From: Microbulbifer sp. HZ11
Lineage (GTDB): Bacteria; Pseudomonadota; Gammaproteobacteria; Pseudomonadales; Cellvibrionaceae
Assembly (NCBI RefSeq): GCF_000708675.1
Contig: NZ_JELR01000001.1
Location: 1,550,001-1,614,000, forward strand
DNA length: 64,000 nt
Reading direction: 5' to 3'
Positions 1 through 64,000 of the stretch are shown one piece after another (the stretch's first letter is position 1; each line of letters begins with the position of its first letter). A model generated the notes under the pieces. That model had not been told where the DNA came from and did not search any database. It saw only the letters and a program-made list of their open reading frames with translations. The translations under genes were made by a program, and so were the position numbers.

Positions 1-23
1 TCTGCCCAATCTGGCGCCCCGCA

Positions 24-3000
24 TCAGCTCTGGACCAATACCACAACCTCGTCTTCCGCCTTCGACACAAGAGTCTCCTGGAGCAATTGTTCCAATGGCC
101 GAGGCCTGCCAATATGGTATCCCTGCACCAGATCGACACCGATGGCCTGCAGCTTTTCGACCGTCGCCTGATCCTCCACAAATTCAGCGATTGTCTGCGC
201 CTTCAGCCGGTGCGCCACCTGGTTGATAGATTCGACAATCATCAGATCGACAAAATTGGAATCCACCTGCCGCACAAAACTACCGTCGATTTTGATGTAG
301 TCGATGGCAAAGCTTTTCAGGTAATTGAATGAACTCAGTCCATTGCCGAAATCATCCAGGGCGACGGTACAACCCATTTCCCGCAAGTCCGCTACAAACT
401 GACTGGCACTCTCCATCTGATTGATCATTGCGGTTTCGGTAATTTCCATTCCGAGGTGCTGCGGCGGAATCGCCGACTCTTCCAGCAAGTGAAAAAACTG
501 TTGCTGAAACAAGCTGTCACCGAGCGCGTCGGCGGAGAGGTTCAGCGCAAGTTTCAGTCCACTGGCCGCAACGGCTGCACCCTGGGTCTGAAACAGTTCC
601 CGCACAATCCAGCTGTCAATCTGCTGCATCAGACCATAGCGCTCGGCAGCCGGAATAAACGCTCCGGGAAGAATCAGAGTGCCGTCTGTATCCAGCATTC
701 GCACGAGTACTTCGTAGTGATGGATCCGGGAGGTATCCCCGGCGCCGGCAATCGGCTGCGCGTAAAGTTGAAAGCTGCCCTCATCCAATGCGGCACGAAT
801 ACGCGAGGCCATGTGGATTTCCCGGTGCTGTTCCGCCGCCGCACTCCGGTCCGCCTCGTACAGCATCACCACACCGCGGCCGGCGTGCTTGGCAGAGTAA
901 CAGGCAACATCTGCCTGGCTCATCAAGTCGGCTACCTGGCTGTTACTGTGGGAAATTTCCGTGACACCCACACTCGCGCCCACATCGAAAATCCGGCCGC
1001 TCCATGGGAATCGCAGGGCAATAATTTTCCGTACCAGCTGCTCGCAGCGTGCCAACCCCTGCGTTTTATCGCAGTCACGCAGTAAAACCCCAAATTCGTC
1101 GCCACCCAGGCGGGCCACACAATCGGACTCCCGCAAGTGCCCGCGCAAAAAGCGCGCGACATTCTTAAGCAGCGCATCGCCCGCCTGATGCCCCGCGCTG
1201 TCATTGATTACCTTGAAGCGGTCCAGGTCCATATACGCCAGTACATGCACACGCTCGGTATTGCGTACGGTACTCACCGCCTCCAATAATTCACGCCGGA
1301 AAGCTTCGCGGTTGGGCAGATGTGTAAGATGATCGTGACTCGCTTTGTAGCGAAGCTGCTGGATCAGCTGGCGGGTTTCGGTAATGTCCTGACACACAAG
1401 TACCGCACCGAGTACCAAACCATCACTGGTCCGCAGTGGCGATGCTGAACACTTTACGTCATAACAGTCGCCCCCACGGTGATGCAGTACCGTGCCCTCA
1501 GGGGACATCACCGGAAGGTTCATATTGAGACAGTCTTGTGCCGGGCTGGCCACCAGGGCTCCGTCGCGCCCTGTGGACAAGCGCACCACTTCACGGACGT
1601 CGTGGCCGCTCACTTCCGCCAGCTTCCAGCCGGTCAGCTGTTCGGCCACCGGGTTCATAAAGGTAATTCGCTGGCGCTCGTCTGTGGCGATAACCGCATC
1701 GGCAATGGCGGTAAGGGTCACCTGTAGGTGCTCTTTTTCTTTTTCCAGAGACTCGGCCATCTGCTTGTTTTCGGTGATATCGCGCAACACGCCAATCAGC
1801 CGCAATGGATACCCACCATCCGCCGATTCCATCACATGTGCCAGCTCATGTACCCAGCGCCACTGCCCAGAGTCGGTTTCTACACGATACTGGCAATCTA
1901 TATCGGGGGCGCCACCTTCAATGTGCGCTTTCTGCGCCTCGAGTAGGCGCGAACGGTCAACGTCCGCCACCCGCGCGACCCAGTCGTTGCGACTGGCGAG
2001 CTTGCGTGCATCAATACCCATCCCACTGCTGAGCCACTCCGAAAAAAAAGTTTTTCCAGTAACCAGATCCCAGTCATAAACCACCTGACCAGTCACCGAT
2101 AAAGAAAACTTCCAGCGCTCTTCGGCACGCGCCAACTGTTCTTCGCTACGCTTGCGCCAGTCGACATCTTCAATCTGCACCACCGCATACAACGGCTCGT
2201 TGCGAGAACCCCGGGCAAGCGAGCATGACCAGTGCCCCCATACCCGCTCACCATTTTTGCGAACGAATTGCCATTCCGCATCCTGCACATAGCCGAATTC
2301 AAAATCCTGCGGCGGGCGCTCATAGGTTGGCATCCCGTGGCTTGCGCCAGCCTTGACCGTAGGCAGTACAACCACCTCCCCCACTCGCAAACCGCGCAGT
2401 TCGACCTCGCTAAAGCCGATAAACCGGCAAAAGCTCGCATTTGCCTGAAGTATACGATTGTCCAGTGTGACCAGGAGCATACCTATACGGGAGGACGCCA
2501 TCGCGGCGCGAAAACTGCTTTCCACTTCCACTATCCGCGTACTGCGCTTGCGCTCGACCCGCGAGACCACCGCCATAATGTACGCGGGGAAGATAGCGGC
2601 ATACAGAGGAAGGAAGTCCAGCGCGGTAGTGAGCTTTTGCAATTCTTCTGGCAGTACGGAGAGGGCATTGGTGAATAGCGCAAGCTGTGCGACAACGGCT
2701 ACAAATACCAGCAACAGTGTTTGCATCAGATCCAGGCGCGACGCTGCCCAGATCAATGGCAGGACGATAAAGACAAACGGATGTGGAACCGTAAATAAAA
2801 TACCAATTATTCCGGCAAGCGCCAGTACGGACACCAGCAGCAGGTGGGGGATCGCCCGCGCGGACAGTGATTCGCAGCCGGCACCCAAAGTACACAGATA
2901 GACCAGTGGAAAAAAAATACTTATCCCGACGACATCCGCCAGATACCAGACCACAAAAACATCAACAGGTGGCAGCCCGGCAAACACCATCGCCACCAGA

Positions 3001-3500
3001 GCACCAAATCCAGCACCGAAAAATGTCGGAATCAACGCACCAAAGCAGATGAACCGCAGCCAGCGCCCTGCGCCGTCGAAAAAGTCGCCGGCGGGGCAAA
3101 AGAATCGCAACATGGTGGCCGAAACACTGGCCTCGACAACACCGGCCAGTGAATACAGTGTCGCATTGACCAGCGCCACCTCCCCTGCCACCGCAGCACA
3201 CAGAGAACCGGTATAGGAGGCGAGCAGCAATACCGGCCACGAGCGAAACGCATGCCGGTAAAGGATGGCGATAGTGTATGCGTCCGCGAGCCAGATGGTG
3301 GCAATTCCGTCGCTGACATCGAGAAACTGCTTGCACAGAAAGGCGAGTACAAAGGTGGCAACAGCCAGCAACAACACACCCGATGCGCTCGCCACCGCCT
3401 GTTCGACGTGGGTTGACTGCAAACTCGCAGGAGCCTCTAACCCACGAAGTTTTGCGCTACCTTGATCTGCGATTCCCGTATCGGGCGCTGACTCGTTCAA
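24..3500 (-). CDS. Membrane-bound MASE1-PAS-GGDEF-EAL cyclic-di-GMP signalling protein
   Basis: A 1158-residue protein predicted to make and/or degrade cyclic di-GMP. About eight hydrophobic segments at residues 40-315 resemble a MASE1 sensor. Three PAS/PAC regions follow at about 330-450, 460-580 and 595-715. The GGDEF domain (about 720-890) has an intact GGDEF motif at 799-803 and an RESD inhibitory-site motif at 790-793, five residues upstream. The C-terminal EAL domain (about 900-1140) has EVL at 930-932 in place of EAL, a DDFG motif at 1049-1052, KIDGSF, and AEFVE where EGVE is usual. Both catalytic domains therefore look potentially active, although the EAL and EGVE variants could weaken hydrolysis. 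The gene lies just downstream of a sensor kinase on the same strand, about 100 bp away, so they may be co-transcribed. Its input signal cannot be read from the sequence. Confidence 0.93.
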   Translation of the reverse strand: MNESAPDTGIADQGSAKLRGLEAPASLQSTHVEQAVASASGVLLLAVATFVLAFLCKQFLDVSDGIATIWLADAYTIAILYRHAFRSWPVLLLASYTGSLCAAVAGEVALVNATLYSLAGVVEASVSATMLRFFCPAGDFFDGAGRWLRFICFGALIPTFFGAGFGALVAMVFAGLPPVDVFVVWYLADVVGISIFFPLVYLCTLGAGCESLSARAIPHLLLVSVLALAGIIGILFTVPHPFVFIVLPLIWAASRLDLMQTLLLVFVAVVAQLALFTNALSVLPEELQKLTTALDFLPLYAAIFPAYIMAVVSRVERKRSTRIVEVESSFRAAMASSRIGMLLVTLDNRILQANASFCRFIGFSEVELRGLRVGEVVVLPTVKAGASHGMPTYERPPQDFEFGYVQDAEWQFVRKNGERVWGHWSCSLARGSRNEPLYAVVQIEDVDWRKRSEEQLARAEERWKFSLSVTGQVVYDWDLVTGKTFFSEWLSSGMGIDARKLASRNDWVARVADVDRSRLLEAQKAHIEGGAPDIDCQYRVETDSGQWRWVHELAHVMESADGGYPLRLIGVLRDITENKQMAESLEKEKEHLQVTLTAIADAVIATDERQRITFMNPVAEQLTGWKLAEVSGHDVREVVRLSTGRDGALVASPAQDCLNMNLPVMSPEGTVLHHRGGDCYDVKCSASPLRTSDGLVLGAVLVCQDITETRQLIQQLRYKASHDHLTHLPNREAFRRELLEAVSTVRNTERVHVLAYMDLDRFKVINDSAGHQAGDALLKNVARFLRGHLRESDCVARLGGDEFGVLLRDCDKTQGLARCEQLVRKIIALRFPWSGRIFDVGASVGVTEISHSNSQVADLMSQADVACYSAKHAGRGVVMLYEADRSAAAEQHREIHMASRIRAALDEGSFQLYAQPIAGAGDTSRIHHYEVLVRMLDTDGTLILPGAFIPAAERYGLMQQIDSWIVRELFQTQGAAVAASGLKLALNLSADALGDSLFQQQFFHLLEESAIPPQHLGMEITETAMINQMESASQFVADLREMGCTVALDDFGNGLSSFNYLKSFAIDYIKIDGSFVRQVDSNFVDLMIVESINQVAHRLKAQTIAEFVEDQATVEKLQAIGVDLVQGYHIGRPRPLEQLLQETLVSKAEDEVVVLVQS

Positions 3501-3604
3501 GCAGTACGTCCTTTCACTATCTTATCGTTATTCCTTACGCGCCATTCACGCCCACAGCTTTCGCGCCAACCGGGGACAGGGGCAGCCGCAGCCGGATGTA
3601 CAGC

Positions 3605-5617
3605 TTACTGCCCGCCCTCGATCTCATCGATATGACCAAGCGACAACCCATAACGCAATCCCTCAGCGAGACCGGCGAGGTCGTAATTCGCCGGCACGCA
3701 GAAATCCACATCCTCACTGCACTGATCGAGAATACCCACAAGTGGAATATGTGCAGTACTTGGGTCACTCCGCAATATACTGGCGAAATCCCGAAGTGAC
3801 ACACCAGGTAACTCACTGTCGATCAAGATGACGTCTGGGTGCGCAGTTCGCGCGGCAAAAATCCCCCGCATTGCATCGTTGCAGGTCTGTACTTCGGCCT
3901 GCTGTACAGATGCCAACACCACTTTCATACGACTGGCATTGGCGGTTCGCCCGGTAATATAAAGCAGGCGGCAAGCCGGAAGCATCTGAGCGTAGTCGGG
4001 ACGCGCCGCCATTTTCAGCACTTCATTTGGGGCGTCGTTCATCATGAATTCAATCCAGAATACCGAGCCCTGCCCCTCCTCGCTATCAAATCCGATGCGC
4101 CCCCCCATGGCCTCGGTCAGTTGCTTGGCAATCGCCAACCCGACACCGGTGCCTTCGATCTTTCCCAGCTCCGCCCCCAGGCGGTTGAACGGTTCGAATA
4201 CCTGCGGCTGCTTGGCCGCGGCAATGCCACTGCCGGTATCCAGAACACTCAGCCTCAACCACCCCTCAGCCTGGGGGGCCAGAGAAATGACCACGCGACC
4301 GCCCTCGCGATTGTATTTGATCGCGTTACCCACAAGATTGAGAACCACCTGTTTGAATCGCACGGGGTCAGCGAGGACAAAAGCACGCTCCCAACCAAGA
4401 GGCTCGAAGGTCAGGCTGACCTTGCGGGTATCTGCGAGAGGCTCCAGTAACTGCCGGCAGTCTGCTACCAGGTTAGCGGGCTGAACGGGCTCAATGGAGG
4501 GCGCGAGACGCTGACTGTCGATTCGCGCGAGATCCATCACATCTCCGACCAGGTGCAGAAGGTGTTGCCCGGCCTTGCGGATTTCCGCAAGACGCAGCCG
4601 CTGATTTGGGTTCACACTTTGATCGAGTTCGACCATCTGACTGTATCCGAGGATCGCATTGAGCGGGGTGCGCAACTCGTGCCCGAGGCTCGAAATCAGC
4701 TCCGTGCGGTCGCGGTTCTGCTGCTTTAGTCGCAACAACTCCTCTTTCGCACGCATCTGTTTTTTCTTGGTGGTGGTGATATCTTCAAGGGTCCCGAGTA
4801 CCCGGATGGGGCGCCCGGCACTGTCAGTCTGCACGTTACCTCGAGCGCGCACCCAGAGGATGTTGCCATCGCGATGTTTCAGCCGGAATGCCACGTCCAG
4901 CGGCAACCGCTCACGGACGTTGTCCTCCATCGCCTGTTTAACATCGGGGTAATCATCCGGGAACATGTGGGTTTTCCAGCGAGCCAGTGCCGCCCTGACA
5001 TCCGGGTCGCTATGTCCACGGGCATATCCCAGCATGCTCCAACAGGTGTTATCCAGCACTATTTCATCGACCCGCAGATCCCACTCCCACAGGCCGTCAC
5101 CAATGGCGCTGAGCGTCTGCTGTAAACGCTCCCCGGAAAAGTTGGACAGGGGGCGCAACGAAAGCGGTTCGGTGTAATCAGTACACCCACCCAGAAAGAA
5201 TCGCTGCCCTGCGGGATCGTTGAACGCCCGAGCCCAGACCCGTAACCACACCGGTTGACCGTCGCGGGCATAAGCGCGCATCGTGGTATCGGCAAAGGTT
5301 CCCTGCTGACACAAACGATTGCGCAGCGCCAGTAAACCGTCGCGATCATCGGTATGAACCAGGTCCAGGTCACCACTCCATATACCGGATAGCGCCAATT
5401 CCGGATCCTGGTGCAATTGCAGCCAGATACTTCCGGTGGCGCGCTGCTCTCCGGTCTCAGGATGCCACTCCCAGATTCCCTGATTTGCGCTCAACAGCAG
5501 GCTATGCAGGTACTGCACCTGATTCAGTGCCTGCTCGGGCGACAGGCCTTCCAACTCGCCGGGGCTGGCAAGGTGAAGACCAAATGGACTGGAGTGTATG
5601 GGGGTCGTCTTCGACAC
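3605..5617 (-). CDS. PAS-domain hybrid histidine kinase with degenerate receiver
   Basis: A 670-residue, apparently cytoplasmic sensor kinase with no clear membrane segment. Two PAS/PAC regions (about 35-150 and 160-285) are followed by a HisKA domain whose phospho-acceptor is His313 in SLGHELRTPLN. The HATPase_c domain has an N box NLVGNAIKYN (about 427-436), a G1 box DTGSGIA and a later GTGVGLA box. The last ~125 residues have a receiver-like layout with a possible acceptor Asp in VILIDSELPG (about 600). The usual N-terminal acidic pair is replaced by ITGRT, and the conserved C-terminal Lys of receivers is not visible, so this is probably a pseudo-receiver. No partner response regulator is adjacent. 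A sigma-54 promoter and a terminator-bounded small transcript lie immediately upstream on the same strand. Confidence 0.9.
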   Translation of the reverse strand: MSKTTPIHSSPFGLHLASPGELEGLSPEQALNQVQYLHSLLLSANQGIWEWHPETGEQRATGSIWLQLHQDPELALSGIWSGDLDLVHTDDRDGLLALRNRLCQQGTFADTTMRAYARDGQPVWLRVWARAFNDPAGQRFFLGGCTDYTEPLSLRPLSNFSGERLQQTLSAIGDGLWEWDLRVDEIVLDNTCWSMLGYARGHSDPDVRAALARWKTHMFPDDYPDVKQAMEDNVRERLPLDVAFRLKHRDGNILWVRARGNVQTDSAGRPIRVLGTLEDITTTKKKQMRAKEELLRLKQQNRDRTELISSLGHELRTPLNAILGYSQMVELDQSVNPNQRLRLAEIRKAGQHLLHLVGDVMDLARIDSQRLAPSIEPVQPANLVADCRQLLEPLADTRKVSLTFEPLGWERAFVLADPVRFKQVVLNLVGNAIKYNREGGRVVISLAPQAEGWLRLSVLDTGSGIAAAKQPQVFEPFNRLGAELGKIEGTGVGLAIAKQLTEAMGGRIGFDSEEGQGSVFWIEFMMNDAPNEVLKMAARPDYAQMLPACRLLYITGRTANASRMKVVLASVQQAEVQTCNDAMRGIFAARTAHPDVILIDSELPGVSLRDFASILRSDPSTAHIPLVGILDQCSEDVDFCVPANYDLAGLAEGLRYGLSLGHIDEIEGGQ

Positions 5618-5696
5618 CGTATTGCCGTGCAGCTGCTCTTGAGGAAAGGCCGCGCATGCAGCCGGAATACGGCTAGTGAATCACTTATCGCCAGAT

Positions 5697-5722
5697 AAAA
5701 AAAGGCCCCGCAATGCGGGGCC
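5697..5722 (-). terminator. Intrinsic terminator of the candidate small RNA
   Basis: On the minus strand an 8-bp G/C stem GGCCCCGC/GCGGGGCC with a 3-nt loop is followed by seven T residues. The plus strand has no T-run after the stem, so it is directional. It lies upstream of the kinase start at 5617 and cannot be that gene's own terminator. Confidence 0.85.
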
Positions 5723-5820
5723 CAAAATAGCGATGATGAGAGAAAACGGGAAGTCACGCATTATTACAATTGCCATAACCCGTGATGGATTCCCGGAGCG
5801 TGGACCTTGCGGCCCACGGT
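5697..5820 (-). ncRNA. Candidate sigma-54-dependent small RNA (~122 nt)
   Basis: No protein gene fits here, yet the minus strand carries a complete transcription unit. A -24/-12 promoter at 5845-5829 predicts a start near 5818-5820, and an intrinsic terminator ends transcription near 5697. The predicted RNA opens with an 8-bp hairpin (CGTGGGCC/GGTCCACG, one G-U pair) closed by a GCAA tetraloop of the GNRA class. A second possible stem pairs ACGGG with CCCGT, and the terminator stem-loop closes the RNA. I see no convincing ORF inside it. It lies between a divergently transcribed desaturase gene and the sensor kinase on its own strand. It could be a free sRNA, comparable in logic to the sigma-54-driven CrcZ class, or an attenuated leader of the kinase. 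No known RNA family was recognised. Confidence 0.6.
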
Positions 5821-5828
5821 AAATATGT

Positions 5829-5845
5829 TGCAACCGGTGTGCCAA
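5829..5845 (-). promoter_or_regulatory. Sigma-54 (-24/-12) promoter
   Basis: The minus strand reads TTGGCAC-ACCGG-TTGCA, nearly identical to the RpoN consensus. The GG (5843-5842) and GC (5831-5830) dinucleotides have the required spacing. Just upstream, at about 5855-5882, is an A/T-rich stretch bounded by AGAGT and ACTCT half-sites, which could bind an enhancer-binding protein. No known operator was recognised there. Confidence 0.75.
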
Positions 5846-6276
5846 CTTTTGAGAAAGAGTAAAAAAATATCTATTTCACTCTAAAACCGACCAGATAGAT
5901 CAAGATTTAGTCACATCGAAAACCATATAACGAAAAACCTGTTCTAAGAATGCGTTTATTAACGATAAATGACAGCGCTTGACCCATTATCGAACGCAAA
6001 ATCCCACCAACGCACCAAAATAACGCACTTAAGGACATATACGCACAATCCTGACTTTCTACCCATGGAAGACAAGCTAAAATGGAGTTTCGTCCAACCC
6101 ATCGCGGGGAAAATGAGAACCACGAGGCAAAAAACAGGTCTCATATCCACCAAATTACAGGACGTGCGCCCTCTAATAACGTGTTCCGAGACGGTATCTG
6201 GGGTAGCATTTCCCTTTCGGCCCGCGACTCTGCCGCAAGCGCCGAAATCGGCAGGCTTAAACAAGGTTGTAAATAT

Positions 6277-7419
6277 ATGAAAGCAGTTCCCGAAGCCCCC
6301 CGTATCTGGCTCACGACCGTACTGTTCGCCAGTACCGCGCTGGTCGCCGTGACCCTGGTACCGCTGTATGGCTTCCTGGTTGGTTATCACTGGTACCAGT
6401 GGCTGGCATTCGCCGTGCTGGGTGCCTTCTGCGGCTTTTCCATCACCGCGGGCTACCACCGCCTCTGGTCACACCGGACTTACGAAGCGCACTGGTCCCT
6501 GCGCCTGTTTTACGCGCTGTTTGGTGCCGCCGCGCTTCAGAACAGTGCACTCATCTGGTGTTCCGGTCACCGCCGCCATCACCGCCACTGTGACGACAAT
6601 GACCACGACCCCTATTCCGCCAATCGCGGTTTCTGGTTTTCTCATATCGGCTGGATGCTGCGGGATTACCCCAGTGGTGCCGTAGACTTCGACAACGCCA
6701 AGGACCTGCAACGCGACAAAATCGTTATGTGGCAGCACAACCACTATGTACCCATTACCGTTGCCATGAACGTCGGCGTGCCCCTGGCGCTCGGCCTGCT
6801 CACCGGCGATGTGCTGGGCATGTTGCTGCTGGCCGGCGTATTGCGCATTGTGGTGAACCACCACACCACCTTTTTTATCAACTCCCTTGCCCATATCTGG
6901 GGCCGCCGTCCGTATACCGATGAAAATACCGCCCGCGATAATGATCTGCTGGCATTTTTCACCTTCGGTGAGGGCTACCACAACTACCATCACATTTTTC
7001 AGACCGATTATCGCAACGGTATCCGCTGGTACCAGTGGGACCCCACCAAGTGGCTGATCAAGACCGCCAGCTGGCTGGGCCTGGCGCGCAACCTTAAAAC
7101 CGTGCCGGCAATGCGCATTCAAAGAGCAATGCTGACCATGCAGTTCAAGCGCGCAGAGAAAAAACTGGAAAACTCCAAGCACAAGGAAAGCTGGAAGCAG
7201 CTGCTGGAACGCGAAGCACAGGACTTTTCCGCCGCTCTCGCAGAGTGGAAGGAACTGCAACAGACTCGCTATGAGAGTGCCCGAGAGCGTCTCGTAGAAA
7301 AATGGGAAAACGCGACCATCCGTACCCGCGTCAAAGAGCTGGAGTACAGCCTGAAGATGCAGCGCAAACGCTTACAGATCATGATGGAGCAGTTCCACCT
7401 GGCTCCGGCCACGGTGTAA
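6277..7419 (+). CDS. Membrane fatty acyl (delta-9-type) desaturase with coiled-coil tail
   Basis: A 380-residue di-iron desaturase that would introduce a double bond into acyl chains, probably to adjust membrane fluidity. Hydrophobic segments carry the three histidine boxes of the acyl-CoA/stearoyl desaturase family: HRLWSH, HRRHH and HNYHH. The ATG at 6277 is preferred over in-frame starts upstream because the family homology begins just after it and AAGG lies about 10 bp upstream. The last ~110 residues, after the catalytic domain, are highly charged and heptad-like, rich in Lys/Glu/Arg, and predict a coiled coil that may mediate membrane-peripheral or partner contacts. A strong terminator follows. 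The 5' region holds the inverted repeat TTTAT-taacg-ATAAA near 5956-5970, a possible but unproven operator. Confidence 0.92.
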   Translation: MKAVPEAPRIWLTTVLFASTALVAVTLVPLYGFLVGYHWYQWLAFAVLGAFCGFSITAGYHRLWSHRTYEAHWSLRLFYALFGAAALQNSALIWCSGHRRHHRHCDDNDHDPYSANRGFWFSHIGWMLRDYPSGAVDFDNAKDLQRDKIVMWQHNHYVPITVAMNVGVPLALGLLTGDVLGMLLLAGVLRIVVNHHTTFFINSLAHIWGRRPYTDENTARDNDLLAFFTFGEGYHNYHHIFQTDYRNGIRWYQWDPTKWLIKTASWLGLARNLKTVPAMRIQRAMLTMQFKRAEKKLENSKHKESWKQLLEREAQDFSAALAEWKELQQTRYESARERLVEKWENATIRTRVKELEYSLKMQRKRLQIMMEQFHLAPATV

Positions 7420-7425
7420 ACGCAC

Positions 7426-7453
7426 AAGGCGACCCCAAGGGGTCGCCTTTTTT
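7426..7453 (+). terminator. Intrinsic terminator after the desaturase
   Basis: The inverted repeat AAGGCGACCCC/GGGGTCGCCTT is followed by a T-run and starts a few bases after the desaturase stop codon. Confidence 0.9.
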
Positions 7454-7583
7454 GTATCTGGACATCAATCACTGGCGATGACTTGAACGCCTCGGGATAT
7501 GCACTATAACCATAAGAGAAAGGTCGCACTCCCGAGCGATCAGGAAAACTATAATTACATCAATCAACGAGAAGGCGCTATTG

Positions 7584-8042
7584 ATGAAGACGTTCAAACA
7601 GGCCCACGAAGTTCTCAAGGACGCCCAGAAATTTCATCTGGATATGGCCGGCGTTTACCAGCAGCTGCTGGAGAATGCCCAGGACAACCGCACCCAGCTG
7701 CTGCTCAAACATCTGTACGAACACGAGCTGCGCATGGCAAACAACCTTAAGAATTACGGCGCGGTAGCGGAGCAGAAGGTCATGCAGACCTGGCTGCAAT
7801 ACACCAATGAGGAATCTGCCGGAGAGCTATTGAAAAACCTTGATCTGAGCGAAAAGCCGTCAATCGATGAAATCAACAAGCTCGGCCAGGAGGTTGACCG
7901 CTATTTTTCCGAGCTGTACCACTCCGTATACGGATCTATCGAGTCAGTGGAGGTCAAGGAAGTCTTCGAAAACCTCAAGCATATCCAAGACAAGGAGCGT
8001 ATTACCCTGTCCATGGCCACTAACTCCCTCTGGGATATGTAA
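7584..8042 (+). CDS. Small all-helical protein, possibly ferritin-like fold
   Basis: A 152-residue soluble protein of unassigned function. It starts at ATG 7584, with GAGAAGG about 8 bp upstream; an in-frame TTG directly before it is less likely. The sequence is strongly helical. Spaced His, Glu and Tyr residues in the first half (a FHLDMAGVYQQLL segment, then LYEHELRM) resemble the first helix pair of ferritin-like or rubrerythrin-like four-helix bundles. A full set of metal ligands is not obvious, so metal binding is inference. It follows the desaturase after a terminator and precedes the chitinase by about 280 bp, so it probably has its own promoter. Confidence 0.65.
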   Translation: MKTFKQAHEVLKDAQKFHLDMAGVYQQLLENAQDNRTQLLLKHLYEHELRMANNLKNYGAVAEQKVMQTWLQYTNEESAGELLKNLDLSEKPSIDEINKLGQEVDRYFSELYHSVYGSIESVEVKEVFENLKHIQDKERITLSMATNSLWDM

Positions 8043-8074
8043 CCGCCCTGCACCGCGTTCGCCCATCGCCCGCC

Positions 8075-8109
8075 CCCGGTGCTCCGCTCTGGCTCCCGGT
8101 GCTCCGCTC
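8075..8109. repeat. Tandem 15-bp direct repeat in a non-coding stretch
   Basis: CCCGGTGCTCCGCTC occurs twice, at 8075-8089 and 8095-8109, 20 bp apart, with CGGG after the second copy allowing a hairpin. It is the only structured element I see in the 280-bp gap between the helical protein and the chitinase. The rest should hold the chitinase promoter, which I could not place. Confidence 0.6.
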
Positions 8110-8323
8110 GGGAGAGTACAGGGCGAGGACGGGCGCTACCTTCCTCCCGACTTCACCTCAGCGGTATTTTCTGGCGTTAAAAGCTCGATTGTGACCACTT
8201 TATGAAAAGTGGGTGTTGCCTCGACCCACGGCGATTGCTATTTTGACAGCGATGTCATTTGGCGGCGCCGAGGTATTAGCGTCGTAATTTAATAAAAATA
8301 ATCTGCCGCAAGGTGAACATTAT

Positions 8324-11300
8324 ATGATCAGCTCAAAGCTCAGGCTCGGTCTGATGACCGCTGCCATGCTCACTGCGGGACACGGCTACGCCGCCGTCGA
8401 CTGCACGTCACTCCCGGTCTGGGAAGCCGCCACCGCCTACTCCGGGGGTGCGGAGGTCCAGCATAACGACAACGCCTACAAGGCAAACTGGTGGACTCAG
8501 AATCAGAACCCCGAACAGCACTCCGGCCAGTATCAGGAATGGAGCCTGCTGGGTGTCTGCGAAGATGGTGATCCCCCCCCGCTCGCACCGCCACAGGGAT
8601 CGATCACCGCGCCGACTGCCGGCTCTACCCACAACGAGAATGACAGCGTTGTCTTGTCCGCATCTGCATCCGACTCCGACGGCACCGTTACCTCCGTTGA
8701 ATTCTTTATCGATGGAGCACTGGTCGCCACCGACACCACCGCGCCCTGGCAAACTACCTGGACTGCGGTAGCCGGAGAGCCCACTCTCACCGCCCGCATC
8801 ACAGATAATGACAATCTCACCACCACCACCGCGCCGGTCACTTTTACCGTGGAAGAAGATGTCGTGGTCGGGCCGGTTGCTCCGGAAATCAGTATTACGG
8901 CACCCGCCAACGGCTCTACCCATACCACGGGTGACAGTGTGAATATCAGCGCCAGTGCCTCCGACAGCGACGGCAGCGTAACCCAGGTAGCCTTCTACGT
9001 TGACGGCAACCTGATCGGTACCGATTCCACCGCACCGTACACAGCTTCCTGGACCGCAACGCTCGGCAACCACACGATTTCCGCCGTCGCCTCCGATAAC
9101 GACGAGCTGGAAGCTTCCGCAGAGGTGCCGATTACCGTAGAAGATGAAGCGGTGGTGATCGGGGATCACCCCTGTCGCCCGGATGGGCTCTACACCACAC
9201 CCGGCACGGCACCCAATTACTGCGCCATTTATGACGCGGACGGGCGCGAAGATATGGGCGCGGACCACCCACGCCGCATCATTGGCTACTTCACCAGCTG
9301 GCGTAACGGCGCCAACGGGCAGCCGAGCTATCTGGTTAAAGACATTCCGTGGGGGAAAATCACCCACATCAATTACGCCTTCGCCCACGTAGGCAGCGAT
9401 TACTCCGTTTCGGTAGGCAATACCAGTGACCCCGGCAACCCCGCAACCGGAATGGAGTGGAATGGTGTCCCCGGTGCCGAAACCGACCCCGACTACCCCT
9501 ACAAGGGCCACTTCAATCAGCTGTCCAAATTCAAGGACCAGTATCCGGACGTGAAGACTCTGGTCTCCGTGGGTGGATGGGCAGAAACCGGTGGCCACTT
9601 CAATGAAAACGGCGACCGAGTGGCCGATGGCGGTTTCTACACCATGACCACCAACGCCGATGGCAGTATCAACCACCAGGGTATCGAGGCCTTCGCCAAC
9701 TCTTCTGTGGACTTTATTCGCCAGTACGGCTTCGATGGTGTCGACATCGACTACGAATATCCCACCAGCATGAACGATGCCGGCAACCCGCTGGACTTCG
9801 GCATATCCAACCCCATGCGCGGCGCCCTGATGGAGTCCTATGTGGAGCTGATGCGCGTTCTGCGAGAAAAACTGGACGAAGCCGGTGAGCAGGATGGCAC
9901 CCACTACATGCTGACCATCGCATCACCATCTTCCGGCTACCTGCTACGCGGCATGGAGACCATGCAGATCACCCAGTACCTGGATTACGTCAATATCATG
10001 ACCTATGACCTGCACGGCGCCTGGAATGAATATGTCGGTCACAACTCCGCGCTGTTCGACAACGGCAATGATCCGGAGCTGGCAGCCGCTAGTGTCTACA
10101 GCACCTCCCAGTACGGCGGTATCGGCTACCTGAATATCGACTGGGCGGTGAAGTATTTCCGCGGTTCGATGCCCGCAGGCCGTATCAATATCGGCATCCC
10201 CTACTACACCCGCGGCTGGCAGGGTGTTTCCGGCGGCACCAATGGCCTCGGCGGCTCGGCACCACTACCGGCTCAGTCAGAATGCCCTGAGGGTACTGGT
10301 GGCGCTTCCGATTGCGGGAACGGCGCCGTCGGTATCGACAACATGTGGCACGACAAAAACAGTATCGGTGAAGAGATGGGCGCGGGCTCCAACCCCATGT
10401 GGCATGCCAAGAACCTGGAAAACGGCATCCTCGGCAGCTATCTCACCGATTACGGCCTGAACCCGGCCAACGATCCCGAAGATGCCCTGGTAGGCACCTA
10501 CGAGCGTAACTACGACAGCGTCTCTGAAGCCCCCTGGCTGTGGAATGCTCAGAAGAGCGTCTTTATCTCCACCGAAGACGAAGAGTCCATGGACGCCAAG
10601 GTGCAATACGTTATCGACGAGGGCGTCGGCGGCATCATGTTCTGGGAGCTGGCCGGCGACTACGACTGGGATGCGTCCAAAGGTGAGTACTTTATGGGTG
10701 ACACACTCACTACCCTGGCCTACGACAAGTTCGCCAACGCCAGTGAGTACCGCCACCTGCGTACCGATCGCGTGGTGCCGGATGAAGCACTGGATATCGG
10801 CATCGAGATCACGGATTTCAAGTTAGGCGATCAGAACTACCCATTGAATCCGAAGTTGTTTATTACCAACAACACCGGTGGCGTACTGCCCGGCGGTACT
10901 GTGTTCGAGTTTGACATGCCCACCTCCACATCCAACATCATCACCGACCAGAGCGGTGCCGGATTGGAAGTCATTGAGGATGGGGCCAACGCCGGTGGGG
11001 GTAACGTGGGCGGCCTGGAAAATGAGTTCCACCGTGTGCGCTTCAGCCTTCCAGAGTGGCAGGACCTGGCGGATGGTGAATCCTGGGATATGACTCTGAA
11101 TTATTACCTGCCGGTCTCCGGCCCTCAGGCCTACACCGCAACGGTCAACGGAACCACCTACGCACTGGCCTTCGAATACCCCGATCTGCCCATTGCCGAG
11201 CTCGGCAGCGGTGGCGGTTCCTCCGGTGGCAGTTCTGGGGGCGGTAGCGGTGAGAGCTGTAGCGATGCGGGTGTGGATACCAGTGGCCTGGTCACCTACC

Positions 11301-11437
11301 CCGAGTGGCCACGGGGTAATCACGCAGCGAGTGGTGACCAGATCATCCACAACAACAGTGTATTCGAGGCCAAGTGGTGGACTCAGTCCGAACCAGGCAC
11401 TGCGGACGGCAGCTGGAGCTTCGTCTGCAATCTCTGA
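8324..11437 (+). CDS. Secreted multidomain GH18 chitinase
   Basis: A 1037-residue exported chitinase that would hydrolyse beta-1,4-GlcNAc linkages of chitin outside the cell. Domains in order: a Sec-type signal peptide (about 1-23); a CBM5/12-type chitin-binding module with AYKANWWTQNQ-like aromatics (about 25-79); two related Ig-like modules (about 90-176 and 187-273); and a GH18 catalytic barrel (about 315-800) with the signature DGVDIDYEYP, in which Glu478 is the predicted acid/base. A further beta-rich region (about 820-955), a Gly/Ser linker (about 961-977) and a C-terminal CBM5/12 module (about 980-1037) with AKWWTQ follow. A plausible ribosome site AAGGTG lies about 9 bp before the ATG. 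A terminator follows, then a NagX-like gene, which suggests a small chitin/GlcNAc-use locus. Confidence 0.95.
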   Translation: MISSKLRLGLMTAAMLTAGHGYAAVDCTSLPVWEAATAYSGGAEVQHNDNAYKANWWTQNQNPEQHSGQYQEWSLLGVCEDGDPPPLAPPQGSITAPTAGSTHNENDSVVLSASASDSDGTVTSVEFFIDGALVATDTTAPWQTTWTAVAGEPTLTARITDNDNLTTTTAPVTFTVEEDVVVGPVAPEISITAPANGSTHTTGDSVNISASASDSDGSVTQVAFYVDGNLIGTDSTAPYTASWTATLGNHTISAVASDNDELEASAEVPITVEDEAVVIGDHPCRPDGLYTTPGTAPNYCAIYDADGREDMGADHPRRIIGYFTSWRNGANGQPSYLVKDIPWGKITHINYAFAHVGSDYSVSVGNTSDPGNPATGMEWNGVPGAETDPDYPYKGHFNQLSKFKDQYPDVKTLVSVGGWAETGGHFNENGDRVADGGFYTMTTNADGSINHQGIEAFANSSVDFIRQYGFDGVDIDYEYPTSMNDAGNPLDFGISNPMRGALMESYVELMRVLREKLDEAGEQDGTHYMLTIASPSSGYLLRGMETMQITQYLDYVNIMTYDLHGAWNEYVGHNSALFDNGNDPELAAASVYSTSQYGGIGYLNIDWAVKYFRGSMPAGRINIGIPYYTRGWQGVSGGTNGLGGSAPLPAQSECPEGTGGASDCGNGAVGIDNMWHDKNSIGEEMGAGSNPMWHAKNLENGILGSYLTDYGLNPANDPEDALVGTYERNYDSVSEAPWLWNAQKSVFISTEDEESMDAKVQYVIDEGVGGIMFWELAGDYDWDASKGEYFMGDTLTTLAYDKFANASEYRHLRTDRVVPDEALDIGIEITDFKLGDQNYPLNPKLFITNNTGGVLPGGTVFEFDMPTSTSNIITDQSGAGLEVIEDGANAGGGNVGGLENEFHRVRFSLPEWQDLADGESWDMTLNYYLPVSGPQAYTATVNGTTYALAFEYPDLPIAELGSGGGSSGGSSGGGSGESCSDAGVDTSGLVTYPEWPRGNHAASGDQIIHNNSVFEAKWWTQSEPGTADGSWSFVCNL

Positions 11438-11586
11438 ACTCCGCCAGATAACCAGACTAACCGGGCCGGCGACGCAGCGCCGGTCCAATCTCACAGGATG
11501 GGCAGCTCGACAAAACAGATATTCAACAATTCTCTCTCTGCGTTGTGACTGATAGGAACTCCTGTACAGGATTTGCTCCTATGTTC

Positions 11587-11613
11587 GCCCCGGCTCCGGT
11601 CGGGGCTTTTTTT
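11587..11613 (+). terminator. Intrinsic terminator after the chitinase
   Basis: The stem GCCCCG/CGGGGC is followed by seven T residues, about 150 bp after the chitinase stop codon. Confidence 0.85.
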
Positions 11614-11703
11614 GGTTTTCATCCATGAGAACTCTGAAACAGGGCTACCTTGGGAAATTGCCACAGCGCGTTTATATTCAATTTTTGATTAGCAGTAACA
11701 ATC

Positions 11704-12801
11704 ATGGTCAGTAAAAAACAACGACTTGCCTCCGTCGATGCCCTGCGCGGCTTCGATATGTTCTGGATTATCGGCGGCGAGGCGCTGTTCCTGCCGCTAT
11801 TTGCGCTCACCGGCTGGTCCATTTTCCAGTTTGGGCACGGGCAGATGCAGCATACCGAGTGGCACGGCTTCAGTTTTTACGACCTGATCTTTCCACTGTT
11901 TATTTTTCTTTCCGGTGTCACCCTCGGACTTGCCAACAAATCTTTACAGGGGCTGCCGATCAGCCAGCGGGCACCAGTTTACCGCAAGGCTATCAAGCGC
12001 CTGTTTTTACTGATATTGCTGGGGGTTCTTTATAACCACGGTTGGGGTACCGGCATCCCGGCGGACCTGGGTGAAATCCGCTATGCCAGTGTGTTAGCGC
12101 GCATCGGTTTTGCCTGGTTTTTTGCGGCGATGATCGTTTGGCATTTCGGCATTCGTACTCAGTACGCGATTACTGCCGGCATCTTGCTGGGATACTGGCT
12201 GATTCAGGCTGCCGCTGGCGATTACACACCGCTGGGCTCGGTGAACGCCTGGGTGGATCAACATTTCCTGCCGGGAATCACTTACCAAAACCGCGCTTAC
12301 GACCCGGAAGGTGTTCTCTCCACTATCCCAGCCATTTCCAACGCCATGTTCGGCGTCTTCGCCGGCCGTTGGCTCAGCAGGAATGCGGGTGATCACGGAG
12401 CCATTCTCAAAGGCCTGTTTATCGGCGCTGCGGCCTGTCTGCTCGTAGGATTTTTATGGCACTGGATTTACCCGGTGAACAAAGAGCTGTGGACCAGCTC
12501 GTTTGTATTGATCACCTGCGGTTGCTGCTTGCTTCTTTTAGGTATTTTCTACCTGGTTGTGGATATGTGGCACTGGGAAACCTTCACCTACTTTTTCTCG
12601 GTGATTGGTTGTAATGCGATTCTGGTGTATCTCGGTACCAGCCTGGTGAACTGGACATATTCCAGTAAGAGTGTGTTCGGTGGGATTGCTTCAGCCTTGC
12701 CCGAAGCGGCGGGGATTTTGGTGATTGCCTGTGGTGTGATTTTGCTGCAGTGGTTGGTGCTGCGGTTCTTGTTCAAGCGTGGGATCTTTATTAGCCCTTG
12801 A
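11704..12801 (+). CDS. NagX/HGSNAT-like membrane acyltransferase (DUF5009 type)
   Basis: A 365-residue polytopic membrane protein with about ten hydrophobic segments. The N-terminus (SVDALRGFDMFWIIGGEAL) matches the start of the heparan-alpha-glucosaminide N-acetyltransferase/NagX group. Conserved features include the DALRGFDM motif and a loop His in the HTEWHGFSFYDLIFP region. In other marine gammaproteobacteria NagX-like proteins sit in N-acetylglucosamine utilisation regulons. Its position right after a chitinase fits a role in chito-oligosaccharide or GlcNAc handling at the inner membrane, but the substrate is not shown by the sequence. It has its own upstream gap after a terminator and no strong Shine-Dalgarno sequence. 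It converges on mutT, with two repeat elements in between. Confidence 0.85.
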   Translation: MVSKKQRLASVDALRGFDMFWIIGGEALFLPLFALTGWSIFQFGHGQMQHTEWHGFSFYDLIFPLFIFLSGVTLGLANKSLQGLPISQRAPVYRKAIKRLFLLILLGVLYNHGWGTGIPADLGEIRYASVLARIGFAWFFAAMIVWHFGIRTQYAITAGILLGYWLIQAAAGDYTPLGSVNAWVDQHFLPGITYQNRAYDPEGVLSTIPAISNAMFGVFAGRWLSRNAGDHGAILKGLFIGAAACLLVGFLWHWIYPVNKELWTSSFVLITCGCCLLLLGIFYLVVDMWHWETFTYFFSVIGCNAILVYLGTSLVNWTYSSKSVFGGIASALPEAAGILVIACGVILLQWLVLRFLFKRGIFISP

Positions 12802-12842
12802 GTTTCGGGGCTCCGCTTGACTGGATTGGTGGCGGCTGAGCA

Positions 12843-12912
12843 CCAGGTATTCGATTTCAAAACCGCTGTGAATACATCCCTGTCGCCGACGCTTTTGAAA
12901 ACGAATACCTGG
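12843..12912 (-). repeat. CAGGGATG-loop palindromic repeat, short inverted copy
   Basis: Twenty-base arms at 12843-12862 and 12893-12912 are inverted repeats with one mismatch. The interior, read on the minus strand, contains ACAGGGATGTATTCACAGCG, nearly the same as part of the copy at 13001-13111 in the opposite orientation. It is shorter than the other copies and keeps one inner loop. Confidence 0.7.
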
Positions 12913-13000
12913 CACTCCGCCTTCGATTTAAACTCTGTGCACAGATCAAGCAGAATTGAACAATCTCATTGCCGCTACGAAGTGATTATTTTGATGTGAA

Positions 13001-13111
13001 GGAAAAGTGCTAGGTGCGGGTTTTCAGGAGCGTCGCAAACAGGGATGTTTGCGACGCAGCGTACAGGGACGTATTCACAGCGGTCCTGAAAACCCGTACC
13101 CAGTGCTTTTC
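13001..13111 (+). repeat. CAGGGATG-loop palindromic repeat, full copy
   Basis: Outer arms (GGAAAAGTGC... and ...GCTTTTCC, with GGGTTTTCAGGA pairing TCCTGAAAACCC) enclose a perfect 10-bp hairpin CGTCGCAAAC/GTTTGCGACG looping AGGGAT, and then a second CAGGGACG motif followed by TATTCACAGCGG. It lies between the convergent ends of the NagX-like gene and mutT. Confidence 0.8.
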
Positions 13112-13150
13112 CGCCAGCAATCCTGCAGAAGAACTTAGCGGACCCCGTAC

Positions 13151-13561
13151 TTAACCAAGGCGCTCGAGCAAAGCCTCAACAATAGGCTGATTAGCATCCG
13201 GAAAACAAAAATCCGGTAATTCTGAAACAGCAACCCAAGCCAGCTCCTGCCCCTCAACACCGCGCTCTTTTCCGCTGAACTGGGTAACAAACCAGGTATC
13301 CAAAAACACCTGCTTATCCCCATAGTCATGGCGAACCTCGATTAGCGGCTCCATGGCTTTCACTTCAATATCGAGCTCTTCTTTCAGCTCTCGACTCATC
13401 GCTTGTTGAATGGTCTCACTGTCCTCGACCTTGCCGCCCGGAAACTCCCATCGGCCACCCATATGCAGGTGGTCGGGACGCTTGGCTAACAGGATTCGAC
13501 CATCGACGCCGAGAATGACACCGACTGCAACGTGAATATGCTCGATCACCGACGCGTCCAT
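13151..13561 (-). CDS. mutT: MutT-type Nudix hydrolase (8-oxo-dGTP diphosphatase)
   Basis: A 136-residue Nudix protein that would remove 8-oxo-dGTP from the nucleotide pool and prevent A:T to C:G transversions. The Nudix box GGKVEDSE...SRELKEELDI fits GX5EX7REUXEEXGU apart from Asp at the last Gly position. Length and N-terminus (HVAVGVILGVDGRILLAKRP) match MutT. The ATG at 13561 is preferred over the preceding TTG because it overlaps the argJ stop codon by one base (TGATG), which implies translational coupling. secA-argJ-mutT on one strand is a known gammaproteobacterial arrangement. Confidence 0.93.
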   Translation of the reverse strand: MDASVIEHIHVAVGVILGVDGRILLAKRPDHLHMGGRWEFPGGKVEDSETIQQAMSRELKEELDIEVKAMEPLIEVRHDYGDKQVFLDTWFVTQFSGKERGVEGQELAWVAVSELPDFCFPDANQPIVEALLERLG

Positions 13562-14757
13562 CAAGTGCGGTACTCTGCATTGATGGTCACGTACTCGTGG
13601 GAGAAATCGCAGGTCCAGATGTGTTCACAAGCATCACCCCGTTGCAGGTCCACGGTAATAGTGAATTCCGCTTGCGCAAAAATTTTCTGCCCAGCTTCCT
13701 CGGTGTAACTATCTGCGCGACCGCCGGCTTCTACAATCTGGACATCATCGAGAAACACACTGATCTTACTGGTATCCAGGTTCTCGGCACCCGCATTACC
13801 AATCGCCATTACCAGACGACCCCAGTTCGGATCAGATGCGTACATCGCGGTTTTTACCAGTGGTGACTCACCTATTTCAAACGCCATACGCAGTGCTTCA
13901 GTTGGGGTGGCCGCGTTGTTCACCCGCACGGTAACAAACTTGGTCGCACCCTCACCGTCTTTCACAATGGCTTGCGCCAGCTCGATATGCACATCCACAA
14001 TGGCCGCCTTCAACTGTGCAAAGGCCTCGCTACCCCTTTCAATTTCACGGCCGGTGGCGCCACTGGCAATCAGCACGCAGGCGTCGTTGGTGGACGTATC
14101 GCCATCCACACTAATGCGGTTGAACGAAGCATTCACCGCTTCCTTAACCAGTTCGTCCAGCACTGACTGCGCAATGCACGCGTCGGTAGCCACATACGCC
14201 AGCATGGTCGCCATATTCGGCTGGATCATACCAGCCCCCTTGGCGATACCAGCGATGGTGACGGCCTCACCGCCGATATCGACAGTACGACTGGCCGTCT
14301 TGGGACGGGTATCGGTGGTCATGATGGCTCTGGCCGCACTGTCCCAGGCATCCGCCTGCAGGTTATCCACAGCCGCTGGCAACGCGTCGAGAATCTTCTG
14401 TACCGGCAGGTGCTCACCAATCACCCCGGTACTAAATGGCAGTACTTGCTGCGCTTTGATTTTAAGCGCGTTCGCGACCCCTTCACAGCTTTGTTGCGCG
14501 GTTTTCAGGCCTCGCTCTCCGGTGGCCGCATTGGCATTGCCAGCATTGATCAAAAGCGCGCGAATTTGCCCCTGGCGAATGTGCTCCTTGGCCACCAGCA
14601 CCGGTGCCGCGCAGAAGGCGTTCTGGGTAAAGGTCGCGGAAACACTGGCACCTTCGGCGATTTCGATCAGCAACAGGTCGTCACGCTGCCAGTTTTTGAT
14701 TTTGGCGGGAACGGCGGAAAGGCGGATACCGGGAACCGGAGGAAGTGGCTGCGCCAT
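13561..14757 (-). CDS. argJ: Bifunctional ornithine/glutamate N-acetyltransferase ArgJ
   Basis: A 398-residue ArgJ of arginine biosynthesis. It moves acetyl groups from N-acetylornithine to glutamate and may also acetylate glutamate from acetyl-CoA. The family's self-cleavage site is visible in the NMATMLAYVATDA stretch, where the Thr before Met-Leu becomes the N-terminal nucleophile of the beta chain. KGAGMIQPN just before it and the C-terminal sequence ending in NAEYRT also fit the family. A terminator separates it from secA upstream, so argJ-mutT probably forms its own transcription unit. Confidence 0.96.
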   Translation of the reverse strand: MAQPLPPVPGIRLSAVPAKIKNWQRDDLLLIEIAEGASVSATFTQNAFCAAPVLVAKEHIRQGQIRALLINAGNANAATGERGLKTAQQSCEGVANALKIKAQQVLPFSTGVIGEHLPVQKILDALPAAVDNLQADAWDSAARAIMTTDTRPKTASRTVDIGGEAVTIAGIAKGAGMIQPNMATMLAYVATDACIAQSVLDELVKEAVNASFNRISVDGDTSTNDACVLIASGATGREIERGSEAFAQLKAAIVDVHIELAQAIVKDGEGATKFVTVRVNNAATPTEALRMAFEIGESPLVKTAMYASDPNWGRLVMAIGNAGAENLDTSKISVFLDDVQIVEAGGRADSYTEEAGQKIFAQAEFTITVDLQRGDACEHIWTCDFSHEYVTINAEYRT

Positions 14758-14803
14758 GAGGTTACGTCCTTGAGCAAAAGCGGGTAGTGCGCGAATTATA
14801 AAT

Positions 14804-14831
14804 AAAAAGGCCCGCCGGGTAAGGGCGGGCC
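14804..14831 (-). terminator. Intrinsic terminator of secA
   Basis: The stem GGCCCGCC/GGCGGGCC has a 7-nt loop. On the minus strand it is followed by five T residues, about 40 bp after the secA stop codon. A shorter T-run on the plus strand may give weak activity the other way. Confidence 0.85.
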
Positions 14832-14873
14832 TTTACAGAATCTAATGCGTCAATAACGACTGCACAATAGTTT

Positions 14874-17621
14874 TCAGGTAGGAGTGGAGGAAGTCAGCTT
14901 GCCGTGGCACTGCTTGTACTTCTTACCCGACCCACAGGGACAAGGGTCGTTGCGGCCAACACGGGGCCCACGACGTACCGGCTCCGGAGTTGCTTCCGCC
15001 GTGGCGGTTTCTGTTTCCGGCAATGCTGAAGCCTGGGCATGTTGCAACTCCAGTTGCTGACGGCGCTGAGCCTCCAGACGACGCTGCTCCATTTCTTCCA
15101 TCTGCTCGCGGGTCATCGGCTCTACATGGGCCAGCACGCGGATTACCTCGTGCTTGAGGTTTTCCAGCAGGGTCTGGAACAACTGGAAAGACTCGCGCTT
15201 GAATTCCTGCTTGGGGTTCTTGTTGGCGTAGGCGCGCAGACCGATGCCCGCGCGCAGATGATCCATGCTGGACAAGTGCTCTTTCCACAATTGATCCAGC
15301 ACCTGCAACATCACCTGACGCTCGATTGTGGGCATCAGGTTTTCATCGCCTGTGCTCTCGGCAATACGTGCGAGCTTCTGCTGATACGCCTTCTGTGACT
15401 CTTCAACAATTTTTTCCCGCAGGCTTTCCTCGTGCAGGGTGCGGTCTTCGTCCAGCCACTGCTGTATCGGTAATTGCAGCCCCAACTCGGATGCCAGCTG
15501 TTGCTCAAGCGCGGGAATATCCCACTGCTCTTCCACACTCTGCGGGGGCACATGGGCAGAAATCACTTCGTTTACCACATCGTCGCGAATGGCGGTAATG
15601 GTGTCACTGATGTTCTCTGCTTCCAGCAACTCGTTGCGCTGTGAGTAGATCACCTGACGCTGGTCATTGGCGACATCATCGTATTCCAGCAGCTGCTTAC
15701 GGATATCGAAGTTGCGTCCTTCCACACGGCGCTGGGCTTTTTCGATGGCGTTAGACACCATGCGGTGCTCGATGGCTTCGCCGCGCTCCATACCCAGCAT
15801 CTGCATAAAGTTCTTCACCCGATCAGAGGCAAAGATACGCATCAGGTTGTCTTCGAGGGAAAGGTAGAAGCGGGTCACACCCGGGTCACCCTGTCGACCG
15901 GCACGGCCCCGCAGCTGGTTGTCGATGCGGCGGGATTCGTGGCGCTCGGTACCGATGATGTGTAGGCCGCCAGCCTCAATCACGGTTTCGTGGCGCTTCT
16001 TCCACTCGAATTTGATCTTCTCGATCTCTTCCGTAGTTGCCTCTCGCCCTTCGCTCTGTTGCAGCTCTTCGACTTCCGCTTCCCAGTTACCCCCCAACAC
16101 AATGTCAGTACCGCGGCCCGCCATATTGGTGGCGATGGTCACGGTACCCGGGCGACCTGCCTGAGCGATGATCTGGGCTTCTTTTTCGTGGAACTTGGCG
16201 TTCAGCACCTGGTGCTCGATCTTGGCTTTCTGCAGCAGTCGGGACATTTCCTCAGAGGTCTCGATGGACGCGGTACCGACGAGAATCGGCGCCTTTTTAT
16301 CCCGGCAGTACTTGATGTCCTCAATAATGGCTTCGAGCTTCTCTTCCTTGGTGAGGTACACAAGATCATTGAGGTCTTCGCGCTGCTTCTCGCGGTTGGT
16401 GGGAATCACCACCACATCCAGACCGTAGATCTGACGGAACTCGAAGGCTTCCGTATCCGCGGTACCGGTCATGCCGGCGAGTTTCGGATAAAAGCGGAAG
16501 AGGTTCTGGAATGTTGTGGAGGCGAGCGTCTGGCTCTCACTCTGGATCTGAACGTTCTCTTTCGCCTCCAGCGCCTGATGCAGGCCCTCGGACAGGCGGC
16601 GGCCCGGCATGGTGCGGCCGGTGTGCTCATCGATCAGCACCACCTGACCGTTTTGCACAATGTAATCCACATCGCGGTTGAACAGCACGTGGGCACGCAG
16701 GGCAGCATTGACATGATGCAGCAGGCCCAGGTTACCGGGAGCATAAAGTGATTCGTCTTCCTTCAGCAGGCCGTTGCGAGTCAGCAGATCTTCGATCAGC
16801 TGGTGCCCCTCTTCGGTCATCTCTACCTGACGGCTCTTCTCGTCCACGGTGTAATGACCTTCGCCACCTTCTTCGCCGCGCTCCAGCTGCGGCACAAGCT
16901 TGTTCATGGCCATATACAGCTGAGAAGAATCTTCCGCGGCACCGGAGATAATCAGCGGGGTGCGGGCCTCGTCGATCAGGATGGAATCCACCTCATCCAC
17001 AATGGCGAAATTCTGCGGGCGCTGGGTACGATCTTCCTTGCGCAACACCATATTGTCGCGCAAATAATCGAAGCCGAACTCGTTGTTGGTACCGTAGGTG
17101 ATGTCTGCCTGGTAGGCCGCTTTCTTGTCTTCCGGATGCTGCTGAGAGACCACGATTCCAACCGTGAGGCCGAGGAACTCGTATACCGGGCGCATCCAGT
17201 TGGCGTCGCGGCTGGCGAGATAGTCATTCACGGTTACGATGTGAACACCCTTCCCTTCCAGCGCGTTCAGGTAGGCGGGTAATGTCGCCACCAGGGTTTT
17301 ACCCTCACCGGTGCGCATCTCGGCGATATGCCCTTCATGAAGGGTCATACCACCAATCATCTGCACGTCGAAGTGGCGCATTCCCAGGGTGCGGTCACTG
17401 GCCTCGCGCACCGCGGCAAAGGCTTCCGGCAGGATCTTGTCGAGGGTCTCACCATCCGCCAGACGCTGGCGGAACTCATCGGTCTTGGCTTTCAGCGCGG
17501 CGTCGTCCAGCGCTTTGTAGTCGTCTTCCAGCGCGTTAATCTTCGCGACAACCTTGCGCATGCGCTTCAGTTCGCGGTCATTTTTTGAGCCGAAGACCGT
17601 TTTTATCAGTTTGCCAATCAT
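14874..17621 (-). CDS. secA: Preprotein translocase ATPase SecA
   Basis: A 915-residue motor ATPase that drives unfolded preproteins through SecYEG. The Walker A motif TGEGKT lies near residues 103-108, with [14 protein letters not shown] as the Walker B region. The central preprotein-binding and helicase motifs are intact ([31 protein letters not shown]). The C-terminus has the zinc-binding [14 protein letters not shown] domain that contacts SecB and lipids. Its length is slightly above the E. coli protein. No recognisable secM precedes it; instead the ~185-bp leader carries a nested hairpin (see 17707-17761). Confidence 0.98.
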
Positions 17622-17706
17622 TATTCAGAAACCACATTAATGCTGATTATGCCTGCAGGGCCAAAAATGGGGCCTCTGCGCAGAAAAGAGTGCAAGTAAA
17701 CAGGAA

Positions 17707-17761
17707 GGCGCCAGACGCCGCAACAGTCTAACTTGGTGCAAACACCAGAGTTGCGGGCGCC
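17707..17761 (-). promoter_or_regulatory. Nested hairpin in the secA leader
   Basis: Three nested stems lie between the M23 peptidase gene and secA: GGCGCC (17707-17712 with 17756-17761), CGCAAC/GTTGCG (17719-17724 with 17750-17755) and TGGTG/CACCA (17734-17738 with 17743-17747, CAAA loop). On the minus strand an 11-codon ORF (ATG near 17764, stop near 17729) runs into the hairpin. No T-run follows, so it is not a standard terminator. Any role in secA control is inference. Confidence 0.5.
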
Positions 17762-17807
17762 ATTACGGGATTACAAGGGCCCCGTGCGCAAGAATAGAGG
17801 ATAGTTG

Positions 17808-18746
17808 TTATCTGCCGGTACGGCGGATATAGCTGGCAGGATCGACCGGTCGGTCGTTTTTATACACTTCGAAATGCACATGGGGTCCGGTGGAGCGGCC
17901 ACTGGAACCCATCAGGGCGATCACCTGGCCGCGCTTGACCACATCACCAACCTTGACCTTGAGTTCACTGTTGTGCCCGTAGCGGGTCTTATAGCCATTG
18001 CCATGGTTGATTTCCACCAGCTGGCCATAGCCATAACGATCTTCCGCCCAGGTCACCACGCCGGCCGCCACGGACACAACATCAGAGCCCTTCTTGCCGG
18101 CGAAATCGACACCTTTGTGCCAGGAGCGGCGGCCGCTGAAAGGATCGGTACGGTATCCGTAGCGGGAAGACATCCAACCGCGAGTAATCGGGCGGCCGGC
18201 GATAAACTGTTCGTCCTGCAGCTGGCGGCGCGCCATCAGGTTATCCAGCGTCTGCAGCTGCATCTGGCGGTCTTCGATTTGATCGGACAGATCGCCGATG
18301 ACTTCGAGAAACTCGGGGGGCTGGTAGGGGAGCTCGCTGGCACCACTGATACCCGGGTCTTCCGGGCCGCCCACAGCGGGCATACTGCCAAACTGAAACT
18401 CACCTTCATCCAGTTTGGCCATGGTAGTAAGCCGCTCACCCAGCGCGTCCAGGCGGGTCAGCCGAGCCTGCATCTCCGCAAGCTTTACCGTCAGTGCGGT
18501 GAGCTGCTCACGCGCCTGCTGATCCGCTTCCTGAATCTGATCCTGCTGTTTGCGCAAGGCCTTGTTCCACGCCTTGACCGCGCGGGAGTCGAATACGTCG
18601 GATTCTGTAGCGGGAAGGTTGGCCCCGATAAGCAACGCGCCAACGGGCAGGCCCAACAGACAGAGGCCGAGCAGAGCTTTACTCAGGCCACCGAAGTTGA
18701 AAGTGCGCGACACACCGCCGCGGTCATTGACGAGGATAACTTTCAT
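17808..18746 (-). CDS. M23 (LytM) family metallopeptidase, membrane-anchored
   Basis: A 312-residue protein with an N-terminal membrane anchor, a coiled-coil region (about 75-165) and a C-terminal LytM domain. Peptidase motifs are HKGVDFAG (first zinc ligands) and GPHVHFEV (the HxH). It is probably an active peptidoglycan endopeptidase, because the zinc-binding residues are present. The ATG at 18746 (MKVILVNDRGG) is preferred over an upstream in-frame TTG, because related proteins begin with this MKVIL-type sequence. No strong ribosome site is visible for either start. It occupies the lpxC-secA interval where secM lies in enterobacteria, which suggests coupling with envelope growth. Confidence 0.88.
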   Translation of the reverse strand: MKVILVNDRGGVSRTFNFGGLSKALLGLCLLGLPVGALLIGANLPATESDVFDSRAVKAWNKALRKQQDQIQEADQQAREQLTALTVKLAEMQARLTRLDALGERLTTMAKLDEGEFQFGSMPAVGGPEDPGISGASELPYQPPEFLEVIGDLSDQIEDRQMQLQTLDNLMARRQLQDEQFIAGRPITRGWMSSRYGYRTDPFSGRRSWHKGVDFAGKKGSDVVSVAAGVVTWAEDRYGYGQLVEINHGNGYKTRYGHNSELKVKVGDVVKRGQVIALMGSSGRSTGPHVHFEVYKNDRPVDPASYIRRTGR

Positions 18747-19021
18747 TTCAGGCGCATTTCTGACGTACAAGGTTTGCGACAAATTGTTGTTTTAGTATTC
18801 GGCCCTCGACAGTCTTTCAGTCACAGCATCGAGACCAGAAGTTTCCAGTCAAAACGCGCACGAGCCCGTTACACACGGCTCTTCAGTGACTTCTGTCGGA
18901 GGCCGGGACTGCCGCATCCTGCTTGCCCCGGGCGCCATCCTCATGGCGAGTGCCAGCCAATGTAACACGCACTGGCGGCGAAATAAGAATACTGGCGCAC
19001 AAATCATTGCTCGCCACAAAC

Positions 19022-19052
19022 AAAAAAGCCGGCAATTTTCGTGCCGGCTTTT
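19022..19052 (-). terminator. Intrinsic terminator of lpxC
   Basis: The stem AGCCGGC/GCCGGCT with a 9-nt loop is followed by six T residues on the minus strand, right after lpxC. The opposite strand has four T residues, so it may work weakly in both directions. Confidence 0.85.
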
Positions 19053-19066
19053 GCGTCAAGTGCTTC

Positions 19067-19978
19067 TTACACCGCCAGAATCGGCTTGACGTAAGAGATT
19101 GGCGCTTCCTGTTCATCTTCGAAAGTAACCATTTCCCATGCGTCTTCCTGAGCCATCAGGGTACGCAGGGATTTGTTGTTCAGAGCATGACCGGATTTAA
19201 AGGCCTTGAACTCACCGATCACACTGGTACCCAGCAGATACAGGTCGCCGATGGCATCGAGAATCTTGTGCTTCACGAACTCGTCTTCATAGCGCAGACC
19301 ACCCTCATTGAGGATACGGTACTGGTCGATAACGATGGCGTTATCCACACTGCCGCCCTGCACCAGACCTTTGGAGCGCAAATACTCGATTTCGTGCATG
19401 AAGCCAAAGGTACGCGCACGGCTCACTTCCTTCACGAAGGAGGTGCTGGAGAAATCTACAGAGGAGCTGAGGTTGCGCCCCTCGAAAACCGGGTGATCAA
19501 AATCAATGGTGAAAGACACCTTGAAGCCGTTAAACGGCAGGAAACTGGCAACCTTATCGCCCTCTTCCACAGTCACCGGCTTCTTGATCCGCAGGAATTT
19601 CTTGGGAGCGGCCTGCTCCTGAATACCTGCAGACTGAATCAGAAACACGAAAGGACCGGCACTGCCGTCCATGATCGGCACTTCCTGGGCGGACAGTTCG
19701 ACAATCGCATTGTCGATACCCAGACCAGCCATGGCGGACAGCAGGTGCTCAACCGTGGCTATACGCACGTCACCCTTCACCAATGTGGTGGAGAGCAGGG
19801 TGTCGCCCACGTTTTCAGCACGCGCTTCAATCTCAACCACCGGATCCAGATCGACCCGACGGAATACGATACCACTGTTCACCGGCGCCGGTTTCAGGGT
19901 CAAAATGACCTTCTTACCGGTATGCAGGCCAACACCAGTGGCACGAATAGCGTTTTTGAGAGTGCGCTGTTTGATCAT
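19067..19978 (-). CDS. lpxC: UDP-3-O-acyl-N-acetylglucosamine deacetylase LpxC
   Basis: A 303-residue zinc amidase that catalyses the first committed step of lipid A synthesis. The N-terminus [20 protein letters not shown] is typical of the family. Zinc and catalytic motifs present are [13 protein letters not shown], the [11 protein letters not shown] segment and the later HALNN region with the conserved catalytic His. Its length matches E. coli LpxC (305). The C-terminus is LpxC-like, but I could not judge whether it carries an FtsH degradation signal. It is the last gene of the dcw block but is separated from ftsZ by a long structured gap. Confidence 0.97.
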
Positions 19979-20376
19979 CTATATCTAGGTTCCCAATCGG
20001 TGAGCTGCGCACGAACCGCAGCGAGCCGGCGATAGTAACAGAAAATATACGCCAAAACTACAGAAACCCGTTCGGTCATTTCCCGGAGTGTCTGCAGTTA
20101 CGGCACACCATTTCCACCCTGCTTCCCAAAAGCATAGTCCACTGAGAAGACTATTGCGCCAGATCGGCGCACAGGCCGGAAACAATCTGGTGTTTATTGT
20201 ACGCCTTTACCAGGCTGCTGGAGGTTAACAAGTGTTAACTTACGCCCAAAACCTGAAGGTCACCACATTTTATGGTCGGGTTGCTGAATTCCCCCTGAAT
20301 GCCACCGCCTTCCTGCGATGTACTACCAGTTTCTTCCCTGTCTGTTCTTATCCAAAAGCTGCGCTTTCGGCCCTGG

Positions 20377-20513
20377 GGGGAGCGGTACCTCAGGTTAGGA
20401 AGGTTCCGCTCTCCTCGCCGGAGTGGGCGAATGCCCGGAATTTCACCGGGCACAGACATGAGCAGATGCCGCCGCTGCTCCAGCGAGCCCCTCACAGGGT
20501 GATGGATACCCTG
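20377..20513 (-). other. Three strong hairpins in the ftsZ-lpxC intergenic region
   Basis: The 559-bp gap between lpxC and ftsZ has no credible gene but holds a highly structured core. One stem pairs 20377-20390 with 20401-20414 (12 of 14 pairs, 10-nt loop). A second pairs TGCCCGG 20432-20438 with CCGGGCA 20446-20452. A third pairs CAGGGT 20495-20500 with ACCCTG 20508-20513. None is followed by a T-run on the minus strand. They would be transcribed downstream of ftsZ and upstream of lpxC, and could be an RNA-processing site, an lpxC leader or a small RNA. No known family was recognised. Confidence 0.5.
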
Positions 20514-20537
20514 CTGGACCCAAAGAGCCAAACGGTA

Positions 20538-21740
20538 TCAGTCCGCCTGACGGCGCAGGAATGCAGGAATATCCAGGTATTCCATATCCTGATCCGGGCT
20601 GAGGGACGGCATGGCGCGCTCGCGCTTCACCTCAGCGCGGGCGTTGTTGCGCACTTCTTGCGTCTCGCGGGCAGTCTCTGCCGGCGCCGCTGGACGAACC
20701 GACTCACGGGGCTCAGCGCGACGGGTGTTATCAACCACTTTAGTCGGGCGGGCGACCTGGGCACCGGCATCACCGAGGCCCGCGGCCACGACAGTGACAC
20801 GCATCTCGTCACCCAGCTTGTCGTCCACCGCGGTACCAATAACCACGGTGGCGTCGTCGGAGGCGATCTCCTGAACAATCTGCCCCACTTCGGAGTATTC
20901 GCCCAGAGTCAGCTCCTGACAGCCGGCCTCTTCGCTTCCGGTGATGATATTCACCAGAATGCCGCGAGCGCCCTGCAGGTTGACGTTGTCCAAAAGCGGG
21001 CTGCGCACCGCTTTTTCTGCCGCCTCGCGGGCACGGTTTTCACCGACCGCAGAGCCGGAGCCCATCATCGCCATACCCATTTCAGACATTACGGTACGCA
21101 CATCCGCAAAGTCGACGTTCATAATACCGGGACGGATCATCAGGTCGGCAATCCCCTGCACCGCGCCCAGCAGTACATTGTCAGCTTCCTTATAGGCGGC
21201 CTTCATGGTGATCTTGTTGCCGAGCACTTCCAGCAGGCGATCGTTGGGGATGGTGATCAGAGAGTCCACTTTGTCGCGCAGCTCGAGGATGCCCTCTTCT
21301 GCCACGGTGGTACGCTTGCGCCCCTCGATCATAAACGGACGAGTGACCACAGCAACGGTGAGGATACCCAGGTCCTTGGCAATTTCCGCCACGATTGGAG
21401 CACCGCCGGTACCAGTACCCCCCCCCATACCCGCAGTGATAAATACCATGTCTGCACCGGTCAGTACTTCCGCGATGCGCTCGCGATCTTCCAACGCAGA
21501 CTGACGGCCCACATCCGGATTCGCGCCCGCGCCCAGGCCTCGGGTAATCGTGTTTCCCAACTGCAGGATGGTCTGCGCTTCCACATCTTTCAGCGCCTGA
21601 GCATCGGTATTGGCACAGATAAAGTCCACGCCGTCTACTTCACTGGCAATCATGTGCTTGACGGCATTACCGCCGCCACCACCGACTCCAATCACCTTAA
21701 TGACAGGCTTATCCTGTACGCTATCTACGAGTTCGAACAT
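20538..21740 (-). CDS. ftsZ: Cell division GTPase FtsZ
   Basis: A 400-residue tubulin homologue that polymerises into the Z-ring at midcell. The nucleotide-binding motif GGGGGNAVKHM lies near the N-terminus, with the signature GGGTGTGGAP further on. After a variable charged linker, the C-terminal tail MEYLDIPAFLRRQAD is the conserved peptide bound by FtsA and ZipA. AGGGGAAC is well placed before the ATG. It is the last division gene of the cluster, about 75 bp after ftsA. Confidence 0.98.
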   Translation of the reverse strand: MFELVDSVQDKPVIKVIGVGGGGGNAVKHMIASEVDGVDFICANTDAQALKDVEAQTILQLGNTITRGLGAGANPDVGRQSALEDRERIAEVLTGADMVFITAGMGGGTGTGGAPIVAEIAKDLGILTVAVVTRPFMIEGRKRTTVAEEGILELRDKVDSLITIPNDRLLEVLGNKITMKAAYKEADNVLLGAVQGIADLMIRPGIMNVDFADVRTVMSEMGMAMMGSGSAVGENRAREAAEKAVRSPLLDNVNLQGARGILVNIITGSEEAGCQELTLGEYSEVGQIVQEIASDDATVVIGTAVDDKLGDEMRVTVVAAGLGDAGAQVARPTKVVDNTRRAEPRESVRPAAPAETARETQEVRNNARAEVKRERAMPSLSPDQDMEYLDIPAFLRRQAD

Positions 21741-21816
21741 TGCTGTTCCCCTTTTTTGCTCATGTCCAAATTTATTAATTTGTCCGGGTATTTATTTTCG
21801 GCATTAGGGCCCCCTG

Positions 21817-23052
21817 CTAAAGGTTGCCTCTAAACCAGTGTTTAACCTTGTCCCACCACTGGTTTTCGTCGTGCTTGACTCGGGGCTGGCTACCCTTGCT
21901 CTCTTCCGCCTTGATGGCATACATCAGCAAGCCCACCCCAGTGGAATAGATGGGGTTGCTAACGATATCGGTCAGTCCGGCAATACCCTGTGGTACGGCC
22001 AGGCGCACAGGCATATGGAAAATTTCTTCCGCCAGTTCGACGGCACCTTCCATTTTTGAAGAACCGCCCGTTAATACAATGCCCGCAGCACACAGGTCTT
22101 CAAAACCGCTACGGCGTAACTCCGCCTGCACCAATGTGAACAATTCGTCGTACCGAGGCTCCACCACTTCCGCCAGCGCCTGGCGGGACAGGTCCCGCGG
22201 CGCGCGGTCGCCCACGCTCGGCACCTTGATGGTTTCCCCTTCACGGGCGAGCTTTGCCAACGCACAGGCATATTTGATCTTCAGGTCTTCCGCGTGAGGC
22301 GTCGGTGTACGCAATGCCATGGCAATGTCATTGGTTACCTGGTCGCCGGCAATAGGAATCACCCCGGTGTGTCGAATAGAGCCACCGGTGAAAACCGCAA
22401 TATCCGTGGTGCCACCACCGATGTCTACCATGCAGACACCGAGCTCCTTTTCATCATCGGTCAACACCGCATAACTGGAAGCCAATTGCTCCAGAATGAT
22501 GTCTTCCACTTCAAGGCCACAGCGGCGGATACACTTCTCGATATTCTGCGCCGCATTCACCGCGCCACTGACCAGGTGCACCTTTGCCTCGAGGCGTACA
22601 CCGGACATCCCCAGAGGTTCTTTCACCCCTTCCTGATTGTCGATCAGGTATTCCTGCGGCAGGGTGTGAAGGATTTTCTGATCCGCGGGGATCGCCACCG
22701 CCCGCGCAGCGTCAATTACACGATCCAGATCTTGCTGGGTCACTTCGCGGTCTTTGATCGCCACGATACCGTGGCTATTCAGACTGCGAATATGACTACC
22801 GGCAATACCCGCATACACCGAGTGAATCTCACAGCCCGCCATGAGCTCGGCTTCTTCCACCGCGCGCTGAATAGACTGCACTGTGGATTCAATATTCACC
22901 ACCACGCCCCGCTTCATACCGGTAGAGCGGTGAGAGCCGATTCCGACGATATTCAATTCGCCGTCTCCGGAAACTTCACCAACGATCGCCACCACCTTGG
23001 ATGTACCGATATCCAACCCGACGATCATGCGTGGTTCTGAGGACTGTGTCAT
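21817..23052 (-). CDS. ftsA: Cell division protein FtsA
   Basis: A 411-residue actin-like ATPase that tethers FtsZ to the membrane. It shows MIVGLDIGTSKVVAIVGEV at the start, the phosphate-2 motif VDIGGGTTDIAVF, and a C-terminal amphipathic tail (WWDKVKHWFRGNL) that acts as membrane anchor. The ATG at 23052 is chosen over an upstream in-frame start at 23091 because GAGG lies about 11 bp before it and the extra residues are not family-like. It sits between ftsQ and ftsZ. Confidence 0.97.
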   Translation of the reverse strand: MTQSSEPRMIVGLDIGTSKVVAIVGEVSGDGELNIVGIGSHRSTGMKRGVVVNIESTVQSIQRAVEEAELMAGCEIHSVYAGIAGSHIRSLNSHGIVAIKDREVTQQDLDRVIDAARAVAIPADQKILHTLPQEYLIDNQEGVKEPLGMSGVRLEAKVHLVSGAVNAAQNIEKCIRRCGLEVEDIILEQLASSYAVLTDDEKELGVCMVDIGGGTTDIAVFTGGSIRHTGVIPIAGDQVTNDIAMALRTPTPHAEDLKIKYACALAKLAREGETIKVPSVGDRAPRDLSRQALAEVVEPRYDELFTLVQAELRRSGFEDLCAAGIVLTGGSSKMEGAVELAEEIFHMPVRLAVPQGIAGLTDIVSNPIYSTGVGLLMYAIKAEESKGSQPRVKHDENQWWDKVKHWFRGNL

Positions 23053-23143
23053 TCGTATTTCAACCTCGCGGAACATTGCGCCGATCCACATTGTGCATGT
23101 CGGATCAGGGCCAGGTACCGCTTTTTATCTGCCTGTTTTGTTG

Positions 23144-23983
23144 TCAGTTTTGTTTGTTTTCCGTTGCCTTCCATTGCACCGCAACTGCGTTGTTATAGCG
23201 GGCATCCACCCCCGCGACTTTTTGCAGATGCGGCGCCAGTACGCCGCGTGTCAAACTGAGAAAGCGATCGACCCGCTCCAGCAGTTCATCGTGCCCGAGC
23301 TGCAAATGAATACCGCTCACCAGCTCCAGCTGCCAACCCGCCAGGTCATCGAATGAGAGGCGGCGCACTTCCATATCTTTGGTGGTCAACAGTCCAGCCA
23401 AGGCCTGGTACTGCATCATGATTCGATCCACCAGATCTGCGTCGCCAGCCAACTCCGGCAACCGCAGGTCTTTCAAATTTTCCGGTCGTGGCAACAAAGC
23501 CCCGCTGGCGATCAGAAGTTGGTCTCCGCCCCAGATCGCGAGCGGCTCTGCTTCCTCAACGACGACCTCAATCCCGTTGGGCCACCGGCGACTTACCGTT
23601 GCGTTAACAATCCACGGATCGGCCAACAGCGCATTGCGTATCTCATCGATATTCATTGCGAAGAAGCCGTTACTCAGGTGCGGTAGCAATATATCTTCGA
23701 CCGCTTTCTCACTGACTGCTCGGAACGGCGCCTTCACACGCACATTTTCCAGGGCATCCATGCGGCTCAATTCCACCGCAGGGGCCTTCTGCCAGAGCCA
23801 GTGCGCGGTGTAACCCAGCGCACCGGCGACCAGCAACAACATGCAGACCGTACCAAGAACACGCAGCACCCCTGGTGCGGACTGATGATCCGGGTTCGGT
23901 AAAGCGCGAGCGCCACGCACCGCCTTCTTCGGTTTTCTATTCTTCGCCACTTTTTCGCGGGACGATTTTGTTTCTCTACCCAC
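23144..23983 (-). CDS. ftsQ: Cell division protein FtsQ
   Basis: A 279-residue bitopic divisome protein linking early and late division proteins through FtsB/FtsL. A basic cytoplasmic N-terminus is followed by one membrane helix (about 40-65), a POTRA domain starting around LENVRVKAPF and the beta domain. It begins only 12 bp after murC. In many gammaproteobacteria ddlB lies between these two genes; here it is absent. Confidence 0.94.
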   Translation of the reverse strand: MGRETKSSREKVAKNRKPKKAVRGARALPNPDHQSAPGVLRVLGTVCMLLLVAGALGYTAHWLWQKAPAVELSRMDALENVRVKAPFRAVSEKAVEDILLPHLSNGFFAMNIDEIRNALLADPWIVNATVSRRWPNGIEVVVEEAEPLAIWGGDQLLIASGALLPRPENLKDLRLPELAGDADLVDRIMMQYQALAGLLTTKDMEVRRLSFDDLAGWQLELVSGIHLQLGHDELLERVDRFLSLTRGVLAPHLQKVAGVDARYNNAVAVQWKATENKQN

Positions 23984-23995
23984 TGCCGGCTACCG

Positions 23996-25480
23996 TTACT
24001 TGTCGCCGAGGCGCCATTCCGACAATTGCTGGGCCAGGCCACCAACGTTACCTGCCCCCTGGGTAAGCACGATATCCCCAGGCTCCAGAAGATCCGCAAG
24101 GATTGGTGGTACCTGGTCAACTTTTTCAGCAAAAATCGGATCCACCTGCCCGCGATTGCGAATGCTACGCGCCAGAGTTCGCCCATCGGCACCCGGGATT
24201 ACTGCTTCGCCCGCGCTGTATACATCCAGAAGAACCAGCTTGTCGACCTGTGAAAGCACCTGCACAAAATCTTCGAACAAATCCCGGGTACGGGTATATC
24301 GATGGGGCTGGTACACCATCACCAGCCGCCGCTCTGGCCAACCGTCACGCACCGTCTTGATCGTCGCGGCAACTTCTCGGGGATGGTGGCCGTAGTCATC
24401 CACCAACATGACCTTGTCCGCATCCGGGTCGTCACTGACTGGGTACTCACCGTATATCTGGAAGCGACGCCCAACGCCCTGGAAGCCTTTCAGCCCTTCG
24501 CGGATAGCGGCGTCGCTTACCCCTTCTTCAGACGCCACTGCGATAGCTGCCGTCGCATTCAGTACATTGTGGATACCGGGTACATTGACGCATACATCGA
24601 TTACGCTGCCATCGGGGCGCAACACATTAAAGAAACTGCGCAGCGGTTCCTGGCGCACATCACTGATGCGAAAGTCATTACCCTCATCGAATCCATAGGT
24701 GGCGACCGGTCGCGCCAGCTTAGGAATAATTTCCTGAACATTTGCATCGTCACCACACATCACCGCCAGCCCATAAAATGGCAGGTTGTGAATAAAGTCG
24801 ATGAAGATCTGTTTGACCTTTTCGAAATCTCCACCATAGGTTTCCATGTGATCCGCATCGATATTGGTCACTACGGTAACCATCGGCTGCAGATGCAGGA
24901 AGGAGGCATCGCTCTCATCCGCCTCGGCCACAAGGTAGCGACTCTCACCGAGCGCGGCATTTGCGCCGGCACTGTTCACCAACCCGCCAATCACAAACGT
25001 GGGATCCTTGCCGTCAGCGGCAAAAATTGACGCAATCAGACTTGTAGTCGTGGTCTTACCATGGGTTCCGGCAACCGCAATGCCGTAGCGATACCGCATC
25101 AATTCACCGAGCATCTCCGCACGGCGCACCACAGGGATGCGGTTCTCCCGCGCCGCAGTCAACTCGGGGTTATCACCGTAGATGGCCGAAGAATTGACCA
25201 CGACATCAACGTCCCTGACGTTTTCGGCGGTGTGGCCAATCTGCACTTTTACACCCAGGCCGCGCAGTCGCTCGGTTACCTTGCTGTCGCGCAGGTCCGA
25301 GCCTGATACTTCGTAGCCCTGGTTCTGCAGCACTTCTGCAATACCACTCATTCCCGCACCACCCACACCAATAAAGTGGATACGGCGTATACGACGCATA
25401 GCGGGTACGTGATAGTGGCGCTCGCCCGTTTCGCTCATAACAATTCCTGATTCGGCGCTTCCGGCTTTTCCGTCAGTCAT
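23996..25480 (-). CDS. murC: UDP-N-acetylmuramate--L-alanine ligase MurC
   Basis: A 494-residue ATP-dependent ligase that adds L-Ala to UDP-MurNAc. The N-terminal nucleotide-binding motif is [16 protein letters not shown], with the Mur ligase P-loop [11 protein letters not shown] and the C-terminal DDYGHHP motif. The first ATG (25480) has AAGG upstream and follows murG by one base. A second ATG at 25438 with AGGA before it would remove 14 non-conserved residues and could be the real start. Confidence 0.97.
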
Positions 25481-25481
25481 C

Positions 25482-26579
25482 TCAGCACCTTAACTCTTCG
25501 CGGCACACGGACAGCACTCGACTGGTTGCGTCGGGTTTAGCCACGCGACGCGCAGCTTCAGCCATGGCCAGTAATTTTTTGGGATCGGCGAACAAACTGC
25601 TCAACAACTTCGCCAGCTGGTCCGCATCCAGATCATCCTGCTGGATCACACGAGCGGCGCCCGCCTGCTGCAACCACTCTCCGTTTTTTGTCTGGTGGTC
25701 ATCAATGGCGAAAGGGAAGGGCACCATGATTGCACCCAGCCCCGCCGCCGCAATTTCGGAAACCGTCAGAGCACCTGAGCGACAGATCACCAGGTCGGCC
25801 TGGCGATATGCCGCCGCCATATCAGCAATAAACGGCACGACATCCGCCGCCACACCTACACGCTCGTAGGCCTCTTTCGCCACATCCAGGTGTCGCTGCC
25901 CGGCCTGATGCACCACCAATGGCCGGCTGTCCGCCGGTATTTTTGCCAGCGCCTGAGGTACCAGCTCATTAATCGCCACCGCTCCCAGGCTGCCCCCCAG
26001 AATTAACAGATGTGGAGGCTGCCTGGTGCCAACGCGCTGGGCAGGCTCCGGCAGACTGGAGATTTCCTCACGCACTGGATTTCCGACCTCTTCCGCCTTT
26101 GGGAGACCGCTGGGGAATGCTTCCAGCACACGGTTCGCAACTTTGGCCAACAGCCGGTTGGTCGTGCCCGCCACCGCGTTCTGTTCGTGAATAATCAACG
26201 GGACTCCGGCAAGCCGTGCGGCCACCCCACCGGGGCCCGTAGCAAAACCGCCGAATCCAAGAACCGCATCTGGTCCCACGGCTTTCACAACCTTGCGCGC
26301 CTGCCAAATCGCTTTAGTGATCTGCAGCGGTGCTTTCAGCAGTGCCGCCTTACCTTTGCCGCGAATGCCTTCAACAGTAATAAAGTGCAATGGGATATCC
26401 GCCGCCGGAATTAATTGCGACTCAATACCGCGCATAGTCCCCAACCACTCGATCACAGCACCCTGTTCCCGCAGAGCATTGGCCACCGCCAGTGCAGGGA
26501 ATACATGACCACCGGTGCCACCGGCCATCATTAGGATTTTCTTGCCGGCAAACGGCTTGGCATTGTCGCTCGCGCTCAT
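25482..26579 (-). CDS. murG: UDP-GlcNAc:lipid I transferase MurG
   Basis: A 365-residue GT28 glycosyltransferase that adds GlcNAc to lipid I on the inner face of the membrane to form lipid II. The G-loop [16 protein letters not shown] is present, as are the family's [17 protein letters not shown] and [17 protein letters not shown] motifs, which bind the donor nucleotide sugar. The ATG at 26579 overlaps the ftsW stop by one base; a GTG directly before it is the alternative start. Confidence 0.97.
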
Positions 26580-27805
26580 CACGCTGCCTCCCCGGTTTTC
26601 CGATCGCCCAGTTGCAGTGGGTTGAAAATCGGCAACTGACTTATTTTGGCGAAACGACCCTGGTCCTCTCCTTCGTCACTATTCAGTTCTCTCTGCGCGC
26701 GCCAGGCGAGTGCAAACAATCCGAAGCACACCACCAGGCTGGAACCACCAGAGCTGACAAACGGCAGCGTCAAACCTTTTGTAGGCAAAAGGCCCGATGC
26801 CACCCCCATATTCACGAACGCCTGCCCAGCTAACAGCACCGCAATACCGAAGGTCAGCAGTGCGGCGAAATAAGCCTGCTTTTGCAACGCCTTGCGCACC
26901 AGCCTCAGCAGGGACCAGGTCAGTGCGCTGTACAGGGCGATCACCAGCAGGCCACCCACCAGGCCCCACTCTTCCGCGAGAATCGCAAACACGAAGTCGG
27001 TGTGCGCCTCGGGCAGGTAAAACAGCTTCTGCACGCTGTTTCCAAGCCCCACGCCAAACCACTCACCACGCCCAAACGCAATCAGCGACTGAGTGAGCTG
27101 GTACCCGGCCGCGTACTGCTCGGCCCAGGGGTCCCAGAAAGTCGTCAGGCGCTGTAATCGGTAGGGACTGAAAATCGCCATCATCACCAGGCCACAGGCC
27201 GCCAGAGCTACCAGCATAAAGGTGTGCGGCAGGCGCGCACCAGCGAGAAACACCATCGCCAGTGCGGTGCCGGCAATAACCACAACGGAACCAAAATCCG
27301 GCTCCAGCAACAGCAGAATCGCCACGACTCCCAGCACGGAAATCGGCACCATAAAGCTGCTCCAATGGCGCAGCTTTTCCTGACGCCGGGTCAGGAAACT
27401 GGCGAAAAATACCAGGCAGCAAAATTTGGCAATTTCCGCTGGCTGCACGGTAATCGGCCCCAGTGCAATCCAGCGCATACTGCCGTTGACTGCACGGCCA
27501 ACACCTGGAATCAGCACTACCACTAACATGGCACAGGCAAAAATCAGCAATGTCCACGACAGGTTTGACCAGGTACTGAGGGAAATTCGGCTCAGCACAA
27601 ACGCACCCAGCACACCCACAGCAAGAAATACCAGATGCCGCTTTAGAAAGTGCCACTCGTCATTGTATAGATCCGAGGCGTAAGCAACCGACGCTGAGGC
27701 GACCATCACCACACCGATACTGGCCAATGCCGCGACACAGAAAGGCAGCACCCAGGCATATGGATCGACTTCCTGATTGGCAGCACTCAGAGGCAACTTA
27801 CTCAC
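26579..27805 (-). CDS. ftsW: SEDS peptidoglycan polymerase FtsW
   Basis: A 408-residue polytopic SEDS protein that polymerises septal glycan together with PBP3. About ten hydrophobic segments are visible. Family motifs include PAEIAKFCCLVFFA, the catalytic-Asp loop EAHTDFVFAILAEEWG, and the C-terminal LPFVSSGGSSL. The start is a GTG overlapping the murD stop by four bases, so translation is likely coupled. Confidence 0.97.
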   Translation of the reverse strand: MSKLPLSAANQEVDPYAWVLPFCVAALASIGVVMVASASVAYASDLYNDEWHFLKRHLVFLAVGVLGAFVLSRISLSTWSNLSWTLLIFACAMLVVVLIPGVGRAVNGSMRWIALGPITVQPAEIAKFCCLVFFASFLTRRQEKLRHWSSFMVPISVLGVVAILLLLEPDFGSVVVIAGTALAMVFLAGARLPHTFMLVALAACGLVMMAIFSPYRLQRLTTFWDPWAEQYAAGYQLTQSLIAFGRGEWFGVGLGNSVQKLFYLPEAHTDFVFAILAEEWGLVGGLLVIALYSALTWSLLRLVRKALQKQAYFAALLTFGIAVLLAGQAFVNMGVASGLLPTKGLTLPFVSSGGSSLVVCFGLFALAWRAQRELNSDEGEDQGRFAKISQLPIFNPLQLGDRKTGEAA

Positions 27806-29199
27806 TGCGCACCTCCATTTGCCGGACTGGAATACAAGTGGTCCTCTACAACACGTCGAAAGGCTTCACCACGCGCTTCAAAATTTCGATACATATCAAA
27901 ACTGGCGCACGCCGGTGACAGCAGTACATAGTCACCAGAATGCGCCAGTGCACGGGCTTTGCTTACCGCATCAGACATATCCACAGCGGTTTGCTGTGGA
28001 ACCTTGCCATCGAATACCCGAGCGATCGCTGGACCATCCACGCCAATGGTCACCAGCCCACGCAAGGCATCCGCCGCTTCCACCAACGGTGAAAAATCAG
28101 CGCCTTTGCCATCGCCGCCAGCAATCAAAACAATCTTACGCGCATCGTCAGCCAAGCCATCGAGTGCCGCGCGCGTGGCACCGACATTGGTACCTTTGGA
28201 ATCGTTCACATAAATGACGCCGTCTTTCTCGCCCACGCGCTCACAACGATGCGCAAGCCCTGTAAAAGTGCGCAACACGTCAAGCATTGGCGCCATGGGA
28301 ATTCCCACCGCATTGCCCAGTGCCAGCGCAGCGAGCGCATTGGCCGCGTTGTGACTGCCCACCATGGCCATCTCATCGCTGCGTATCAGTTTCTCAGCGC
28401 CTTTGGCCAACCACTGGCCGTCTTCCGCGCTGATCACACCGAACTGACGTAAGTCCGGTCGGTCAAGGCCAAAACTCCACTCGAGCCGATCTTTCCCGAG
28501 AGGACCGCGGGTGAGTGGATCTGCCCGGTTGACCACCAGCTGCTCTGCATGACGGTACACTCGCTGCTTCGCTTGGTGGTAAGCCGCAAGATTGGCATAG
28601 CGATCCATGTGGTCCGCGCTGATGTTAAGGATGGTGGCGACATCCGGCGCGAGAGCACTGGTCGTTTCGAGTTGAAAGCTGGAAAGCTCCAGAACAAATA
28701 CATCCGGCAATACGGGGCCACATCGATCCAGCATATCCAGCACCGGCACACCAATGTTCCCACCCACTGCCACACGCATCCCCGCGGCTTCGACCATCTT
28801 CCCCATCAGGGTGGTCACGGTGCTTTTACCATTGGACCCGGTTATAGCAATAATCTTCGGTTTTACTTCAGCGCGATTGATTTCCCGCGCGAACAATTCG
28901 ATATCGCCAACCACCGGGATACCAGCCTTCACCGCAGCCGCAATCGCCGGTTCCGCTACTCCGATACCCGGGCTCACGATGATTTCGCTGGCCGCAAGTA
29001 AGGTTTCCTGGTTCAGCGGGCCACACTCCACTGGCACGTCCGGAAATTCTGCGCGGAACTGAACCAGTGCGGGCGGCGTCTCGCGGCTGTCAACGACCAC
29101 AGGAGAAATACCCTGGCGCAGCAGATAGCACACCACCGATTGTCCGGTAGCGCCCAGTCCGATCACCACTTTTCTCTCTGAAGTTGCGATTAGGCTCAT
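27802..29199 (-). CDS. murD: UDP-MurNAc-L-alanine--D-glutamate ligase MurD
   Basis: A 465-residue cytoplasmic ligase that adds D-Glu to the peptidoglycan precursor. An N-terminal Rossmann motif VIGLGATGQSV is followed by the P-loop AITGSNGKSTVTTL, central HMDRYANLAAYHQAK and the C-terminal domain entry NDSKGTNVGAT. It overlaps ftsW by four bases. About 40 bp separate it from mraY. Confidence 0.97.
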   Translation of the reverse strand: MSLIATSERKVVIGLGATGQSVVCYLLRQGISPVVVDSRETPPALVQFRAEFPDVPVECGPLNQETLLAASEIIVSPGIGVAEPAIAAAVKAGIPVVGDIELFAREINRAEVKPKIIAITGSNGKSTVTTLMGKMVEAAGMRVAVGGNIGVPVLDMLDRCGPVLPDVFVLELSSFQLETTSALAPDVATILNISADHMDRYANLAAYHQAKQRVYRHAEQLVVNRADPLTRGPLGKDRLEWSFGLDRPDLRQFGVISAEDGQWLAKGAEKLIRSDEMAMVGSHNAANALAALALGNAVGIPMAPMLDVLRTFTGLAHRCERVGEKDGVIYVNDSKGTNVGATRAALDGLADDARKIVLIAGGDGKGADFSPLVEAADALRGLVTIGVDGPAIARVFDGKVPQQTAVDMSDAVSKARALAHSGDYVLLSPACASFDMYRNFEARGEAFRRVVEDHLYSSPANGGAQ

Positions 29200-29239
29200 T
29201 GGTTTTATATAAATTCCGCGATTTACTTTGTTTTGTTGC

Positions 29240-30325
29240 TTAACGTAGTTTGAGAGTTGCCAGCCCTGCCAGTACCAGTACTACGGTGATAATCCAGAAG
29301 CGCACGATCACGCGCGGTTCCGGCCACCCTTTCAGTTCAAAGTGATGGTGCAGCGGCGCCATGCGAAAAATACGTTTTCCGGTCAATTTGAAAGACGCCA
29401 CCTGCAGAATGACCGACACAGTTTCCATCACGAAGACACCACCCATGATGAACAGCACTATCTCATGGCGGGTAATCACCGCAATGATGCCGAGCGCCGC
29501 ACCCAGTGCCAGCGCGCCCACATCGCCCATAAAGACCTGCGCCGGATAGGTGTTGAACCAGAGGAACCCGAGCCCCGCGCCACCCAATGCCGCGCAGAAC
29601 ACCGCCAGCTCACCCGCCCCGGAAATAGACGGAATATGTAGATACGTGGCGAATTCCACATGACCAACCAGGTACGCGATCACACCCAGAGCGCCGCCAA
29701 CCATGACAGAGGGCATGATCGCCAGACCATCGAGACCATCTGTCAGGTTCACCGCATTACTGGAACCCACTACCACGAAGTAGGTCAGCAGGATAAAAGT
29801 GACCGGCCCCAGATTGATCGCTACATCCTTGAAAAAAGGTACGAACAACTGGGTTTCCGCCGGCGAAGTCGCGGTCATATACAGGTAAATCGCCGCTCCA
29901 AGCCCCGCCACGGACTGCCAAAAATACTTCCAACGGGCGATCAGCCCCCGGGAGTTCTTCTCCACCACCTTTTTGTAATCATCGACAAACCCCACCGCAC
30001 CAAATACAAAGGTGACCAGCAGGGTGACCCATACCAGGCGGTTGCTGAGATCAGACCAGAGCAGCGCGCCGGAAAATATCGCCGCGAGAATCAGCGTGCC
30101 CCCCATGGTCGGGGTACCAGACTTGCTCAAGTGCGATTGCGGACCGTCGTCACGAACCGCCTGCCCAACCTGCAAACGGTTTAACCAGGTGATCATGCGC
30201 GGCCCCACCAGCAGGGATATACCCAATGCGGTGAGGGCACTGAGGATTGCCCGTACAGTCAGGTAGTCAAAGACCGCAAAGCCCTTCTCATATTGTTGTA
30301 GATATTCGGCCAGCCAAAGCAGCAT
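29240..30325 (-). CDS. mraY: Phospho-MurNAc-pentapeptide translocase MraY
   Basis: A 361-residue membrane enzyme that transfers phospho-MurNAc-pentapeptide to undecaprenyl phosphate, forming lipid I. About ten membrane segments are present. Catalytic landmarks are the VDDYKKV pair of Asp residues, [10 protein letters not shown] and the C-terminal [19 protein letters not shown]. Size and ends match E. coli MraY (360). It starts three bases after murF ends. Confidence 0.98.
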
Positions 30326-30328
30326 GAA

Positions 30329-31708
30329 TTAAACCTTCTCTTGATTCCCGTTGGTCAGTGCCTGCACAACCAGTTCCATTCGCGCACTGCGGGAACCTTT
30401 CACCAGCACAGTGGTGCTTCCATCCAGTTCCGACGCCAACGCCTGTATCAGCGATTCGCGTTCAGAAAAATTCCTTTGTCCGTTGTGACGACCGGTCGCA
30501 AACTCCACGCTCGCCGCGCGGCTCAATGTGCCCAGAGTAAACAGCTGGTCGATGCCGCGGTCGCGGGCAAGTTCACCCATATCCCGGTGGGCACGGTCCG
30601 CTTCTGGCCCCAGCTCCGCCATATCGCCAAGTACCAGAATCCTTTTACCGTCGCGCTGGGCAAGCAGCTCAATGGCTGCACTCACCGATCCTGGGTTGGC
30701 GTTGTAGCTGTCGTCGATAACCGTTGCCCCATTGCGTCCCTGTAGCGATTGCATGCGCCCGCCTACGCCGCTTGCGGCACTGAGACCACCGGCGATTTCA
30801 GCTCCGGGTATTCCCGCCGCATGCGCACAGCCCGCTGCCACCAGCGCGTTGTGAACATTATGCTCACCCAGCACTTGTAACTTGACCGGGTGAGACACGC
30901 CTTCGACCACGAGATCAAAAGAGGCGCAACCCAATGCATCCATCTGGATATTATCGGGATGGATCGCACACTGGTGCCCGAAGCCGACTTCCAGGGTGCG
31001 AACGCCTTCCGGCATTTCACCGCGCCAGTAATCGGCATAGCTGTCATCTGCGTTCACCACCGCGATCCCATCCGGACCGAGGCTGGTGTATATCTGTCCT
31101 TTGGCGGTGGCGATACCATCTACGGATCCGAAGCCTTCCACGTGGGCGGGCATCACATTGTTGACCGCAGTGATGCCGGGCTTTGCAATTCCACACAGAT
31201 AGCCTATTTCGTCGGGGCCGCTGGCCCCCATCTCAACGATCAGAACTTCGTGCTCCGCGGACAGGGAAAGCAGGGTCATGGGTACACCGAAATGGTTATT
31301 CAGGTTCCCTTTTGTCACACAGACACGATGGCGCTGCCCGAAAATGGCCGCCATCATTTCTTTCACCGTTGTCTTACCACAGGAACCGGTAATACCGATC
31401 ACCGGCCCAGTGAACTGTTCACGGCACAAGCGGCCAATCTGCCCCAGCGCGATATTGGTATCTGCCACCAGCCACTGCGGCATGCTGGAATTTTCCAGGC
31501 GCTTTTCGGTAACCACGCCGAGCACCCTGCCGTCGACATCCGCGAGAAAGTCATGCGCATCGAACGTCTCACCACGCAGCGCTACAAACAAGGCTTCCGC
31601 GTCCAAGTTGCGCGTATCCGTACACACCGCATCAAAGGTCACCGGGCCATTGATCAGCTCGCCACCGAACCGCTGCTGTAATTGTTCCAGAGAGAGCGGT
31701 GCAATCAT
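30329..31708 (-). CDS. murF: UDP-MurNAc-tripeptide--D-Ala-D-Ala ligase MurF
   Basis: A 459-residue ligase that adds the D-Ala-D-Ala dipeptide. The P-loop GITGSCGKTTVKEM is clear, followed by the catalytic DDSYNANPGSV motif. The ATG at 31708 (MIAPLSLEQL) is chosen because it overlaps the murE stop as ATGA. The upstream in-frame extension to 31768 lies inside murE and is not family-like. Its substrate needs a D-Ala-D-Ala ligase, whose gene is not in this cluster. Confidence 0.96.
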   Translation of the reverse strand: MIAPLSLEQLQQRFGGELINGPVTFDAVCTDTRNLDAEALFVALRGETFDAHDFLADVDGRVLGVVTEKRLENSSMPQWLVADTNIALGQIGRLCREQFTGPVIGITGSCGKTTVKEMMAAIFGQRHRVCVTKGNLNNHFGVPMTLLSLSAEHEVLIVEMGASGPDEIGYLCGIAKPGITAVNNVMPAHVEGFGSVDGIATAKGQIYTSLGPDGIAVVNADDSYADYWRGEMPEGVRTLEVGFGHQCAIHPDNIQMDALGCASFDLVVEGVSHPVKLQVLGEHNVHNALVAAGCAHAAGIPGAEIAGGLSAASGVGGRMQSLQGRNGATVIDDSYNANPGSVSAAIELLAQRDGKRILVLGDMAELGPEADRAHRDMGELARDRGIDQLFTLGTLSRAASVEFATGRHNGQRNFSERESLIQALASELDGSTTVLVKGSRSARMELVVQALTNGNQEKV

Positions 31709-33246
31709 TGCTCGCTCCCAGCGGTCGCACGCTGCTCCAGAGCGGCAGCGGCCTGTTCGCGATCGCAAAAGTGCAGTTTTTCACTACCGATCAGCTGATA
31801 ATCCTCATGGCCCTTGCCGGCAATCAGCACGGTATCACCGGGTTCGGCTTGCGCGATCGCATAAGCAATGGCTTCAGCACGATCGACTTTTACTACGCAC
31901 TGGTGACCATCAACTCCCTGCAAAATGTCATCAATGATTTTCTGAGGGTCTTCACCGCGAGGATTATCGCTGGTGACCACCGCGCTATCGGACAACTCTG
32001 CGGCAATTCTTCCCATAGGGGCGCGCTTGCCGGAATCGCGATCCCCACCACAACCAAATACGCACCACAGCTTGCCACGACAATAGGGGCGCGCTGCTTC
32101 CAGCGCCGCGCGTAACGCGTCTGGGGTATGGGCGTAATCCACCAGTACGCTGATATCCCCTGCGACGCGACCGGCAACACGCTCCATCCGCCCCGGTACC
32201 GGGCGGATATTTTCGAAAGCGACAAGTATTTCCTTGAGTGGTATTCCAGCGGCGCCAGCCGCAGCAACCACTGCCAGGGCGTTGTGAAGATTGAAATCCC
32301 CGATCAATGGTGCTTTCAGCTCACCCTCACCCCAGGGAGTGATCAGGTGCACAGAAAAACCGCTATCCAGACGCTTGAGGTCACGGATCTGCAGATCACC
32401 GGATTGCAAGCCATACGTGATGGTTTTCAGGCCGCGCAGTCTGCAGCGCTCGACCATCTGCGCACCGAAGGGATCGTCAATATTGATAACGCCACGCTTC
32501 AACTTCGGCAGGCCAAACAGTTTTTCCTTGGCGGCACCGTAGGCGGCCATATTGCCGTGGTAATCCAGGTGATCGCGGGTCAGATTGGTGAATACCGCGG
32601 TATCAAATTCCAGCCCGTGCACCCGCCCCTGCGCCAGGGAATGGGAAGACACCTCCATTGCGCCAGCGCGGGCACCCTGAGCAAAAAATTCTGCGTAGTC
32701 TTTTTGCAGGCGTACCGGGTCGGGGGTAGTGAGACCGGTATCCACCAGTTCGATATCCCCCTCTCGCCACACACCGTTGCCGATGGTGCCCATTACTGCG
32801 GCGCTGCCAAAATGTGCCGCCAGCACTTGCGCAGTCAGATAAGCACACGTGGATTTGCCATTCGTGCCGGTCACCCCCACGAGATACATGGATGCACTGG
32901 GGTTACCGTAAAAACGTGCAGCAATCTCACCAACCCGGGCTGCGAGACCGGGCACGGTGACGACCTGGACACCACTGCGCTCCTCGGTGCCGAGCGCCTC
33001 GCCGTCCGCGAGCACTACGGCTGCTCCGCTGGCAATTGCGCTGTCGATATATTCCCGCCCATCTACCACTGTGCCGCGCAGCGCCATAAACACATCACCC
33101 GGCAGCACCTGGCGGCTGTCCAGGGCGACACCGGTGACAGAAATATCAGGAATACCTGCGTAGCCTGGCACCAGTGTGGCCAGGGATACGCTGTGCACCT
33201 CAATCCCGCTCGGCGCGCCAGTTTGCGTCTGTTTTTGCTGGGTCAC
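31705..33246 (-). CDS. murE: UDP-MurNAc-L-Ala-D-Glu--meso-diaminopimelate ligase MurE
   Basis: A 513-residue Mur ligase that adds the third stem-peptide residue. The P-loop GVTGTNGKSTCAYLTAQ and the DYAHTPDALRAAL motif are present. The specificity motif DNPR, in TSDNPRGEDPQKI, indicates meso-diaminopimelate rather than lysine, as expected for a Gram-negative. It starts with GTG overlapping the ftsI stop by four bases and overlaps murF by four bases. Confidence 0.97.
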   Translation of the reverse strand: MTQQKQTQTGAPSGIEVHSVSLATLVPGYAGIPDISVTGVALDSRQVLPGDVFMALRGTVVDGREYIDSAIASGAAVVLADGEALGTEERSGVQVVTVPGLAARVGEIAARFYGNPSASMYLVGVTGTNGKSTCAYLTAQVLAAHFGSAAVMGTIGNGVWREGDIELVDTGLTTPDPVRLQKDYAEFFAQGARAGAMEVSSHSLAQGRVHGLEFDTAVFTNLTRDHLDYHGNMAAYGAAKEKLFGLPKLKRGVINIDDPFGAQMVERCRLRGLKTITYGLQSGDLQIRDLKRLDSGFSVHLITPWGEGELKAPLIGDFNLHNALAVVAAAGAAGIPLKEILVAFENIRPVPGRMERVAGRVAGDISVLVDYAHTPDALRAALEAARPYCRGKLWCVFGCGGDRDSGKRAPMGRIAAELSDSAVVTSDNPRGEDPQKIIDDILQGVDGHQCVVKVDRAEAIAYAIAQAEPGDTVLIAGKGHEDYQLIGSEKLHFCDREQAAAALEQRATAGSEQ

Positions 33247-35006
33247 GATGTAGTACCTCTCTCGTCCAGCTGCGTCGCCAACTGCTGATCAGCCGGCGCA
33301 ATTTTTTCCGGTGGAACCTGCAGCAAGCGCATAGCACCCGTCATCACTTTTCCGAACACCGGCGCGGCGACTTCACCGCCGTAATATTTGGCACTGGTGG
33401 GGTCGTCAATCACCACCACCGCCGCGAGCCGCGGATTGTCCGCTGGCACAAACCCGGCAAACACCGAACGATAGCGGTTGTCCGCGTATCCCTCGCTGCC
33501 CACCTTGTGCACAGTGCCGGTCTTTCCCGCCACCCGATACCCTTGGACAGCAGCGTGCTTCCCGGTACCCTCGGGGCCAATTACGGTTTCCAGCATCGCG
33601 GTCACTTCCCGCGCCAGCTCAGACTCCACAACTCGGTCGGCATCTTGCGACTTTTTGCCGTTCTCCAGAATCAGCGAAACCGGGCGTTTGAGCCCGGCGT
33701 TTGCAACGACACTGTAGGCCTGCGCCAGCTGCACGGCGTTCACTGTTAAACCGTAGCCGAAAGCAAAGTTGGCCAGCTCAATGGGGTGCCATCGTCCTCG
33801 CGTTGGCAGTATTCCGGGCGCCTCCCCGGGGAATCCACTGCCAACGGCCTCACCCAACCCGAGCCGATAAAAGAGTCCACGCAAGGTTTCCGGCTCCAGA
33901 TCCATCGCCACCTTGGTGATCCCCACCTGGCTGGACTTGGTAATCACCCGGGTCAGGTCGATTTCGCCGTAGTTGACCGGGTCCAGCAGGGTTTTGCCGG
34001 GCAACCGGATATAGCCGGGACTGGTATTGATCCGGGTGTGCGGTTGCCAGCGCCCGGTCTCCAGAGCGGCCAGTGCAGTCAACGGCTTGATCGTAGAACC
34101 CGGTTCAAACTGATCAATCAGGGCCCGATTACGCATGGCGGCCGCTTTTACCCCGGCACGATTGTTTGGGTTGAACGAGGGCTGATTGGCCATCGCCAGC
34201 ACGTCGCCGGTACGCGTATCCAGAATCACCATATAACCCGAGGCGGCACCATTTTCGGTGACCGCTTTTTTCAGCTCGCGATAAGCCAGATACTGCAGGC
34301 GCATATCGATGGTGAGCTGCAGGTCACGCCCCGGACGCGCCTCCTGTTTCACCGCGAGATCGCGCACGGTGCGGCCTTTCAGGTCTTTCACCACCTGACG
34401 CTTGCCCGGCTCGCCCGCCAGAGACTGCTCGTAGGCAAGCTCGAGCCCCTCCTGCCCAAGGTCGTCAATATTAGTAAAGCCCAGTAGCTGCGCCGTGACT
34501 TCACCGGCAGGGTAGAAGCGGCGATATTCTTTTTTGCTGTAGACGCCCGCAAGATCCAGCTGCAGCACCTTTTGCGCGCCCTCCGGCGTCATATGCCGGC
34601 GCAGATACATGAACCCCTTATTGCGGTACTTCTCCAGGCGCTTGGCCAGTTTTGCCGGCGGCGTACCCAGCGCAGCCGCAAGGCCGCGCAGTTGCTTGGC
34701 ATCCGCCTCCTTCAACAGCTGCGGGTTGGCCCAGATGGTGTGTACCGGAGTGCTCACCGCAAGCAATTCGCCATTGCGATCCAGAATACTGCCGCGGTAT
34801 GCGGCAATCTCTTCGGTCCGGATAGTGCGGGCACGCCCCTGATCCTGTAGGAAGCGGTAACCTTTATCCTGCTCCGGCAACACCTGAAGGCTCGCCAGAT
34901 GCACCACCAGTGCCGCCGCAAGCGCACACAGCAATCCCGCCATCAACGCAAAGCGCCAGCGGGCGATACCCTGCTGCTGTTGTTGCTGCTTTTTCACGGC
35001 ACCCAT
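33243..35006 (-). CDS. ftsI: Septal peptidoglycan transpeptidase FtsI (PBP3)
   Basis: A 587-residue class B penicillin-binding protein that cross-links septal peptidoglycan with FtsW. A short poly-Gln cytoplasmic N-terminus precedes one membrane helix (about 18-42). The pedestal domain leads to the transpeptidase domain, with the nucleophile Ser304 in STIK and KTG at 495-497. The second active-site motif, normally SSN, reads SSQ at 358-360 (codon CAG at 33929-33927), which is unusual. The C-terminus shows no obvious extension. It overlaps murE and follows ftsL by about 40 bp. Confidence 0.97.
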   Translation of the reverse strand: MGAVKKQQQQQQGIARWRFALMAGLLCALAAALVVHLASLQVLPEQDKGYRFLQDQGRARTIRTEEIAAYRGSILDRNGELLAVSTPVHTIWANPQLLKEADAKQLRGLAAALGTPPAKLAKRLEKYRNKGFMYLRRHMTPEGAQKVLQLDLAGVYSKKEYRRFYPAGEVTAQLLGFTNIDDLGQEGLELAYEQSLAGEPGKRQVVKDLKGRTVRDLAVKQEARPGRDLQLTIDMRLQYLAYRELKKAVTENGAASGYMVILDTRTGDVLAMANQPSFNPNNRAGVKAAAMRNRALIDQFEPGSTIKPLTALAALETGRWQPHTRINTSPGYIRLPGKTLLDPVNYGEIDLTRVITKSSQVGITKVAMDLEPETLRGLFYRLGLGEAVGSGFPGEAPGILPTRGRWHPIELANFAFGYGLTVNAVQLAQAYSVVANAGLKRPVSLILENGKKSQDADRVVESELAREVTAMLETVIGPEGTGKHAAVQGYRVAGKTGTVHKVGSEGYADNRYRSVFAGFVPADNPRLAAVVVIDDPTSAKYYGGEVAAPVFGKVMTGAMRLLQVPPEKIAPADQQLATQLDERGTTS

Positions 35007-35048
35007 CGAGGCTTCCCTGAATCCCTGTTGTTATCGGCTTGACGACCA

Positions 35049-35330
35049 CTAATTTGCAGTTACCAGCACACGCTCCGACGGTTTGGGCGCATGCATTTTC
35101 AGTTTTTCTTTCGCTACCTGCTCGATGCGGCTGTATGCCGACCAGGCGCCGCGCTCCAGAAGCAGGCGCTCCTGCTCGTAGCGCAACTCATCCCGGTAGC
35201 GCTGCGCTTGCTCGAGCTGCGCAGTGAGCACCCGGCTCTGATGTGTGGTGTGCACCACTCCCAGAGCGGAAACCATGACGAGCCCCCAGAGGCCTGCCAC
35301 CCACCACTTACTGTTTGTATTCGCAGCCAT
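35049..35330 (-). CDS. ftsL: Cell division protein FtsL
   Basis: A 93-residue bitopic protein with a short cytoplasmic start, one membrane helix (about 10-27) and a periplasmic coiled coil (about 30-75), the expected layout for FtsL, which pairs with FtsB and activates FtsWI. Identification rests on size, topology and its place between rsmH and ftsI, because sequence conservation in this family is low. Confidence 0.92.
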   Translation of the reverse strand: MAANTNSKWWVAGLWGLVMVSALGVVHTTHQSRVLTAQLEQAQRYRDELRYEQERLLLERGAWSAYSRIEQVAKEKLKMHAPKPSERVLVTAN

Positions 35331-35339
35331 GGCCAGTAA

Positions 35340-36269
35340 TCAGTCCGCCAGACGCTCGGCAACTCGCATCACCGCACTGCGCGAGCGCACATTTTCACCC
35401 ACTTCCTCCGCCTCGGCCTTTACCGCTTTACCAACCGAGCGCAGCGTCTTGCGAATCTGGCTGTCCATCACCGGCAGCCCGCGGGGCAGCTGAGGCCCCT
35501 TCTCCTGGTCGCGGATAAATCGCTTCACAATGCGATCCTCCAGAGAGTGGAAACTGATGATCACCAGGCGCCCACCGGGCTTGAGTAACGCCAGAGACTT
35601 ATCCAGGGCCTGGTACAGGTCGTCCAGCTCTCCATTTATATGAATCCGAATCGCCTGGAACACGCGGGTGGACGGGTGCTTACCCTTTTCCCATGCGGGA
35701 TTTGCCGCCTTCACCACCTCCGCCAGGTCCAGTGTCCGCTCGAACGGACGCTCCACCCGCCGCCGCGCAATAGCGCCGGCCATACGGCGCGCAAAACGCT
35801 CCTCGCCGTACTCCTTGAATACCCGCGCCATTTCGGCTTCGGACTCCGTATTCACCCACTCCGCGGCGCTCATACCGCGGCTGGTGTCCATGCGCATATC
35901 CAGCGGGCCGTCCTGCATAAAGCTGAAACCGCGCTCCGCCTGATCCAGCTGGGGCGACGAGACCCCCAGATCCAGCAGGATTCCGGATACCTGCCCAGCA
36001 CGACCGGCGACGGCCTGATCCATATCCGCAAAAGAGCCATGCCAGATCGCAAAACGCGGCTCGCCAGCGAAGCGTTCACGGGCAAACTCGATGGCCTGCG
36101 GGTCTTTATCCACCGCCACCAGACGGCCCGCACCATCCAACTGCTCGAGCACCGACGCACTGTGACCACCGCGACCAAAAGTGCCGTCGATATACAAGCC
36201 GCCCGGATCCACCACCAGGGCGTCCACAGCCTCGCGCAACAACACACTGCGATGCAGATCCTGGGACAC
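35340..36269 (-). CDS. rsmH: 16S rRNA (cytosine-1402-N4)-methyltransferase RsmH
   Basis: A 309-residue SAM-dependent methyltransferase (MraW) acting on 16S rRNA C1402. The sequence begins [13 protein letters not shown], with the SAM motif [10 protein letters not shown] and the later [13 protein letters not shown] and [12 protein letters not shown] motifs. The start is GTG with AGGAG about 8 bp upstream. RsmI, encoded at 38833-39675 in this window, modifies the ribose of the same nucleotide. Confidence 0.97.
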
Positions 36270-36298
36270 CCCACTCTCCTGCGATTGATTAGTTTCGG

Positions 36299-36742
36299 TT
36301 ACAGGGAAAGAGAAGCCATTTCTTCCGGCATTTCTCCATCCCCCTCACTGTCATCGAGCCAGTCCATCCAACGGTCCTCGCTCCACAACTCCAGTTTTTT
36401 ACCCTGCCCCACCAGCATCAGCTTCTTCTCCAGACCGGCGTATTCGCGCAGGGTCGGCGGAATCAGCACGCGACCGTTGGCATCGACCTGAAGCTCGCAG
36501 GCGTATCCGATCAACAGTCGCTGGGCCCGCCGGGCCACCTTGTTGAAGCTGGACAGCGCCTCAATCTTTGGAAGAATTTCACGCCACTGGGCATCAGGAT
36601 AGACGAGCAGACAACGCTCTTCCGTATGTGCCGTCACAACCAGGCGACCACCACAATCTTCCAGCAGCGAATCTCTCACCCGCGCCGGAATCGCCAGACG
36701 CCCTTTGGCGTCCATATTGATTGCGTGACTGCCCAGATACAT
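36299..36742 (-). CDS. mraZ: Transcriptional regulator MraZ
   Basis: A 147-residue DNA-binding repressor of the dcw cluster with two SpoVT/AbrB-like halves. The typical start [21 protein letters not shown] and the second-half [18 protein letters not shown] are present. It autoregulates from the repeats found just upstream (36851-36885). No strong Shine-Dalgarno sequence is visible before the ATG. Confidence 0.96.
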
Positions 36743-36850
36743 GGATCAGCGATTGCTCAGTTGGTAAACAGTTATGTGCTTGAGGGCTGGCACTTATTGC
36801 CACCGAGCGGCGCGATAATGCGTGAATAACCACTCACCACCACACCAACT

Positions 36851-36885
36851 CCACTTATACCCACATTTTTCCACTTTTCTCCACT
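36851..36885 (-). promoter_or_regulatory. MraZ operator: four phased GTGG boxes
   Basis: Read on the minus strand, AGTGGA, AGTGGA, TGTGGG and AGTGGA repeat at exact 10-bp intervals (plus-strand CCAC at 36881, 36871, 36861 and 36851), with further GTGG-like motifs to about 36832. They lie just downstream of the predicted start site, as known MraZ boxes do. This fits autorepression of the whole dcw operon. Confidence 0.85.
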
Positions 36886-36891
36886 TACGAC

Positions 36892-36919
36892 ACTATAAAT
36901 CTGGGCACAACAAAGTCAA
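36892..36919 (-). promoter_or_regulatory. Sigma-70-type promoter of the mraZ/dcw operon
   Basis: TTGACT at 36919-36914 and TATAGT at 36897-36892 are separated by 16 bp on the minus strand, each with five of six consensus bases. The predicted start is near 36886, directly before the MraZ boxes. The remaining stretch from 36920 to 37352 holds only a weak minus-strand stem (about 36948-36968) with a short T-run and an A/T-rich leader for the cysH-like gene. Confidence 0.75.
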
Positions 36920-37352
36920 GGAAATAGAAGGGATAAACACGGAAAAAGCCCAGTAATTTCGCGGGCTGCAGGCGAAGTGTTCACATTTCAGGCAGGACAC
37001 TAACTGTGCAAAACGACAGCAAAGCAAGCACTTACTCTGGCAACTTGATAATTCACTTTAAGTTTACGCGGAAGCCCCATGAGAGACCTCAAAAACTCCA
37101 AAGGTAAGCGGGCACTTACAGGCGGTCGCCAACCACACCTCAACACCAGGAAAAACGCGCCAATACAGACTGTCGCGTCACGCCTTAATATTGAGAGCGC
37201 GGGGAGAGTTTCAGCGCCAGATAACCTGCAATCAGGCGGATATGGCAGGGGTTAGAACAGGGAGGCATATAAAAATCAGCTTTTATTATTTTTAATGGAC
37301 ATCGACACGCTGTAGCTTTGCCCTATTCAAAATTCAGCAGGAATTTATCGAC

Positions 37353-38030
37353 ATGGGCCTAACAGCCGGACTGAGTAAACAAAGCGCGCCCTCCCGCACC
37401 TTCCATCACGGTGCCGACCTGGATGCGCTCAACCAGCGATTCAAAGGTAGCAAGCCCAGCGAGATCATGGCGTACACCATAGCGGAAGCGGAAAACCCGG
37501 TGGTCTTCACCAACTTCCGCCCACTGGCCGTGGCTTTTCTGCACCTGGTCACCCGCGCCAAGCCTGATATTCCCGTAATCTGGGTCGATCACGGCTACAA
37601 CACGCCGGAGACCTACCGCCATATCGAGAAGGTCATCAAACTGCTGGATCTGAACCTGTACACGTATTCGCCGAAAATGTCCGCAGCCCACTACAACGCC
37701 GTATACGGCGGTATCCCGCCCCTGGACACCCCGGAGCACGACTTCTTTTCACGCACGGTGAAGCTGGAACCCTTCAACCGCGCCATGCAGGAGTTGAAGC
37801 CGGATGTGTGGCTAAATGGTATCCGTCACGATCAGAACGCGCACCGCAAGGGGCTGGATGTGTTCACCAAGGGCAACCACGGCACCATTCGCGTAGCGCC
37901 GATGTTCCACCTCAAAGAGATTGATGTGGAAGAGTATGTTTACGAGAACGATCTGCCGGATAACGATGTGTACTTTGACCCGACGAAGGGTGAGGAGCAT
38001 CGTGAGTGTGGGTTACTGCTGCAAAAGTAG
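37353..38030 (+). CDS. Divergent CysH-like PAPS reductase family protein
   Basis: A 225-residue member of the PAPS reductase/PP-loop family. Overall similarity to CysH is clear (PDIPVIWVDHGYNTPETYRHI, the VWLNGIRHDQNAHR region and the C-terminal ECGL with the single Cys), and AGGA lies about 8 bp before the ATG. Two functional motifs deviate. The nucleotide-binding SSSFG loop is FTNFRPL, and the usual ECGLH ends ECGLLLQK without the His. It lacks the extra Cys pairs of APS reductases, so no Fe-S cluster is expected. It may be an active but divergent sulfite-generating reductase or have another role. It stands alone between mraZ and rnpB. Confidence 0.75.
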   Translation: MGLTAGLSKQSAPSRTFHHGADLDALNQRFKGSKPSEIMAYTIAEAENPVVFTNFRPLAVAFLHLVTRAKPDIPVIWVDHGYNTPETYRHIEKVIKLLDLNLYTYSPKMSAAHYNAVYGGIPPLDTPEHDFFSRTVKLEPFNRAMQELKPDVWLNGIRHDQNAHRKGLDVFTKGNHGTIRVAPMFHLKEIDVEEYVYENDLPDNDVYFDPTKGEEHRECGLLLQK

Positions 38031-38053
38031 CACCAAATAGTCGATGCGAAGGG

Positions 38054-38163
38054 GCTGATATCGGGTATGGCCTTGCGAGACCTTCTGCGACAGGGATGTC
38101 GCGGAAGAGCCCCCAGGGATGGGTTCACGGCGTGTCTCGCAAGGCCATGCCCGGTAGCAGCAC
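38054..38163 (+). repeat. CAGGGATG-loop palindromic repeat, cysH/rnpB copy
   Basis: A perfect 20-bp inverted repeat (38062-38081 with 38133-38152) encloses the hairpin GCGAC-AGGGAT-GTCGC, bounded by CTTC/GAAG, and a second loop motif CCCCCAGGGATGGGTTCACGG. It lies between the 3' ends of the cysH-like gene and rnpB. Confidence 0.85.
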
Positions 38164-38239
38164 CGCCACCGGACCTTTCAAGTACTAACACCGCCACCTG
38201 ATTGAACCAGCAGCACAAATGCACCACTGCTACTAAGAA

Positions 38240-38619
<380 letters not shown>

Positions 38620-38690
38620 GCGCGAAGGTTAATGAGCACTGACTGAGGATGCAAGCCAAATCCCTTAACGACTTCGAAAAGAGCCTGTGG

Positions 38691-38806
38691 CGGCACCGCT
38701 ACCGGGTATCGCCTTTTGAGACCTTCGAAAACAGGGATGTTTTCGCAGAGCCCCCAGGGATGGGTGCACGGCGTGTCTCAAAAGGCGATACCCGGTAGCA
38801 GTACCT
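38691..38806 (+). repeat. CAGGGATG-loop palindromic repeat, rsmI/rnpB copy
   Basis: A perfect 25-bp inverted repeat (38698-38722 with 38775-38799) encloses TTCGAAAACAGGGATGTTTT and the second motif CCCCCAGGGATGGGTGCACGG. It lies between the rsmI stop codon and the rnpB 5' end, both on the minus strand. Confidence 0.88.
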
Positions 38807-38832
38807 TCGCATCCAAGCGCAGTCGCACCTCG

Positions 38833-39675
38833 CTACTTCTGCGACAGTGACCAGTTGTACAAAACCTTTTTATTCACCCCGGTGATCTCCGCGGCCACCG
38901 CTGCCGCCCGCTTGGGCGGCAATTCCGCCAACAGCAGCTTCATCACTCGCTCGGACTCACTATCCAATTCCGAGGCCTTCGCCGCCTCTGCACCGCGCAC
39001 CAACAGCACAATCTCACCGCGCTGCTGATTGCTATCCGCCCTCACCCACTCAACCAGTTCAGCGAGCGGCAACAGCTGAATCGTCTCGAATGCCTTGGTC
39101 AGCTCTCGCGCAATCACCGCCTCGCGCTGCCCGCCGAAGCTGTCGACCATCGCCTCCAAGGTCTCCAGCACCCGGTGCGGGGCCTCGTAGAACACCATGG
39201 TGCGGGTTTCACCCGCCAGTGCAGAAAGCGCCTTTTCCCGAGCCAGGGATTTGGCAGGCAGGAAACCCTCGAAGGTAAAGCGGTCACTCGGTAGCCCCGC
39301 CGCAGACAGGGCAGCAACGAAAGCGCAGGGGCCGGGGATAGGCACGACCTGGAAGCCCTGCTCGCGGGCTTCGCGCACCAGGCGGTACCCCGGGTCGGAG
39401 ATTAACGGGGTACCGGCGTCGGAGATCAAGGCGACAGTCTGCCCTTGGGCGAGCCGCTCGAGGATCTTTCCGGTACGAACGTCGTCCGAGTGGTCATGGT
39501 AGGCAACCAGCGGGGTTTCGATGGAAAAGTGGGAGAAAAGTCTCTGACTGTGACGGGTGTCTTCCGCCGCCACGAGATCCGCGGATTGTAGAACTTCAAC
39601 GGCTCGCGGTACCATATCCGCCAAATTGCCAATGGGCGTCGCGACGATATAAAGCACCGCTGTATCAAGCCCCAT
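38833..39675 (-). CDS. rsmI: 16S rRNA (cytidine-1402-2'-O)-methyltransferase RsmI
   Basis: A 280-residue tetrapyrrole-methylase-fold enzyme that methylates the 2'-OH of 16S C1402. Characteristic motifs are YIVATPIGNLADM at the start, EDTRHSQRLFSHF, and LISDAGTPLISDPGYRLV for cofactor binding. It is divergent from lpoA with only about 35 bp between the start codons, the usual arrangement in gammaproteobacteria. Confidence 0.96.
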   Translation of the reverse strand: MGLDTAVLYIVATPIGNLADMVPRAVEVLQSADLVAAEDTRHSQRLFSHFSIETPLVAYHDHSDDVRTGKILERLAQGQTVALISDAGTPLISDPGYRLVREAREQGFQVVPIPGPCAFVAALSAAGLPSDRFTFEGFLPAKSLAREKALSALAGETRTMVFYEAPHRVLETLEAMVDSFGGQREAVIARELTKAFETIQLLPLAELVEWVRADSNQQRGEIVLLVRGAEAAKASELDSESERVMKLLLAELPPKRAAAVAAEITGVNKKVLYNWSLSQK

Positions 39676-39710
39676 AGTTCACTCCAGAATAAGTTTTGTG
39701 GGAGAAGAAT

Positions 39711-41612
39711 ATGTCCGCCCTTTCCCGGCGCATTCCTTTCATTTTAAATAGCCTGGCCGCAGGCACCCTGGCGCTGGCCCTGGCCGGCTGCCAGACCCCG
39801 AGCACCCGACCGGGAACGCAGATTCCGGCCGCTCCAGGCGATGCGCTCACTGCCAACCGCCAGAGCGCCATGCGCCTGATCGACGAGGCGCGACAGCTGC
39901 CATCCCCGGCGAAGGAGCAAACCCAGCTGCAGGCGGCCGCCATTCTATACGGATTGGGCGATAACGCGACGGTCAGACAGACTGCGAGCGATATCGACCC
40001 GGAGCAGCTTACCGATCCGGAATACGCCCAGTACGCGCATATTTACGGTAGTGCGCTGGCCGCCGACGACGAGTTTTTCACCGCCCTGGACCTGGTCAGT
40101 GCGCCGCGCCTGGAACAGTCCTGGTTCCAGATTCCCGCCACTACCGCCCTGCCCCTGCGCAATCTGCGTGCAGACCTGTGGAGCCTGATGGGAGACATCG
40201 ACAGCGGAATCAAGGAGCGTCAACGCATCGCCGGTCTGCCCCTGGATGAGCAGACGACCTACACCAACAACAATGGCCTCTGGCAGCTGCTGACACAGCT
40301 CCCGTCCAAGGAATTGCGCCTGCGTGCGGAAGAGAGCCTGTCGCCAGAAATGCGAGCCTGGTATCAACTGGCACTCCTCGGGCGCGACACCCAGGCTGAT
40401 ATCAGCACCCAATTGAGTGCGCTCAGTCGCTGGCGCCAGCAATGGCCGACCCACACGGCGGTGCAGTACCCACCCCAGGCGCTGCAGCTACTTGAGAAAC
40501 TGGCATCGCAGCCGGCGCAGAATGTCGCCCTGCTGCTGCCGTTGTCTGGTCCACTGGGTTCCGCGGGACACGCCATTCGCGACGGTTTTATGGCGGCCTA
40601 CTACAGCGCACTGGATGCCGGCGCGCCAACGCCCCAGGTACAGGTTTACGACACCGGCACCGAGCAGCCGTTTGAAGAAATCTACCAGGCCGCCATCAAT
40701 AACGGCGCACAGGCGATTGTTGGCCCACTGGACAAGAGCAAGGTTGCCAACCTGCTGGCCACGGAAAGCCTGCCGGTGCCCACCCTGGCACTCAACTACG
40801 GCGATGAAGGGCGCCTGACCGACGATCTGGTGCAGTTTGGCCTTGCGATCGAAGATGAGGCCCGGCAGGTCGCACAGCAGGCCTACCGCCAAGGACATCG
40901 CCAAGCGATGATTCTGGCTCCGGAGTCCGGTTGGGGGCAGCGCGGCCTGCAGGCATTTACCGAAGAGTGGAACCGCCTCGGTGGCAGTGTCAGCGTTAGC
41001 CGCAACTACAAAGACAGCACCAATTTCTCCCAGTTGGTAAGCGACGCCCTATTGATTCCGGAAAGTAAAGAGCGCGAGCGCGCCCTGCGTAGCAAACTGG
41101 CCACGCCGCTCAAATTCACCCCACGCCGCCGCGGTGATGTAGATATGCTGTTTGTGCTGGCGCAACCGCAACAGGCCCGCCAGATCAAACCCATGCTGTC
41201 GTTTTTCTATGCCGGTGAGTTACCGGTGTATTCCACCTCCCAGGTTTTCGCGGGAAATGTCGACCGCCAACGCGACCGGGATATCAATGGTGTGCGCTTT
41301 ACCGCGCTACCGTGGCTGTTCGAAGACGACAACCAGACCAAGCAGAATATTGTGCGACAGGCGGCACCGGCCCCGGCGTTTGCGCGCCTCTACGCACTCG
41401 GCGCCGATGCTTTCCGCCTCTACCCACGACTGCCAATTCTGCGACAGTTCCCAGATCAACAGGTATATGGCTTGACCGGCGCCCTTAGCCTCACCGCGGA
41501 TGGGCGTATCGTGCGGGAACAGATTTGGGCGAAAATCGACAAGGGGGCACCGGTGCCGATCACCACAAGCGAGGCCCCGCCGCGGCTCACCGACAACAGC
41601 GCGCGCAACTGA
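39711..41612 (+). CDS. lpoA: Outer-membrane lipoprotein LpoA-like PBP activator
   Basis: A 633-residue lipoprotein with a signal sequence ending in the lipobox LALAGC, so it should be anchored by lipid at the new N-terminal Cys. An N-terminal TPR-like helical region is followed by a periplasmic-binding-protein-like domain starting near NVALLLPLSGPLG, as in E. coli LpoA (YraM), which stimulates PBP1a. The ATG at 39711 is preferred over an upstream TTG because GGAGA precedes it at good spacing. It heads the lpoA-yraN-diaA-dolP operon. Confidence 0.93.
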   Translation: MSALSRRIPFILNSLAAGTLALALAGCQTPSTRPGTQIPAAPGDALTANRQSAMRLIDEARQLPSPAKEQTQLQAAAILYGLGDNATVRQTASDIDPEQLTDPEYAQYAHIYGSALAADDEFFTALDLVSAPRLEQSWFQIPATTALPLRNLRADLWSLMGDIDSGIKERQRIAGLPLDEQTTYTNNNGLWQLLTQLPSKELRLRAEESLSPEMRAWYQLALLGRDTQADISTQLSALSRWRQQWPTHTAVQYPPQALQLLEKLASQPAQNVALLLPLSGPLGSAGHAIRDGFMAAYYSALDAGAPTPQVQVYDTGTEQPFEEIYQAAINNGAQAIVGPLDKSKVANLLATESLPVPTLALNYGDEGRLTDDLVQFGLAIEDEARQVAQQAYRQGHRQAMILAPESGWGQRGLQAFTEEWNRLGGSVSVSRNYKDSTNFSQLVSDALLIPESKERERALRSKLATPLKFTPRRRGDVDMLFVLAQPQQARQIKPMLSFFYAGELPVYSTSQVFAGNVDRQRDRDINGVRFTALPWLFEDDNQTKQNIVRQAAPAPAFARLYALGADAFRLYPRLPILRQFPDQQVYGLTGALSLTADGRIVREQIWAKIDKGAPVPITTSEAPPRLTDNSARN

Positions 41613-41697
41613 ACCCTGATTATCTCGGCGTCCCGCCCTTTGGCGGGCACCCAATAAACACTGCTTTCCACGGAACAGGAAAGCCTGGAAAACGCGT

Positions 41698-42057
41698 ATG
41701 GATACCACCAGTATTGGCACCCAAATGGAAGCGGAGGCGGAGCGGTTTTTGATTGCTGCGGGCCTGCGCATTGTGCAACGGAATTTTCGTGGCCGCTTCG
41801 GTGAGATTGATCTGATCGCGCGCGATGGCAATATGCTGGTTTTTGTGGAGGTACGCTTTCGACGTAACCGGATATTTGGCGGAGCAGGAATGTCCGTTGA
41901 CCAACGCAAGCAGCGCAAGCTGCTGCTTACCGCCAACAGCTACCTGCAACTGCGCAAGCTGGATTGCCCATGCCGCTTTGATGTCATCAGTATCGAGCAG
42001 GAAGGGCCCGGTAAACAGCTGAAACTGGACTGGATACAAAACGCCTTCGGGCAATAA
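41698..42057 (+). CDS. yraN: YraN/UPF0102 family endonuclease-like protein
   Basis: A 119-residue protein of the UPF0102 family, which has a restriction-endonuclease-like fold. Conserved parts seen are AERFLIAAGLRIVQRNFR, the catalytic-type GEIDLIARDG...LVFVEVRFR and the AGMSVDQRKQRKL helix. Its substrate is not established. It sits between lpoA and diaA as in E. coli and Pseudomonas. Confidence 0.93.
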   Translation: MDTTSIGTQMEAEAERFLIAAGLRIVQRNFRGRFGEIDLIARDGNMLVFVEVRFRRNRIFGGAGMSVDQRKQRKLLLTANSYLQLRKLDCPCRFDVISIEQEGPGKQLKLDWIQNAFGQ

Positions 42058-42098
42058 GCTCACCCCCGTTAGTTCACCCACAGGAAAAAACAGAGTAC

Positions 42099-42692
42099 AT
42101 GGAACAGAGAGTGGTAACGCTGTTTCACCACAGCATTGAAGCAACCATGAATGCGGGTGAACTTTTGGCACCTTACATTGCCGAAGCGAGCGAAATGATC
42201 GTGCATACGCTGTTGGCAGAAAACAAGCTCCTGATCTGTGGCAACGGGTTGAGCGGCGCTCTGGCACAGAGCTTTTCCGCACAGCTGATGGGCGGTTTCG
42301 AGCGCGAGCGCCCGGGGCTGCCCGCCATTGCCTTGAATGGAGATGCCGTCACCACCAGTACTGTCGCACGCAAACATGGCCGCGCCGAGTCCTACGCGCG
42401 CCAGATACGCGCATTGGGGCAACCGGGCGATTTACTGGTGATCATCAGCACAGACGGCCAGGACTCCAATCTGGTCCAGGCAATCCGCGCCGCTCACGAC
42501 CGGGATATGGGCGTACTCGCTCTGACCGGAGGAGAAGGCGACAGCGACTGTACCGCTCTGCTCGATGTGCACGATATTGAATTGCGCGTACCCTCTCCGG
42601 TGGCACCGGAAGTGCACCAGGTACACCTACTGATTCTGTTCTGCCTGTGCGACCTGATAGACAGCAGCCTGTTTGGCGGATTCGAGGAGTAA
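42099..42692 (+). CDS. diaA: DnaA-associating SIS-domain protein DiaA
   Basis: A 197-residue sugar-isomerase (SIS) domain protein of the DiaA/GmhA type. In E. coli DiaA binds DnaA and promotes timely initiation at oriC. It shows LLICGNGLSGALAQSFSAQLMG and LLVIISTDGQDSNLVQAIRAA, the SIS core. Assignment to DiaA rather than the heptose isomerase GmhA rests mainly on the yraN-diaA-dolP context. Confidence 0.9.
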   Translation: MEQRVVTLFHHSIEATMNAGELLAPYIAEASEMIVHTLLAENKLLICGNGLSGALAQSFSAQLMGGFERERPGLPAIALNGDAVTTSTVARKHGRAESYARQIRALGQPGDLLVIISTDGQDSNLVQAIRAAHDRDMGVLALTGGEGDSDCTALLDVHDIELRVPSPVAPEVHQVHLLILFCLCDLIDSSLFGGFEE

Positions 42693-42695
42693 TCC

Positions 42696-43295
42696 ATGCA
42701 ACCGAGCATCAATAAGAAAGTTTTCACCTCACTGAAGCTGGCCCTGGCCGGCGGTTTACTGGCGGCCCTGAGTGGTTGTGCCACGGTACTGGACGCCACC
42801 CACGACGGCCCCATCCAGCCCGATCCCGGCGAACGCAGTTTCGGTACCTATATCGATGACCAGCAGCTGGAAACCATCACCAAGGTCAACCTACGCAAGG
42901 CACACCCGGAACTGAAAGAGGCCAATATCGACGTCACCAGCTTCAACGGTGTGATTCTGCTCACCGGCCAGGTTTCCGATAACGAACTTCGCAACCTGGC
43001 CGGCCGCACCGCCCAACAAGTTCACTCGGTGCGTCAGGTCTACAACGAAATTCAGGTGCGCGGTACTACCTCGGTACTGGCACGCACCAGCGATACCTGG
43101 CTGACCACCAAGGTGAAAAGCGTGCTGCTGACCGATAAGGAAATTGACAGTGGTCGCATCAAGGTAGTGACGGAAAACGGGGTCGTTTATCTGATGGGAC
43201 TGCTTACCCGGCAGGAGGCTGAGAATGCTGCAGAGAAAACCCGTACCGTTGGCGGGGTGCAGAAAGTTGTAAAAGCCGTGGAATATATCGACTGA
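42696..43295 (+). CDS. dolP: BON-domain outer-membrane lipoprotein DolP (YraP)
   Basis: A 199-residue lipoprotein with lipobox LSGC and two BON domains (about 55-115 and 125-198), the layout of DolP, which supports outer-membrane integrity and binds anionic phospholipids at division sites. It starts three bases after diaA. The operon ends at a strong bidirectional terminator. Confidence 0.94.
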   Translation: MQPSINKKVFTSLKLALAGGLLAALSGCATVLDATHDGPIQPDPGERSFGTYIDDQQLETITKVNLRKAHPELKEANIDVTSFNGVILLTGQVSDNELRNLAGRTAQQVHSVRQVYNEIQVRGTTSVLARTSDTWLTTKVKSVLLTDKEIDSGRIKVVTENGVVYLMGLLTRQEAENAAEKTRTVGGVQKVVKAVEYID

Positions 43296-43315
43296 CTTCC
43301 CCCCTGCATAGCAAC

Positions 43316-43344
43316 AAAAAAACGGAGGCAATGCCTCCGTTTTT
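43316..43344. terminator. Bidirectional terminator between dolP and the thiolase
   Basis: The stem ACGGAGGC/GCCTCCGT has an AAT loop, with seven A residues before it and five T residues after it, so it can end both the dolP operon and the convergent thiolase gene. Confidence 0.9.
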
Positions 43345-43375
43345 GGTTACACCAGACAAATATATTATCAGGGGG

Positions 43376-44566
43376 TTACGGGCGTTCGATCGCGATCGCC
43401 GTGGCCTCACCACCACCGATACACAGGCTGGCCACGCCTTTTTTCAGGTCGCGATTTTCCAGCGCTGCCAGCAGGGTAACAATCACTCGAGCCCCGCTAG
43501 CCCCCAGCGGATGCCCCAACGCGCAGGCGCCACCGTTAACATTGACCTTGTCATGGGCAAGGTCCAGCTCTTTCATGGCCGCCATGGTGACAACGGCAAA
43601 TGCTTCATTGATTTCATACAGATCGACATCCGCCGCACTCCAGCCGGTCTTATCCAGGAGGCTGTTCATCGCCGATACCGGTGCCGTGGTAAACCACTCC
43701 GGCGCATGGGCGAACTGGCTCTGACCGCGCAATACGGCAAGTGTCTTGATACCACGGGCCTTGGCTTCACTCTCACGCATCAGCACCAGAGCGGCGGCGC
43801 CATCGGAAATCGAACTGGCGTTGGCCGCAGTGACGGTACCGTCTTTCCGAAACGCCGGCCGCAGCTGGGGAATCTTGTCCGGGCGGGCGCTACCTGGCCC
43901 TTCGTCCACGGACACTTCATGGTCACCTTTGCGGGTGCTCACGGTGACCGGAGAAATTTCTCGCTCGAATGCACCGGATGCGATGGCGGCATTGGCACGG
44001 GCAAGCGACTCGATGGCAAAGGCGTCCTGCGCTTCCCGGGTAAAGCCATACTTATCGGCGGTACTCTCGGCAAAATTGCCCATCAATTGGCCGTCGTACG
44101 CGTTTTCCAGACCATCGGTAAACATATGATCGAGCACCTCCCCGTGCCCGAGGCGCATACCCCCACGCGCTTTGGGCAGCAAATATGGCGCATTGCTCAT
44201 GCTTTCCATACCACCTGCCACAACCACTTTGGCATCACCAGCAAGCAGGGCGTCACGCGCCATCATCACCGTCTTCATCCCTGAGCCGCAAACCTTGTTG
44301 ACGGTAGTGGTCGGCGTACTCTCCGGAATACCAGCGCCCAGCGAGGCCTGACGCGCAGGAGCCTGCCCAAGCCCCGCCGGCAGCACACACCCGAGTAAAA
44401 CTTCATCCACATCCGCCACATCCACTCCGGCGTCAGCAAGGGCACCGCGAATCGCCACCGCGCCCAGCTCCGGGGCACTCAGGCCAGATAAAGCACCCTG
44501 CATGGCCCCCATTGGGGTACGGGAGATACCTACGATGACTACAGGGTCTTTTGATTGCTCGCTCAT
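43376..44566 (-). CDS. Acetyl-CoA C-acetyltransferase (thiolase)
   Basis: A 396-residue thiolase that reversibly condenses two acetyl-CoA or cleaves acetoacetyl-CoA. The nucleophile Cys lies in NKVCGSGMKT, the second active-site region is GGACALGHPLGASGAR with the catalytic His, and the final Cys is in LCIGGGEATA. Size matches biosynthetic/degradative type II thiolases; AtoB, PhaA and a beta-oxidation role cannot be distinguished here. It is monocistronic and starts the block inserted between dolP and sspB. Confidence 0.93.
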   Translation of the reverse strand: MSEQSKDPVVIVGISRTPMGAMQGALSGLSAPELGAVAIRGALADAGVDVADVDEVLLGCVLPAGLGQAPARQASLGAGIPESTPTTTVNKVCGSGMKTVMMARDALLAGDAKVVVAGGMESMSNAPYLLPKARGGMRLGHGEVLDHMFTDGLENAYDGQLMGNFAESTADKYGFTREAQDAFAIESLARANAAIASGAFEREISPVTVSTRKGDHEVSVDEGPGSARPDKIPQLRPAFRKDGTVTAANASSISDGAAALVLMRESEAKARGIKTLAVLRGQSQFAHAPEWFTTAPVSAMNSLLDKTGWSAADVDLYEINEAFAVVTMAAMKELDLAHDKVNVNGGACALGHPLGASGARVIVTLLAALENRDLKKGVASLCIGGGEATAIAIERP

Positions 44567-44811
44567 GCTGTTTTCTCTCCATATTTAACGGAAACCGCCG
44601 CAAATGGCTGACCAATATTGCGTCAAGTCCTGATTTGGTGGTGAATTATAACCCAGACACCCGGTGAGATTACCATCCACCCTTCGTTGTATTGCTCATG
44701 GTAGTATCAGGCGCAATGGTGGAATAAACCGATAAAGATCAATCGCACTGACCGATCTGCCAATCGCGGATTCCACCGGCTTTAGCACTACAAACTGGAA
44801 ACCGGGACCCT

Positions 44812-45408
44812 ATGGAAATTTCGACCATCATCTGGCTTGTGATCATCGCCGCTCTGATACTGTACGTCATCAGTATTTACAACAAGCTGGTATCACTGAA
44901 ACACCGATATGAAAATGCCTTTGCACAGATCGAAGTCCAGCTAAAACGCCGCTACGACCTGATCCCCAATCTGGTGGAATCTGCCCGCGGCTACCTCAAG
45001 CATGAGCGCGAGACCCTCGAAGCGGTCATTGCGGCCCGCAACTCCGCCCTTGCTGGCCTGAAAGCGGCGGCAAACAACCCCGGCAGCGCGTCTGCGATTG
45101 CGGATCTTGGGAATGCCGAAGGGCTGCTCAGCAACGTGCTTGGGCGGCTCAACGTAGTGATGGAAGCCTACCCGGACCTCAAAGCCAACCAGACCATCCA
45201 GCAGGTCATGGAGGAGCTGACCAGTACCGAGAACAAGGTGGCCTTCGCCCGCCAGGCATTCAATGATGGGGTCACCACCTACAACATCTTCCGCCAGAGC
45301 TTCCCGCCCGTGTTTTTTGCCGGCTTTTTCGGTCACCGTGAGAATGGCGAACTTCTGGAGTTTGCGGACTCCGAGGTTATACAGGCCGCCCCACGGGTAG
45401 AATTCTGA
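44812..45408 (+). CDS. LemA family membrane protein
   Basis: A 198-residue protein with one N-terminal membrane helix (about 5-25) and a long helical domain typical of LemA (VSLKHRYENAFAQIEVQLKRRYDLIPNLV begins the domain). LemA proteins often occur beside M48 or TPM-domain genes and their molecular role is poorly known. Here the gene is 19 bp upstream of an M48 peptidase, so they are almost certainly co-expressed. Confidence 0.92.
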   Translation: MEISTIIWLVIIAALILYVISIYNKLVSLKHRYENAFAQIEVQLKRRYDLIPNLVESARGYLKHERETLEAVIAARNSALAGLKAAANNPGSASAIADLGNAEGLLSNVLGRLNVVMEAYPDLKANQTIQQVMEELTSTENKVAFARQAFNDGVTTYNIFRQSFPPVFFAGFFGHRENGELLEFADSEVIQAAPRVEF

Positions 45409-45427
45409 GCCGGGACCGGTAACACCA

Positions 45428-47485
45428 ATGAACTTTTTTGAGTATCAGGATCGCGCCAGACGTAACAGCACCCTGCTGATCGCACTGTTTTTTGCCGCGA
45501 TCATCGGGCTGGTTGCTGTCACGACCCTGTTCGTGGCATTTCTTACCAGCTATTCCGACCTGCGCGACCCATCCACCGAGACATCGCTCATGACGATGCT
45601 CAGCAGTCTCGGCTGGGACACTATCGCCGGTATTGCGATCACCATTACTGCAATTATCGGTCTCGCCAGCCTGTTTCGGTTGCGCCAGCTCTCCGCTGGA
45701 GGCCAGGCCGTTGCGGAATCTCTCGGTGGACGCAAAATCAACATTTCCCCGGCAAATCCCGCAGAGCAGCGAGCGCTCAATGTCGTAGAAGAGATGGCAC
45801 TGGCGTCGGGCACCCCGGTGCCGGATGTCTATATCCTCGATGACAACGGGATTAATGCCTTTGCCGCAGGTTATGCCCAGGGCGACGCCGTCATTGGTCT
45901 CACCCGAGGCTGTATAGAACAACTGAACCGCGATGAGCTGCAGGGTGTGGTCGCCCACGAGTTCAGCCACATATTCAATGGCGACATGCGCATGAATATC
46001 CGTATCGTCGGCCTTCTTCACGGAATCCTCGTGATCGGCCTGCTGGGCAGCTGGCTGCTGCGGGGCAGCTACTGGAGCAGCGGGCGAGATAATCGGGGGC
46101 GGGCAGCCCTGTTTGGCATCGGCGCCGGGCTGGTGGTCATAGGCTATACCGGCACTTTCTTTGGCAACCTGATCAAATCGGCAGTGAGCCGCCAGCGCGA
46201 GTACCTGGCGGACGCGTCCGCAGTACAGTTCACCCGCAATAGTCAGGGTATCGCTGGCGCGCTGAAAAAGATTGGCCAGCACGCCGGTGGCTCTCGCCTG
46301 CAGGCCGCCAATGCCAGTGAATTCAGCCATATGTACTTCGCCAGCGGGTTGAAAAACAGCCTGCTCGGCCTGTTTGCCACCCACCCCCCACTCAATGCCC
46401 GAATCACCCGTCTGGACCCGCAATGGAGCGGGAGCGGCGAAACAAGTCCCCCAGGGGAGCTCCCGGCATCTTCAGGTAGCAACGCGGCGTCTGTGCAAGC
46501 ATCCCAGATACATGCAGGCACAGGCAGCCCGGGTGACGAGAACTACCAGACCCGACTCGAAAAAGTCCTCGAAGTCGTGGATAACAACATTGCCCAGCCC
46601 ACACACCAGCAACACCTGCTGGGTCAGGCCATACTGGCAGATATTCCATCACCATTGAAAACTGCCGCGCACGATCCATTTTCCGCGCGCGCGCTGGTGT
46701 ATGGCCTGCTACTGGACAACCGAAGCAATGGTGGCGCGATGCAGGAGCGGAACGATGCGGAGTCTTCGGAAACCGGTCACCGGGAGAAGCAACTCACCCT
46801 GCTCACCGAGATTGCCCACCCGGCCGTTCTGCGAGAATTCAACAAGCTGGCGCCACTCCTTTCCAGCACACCACAGCACTATCGCCTGCCGTTGATTGAC
46901 CTGTGCATCCCGGCTCTCAAGTCCCTTGCGCCGCAACAGTTTCAGATATTCAAACGCAACGTCATCAAACTGCTGCGTGCCGATGGCAAGGTGGAAATCT
47001 GGGAGTGGGCTCTTTACCGCGTGCTCATGCACGGCCTGGAGGCGAACCCAGACCGCCACCGCGCGCTGGGCAGCCGAAAGGGGAACAGCCAGGCCATCGC
47101 AGATGCGCAACAGTTTCTGCTGGCCACCATGGCACACGCGGACTGCGACAATTATCTGAACGCGAAACGTGCGTTCGAAGCGGGCACTCGTGCGCTGGGG
47201 CTGCCTGCGGCCCCTCTGCCCGCCAGGACCGATATTACCCTACAGCGCCTGGACAAGGCGGTGGCCATTGCGCGGGATATCTCACCACTGCAAAAGCCCC
47301 GGCTGCTCAAGGCCCTGGCTACAACTCTGGCCCACGATGGCGTGATTGGCGGAGGTGAAGTGGAGTTGCTCAGGGCCATTGCCGATTGCCTGGATTGCCC
47401 GATGCCCCCTGTTCCCGGCAGCCACGATCCGATCTCGCCCCAGGCGAGTGTTGCCTCGCCCAGAGAAACAGCCACGGTCAACTGA
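45428..47485 (+). CDS. Membrane M48 zinc metallopeptidase with C-terminal TerB-like domain
   Basis: A 685-residue HtpX/Ste24-type peptidase. Two N-terminal membrane helices (about 15-40 and 65-85) precede the HEFSH motif at 177-181, further hydrophobic segments around 190-250 and the downstream EYLADASAVQF zinc-ligand Glu. After residue about 340 comes a low-complexity linker and a ~300-residue, mainly helical region not found in HtpX. Segments such as RADGKVEIWEWALYRVL resemble TerB-like acidic helical domains. The gene forms a pair with lemA. Its substrate is unknown; membrane-protein quality control is a reasonable inference. Confidence 0.9.
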   Translation: MNFFEYQDRARRNSTLLIALFFAAIIGLVAVTTLFVAFLTSYSDLRDPSTETSLMTMLSSLGWDTIAGIAITITAIIGLASLFRLRQLSAGGQAVAESLGGRKINISPANPAEQRALNVVEEMALASGTPVPDVYILDDNGINAFAAGYAQGDAVIGLTRGCIEQLNRDELQGVVAHEFSHIFNGDMRMNIRIVGLLHGILVIGLLGSWLLRGSYWSSGRDNRGRAALFGIGAGLVVIGYTGTFFGNLIKSAVSRQREYLADASAVQFTRNSQGIAGALKKIGQHAGGSRLQAANASEFSHMYFASGLKNSLLGLFATHPPLNARITRLDPQWSGSGETSPPGELPASSGSNAASVQASQIHAGTGSPGDENYQTRLEKVLEVVDNNIAQPTHQQHLLGQAILADIPSPLKTAAHDPFSARALVYGLLLDNRSNGGAMQERNDAESSETGHREKQLTLLTEIAHPAVLREFNKLAPLLSSTPQHYRLPLIDLCIPALKSLAPQQFQIFKRNVIKLLRADGKVEIWEWALYRVLMHGLEANPDRHRALGSRKGNSQAIADAQQFLLATMAHADCDNYLNAKRAFEAGTRALGLPAAPLPARTDITLQRLDKAVAIARDISPLQKPRLLKALATTLAHDGVIGGGEVELLRAIADCLDCPMPPVPGSHDPISPQASVASPRETATVN

Positions 47486-47571
47486 TCGGCCAAGGCCACA
47501 ATATCCATAAAAGTGAAAGCCGGCATAAATGCCGATTGCTGTTCACTTAACGTAGCCGAGGGCGAAGGTGA

Positions 47572-47692
47572 CGATACCGGGTGTGGTCCTTTGAGACCTT
47601 CACCGCCAGGGATGGCGGTGCGGAGCCCCCAGGGATGGGTTACCGGGGGCGCCTAGCTCGTGCCTCACAAGACCGCACACGGTAGCGGTGCT
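47572..47692 (+). repeat. CAGGGATG-loop palindromic repeat, degenerate copy
   Basis: Imperfect arms (ACCGGGTGTGGTCCTTTGAGAC against GCCTCACAAGACCGCACACGGT) surround CACCGCCAGGGATGGCGGTG and CCCCCAGGGATGGGTTACCGG. Compared with other copies, the part after the second loop is longer and altered. It lies between the convergent M48 and Yip1-like genes. Confidence 0.8.
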
Positions 47693-47708
47693 GGAACTGA
47701 GCCACGAA

Positions 47709-48329
47709 CTAATAGTGATGCTGATAGACCGGACCGACCCCCATGGTCCAGATGATCACAGAGCAGATCATGATCGTGACCATTCCCACCAGGCCGATGG
47801 TCAGCACCGCACTGGCGTAAAGGAATGCACGCTCCTTACTCATATTCATCAGGATGGGGATACCCTCATAGAGCAGATAAACGGAATAAATGGCCGCCAG
47901 CCCCATTACTGTCACCACCAGCCACAGATGGGGATAAATCATCACAATCCCCGACAGAAGCACCGGCGTAGTCACAAATACAGCGAGCGCGGTGCCTTCA
48001 TAGTGACGAGTGGGCTCATCGCCTTCAACACCGTAGGCTTTGGCCATCCAGTTGATAAACTCTCCAACCAGATAAATCCCGATCAATAGCGCTAGATAAG
48101 TCACGATCGCCAGGCTACCGGCACTCGCTGGTGTCAGCTTGGACACGTGCCCGCCCAGTTCGAAGCCCACCTGAGTCACACCGATATAACCGGCAATACA
48201 GGGAATCAACGCCAGGATAGGTACATGACTGAGAAAAACCTGCAGAAACGAGTGCTTGTCCGCGCGAATGGACTGCCACTCTTTATCCGGATTGGTAAAT
48301 ATGCCAATGGTATGGCTGAGTAATTTCAC
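47709..48329 (-). CDS. Yip1-family membrane protein
   Basis: A 206-residue integral membrane protein with five or six hydrophobic helices and a short cytoplasmic N-terminus (IFTNPDKEWQSIRADKHSF) typical of bacterial Yip1-domain proteins. No catalytic motif is visible. Function in bacteria is unknown; a role in membrane organisation or tolerance to stress is only speculation. It is monocistronic, with its 3' end facing the M48 gene and a repeat in between. Confidence 0.82.
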   Translation of the reverse strand: MKLLSHTIGIFTNPDKEWQSIRADKHSFLQVFLSHVPILALIPCIAGYIGVTQVGFELGGHVSKLTPASAGSLAIVTYLALLIGIYLVGEFINWMAKAYGVEGDEPTRHYEGTALAVFVTTPVLLSGIVMIYPHLWLVVTVMGLAAIYSVYLLYEGIPILMNMSKERAFLYASAVLTIGLVGMVTIMICSVIIWTMGVGPVYQHHY

Positions 48330-48535
48330 TTGGGGTCCTCCTGTATACCGCTTGTTTGCAGTATCGGAAGGGCCGGGTCAATTCACCAATGAATAACAGG
48401 ATTCTGGCGTCAATTTTTACGCCAGCAGATCAAATGCGCCAAAAAGGTGATGAAAAGAGCAACAACGGAGGGGAGAAGAGCGAAGCGCCGGCCGCCGGCT
48501 CGTCACAGAGCTTTTGGCCAGCATCGACGTTTGCA

Positions 48536-48943
48536 CTACTTGACGACGCGCAAGGCCGGCTTCTTAGAGGGCTTTTTAAGGGTGGTTGGCGGTGTGGGCT
48601 CCGGTGGCTCCGGAGTTTCCTCTGGCTCAAACACCATTCCCTGACCATTCTCGCGGGCATAGATCCCGACCACCGCACCCACCGGCACCTGAATATCGGT
48701 AGGCACTCCACCAAAACGCGCATTAAAGCGGATCGCGTAATTGTCCATAGTAAGACCCATCACCGCGGTTTCCGACACATTCAGCACAATCTGACCATCT
48801 TCATTAACGTGCTGCTGGGGTACCAGAACGCCGTTCAGGTGAGTATCCACCAGTAGATAGGGAGTGCACTTGTTGTCGGTAATCCACTCGTAAAACGCCC
48901 GCAACAGATACGGGCGGTTGGACGTCATTGGCGGTTTATTCAA
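48536..48943 (-). CDS. sspB: ClpXP specificity-enhancing factor SspB
   Basis: A 135-residue adaptor that delivers ssrA-tagged and other substrates to ClpXP. The N-terminal substrate-binding domain (RPYLLRAFYEWITDN, then HLNGVLVPQQHV) is followed by a Pro/Glu-rich flexible linker and the ClpX-binding tail KPALRVVK. It starts eight bases after sspA, the standard sspAB arrangement. Confidence 0.95.
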   Translation of the reverse strand: MNKPPMTSNRPYLLRAFYEWITDNKCTPYLLVDTHLNGVLVPQQHVNEDGQIVLNVSETAVMGLTMDNYAIRFNARFGGVPTDIQVPVGAVVGIYARENGQGMVFEPEETPEPPEPTPPTTLKKPSKKPALRVVK

Positions 48944-48951
48944 TCAGCACC

Positions 48952-49581
48952 TCAGGCGCGCATTTCGCGTTCGTACTCGGTCAGGCTCTGCTGGAAGGCT
49001 TCGCGCGCGAACAGGCGATCCATATAGTCCAACAGGGGTTTGGCCTGCTTGGTCTTCGGCAGGGCAATTTCAAGCTGATCCAGACGCCAAAGCAGCGGCG
49101 CCATGCAGCAGTCCACCAGTGAGAACTCTTCGTTGAAGAAGTACGGCAGGTCCGTAAACATTGGCGCAATGCCTACAAAGCTGTCGCGCAGGTCTTTGCG
49201 AGCGGCGGCAACATCTTTGCCACCAGCCAGAATCTTATCCACCAGCGGGCACCAGTCACGCTCGATCCGGTGCATGATCTGGCGGCTCTGCGCGCGCGCA
49301 ACCGGGTACACCGGCAACAGCGGGGGATGCGGGAAACGCTCGTCCAGGTACTCCATCATGACCTTGGTCTCAAACAGCACCAGGTCGCGATCCACCAGGG
49401 TCGGCAGGGAGTTATACGGGTTGAGGTCGGCGAGTTCCGCCGGCTTATCATCGGGGTCGACGTCGATGATCTCTACGGAAACACCTTTTTCCGCCAGCAC
49501 GATACGTACCCGATGGCTGAAGTGACAACGACCGTCGGAAAAGAAGGTCATGGAGGAGCGCTTGTTGGTCGGCACACCCAT
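48952..49581 (-). CDS. sspA: Stringent starvation protein SspA
   Basis: A 209-residue GST-fold protein that binds RNA polymerase and reprogrammes transcription in stationary phase. The thioredoxin-like start [23 protein letters not shown] and the [15 protein letters not shown] motif are clear. It follows the pet genes by about 120 bp; a GC-rich stem near 49645-49682 before it may act as their terminator. Confidence 0.95.
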
Positions 49582-49705
49582 TATGGAACTACCTCAATCT
49601 ACTGGCCGGAACGATTCCGGGCCAACTATTCAAAACGGAAAACGGGCGGCGGGCTGATACCGGTAAACCGGCGGCCCACCACCCGGAAATGTCACAGGCT
49701 TACGT

Positions 49706-51907
49706 TTAGTGGTGCACGTCTTTCCAGTATTCGCGGTTCAGCAACCAGGCGAAAATAAAGAACACCAAAATAAACGCCAGCACGTAAAAGCCGATACGCT
49801 TGCGGGTTTCCGCCATCGGCTCGGCAATGTACTCCATGAAGTTGACCAGATCATAGACGGCCTGATCATACTCCACATCGGTCATGGAGCCCTTTACGCT
49901 ACCCACCTTCAGGCTGCCACAGTTGGCATCCATAATCGGATTGCCCATCTCATCGCGCACCACCTTGCCGTGATCGCGCTTGGGCCCGGGGGCGCACTCC
50001 GGCAGCCCCTGCAGTTCCATCAGCACATGGGGCATACCGACATTCGGAAATACTTTGTTGTTTACACCCAGAGGACGGCTGTCGTCTTTGTAAAAGCTAC
50101 GCAGGTAAGTGTACAGCCATTCGGGCGAACGGGCGCGAGCCACCAGGGTCAGATCCGGCGGAGTGGCGCCAAACCAGACTTTCGAGTCCTCGGGTTTCAT
50201 GGCGATCTGCATCAGATCGCCAATCTTGTCGTCCCCCAGCACCAGATTCTGCAGCATCAGTTCATTGGGAATACCCAAGTCTGTCGCCACCCGCTCCCAG
50301 CGGGAGAAGTTGGCACTGTGACAGCCCATGCAGTAATTGACGAAGTATTTGGCTCCGCGCTGCAGTGATGGTTTGTCGGTCAGGTCAGTCTTGATGTAAT
50401 CCAGTTCAACAGAACTCTCCGCGCCCACCGCCTTGATGGGAACAAAGGTCAGCAGCAGCACAGAGATAATACCGGTCATCAGCAGGATGAACGACTTGGT
50501 GCTGGACGGGCTGGTAACACGCTCCGGCTCCGGATGCACCACATCACGGCTGGTCAGCCACGGCAGTACCGCAAAGAACACCGCAAACACCATGGACATG
50601 GCGAACACAAACAGGCTCGCTTTGAAATTGACCACAGCCATCCACAGGAACAGGAAGCCGAAAGCTCCACTCACAATCCAGGACGCCAGGCCTTTTCGGG
50701 TGGTCGGATTGGTCCAGATCGGCATAGTCACGAAGAACGCAAAATAGAACAGGGTTGCCACCTGGGCCAGGAAGTTACGCCCCGGTGTTGGAGATTTCAC
50801 ACCCAGGTAGCCCAGGATAATGAAGATCGCCGCAAACACCATCAGCAGCACTTTTGGCAGCCAGCCCTTGTAGCGGATGGAGCGCACCGGGCTCTTGTCG
50901 AGCCAGGGCAGCACGAACAGAACCGCGATCGCCGCACCCATGGCCACCAGGCCGAGGAACTTCGCGGTCAGCGGACCAATATCAATGGTCACCGCGCGCA
51001 GAACCGCGTAGAAAGGAGTGAAGTACCACACCGGCGCGATGTGCTCCGGGGTTTTCAGCGGGTTCGCTTCCTCAAAGTTGGCGTACTCAAGGAAGAAACC
51101 ACCCATCTCCGGGAAGAAGAACACCACCACACAGAAAGCGAACAGGAATACCGCTACACCCACCAGATCGTGCACGGTGTAATAGGGGTGGAAGGCAACG
51201 CCGTCCAGCGGTACACCGTTTTCATCTTTGTTCTTTTTGATCTCGATGCCGTCGGGGTTATTGGAACCCACTTCGTGCAGCGCCAGGATGTGCAACACAA
51301 CCAGCAGCACCAGCACCAGCGGCAGCGCGATCACGTGCAGGGAGAAGAACCGCGTGAGGGTAATACCGGAAATCAGGTAGTCACCGCGAATCCACTGCAC
51401 CAGGTCTTCTCCCACCACAGGAATAGCACCAAACAGAGATACGATTACCTGTGCACCCCAGTAAGACATCTGTCCCCAGGGCAATACGTACCCCATAAAG
51501 GCTTCTGCCATCAGCACCAGGTAGATACACATACCGAATATCCACACCAGCTCACGGGGCGGCTTGTAGGAGCCGTACATGAGGCCCCGGAACATGTGCA
51601 GGTAAACCACCACGAAAAAGGCAGAGGCGCCGGTGGAGTGCAGGTAGCGAATTATCCACCCCATTTCCACATCGCGCATGATGTATTCCACAGAGGCAAA
51701 TGCACCGTCTGCAGTGGGTGAATAGCTCATGACCAGCCAGATACCGGTCAGCAGCTGGTTCACCAGAACCAGCATGGAGAGCACGCCAAAGAAATACCAC
51801 AGGTTAAAATTCTTGGGCGCGTAGTATTTACCCATATGGGTATCCCACGCGCGATAGATCGGCAGTCGCTGGTCGACCCAGTCCCCCAGTGCGGTTAGCC
51901 AGTTCAT
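49706..51907 (-). CDS. Fused cytochrome b - cytochrome c1 of the bc1 complex
   Basis: One uninterrupted 733-residue frame encodes both redox subunits of ubiquinol:cytochrome c reductase. The cytochrome b part (about 1-465) has heme-ligand pairs His90/His104 and His191/His206 and a Qo-site motif PVWY (292-295) in place of PEWY. A hydrophobic segment then ends in a signal-peptidase-like AVGAES site near 495, followed by cytochrome c1 with CMGCH at 526-530, a Met-ligand region (FPNVGMPHVLMEL) and a C-terminal membrane anchor. Fused b-c1 precursors that are cleaved after insertion are known from Bradyrhizobium (fbcH), and the same is inferred here. The start overlaps the Rieske gene stop by four bases. 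Confidence 0.94.
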   Translation of the reverse strand: MNWLTALGDWVDQRLPIYRAWDTHMGKYYAPKNFNLWYFFGVLSMLVLVNQLLTGIWLVMSYSPTADGAFASVEYIMRDVEMGWIIRYLHSTGASAFFVVVYLHMFRGLMYGSYKPPRELVWIFGMCIYLVLMAEAFMGYVLPWGQMSYWGAQVIVSLFGAIPVVGEDLVQWIRGDYLISGITLTRFFSLHVIALPLVLVLLVVLHILALHEVGSNNPDGIEIKKNKDENGVPLDGVAFHPYYTVHDLVGVAVFLFAFCVVVFFFPEMGGFFLEYANFEEANPLKTPEHIAPVWYFTPFYAVLRAVTIDIGPLTAKFLGLVAMGAAIAVLFVLPWLDKSPVRSIRYKGWLPKVLLMVFAAIFIILGYLGVKSPTPGRNFLAQVATLFYFAFFVTMPIWTNPTTRKGLASWIVSGAFGFLFLWMAVVNFKASLFVFAMSMVFAVFFAVLPWLTSRDVVHPEPERVTSPSSTKSFILLMTGIISVLLLTFVPIKAVGAESSVELDYIKTDLTDKPSLQRGAKYFVNYCMGCHSANFSRWERVATDLGIPNELMLQNLVLGDDKIGDLMQIAMKPEDSKVWFGATPPDLTLVARARSPEWLYTYLRSFYKDDSRPLGVNNKVFPNVGMPHVLMELQGLPECAPGPKRDHGKVVRDEMGNPIMDANCGSLKVGSVKGSMTDVEYDQAVYDLVNFMEYIAEPMAETRKRIGFYVLAFILVFFIFAWLLNREYWKDVHH

Positions 51908-52503
51908 GCGCTGCCCTCCTGATCCACGCCGATTACGATTACGTCATCCCCTTCATAGGAATAGGGAGGTACTTCCAGGTTATACGGCGCGGGTACACCG
52001 GTATATACACGTCCGGCCAGGTCGTACTTGGAACCGTGACAGGCACAGAAGAAGCCGCCCTGCCACTGATCGCCGCCCAAGTCGGCAGTGCCCACTTCAG
52101 GGCGATACATGGGCGCGCAGCCCAAGTGGGTACACAGACCGACCAGCACCAGAATCTGCGGTTTGATCGCTCGGTTTTCCGGATTCACGTAGGCGGGCTG
52201 AGTAGATTGTTCAGAATTGGGATCGCGCAGATACGGATCCACTTTGACAAGGTTGTCCAGTACTTCCTGGGTGCGGCGAACCACATACACAGGCTTGCCA
52301 CGCCACTCGACGGTGACCATCTGGCCCGGCTCCAGCTTGGCAATATTGTACTTAACTGGCGCGCCGGCGGCTTTCGCCTTGGCACTCGGATTCCAGGAGG
52401 CGACAAAAGGTACAGCGACTCCCACCGCTCCGGCACCACCTACAACGGAGGTAGCAGCGGTCAGGAATCGACGACGCCCCACATTTACACCGTCATCACT
52501 CAT
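51904..52503 (-). CDS. petA: Rieske iron-sulfur subunit of the bc1 complex
   Basis: A 199-residue [2Fe-2S] protein passing electrons from ubiquinol to cytochrome c1. The N-terminus has a twin-arginine-like stretch (GRRRFLTAATS) and one membrane helix. Cluster ligands are in CTHLGC and CACHGSKYD, with the conserved disulfide Cys residues. It is the first gene of the pet operon. The 450-bp upstream gap to rpsI (52504-52956) must hold its promoter; no other gene or clear site was recognised there. Confidence 0.96.
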   Translation of the reverse strand: MSDDGVNVGRRRFLTAATSVVGGAGAVGVAVPFVASWNPSAKAKAAGAPVKYNIAKLEPGQMVTVEWRGKPVYVVRRTQEVLDNLVKVDPYLRDPNSEQSTQPAYVNPENRAIKPQILVLVGLCTHLGCAPMYRPEVGTADLGGDQWQGGFFCACHGSKYDLAGRVYTGVPAPYNLEVPPYSYEGDDVIVIGVDQEGSA

Positions 52504-52956
52504 GACGTAGATCTCCCATCACAGCGCCCCGTAACCTGCAAATACACAGCTCCGAGACTGACTGGCCCAAACCCAAAATTCCGGGAAACCTCTGCCAAGT
52601 ATCCAAAAGCCACCCATTGCGGTAATCCAGGGTTAACCGCAATTCGGTAGCAACGGTGCAGCCTCAGTGGCCAAAAACCAGAGAGAACAGAGCACCCGCG
52701 CAACAACAGCAAGAGCCTATTGCCGCGAAATCAGAGACTTAAACAGAAACTCCCCTACAACTGGCCCGCTCGCCTGACCCGAAAACAAATTGGCCAAACC
52801 CCATGTGCAAGCGGATAGAAATTCGCGCAATGTTAAAGAAAATGCCAAATCGATACAAGGCGAATGCCGGAGCGAACGTCGGCAATCTCGCGGCGAACTG
52901 GCGGGATTTTAAACAGATCACAAAACGCGCACCGACGTACAACCAGAGGTGCAGGC

Positions 52957-52982
52957 AAAAAAAAGCCCGGCATTTGCCGGGC
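52957..52982 (-). terminator. Intrinsic terminator of rplM-rpsI
   Basis: The perfect 7-bp stem GCCCGGC/GCCGGGC with a 4-nt loop is followed by eight T residues on the minus strand, 20 bp after the rpsI stop codon. Confidence 0.92.
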
Positions 52983-53002
52983 CAGAAAAAAGTAATTCTC
53001 GC

Positions 53003-53395
53003 TTAACGCTTGGAGAATTGCGGCTTCTTACGCGCTTTACGCAAGCCGACTTTCTTACGCTCGACAGCACGAGCGTCACGCGTTACATAACCAGCCGCAC
53101 GCAGCGGCTGACGCAGAGACTCGTCGTACTGCATCAGCGCACGGGTCAGACCGTGACGGATCGCACCCGCCTGACCGAAGGAACCACCGCCCTTCACAGT
53201 TACGTTGATGTCGAATTTCTCGACCATGTCGACCATTTCCAGCGGCTGACGCACGATCATGCGTGCCACTTCGCGGCCGAAGTATTCGTCCAGGGAACGA
53301 CCATTAACGCTGATTTTACCCTCACCCTGCGCGATGAATACGCGAGCGGTGGAGGTCTTGCGGCGGCCGGTACCGTAGTATTGAGTAGTTGCCAT
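53003..53395 (-). CDS. rpsI: 30S ribosomal protein S9
   Basis: A 130-residue small-subunit protein whose C-terminal tail reaches the P-site tRNA. The sequence shows [16 protein letters not shown] at the start, and the conserved basic tail ending KPQFSKR. It follows rplM by 14 bp in the usual operon. Confidence 0.98.
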
Positions 53396-53409
53396 GAGAA
53401 TGATTCCGT

Positions 53410-53838
53410 TTAGATCGACAGTTCAATCGGCTGCTGGGCCGCGTGAGGATGTTCGCTACCCTTGTACACCTTCAGTTTCTTGAACATGGCGCGACCCAGA
53501 GGGCCTTTGGGGAGCATGCCTTTCACAGCACTTTGGATGGTGCGCTCAGGCGCCTTGTCGATCAACTTCTCAAAGCTGATGGATTTAAGACCACCAGGGT
53601 AGCCAGAGTGGCTATGGTAGATCTTGTCTTTGGCCTTGTTGCCGGTCACGCGGACCTTTTCGGCGTTGATTACTACGATGTAGTCACCGGTGTCCACGTG
53701 GGGCGTGTATTCAGGCTTGTGCTTGCCGCGCAGGCGGTGAGCAATCTCGGCGGAAATACGGCCGAGAGTCTTGTCCGCAGCGTCAACAATGTACCAGTCG
53801 CGAGTGACCGCTTCCGGCTTGGCACTGTAAGTCTTCAT
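53410..53838 (-). CDS. rplM: 50S ribosomal protein L13
   Basis: A 142-residue large-subunit protein. It begins [20 protein letters not shown] and contains the conserved [18 protein letters not shown] and [19 protein letters not shown] motifs. ATG 53838 is chosen over an in-frame codon four residues upstream because it gives the standard length and has AGGTG about 10 bp before it. A weak hairpin (GGCCCCCATTTCGGGAGCC) in the leader could be an autoregulatory site. Confidence 0.98.
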
Positions 53839-53897
53839 GTTATAAAACACCTGTATATGGCTCCCGAAATGGGGGCCGTCCCACGAAAAGAGCGCGA

Positions 53898-53926
53898 ATA
53901 CTACATAAGCGCCATGGGCTTTTCAA
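53898..53926 (-). promoter_or_regulatory. Sigma-70-type promoter of rplM-rpsI
   Basis: The minus strand has TTGAAA (53926-53921) and TAGTAT (53903-53898) separated by 17 bp, with a predicted start near 53891, about 50 bp before rplM. Confidence 0.65.
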
Positions 53927-53974
53927 GCAGAAAATTGAGCAACTTGTGAACAGCCCACTGCGGCCATCCGGACC

Positions 53975-55123
53975 TCAATCCACCCGGTGCTGTCGCGCCA
54001 GATACTCCCGGGACTGCATCTCTTGCAGACGACTGACGGTGCGCTGGAACTCGAAGCGCAAGTGACGGCCGCCGTACAGTGACTCCGCAGGCTCCTCTGC
54101 AGAGATCACCAGGTTGACGCAACGGTCATAGAACTCATCGATCAGATTGATGAAGCGCCGCGCCTGACTCTCGGTGCGCTCGTCAAAACACGGCACATTG
54201 GCCAACAGTACCGTGTGGAACTCCCGCGCCAGCTCGATGTAATCGTTCTGGGAGCGTGGCCCATCACACAGTTCGGCAAATTCAAACCAGGCCACATCGT
54301 CAGACACCCTGGAGGCAACGATCGGACGCCCCTCAATATCCAAAGCGACCTGCTCGCGAATCTCCGCCCCTTCCACCATCAGGCTATTAAAGGAACGGGC
54401 GAGACTGGCATCCGCGTCGGCATCCAGCGGGTGATGATAAAGCTCGGCCATTTCCAGCGCCCGCAGCCGATAGTCCACCCCGTTATCCACATTGACCACC
54501 TTGGTATGCTCAAGCAGCAGATCAATGGCCGGCAGGAAACGTGCCCGCTGTAGCCCATCTTTATATAACCCCTCAGGGATAATATTGGATGTGGCCACCA
54601 GCGTGACCCCGCGCTGGAACAGCGCCTCTAGCAGATTGGCAAGAATCATGGCATCGGTAATATCCGAGACGAAGAATTCGTCAAAGCAGAGCACCCGGGC
54701 GCGTTCGGCAATGCGGTCGGCCACCTTTTCCAGAGGATTTTTCTCCCCCGCCAGGCTTTTCAGCTGGCGGTGCACTTCACGCATAAAGCGATGAAAGTGG
54801 GTGCGCTGCTTGCGCTCGAACGGCAGCGCCTCATAAAAGGCATCCATCAGATAGGTTTTGCCGCGCCCCACCCCACCCCAGAAATACAGCCCGGTTTCCG
54901 GCGCTCCGTCTTTTTTCCACAGGCGACGCAGGCCGCTGAGAAAACCACCACTGCTATGCGCCGCCAGCAGACGCTGGTAGAGATCCTGCAACTCCTCAAC
55001 CGCCGCCCGCTGCGCCGGATCTTCCACAAAATCCGGGCGCAGCAGGTCCCGCTCGTAGCGCTGCATGGGTGATAGAGGCGAGGATGCCAAGTTTGAGTCA
55101 ATCTGGTGCTGATCCGTGACCAT
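53975..55123 (-). CDS. zapE: Cell division ATPase ZapE
   Basis: A 382-residue AFG1-like AAA ATPase that associates with the Z-ring during division under stress. The Walker A motif GGVGRGKTYLMD and Walker B VLCFDEFFVSD are intact, followed by LEALFQRGVTLVATSN. Its size matches E. coli ZapE (375). It is divergent from zapG across about 220 bp, and rplM-rpsI lies downstream on the same strand. Confidence 0.95.
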   Translation of the reverse strand: MVTDQHQIDSNLASSPLSPMQRYERDLLRPDFVEDPAQRAAVEELQDLYQRLLAAHSSGGFLSGLRRLWKKDGAPETGLYFWGGVGRGKTYLMDAFYEALPFERKQRTHFHRFMREVHRQLKSLAGEKNPLEKVADRIAERARVLCFDEFFVSDITDAMILANLLEALFQRGVTLVATSNIIPEGLYKDGLQRARFLPAIDLLLEHTKVVNVDNGVDYRLRALEMAELYHHPLDADADASLARSFNSLMVEGAEIREQVALDIEGRPIVASRVSDDVAWFEFAELCDGPRSQNDYIELAREFHTVLLANVPCFDERTESQARRFINLIDEFYDRCVNLVISAEEPAESLYGGRHLRFEFQRTVSRLQEMQSREYLARQHRVD

Positions 55124-55346
55124 CTAATTGAAACCGTTCATAACATTTTGTGGCGACACCGCCAGGCGGGAACTGAGAAGTCGACCAACTGCCGATTGGC
55201 GCGCACTTTACCAAATCCATCACGCCTTGACACAAACCCCATGACATATGGGATCCGCAGGGCGCGTCGTGCGCGACGGAATTGCGTATAATAAGGTCAC
55301 CGCCACGGATGGGCTGGTGCCACTTTTACTTTGAGGAGAATGTATC

Positions 55347-55817
55347 GTGCACTCAACTTCGGTTTTAATTCTGGTCGGCGTTATCGGCCTGGCCCTCGGA
55401 GCCCTGCTGGCCTTTCTGGCCACCCGCAGCCGCCAGAGCGTTGACCGCACCCAGGAACTGGAACTGCGACTGAAAGAAGCCAACAGTAAGCTCGAGGACT
55501 TCCAGCAGGAGGTTAATGAGCACTTCGACCAGACCTCACAGCTGGTGAACAATCTCACCCAGAGCTATCGCGAGGTGCACGAGTACCTGGCCAACAGCGC
55601 CATGCGCCTGTCCAGCCAGGATATCGGCCGCCAGATGCTGGAAGCCGGAAGCGGGCAGCTGAGCGACAACGACGAGAACCTGAGTGTACTCCCTCCCCGG
55701 GACTGGGCCCCCAAGGAGCCCGGAGCCAAAGGAACGCTGTCTGAAGAGTTCGGCCTGGAAAAGGAAGCGCAAGCCCCTGCGCCCGCACCGTCATCGGAGC
55801 CTGTGATCAATCGCTGA
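55347..55817 (+). CDS. zapG: ZapG/YhcB-family (DUF1043) inner-membrane protein
   Basis: A 156-residue protein with an N-terminal membrane helix (about 5-25), a coiled coil (about 30-90) and a disordered, Pro/Ala-rich tail. This is the YhcB layout, a protein linked to cell-envelope synthesis and division. The start is a GTG with GAGGAG at good spacing. TATAAT at 55287-55292 is a likely -10 element. It is divergent from zapE, as in other gammaproteobacteria. Confidence 0.9.
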   Translation: MHSTSVLILVGVIGLALGALLAFLATRSRQSVDRTQELELRLKEANSKLEDFQQEVNEHFDQTSQLVNNLTQSYREVHEYLANSAMRLSSQDIGRQMLEAGSGQLSDNDENLSVLPPRDWAPKEPGAKGTLSEEFGLEKEAQAPAPAPSSEPVINR

Positions 55818-55837
55818 TCTCGGCTGGCACACGAAAA

Positions 55838-55866
55838 AAGGCGGGGTAGCAACCCCGCCTTTTTTG
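55838..55866. terminator. Bidirectional terminator between zapG and sat
   Basis: The stem AAGGCGGGGT/ACCCCGCCTT has an AGCA loop, A residues before it and six T residues after it, serving both convergent genes. Confidence 0.9.
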
Positions 55867-55944
55867 TATACGCGCGCATCCTGACAAAGTACTGCGCGAC
55901 CGCCAGCCGGATGCACACAGCCCCGGCCAGCCGCCACCATTGCC

Positions 55945-57135
55945 TTACAGGCTCTGGTAATAATCCATCAGAATCTGAGCCACTTCCGGACGAGAAAATT
56001 CCGGAGGCGGTGCAATACCATTCCCCAACATCTCACGCACCTTGGTGCCAGATAGAAGAATAAAGTCTTCTTTGGTGTGATCGGGCACATCGCGCATCAT
56101 CACTACACGATTCAACTTCTTCGAGTAAGCGGTATGGTCCGCGCGGAAAATCTGAATCTCCAGCGCCCCTTCCGGCACCTTCTCATCGAAAATGGTCTGT
56201 GCATCGAAGGCACCGTAGTAGTCACCGACTCCAGCGTGGTCACGGCCGACGATCAGGTGGCTACAGCCACAGTTCTGGCGGAATACCGCGTGCAGCACCG
56301 CTTCGCGCGGGCCAGCGTAAAGCATGTCAAAACCGTAACCAGTCACCATTACGGTGTTTTTGGGGAAGTACTCTTCCACCATCTTGCGGATAGAGGCATC
56401 ACGCACGTGGGCGGGGATATCACCGGGCTTCAGCTTGCCCAGCAGCATATGAATCAGTACGCCGTCGGCGTCCACCGCTTCGAGAGCCATTTTGCACAGC
56501 TCTTCGTGGGCACGGTGCATGGGGTTACGGGTCTGGAAGGCGACAACCTTGCTCCAACCGTGCTCCACAAACTCGTTGCGGATCTCGACCGCGGTGCGGA
56601 AGGTGTCCGGGAAGTCGGCCTGGAAGTAGCTGAAGTTCAGCACTTCAATGGAACCGGAGATCAGCTGGCGGCCGGCCGCCTTGAAGGTGGCCACACCCGG
56701 GTGCGCATCGTCCAGAGTGCCGAATACGTGCTCGGCAATGGTGTTCACCTGCTCGTCGGACACCGTCTCAATGGCATCTACGTCCATCACCGCCAACACC
56801 GGGTTACCCTCGACATTGGGATCGCGCAGGGCGATGCGCTTGGCGCCGGCAATGGCGGAAGCGTCTTCCACCATGTTCACTACCGGCACCGGCCAGAACA
56901 GACCGTCTACGGTACGCAGGGTTTCCGCAACACTCAGGGTATCCGCCAGGTTCATGTAGCCGTGCAGCGGGTTGAAGTAACCAGCACCCAGCATTACGGC
57001 ATTGGCCGCAGCAGCAGAGCTAACCACGATGGACGGCAGGGATTCCGCTTCGTGGGCCAGCTGGTGATGGCGCTCGCTATCGTAAACAAAGCGGGGTTGC
57101 AGCTCGACACTGCCGTGTGGACGAACCAGGGACAT
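55945..57135 (-). CDS. sat: Sulfate adenylyltransferase (ATP sulfurylase, Sat)
   Basis: A 396-residue single-subunit ATP sulfurylase that forms APS from sulfate and ATP. Nucleotide-binding motifs FQTRNPMHRAHEE and the VGRDHAGVGDYYG region are intact. The ATG at 57135 is chosen because AGGAG precedes it at 5 bp and the family sequence begins there; the longer frame to 57261 is not supported. This is the Sat type, unrelated to the CysD/CysN heterodimer common in gammaproteobacteria. It could serve assimilation or act in the reverse direction; no dissimilatory genes are seen nearby. Confidence 0.94.
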   Translation of the reverse strand: MSLVRPHGSVELQPRFVYDSERHHQLAHEAESLPSIVVSSAAAANAVMLGAGYFNPLHGYMNLADTLSVAETLRTVDGLFWPVPVVNMVEDASAIAGAKRIALRDPNVEGNPVLAVMDVDAIETVSDEQVNTIAEHVFGTLDDAHPGVATFKAAGRQLISGSIEVLNFSYFQADFPDTFRTAVEIRNEFVEHGWSKVVAFQTRNPMHRAHEELCKMALEAVDADGVLIHMLLGKLKPGDIPAHVRDASIRKMVEEYFPKNTVMVTGYGFDMLYAGPREAVLHAVFRQNCGCSHLIVGRDHAGVGDYYGAFDAQTIFDEKVPEGALEIQIFRADHTAYSKKLNRVVMMRDVPDHTKEDFILLSGTKVREMLGNGIAPPPEFSRPEVAQILMDYYQSL

Positions 57136-57305
57136 AGACACTCCTGCGGTAGTTCTGGGAAAGAGAGTTCTGAGGAAAATTTTGAGCGCCACATTATACG
57201 GATAACCAGGCACACACCAAGCGCCGAGCGTGACCCGGGTTAGATCATCTGGTGAGGACACAAGAACCTAAAGACGTATAATGATCCCAAACCAAGGAGC
57301 CTCAG

Positions 57306-58472
57306 GTGTCATTACAACGATTTCTGCAAGACTGGGCGATTCCGGCCGCGATTGGCCTGGCGATGGCGGCCGCACTACTTTTCCTGTTTCCCCATTTGCG
57401 TGAAAGCACGGGAAGCGACACTCCTCGAGCCATCACCGCCCCAGAATCTTATGCCAGCGCGGTCAATCTGGCAGGGCCGGCGGTGGTAAACGTCTTCAGT
57501 AAACGGGCACTGCGCAACCACCCCCTTGCCAGCCATCCTCTGTTTCCCTACTACCTGAACAAAATGACCCCGCTGCAACGGGAACGCATGCAGCAGAACC
57601 TCGGCTCGGGCGTTATCGTCGATGAAGCGGGTTATGTGCTCACCAACTTTCACGTAATCTCCGGTGCCGAACAGATCGCTGTGGTGCTGGCCGACGGGCG
57701 TGAGGCCCGCGCACAACTGGTCGGGTCGGATGCAGATTTTGACCTGGCGGTACTCAAGATCGACCTCCCCAACCTCACCGCAATTGAAGTTGGCGACCCG
57801 GATAGAGCCCAGGTCGGCGACGTGGTGCTGGCCATCGGCAATCCGTTTGGCGTTGGGCAAACGGTGACCCAGGGCATCATCAGTGCAACCGGCAGGGACG
57901 TGGGCAATACCGGCGTCGGTGGTTACCTGCAAAATTTCCTGCAAACCGATGCGGCCATCAATCCGGGCAACTCCGGTGGCGCTCTGGTGGACTCCCGGGG
58001 TCGACTTCTCGGCATCAACACCACGTCGGTATTGAACCAAACCGGATTGAATCAGAGCGGCACCAGTGGCGGCATCAGCTTCGCGATTCCCGCTACCATC
58101 GCCCTCAAGGTCATGCAGGACCTTATCGAGTTTGGCCGGGTGGTACCCGGCTGGCTGGGGATTGAGGCACAGAACCTGAACCCCCTGCTGGCGCGCTCTT
58201 TCAATCTCGCCTCCACCGATGGCGTCATCGTCACAGCCATTTACAAGGAAGGGCCGGCGCATCAGGCAGGGCTAAAGCCAGGTGACGTCATCACCCATAT
58301 CAACGCCACCCCGATCAATGATGGCAAACACGGCAATGCCGCCATGGCCACTCTGCGCCCGGGTGAAGTGGTAACCATTACCTACATTCGCGACGGCGAA
58401 ACGCTGACCACCCGTGCAACGGTATCCGAACGCCCCCAGGCAGAACGCAACCAGGCACAGGAAGAAGGCTAG
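57306..58472 (+). CDS. degS: DegS/AlgW-type periplasmic serine protease
   Basis: A 388-residue membrane-anchored HtrA protease with one PDZ domain. It probably initiates RseA/MucA cleavage and sigma-E activation when outer-membrane proteins misfold. An N-terminal anchor (about 10-30) precedes the catalytic triad: His in TNFHVI, Asp in DFDLAVLK and Ser in NPGNSGGALV. A PDZ domain covers about 285-375. The GTG start at 57306 has AAGGAG upstream and TATAAT lies at about 57277-57282. A single PDZ and an uncleaved anchor favour DegS/AlgW over DegP. Confidence 0.93.
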   Translation: MSLQRFLQDWAIPAAIGLAMAAALLFLFPHLRESTGSDTPRAITAPESYASAVNLAGPAVVNVFSKRALRNHPLASHPLFPYYLNKMTPLQRERMQQNLGSGVIVDEAGYVLTNFHVISGAEQIAVVLADGREARAQLVGSDADFDLAVLKIDLPNLTAIEVGDPDRAQVGDVVLAIGNPFGVGQTVTQGIISATGRDVGNTGVGGYLQNFLQTDAAINPGNSGGALVDSRGRLLGINTTSVLNQTGLNQSGTSGGISFAIPATIALKVMQDLIEFGRVVPGWLGIEAQNLNPLLARSFNLASTDGVIVTAIYKEGPAHQAGLKPGDVITHINATPINDGKHGNAAMATLRPGEVVTITYIRDGETLTTRATVSERPQAERNQAQEEG

Positions 58473-58498
58473 CCTCGCGCTTAACACCAGAGGAAAAC

Positions 58499-58996
58499 GT
58501 GATCGTGCTATTAAAAGCTCTTGGCCTGAAAGCACTACTGATGCTGACACTGTTTCACCACAGCGCCGCCGCAGATGACCGCGAGACACTGGACAACCTC
58601 TTGAGTCAGTTTCTCACCGGTGCCGCAGATGATATCCAGGTACACGAGCGCTTCTGGGCCGACGACCTGATCTACACCAGCTCATCCGGTCAGCGCTTTG
58701 GCAAATCCACGATTATCGAAGGAATGGAAAAGGCGGAACAAAAGGAAGGGAACAAAGAGAAGAAAGCGGCTTCTGCTCCAATACGCTACCGTGCGGAAGA
58801 CACCGATATCCGCGTGTTGGGCGAGACCGCTATCGTTGCGTTCCGGCTGATTGCAGAGCCGGCTCCGGGTGGTGACAAGCCGGCGGAGAAGATGGAGTTT
58901 TTTAACACCGGCACCTTCGTCAAACGCGATGGCGAGTGGCGGGCATTGGCCTGGCAAGCCACGAAAATCCCAGCGCCAGAGCCCGCCAACGGCTAA
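58499..58996 (+). CDS. Secreted NTF2-like (SnoaL/DUF4440-type) protein
   Basis: A 165-residue protein with a hydrophobic N-terminal signal sequence (about 1-24, ending HSAAA) and an NTF2-like domain resembling DUF4440 proteins (LLSQFLTGAADDI, then FNTGTFVKRDGEWRALAW). Such domains bind small molecules or catalyse varied reactions, so no specific role can be assigned. The GTG start has AGAGGAA before it and lies 26 bp after degS, so the two may be co-transcribed. It converges on hisD, occupying the interval where hisC lies in Pseudomonas. Confidence 0.75.
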   Translation: MIVLLKALGLKALLMLTLFHHSAAADDRETLDNLLSQFLTGAADDIQVHERFWADDLIYTSSSGQRFGKSTIIEGMEKAEQKEGNKEKKAASAPIRYRAEDTDIRVLGETAIVAFRLIAEPAPGGDKPAEKMEFFNTGTFVKRDGEWRALAWQATKIPAPEPANG

Positions 58997-59024
58997 TTTG
59001 TTCACGTCACTCTATCCGCGCGAA

Positions 59025-60341
59025 TCAGTCCGCGTCTGGCCGCACCCGGTATTCTGCAGAGCGGGCGTGGGCGTCGAGCCCCTCCCCTTTCGCCAGGGTG
59101 GACGCTACCCGACCCAGAGTATCCGCTCCATCCGGCGAACAGAAAATGATCGAGCTGCGCTTCTGGAAATCGTAAACCCCAAGCGGCGAAGAGAAGCGCG
59201 CAGTGCCACTGGTAGGTAGCACGTGATTCGGCCCTGCACAATAATCCCCCAGCGCCTCTGCCGTATAACGACCGAGAAAGATGGCCCCGGCGTGGCGAAT
59301 CTGCGGCAGATATTGCTCCGGATTATCCACAGAGACTTCCAGATGTTCCGGAGCTATCCGGTTGGAGACCTCAATCGCCTGCTCGATATCCCGCACCAGA
59401 ATCAACGCGCCGCGATCGGCGATAGAGCGACTGGCAATGGCTTCCCGCGGCAGCTCAGCGAGCAGTTTCTGCAACGATACTTCCACTGCCTCCAAAAACT
59501 CCGCATCCGGGCTTAACAGGATTGACTGGGCCTGTTCGTCGTGTTCCGCCTGGGAGAGCAGGTCCATGGCAATCCAGTCCGGATCGGTTTTGCCGTCGCA
59601 GATTACCAGGATTTCCGAAGGTCCGGCGATCATATCGATGGCCACCTGACCGAAAACCGCGCGTTTCGCAGAGGCCACAAAAATATTGCCAGGCCCCACG
59701 ATCTTATCGACACGAGCAATGGACTCTGTTCCATAAGCGAGCGCGGCCACAGCCTGAGCACCGCCAATGGTAAAAACCTTATCCACACCCGCAATGGCGG
59801 CCGCTGCCAGCACCAGATCACTAAGCTGGTTGTCTGGAGCCGGCACCACCATCAACACCTCCTCAACACCGGCTACCCGGGCGGGAATTGCGTTCATCAG
59901 AACCGAGGAAGGATAGCTGGCCTTGCCACCGGGCACGTAGATACCCACGCGCTCCATCGCGCTAATCTGCTGCCCCAACACCGTGCCGTCCGCCTCCTGG
60001 TACTGCCAGGAAGATTGCAGCTGATGCTCGTGATAGGCGCGCACACGTTCAGCGGCCGCCTCGAGGGCCGCACGCTTGTCTGCAGGAATTCGCGCCAGCG
60101 CTGTCTGCAGCTCCTCCGCCTGTAGGCAGAAATCCCGCGCCTGCCGCAAATCGCGACGATCAAAGCGATTGGTGTATTCGATTACCGCGGCGTCACCGCG
60201 GGATCTCACTTCGCGCAAGATATCCGCCACCGTCGCTTCGACACCAGGATCCGCGACGGACTCCCAGGCCAACAGGGCATCCAGCTCGGAAGAAAACTCG
60301 GAATTACCGGCATCCAGCCGGCGCACAGAAAAATCACCCAT
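59025..60341 (-). CDS. hisD: Histidinol dehydrogenase
   Basis: A 438-residue zinc enzyme that carries out the last two steps of histidine synthesis, oxidising histidinol to histidine. Conserved motifs include [20 protein letters not shown], the [16 protein letters not shown] segment and [13 protein letters not shown]. It begins five bases after hisG, so the two are co-translated. hisC is not next to it. Confidence 0.97.
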
Positions 60342-60346
60342 GGAAA

Positions 60347-60985
60347 TTACCCTGCGCTCCGCGTACGCACCGCTTCAGCCAGCTGTTCAATCAACGCACT
60401 GATCGGACCATACTTCATTTTCATGGACGCCTTGTTGACGATGAGTCGACTACTGATGTCCGCAATCTGATCCCGCGCCTCCAGCCCATTGGCCTTGAGG
60501 GTGTTGCCGGTATCCACGATATCCACAATCTCATCCGCCAGATCCATCAACGGCGCCAGTTCCATAGCCCCGTACAGCTTGATGATGTCTGCCTGGCGCC
60601 CCTGAGCGGCGTAGTAGCGCTTGGCAGACTGTACAAACTTGGTGGCCACCTTGATGCGACCACTGGGGAGCGGGGCGCCCTTGATGCCCGCTGTCATCAG
60701 CCGGCAGCGGGCGATATTCAAGTCCAGGGGTTCATAGATATTACTGTCGTCATGTTCCAGCAGGTTATCTTTGCCCGCCACACCCATATCGGCAGCACCA
60801 TGCTGCACATAGGTCGGTACGTCCGACCCACGCAGGATCAGCAGGCGTACATTTTCCTGATTGGTAGGGAAAATCAGTTTGCGACTCTTGGCAATATCCT
60901 CCGCCGGCTCCAGGCCAGCGGCCGCCAGTAGTGGCAGGGTTTCCTTGAGAATTCGGCCCTTGGTCAGGGCAATAGTGATCTGCAT
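60347..60985 (-). CDS. hisG: ATP phosphoribosyltransferase, short form (HisG)
   Basis: A 212-residue catalytic subunit of the first histidine-biosynthesis enzyme. [22 protein letters not shown] and the [20 protein letters not shown]-binding region are diagnostic. The length shows the short form, which lacks the C-terminal regulatory domain and in other bacteria needs HisZ for activity and feedback control; hisZ is not in this window. It follows murA by about 185 bp. Confidence 0.96.
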
Positions 60986-61169
60986 AGCGTTTATGGTTGT
61001 GTGATATCCGCCCGCTGTCTACGGGCCAAAATGTACGGGCATGCCCCAAATCCCCCGGGAGCTTATCGGCTCTTTACGAACCGCGCCAATACATATCCAG
61101 AATAGCGCTAGAAGGAAACGGGTGAACACCCGCTCCCGCTTTTGGCAAAAAATGAAGTAAAACCGTCAA

Positions 61170-62465
<1,296 letters not shown>

Positions 62466-62504
62466 TCATTGAACGATCAAAAAAACCCCGGGAATCGGGC
62501 CCGG

Positions 62505-62738
62505 CTACTGGCCTGCTTCTTCCGGGGTAAGTGTTTTCATCTGCACCGCATGCAGGGTGCCATCGGCAATCTTGTCGGAAAGAGCGCCGTAAACCAGCTG
62601 CTGTTTCTTGAGGCGGCTGAGGCCATTGAACGCATCACTGACCACGGTGAGCTGCAAGTGACTGCCCTCAAACGCCACTTCTACCTGACTACCGGGAATT
62701 TGCCCTTCAATCAGGGACTTGATCTGATCTGGTTGCAT
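62505..62738 (-). CDS. ibaG: BolA-family protein IbaG
   Basis: A 77-residue BolA-like protein, with FEGSHLQLTVVSDAFNGLSR and the HAVQMKTLTPEE C-terminus. IbaG works with monothiol glutaredoxins in iron-sulfur trafficking and acid response. It lies between mlaC and murA, as in many gammaproteobacteria, although mlaB, normally between mlaC and ibaG, is not seen. Confidence 0.93.
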   Translation of the reverse strand: MQPDQIKSLIEGQIPGSQVEVAFEGSHLQLTVVSDAFNGLSRLKKQQLVYGALSDKIADGTLHAVQMKTLTPEEAGQ

Positions 62739-62844
62739 AGGTGGGACTACTTATCGGCTAAAAAGAGCGCGCAAGTGTACTGGAATCACCACCGGTGCGC
62801 AGCCGCGATACCGCTGAGCACCGGCACATAACATCAACTTCGCA

Positions 62845-63537
62845 TCAGTTGCCGGCAACCTTGTCCGCGGCGGACCAACCGGCAATCACCTTGTCGATAT
62901 CCCCGTTATTGGCCTGCATCGCCTGGGAGAATTGGCCGCGGAAGGTTTTGCCCAGATTGACTCCGTTCAGAATCACATTGATCAACTTCCACTGGCCACT
63001 GCGGTTGCGCACCAGAGTGTAGGAGACTTTGGTCAAGCCTTCCTTGCTACGCACTTCCTGCAATACGTTGACGCGGTTTCCGCTGGGGGCCGAACCCGGG
63101 TTGATCACTTTCACATCCAGGTTGCCAAAGGTCGCCACGCCGCGGGCGAAGGTTGCCACCAGGTCGCGGCGGAACGTGCTGGCAAATTTGGCGCGCTGCG
63201 CCGGTGTTGCCTGCTTGGCGTAGCCACCCATCACCCCGCGGGCAATAAAATCGAAATCGACCACCGGTTCGAGCACGCGGTCTACCGCAGAATAGTAGCG
63301 CTGCGGGTTGGAATTGAGATTTTTGCCTTCGGTCCGGATAACGTTGAGCAACTGTCCGGAAACCCCCTCGATCATGCTATAGGGGTTTTGCGCTGCTGAA
63401 GCCATTGGAGCCAGAAAGCAAAGTGCAACAGCAGATACCCACAACGAGAATTTGCGCGCAAGTTTTGCGATAGCAGTAGCGGAATCTCTCCGCACACTGT
63501 GCGTAATAAAGGTAAAACGAGAAGTGAGTGCGCTCAC
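62845..63537 (-). CDS. mlaC: Phospholipid-binding periplasmic protein MlaC
   Basis: A 230-residue periplasmic carrier of phospholipids between the outer-membrane MlaA complex and the inner-membrane MlaFEDB transporter. A signal sequence (about 15-45, ending PMASAAQ) is followed by the Tgt2/MlaC domain (FDFIARGVMGGYAKQATPAQ). The frame stays open to 63999, but a GTG at 63537 with GGGAG upstream is the likely start. In relatives mlaF, mlaE and mlaD precede it; here kdsD begins only 305 bp away on the other strand, so they are missing from this locus. Confidence 0.88.
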   Translation of the reverse strand: MSALTSRFTFITHSVRRDSATAIAKLARKFSLWVSAVALCFLAPMASAAQNPYSMIEGVSGQLLNVIRTEGKNLNSNPQRYYSAVDRVLEPVVDFDFIARGVMGGYAKQATPAQRAKFASTFRRDLVATFARGVATFGNLDVKVINPGSAPSGNRVNVLQEVRSKEGLTKVSYTLVRNRSGQWKLINVILNGVNLGKTFRGQFSQAMQANNGDIDKVIAGWSAADKVAGN

Positions 63538-63841
63538 AGATAATCTCCCATTGGCAATTCGTCCCTTGGATACCCACAGCGCCAAAAAGTGTCGTGGGAC
63601 GCCGAAAAAATCATGCTGGCGGTCGTGGATCAGACAAAGCGTACTTCGCCCGGCCTCCACAGCTGACAATAGCGGCGGCAAACTATACCATGGCGGCCCT
63701 CCGGACAAGCGGCACTGGGTCACTTTGCATCGAGGCGCCGTTTTTTGAACCAGTATTAATAGGTTAGCACCTATATCCTCCCTGCACGCGGGTCCACCAT
63801 AGTCGCCCGCGTTCCCAGGTGGGGCGAACACGAGACACACC

Positions 63842-64000
63842 ATGGGTAAAGATCTGATTATCCAGGCCGGACGCCGTACCATCTCCATGGAAGCCGCCGC
63901 AGTTACGGCACTGGAGCCCCGCATTGGCGAAGATTTCCACCGCGCCTGCGAGCTGATTCTCAATTGCCCCGGGCGGGTGATCGTCTCCGGCATGGGCAAG
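63842..64000 (+). CDS. kdsD: Arabinose-5-phosphate isomerase KdsD (5' part only)
   Basis: The first 53 codons of a SIS-domain isomerase run off the window end. MGKDLIIQAGRRTI at the start and GRVIVSGMGK at the edge match KdsD, which converts ribulose-5-phosphate to arabinose-5-phosphate for Kdo and LPS synthesis. The ATG has a weak ribosome site. It lies divergent from mlaC, where mlaF would be expected next to it. Confidence 0.85.
   Translation, partial: MGKDLIIQAGRRTISMEAAAVTALEPRIGEDFHRACELILNCPGRVIVSGMGK

Follow-up and report, generated by a model that had tools for sequence, protein, structure and literature searches.

To our knowledge, small RNAs (sRNAs) activated by NtrC are known from few bacteria. 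In Pseudomonas aeruginosa, NrsZ is a structured, intergenic sigma-54 sRNA that is induced by NtrB/C; according to the section of PMC9308961 that deals with it, the RNA is at least 226 nt long, is processed, adjoins ntrC and carries the motif ACAGGCAG. NfiR of Pseudomonas stutzeri A1501 has two upstream NtrC sites of the form TGC-N11-GCA and its expression is abolished in an ntrC mutant; the passage of PMC6606865 that describes it gives a 54-nt product, which starts at a distance of 29 bp from its presumed sigma-54 site and is only partly RpoN dependent. CrcZ, a sigma-54/CbrB sRNA, measures 407 nt (same section of PMC9308961). PrrF (RF00444) is an iron sRNA of the Pseudomonadales, for which the background is drawn from a part of PMC4211561.

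The gene described here lies in a stretch of 64,000 nt of Microbulbifer sp. HZ11 (NZ_JELR01000001.1, positions 1,550,001-1,614,000), the whole of which is referred to as the window. The predicted RNA has a sigma-54 promoter in common with CrcZ, and resembles NrsZ in being structured, intergenic and putatively under NtrC control; its sequence and neighbours differ from those of NrsZ, and the motif ACAGGCAG occurs in none of 40 aligned RNAs of the genus. Unlike in NfiR, the -24/-12 element matches the consensus exactly and the predicted start falls at a hairpin. With PrrF it shares a 5' hairpin, a second stem, a UCUC-rich single strand, a terminator and a similar core, but it has a sigma-54/NtrC-type promoter, no Fur box and no GCUAAUCACGG, and scores below the Rfam cut-off. 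It apparently represents a separate, undescribed family, distinct from NrsZ and NfiR. In our judgement the gene quite probably encodes a base-pairing sRNA that is activated by NtrC, depends on sigma-54 and is made when nitrogen is limiting. Its control region resembles the usual switch for nitrogen starvation, so that Microbulbifer probably uses the predicted RNA to adjust several messages when nitrogen is short.

The locus had been called unrecognised in an earlier note made from the window alone, and this description stands: Rfam gives no match there at the gathering threshold, and the literature searched on Microbulbifer small RNAs and NtrC yielded no description of the RNA. Strain HZ11 has been credited with 14 sRNAs, which are counted but not individually specified in the relevant passage of PMC11678492. 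What emerges is a well-bounded, genus-wide family that no Rfam entry matches above cut-off, and a candidate post-transcriptional arm of the nitrogen response in a marine polysaccharide-degrading genus.

Anatomy and conservation of the RNA gene

The gene consists of the following elements:

5829-5844, minus strand: sigma-54 promoter, -24/-12 elements TGGCACACCGGTTGCA, exact match to the consensus
5697-5818, minus strand: small RNA of about 122 nt, with the 5' end placed by the -12 spacing rule
5799-5818, minus strand: 5' hairpin of 8 bp, GCAA loop in the window, compensatory changes among relatives
5747-5795, minus strand: second stem-loop, with the nearly invariant outer pairs CGGGAA...TTCCCG and the inner helix TCAC...GTGA
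5729-5746, minus strand: single-stranded core TTTTCTCTCATCATCGCT, near-invariant in the alignment, presumed antisense seed
5697-5723, minus strand: intrinsic terminator with GC stem and U tract, 9-bp stem at 5723-5703 followed by a T run

The promoter, which the earlier note had read as near-perfect, is the sole exact match to TGGCACRN4TTGCW in the 64-kb window, where about 0.03 would be expected by arithmetic. Counting 12 nt from the -12 element, the spacing rule for sigma-54 promoters given in a passage of PMC6606865, predicts a +1 at about 5818, which coincides with the start of the first hairpin. The proposed terminator was recovered as well; every one of the 40 aligned sequences, that of the window among them, preserves its stem. 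It is the only terminator-like site between 5400 and 6400; taken alone it is not beyond chance, since 1.2 such sites are expected in shuffles of this region. The fold of 5820-5694 has an energy of -53.6 kcal/mol (z = -5.0), and none of 200 shuffles was as good.

A query of 251 bases around the site was compared by BLAST with 58 genomes, among them 36 of other Microbulbifer and 21 from outside the genus. Matches with E <= 7.3e-9 were obtained in 35 of the 36, and in 13 of these 35 the aligned stretch begins at about the -24 element and stops at the terminator (query 48-52 to 202-209); the 21 genomes outside the genus gave chance-level matches only (best E 0.018). With a covariance model (E <= 1e-6) the RNA was found in 47 of 48 genomes of the genus and in all 46 good ones, the sole miss being an 80%-complete assembly (G007). 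A scan of named genomes with the core pattern returned 30 stretches, 25 of them from Microbulbifer, and the five others have no sigma-54 site ahead of the match.

Within the promoter, TGGCA and TGC are the same in each of the 43 distinct loci examined; these loci do not amount to a census of the 47 genomes with the RNA, and they were gathered by the core together with loose promoter patterns, which favours invariance. Five core loci were skipped for absence of a promoter; none was from Microbulbifer, and no Microbulbifer core locus was dropped in this way. The promoter is also present in 13 of 13 further loci, several of which repeat earlier genomes. Conservation in close relatives, on which the earlier note had staked its proposal beforehand, is thus found for the promoter and, through compensatory change, for the first hairpin. 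In one genome the unit of desaturase and sRNA is apparently duplicated (L319, G004:C66:32000-38500); the second RNA copy, with a decayed terminator, is apparently decaying and lies beside what seems to be a fragmented copy of the desaturase gene.

Enhancer boxes shared with glnK operons

Two boxes lie upstream of the promoter:

6011-6027, no strand assigned: enhancer box A, an NtrC-type dyad, TGC-N11-GCG on the minus strand and CGCACCAAAATAACGCA on the plus strand
5981-5987, no strand assigned: position of enhancer box B, ATGGGTC on the minus strand, one base off TTGGGTC

In the window, box A scores 11 of 14 against TGCACYANNNTGGTGCA. Among the 43 distinct loci of the genus, box A (TGC...TTTTGGTGC) is found in 38, against 63 of 4294 background windows, and box B (TTGGTTC or a variant of it) in 35, against 37 of 4294, a count from which the degenerate box B of our window was excluded. 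Both boxes occur in 32 of the 43 loci; in 29 of these 32 they are 31 bp apart, which corresponds to about three helical turns, with box B nearer the promoter. At glnA of E. coli, two strong NtrC sites lie about three turns apart. The mean best score against the NtrC consensus was 10.8, compared with 9.0 in shuffles (41 loci). As a dyad TGC-N11-GCR, box A fits the form of NtrC sites, TGC and GCA with an 11-nt spacing, given in a passage of PMC6606865. The two most divergent members (L036 in G006 and L318 in G426) have neither box within 200 bp, and box A as defined was not found in L009, L032 and L033.

The box motifs were drawn from the same 43 loci, so that only the comparison with glnK is independent. 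The glnK gene was found in all seven Microbulbifer genomes searched, and at the sigma-54-like promoters of the glnK operons box A is present in six of seven and box B in five of seven, in reversed order relative to the RNA loci and at a spacing of about 60 bp. In these loci (L210-L216) glnK-amtB-glnK seems to form an operon, with a porin-like first gene behind the sigma-54 promoter (all names except glnK were assigned by eye).

Because these boxes stand upstream of the RNA as well as at the glnK operons, NtrC is the activator that we propose. Most likely, phosphorylated NtrC would occupy the two boxes, some 60-185 bp upstream, and loop to the promoter, where sigma-54 RNA polymerase would transcribe a free-standing, trans-acting sRNA. 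We infer that the transcript would depend on both NtrC and RpoN and, the activator most likely being phosphorylated NtrC, that it would be made under nitrogen limitation. Control by Fur was also considered and was rejected: over 350 bp upstream in 41 loci, the mean best score against the Fur consensus (taken from general knowledge) was 10.6, no better than the 10.8 in shuffles.

Predicted structure, core and candidate messages

The structure was evaluated on an alignment of 40 distinct sequences, the window included, from which G426 and the decayed second copy of G004 were left out. In these sequences 96.6% of the cells pair, compared with 33-47% when the partners are slid, a comparison in which a consensus-derived structure favours the unslid version. 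Cells with a double change number 24 versus 6.9 +/- 2.0 in shuffles, none of 500 being as high, and five pairs have changes on both sides, a number also reached by 35 of 500 shuffles; kinship among the genomes inflates such covariation counts. In the first hairpin the pairing is maintained through changes on both sides. The 8-bp hairpin with a GNRA cap that the earlier note described is present in the window, with a GCAA loop and one G-U pair, but a GNRA loop is found in just 21 of the 40 sequences. Helix 3 is paired in 99.6% of its cells and helix 4 in 88.1%, and the terminator stem, paired in 100%, has one pair with a compensatory change. In three genomes (L026, L027 and L028) stem 2 contains an extra GC-rich, hairpin-like insert of about 25 nt.

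Between stem 2 and the terminator the strand TTTCTCTCATCATCGCT is identical in 39 of the 40 RNAs, and TTTCTCTCATCA is present in all 40 of these sequences, which were gathered partly by this core. The core is unpaired in the predicted structure. A near-invariant single-stranded TTTCTCTCATCATCGCT is as expected of an antisense seed, and the RNA has sequence features of an Hfq-type antisense sRNA, namely a U-rich single strand, the U tract of the terminator and an unpaired, near-invariant seed. The product of about 122 nt would fold as a 5' hairpin followed by a second stem and a U-tract terminator, leaving free a pyrimidine-rich strand of about 18 nt. Most likely this strand would pair with several mRNAs, probably with the help of Hfq, and the pairing would alter translation or stability of the targets. 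The near-invariant seed of 17-18 nt makes the targets experimentally tractable.

No convincing target came from searches with exact seed words, from partly read match lists or from a few gene sets, a scope too narrow to argue that the RNA has no targets. The pattern TGATGAGAG-N3-12-ATG occurs at 44 places in 12 genomes, versus 10 for the reversed pattern, an excess of the seed complement before ATG that may reflect codon usage. In the 30 of these 44 places that were examined no gene recurs in more than two of the 12 genomes; ddl-like and ectoine-synthase-like genes recur in two each, and the ectoine-synthase-like site apparently lies within the coding end of the preceding gene. By the look of their translations, other places are presumably starts of a TonB receptor, a tryptophan halogenase and two acyl-CoA synthetases, none of them recurring among the places examined. 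Similarly, GATGATGAGA occurs at 55 places in four genomes, versus 13 for the reversed control; most of the 30 places examined are inside reading frames, one (L264) is at the start of a TonB-receptor-like gene, and no gene recurs in more than two genomes among these 30. TonB receptor starts as a set (29 usable of 30 loci, from 135 matches) showed no enrichment: the mean duplex energy was -11.7, while shuffled cores averaged -11.5 and 33 of 100 of them did equally well. The starts of the kinase, desaturase, EAL, chitinase and glnK genes gave pairing p values of 0.19-0.77. In a pattern search of the strain's own genome that allowed two mismatches, the one exact site among the matches listed is the RNA itself.

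Relation to PrrF, the neighbouring genes and other readings

The RNA might be a descendant of the iron-sparing PrrF in which a Fur-repressed promoter was exchanged for one under NtrC and sigma-54, and which, responding to nitrogen instead, still pairs with mRNAs of iron-containing proteins; we regard this as possible, though doubtful. Such an ancestry is compatible with an NtrC-activated sRNA and adds an origin to it. PrrF is the top Rfam match and runs over the full length, but it scores 32.4 bits against a gathering cut-off of 90, which none of 40 genomes of the genus exceeds. At E <= 1 the best match of the PrrF model falls on the RNA in 36 of these 40 genomes, the other four being without a match; in a stricter order-wide search none of the ten genomes sampled from the genus had a PrrF match at E <= 0.01. 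In permissive Rfam searches PrrF appeared alongside several weak matches, many of which rest on the terminator. E-values close to that of PrrF (0.0023) are also obtained with other families that end in a terminator (ncS54, 0.0026).

Conversely, a model built from Microbulbifer sequences only (R1) gave 33 matches in 26 PrrF loci (of 50), of which 32 are on PrrF genes, in 22 of the 26 loci, and two matches in 39 control loci; the PrrF loci are hairpin-terminator RNAs and the controls are not. The layout alone could explain part of the signal. Unguided, the R1 search placed six of its listed matches outside the genus on PrrF genes (G356, G303, G073, G396, G272 and G138), although PrrF accounts for only a minority of the matches that it lists there.

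At the level of the core, the sequences align as TCTCTCATCA-(A/TC)-GCT-(A/G)-AT, with p values from dinucleotide shuffles of 0.001-0.03 for four of five PrrF cores; against the core of the sister-genus genome G092 the values are 0.10-0.27. Two further observations favour this descent. The canonical core GGCTAA(N)CACGGTT is not over-represented in Microbulbifer, where a search for this exact pattern, which would miss a diverged PrrF, found it in 7 of 48 genomes and a reversed control in 13 of 48. Of eight sister-genus genomes, three contain a match to PrrF, with Fur-like boxes seen by eye. These three PrrF genes lack CTCATCA. In a test of the PrrF core TCTCYTCATCARGCTAATCACGG, CTCATCA was found in all 40 RNAs of Microbulbifer and GCTAATCACGG, a strongly conserved element of PrrF, in none. 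No Fur box was found upstream of the RNA in 41 loci, and the genes beside 20 PrrF loci include none like the kinase, desaturase and EAL genes in the window.

Descent from PrrF is thus a tentative proposal, and one of ancestry, not of membership in PrrF. The fuller scenario, in which a PrrF-type, iron-sparing sRNA moved from Fur to NtrC/sigma-54 control in the ancestor of Microbulbifer and nitrogen starvation in place of iron starvation now triggers a seed-based shut-down of a conserved set of mRNAs, we consider unlikely. If true, the ancestry would allow one to ask how the input signal of an sRNA regulon is replaced in the course of evolution, and the swap would be a natural promoter exchange that rewired an old sRNA regulon.

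Across 390 genomes, PrrF was found above cut-off in 17 and with matches at E <= 0.01 in 61. Four loci contain tandem PrrF-like sRNAs far below the Rfam cut-off (L171 in G292, L173 in G138, L174 in G396 and L180 in G073), with up to five copies in the array of G292 and, where displayed in these arrays, Fur-like boxes recognised by eye. Another locus (L177 in G128) combines a match to the PrrF model and a Fur-like box with an altered core, TCTCTCATCAGGAGCTGAATG, and looks midway between PrrF and the Microbulbifer RNA.

The flanking genes are:

3605-5617, minus strand: PAS sensor histidine kinase (HisKA, HATPase_c by Pfam), downstream of the RNA
6280-7419, plus strand: divergent fatty acid desaturase (PF00487, matched on the longer frame from 6082); start at 6280 assumed

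The earlier note had found the place of the RNA between these two genes unexplained, and the two turn out to differ. Wherever an examined locus of the genus has sequence beyond the RNA, the kinase comes next (L020 and L045 end at a contig edge). No desaturase was found within the sequence examined around the RNAs of G006 and G426, the most divergent pair, where the kinase is kept, and for this reason the desaturase is probably an incidental neighbour. No NCBIfam family reaches its cut-off for the kinase among the best 25 of 83 matches. Upstream of kinase homologues from seven sister genera (L184-L194), which are homologues by 28-41% identity and not established orthologues, there is neither such an RNA nor a sigma-54 site with at most one mismatch, and CTCATCA occurs only without the rest of the core.

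The constant kinase invites a reading of the RNA as its 5' leader, in which transcription would start at the sigma-54 promoter and a regulated terminator would gate the kinase. The kinase lies on the same strand after the RNA in all examined loci with sequence, both divergent ones included, its association is tighter than that of the desaturase, and a distance of a few hundred bases makes a role in cis conceivable. Against a gate, the terminator stem is paired in every cell, and although upstream pairing with a terminator arm is possible in every sequence, its strength (-8 to -17 kcal/mol) and shape vary and no shared partner is evident. The distance from terminator to kinase is variable, and the predicted fold leaves the near-invariant core unpaired. 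We therefore judge a leader quite unlikely, and a free-standing, base-pairing sRNA under NtrC the better account.

The RNA could also act by titrating an RNA-binding protein instead of by base pairing, either Hfq/Crc, in the manner of CrcZ, or RsmA/CsrA. The motif AANAANAA is the Hfq/Crc motif of CrcZ, CrcY and CrcX, and several copies would be expected. In the 40 RNAs it is found in none, and ANGGA in one (both motifs as generally known); the RNA has one unique core, not repeats. CrcZ is a sigma-54 RNA of the titrating kind, as described in the section of PMC9308961 cited above. The analogy with CrcZ drawn in the earlier note holds as far as both are sigma-54 sRNAs, but it fails for AANAANAA, and the enhancer boxes point to NtrC. 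Titration is in our view very unlikely.

That the transcript encodes a small protein (MAIVIMRDFPFSLIIAILGPALRGLF... in the window) is extremely improbable, and this reading was rejected because the frame is not conserved among the 40 sequences. The earlier note's description of a stretch with no ORF should be qualified, in that one ATG frame of the window is open to the RNA end, and an RDFPFSLIIA stretch stands in an open frame in many of the 40 sequences. This frame, however, meets no stop on its way across the terminator; in relatives it either stops or has a start that is missing, altered or displaced (e.g. L007, L014, L029 and L036), and the core shows no synonymous changes.

Elsewhere in the window, the only Rfam match at the gathering threshold is a class A RNase P RNA (38241-38618, minus strand, 324 bits). 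Downstream of the kinase lies a gene for a MASE1-PAS-GGDEF-EAL protein (24-3500, minus strand), and a GH18/ChiC chitinase with chitin-binding modules is encoded at 8324-11437 on the plus strand.
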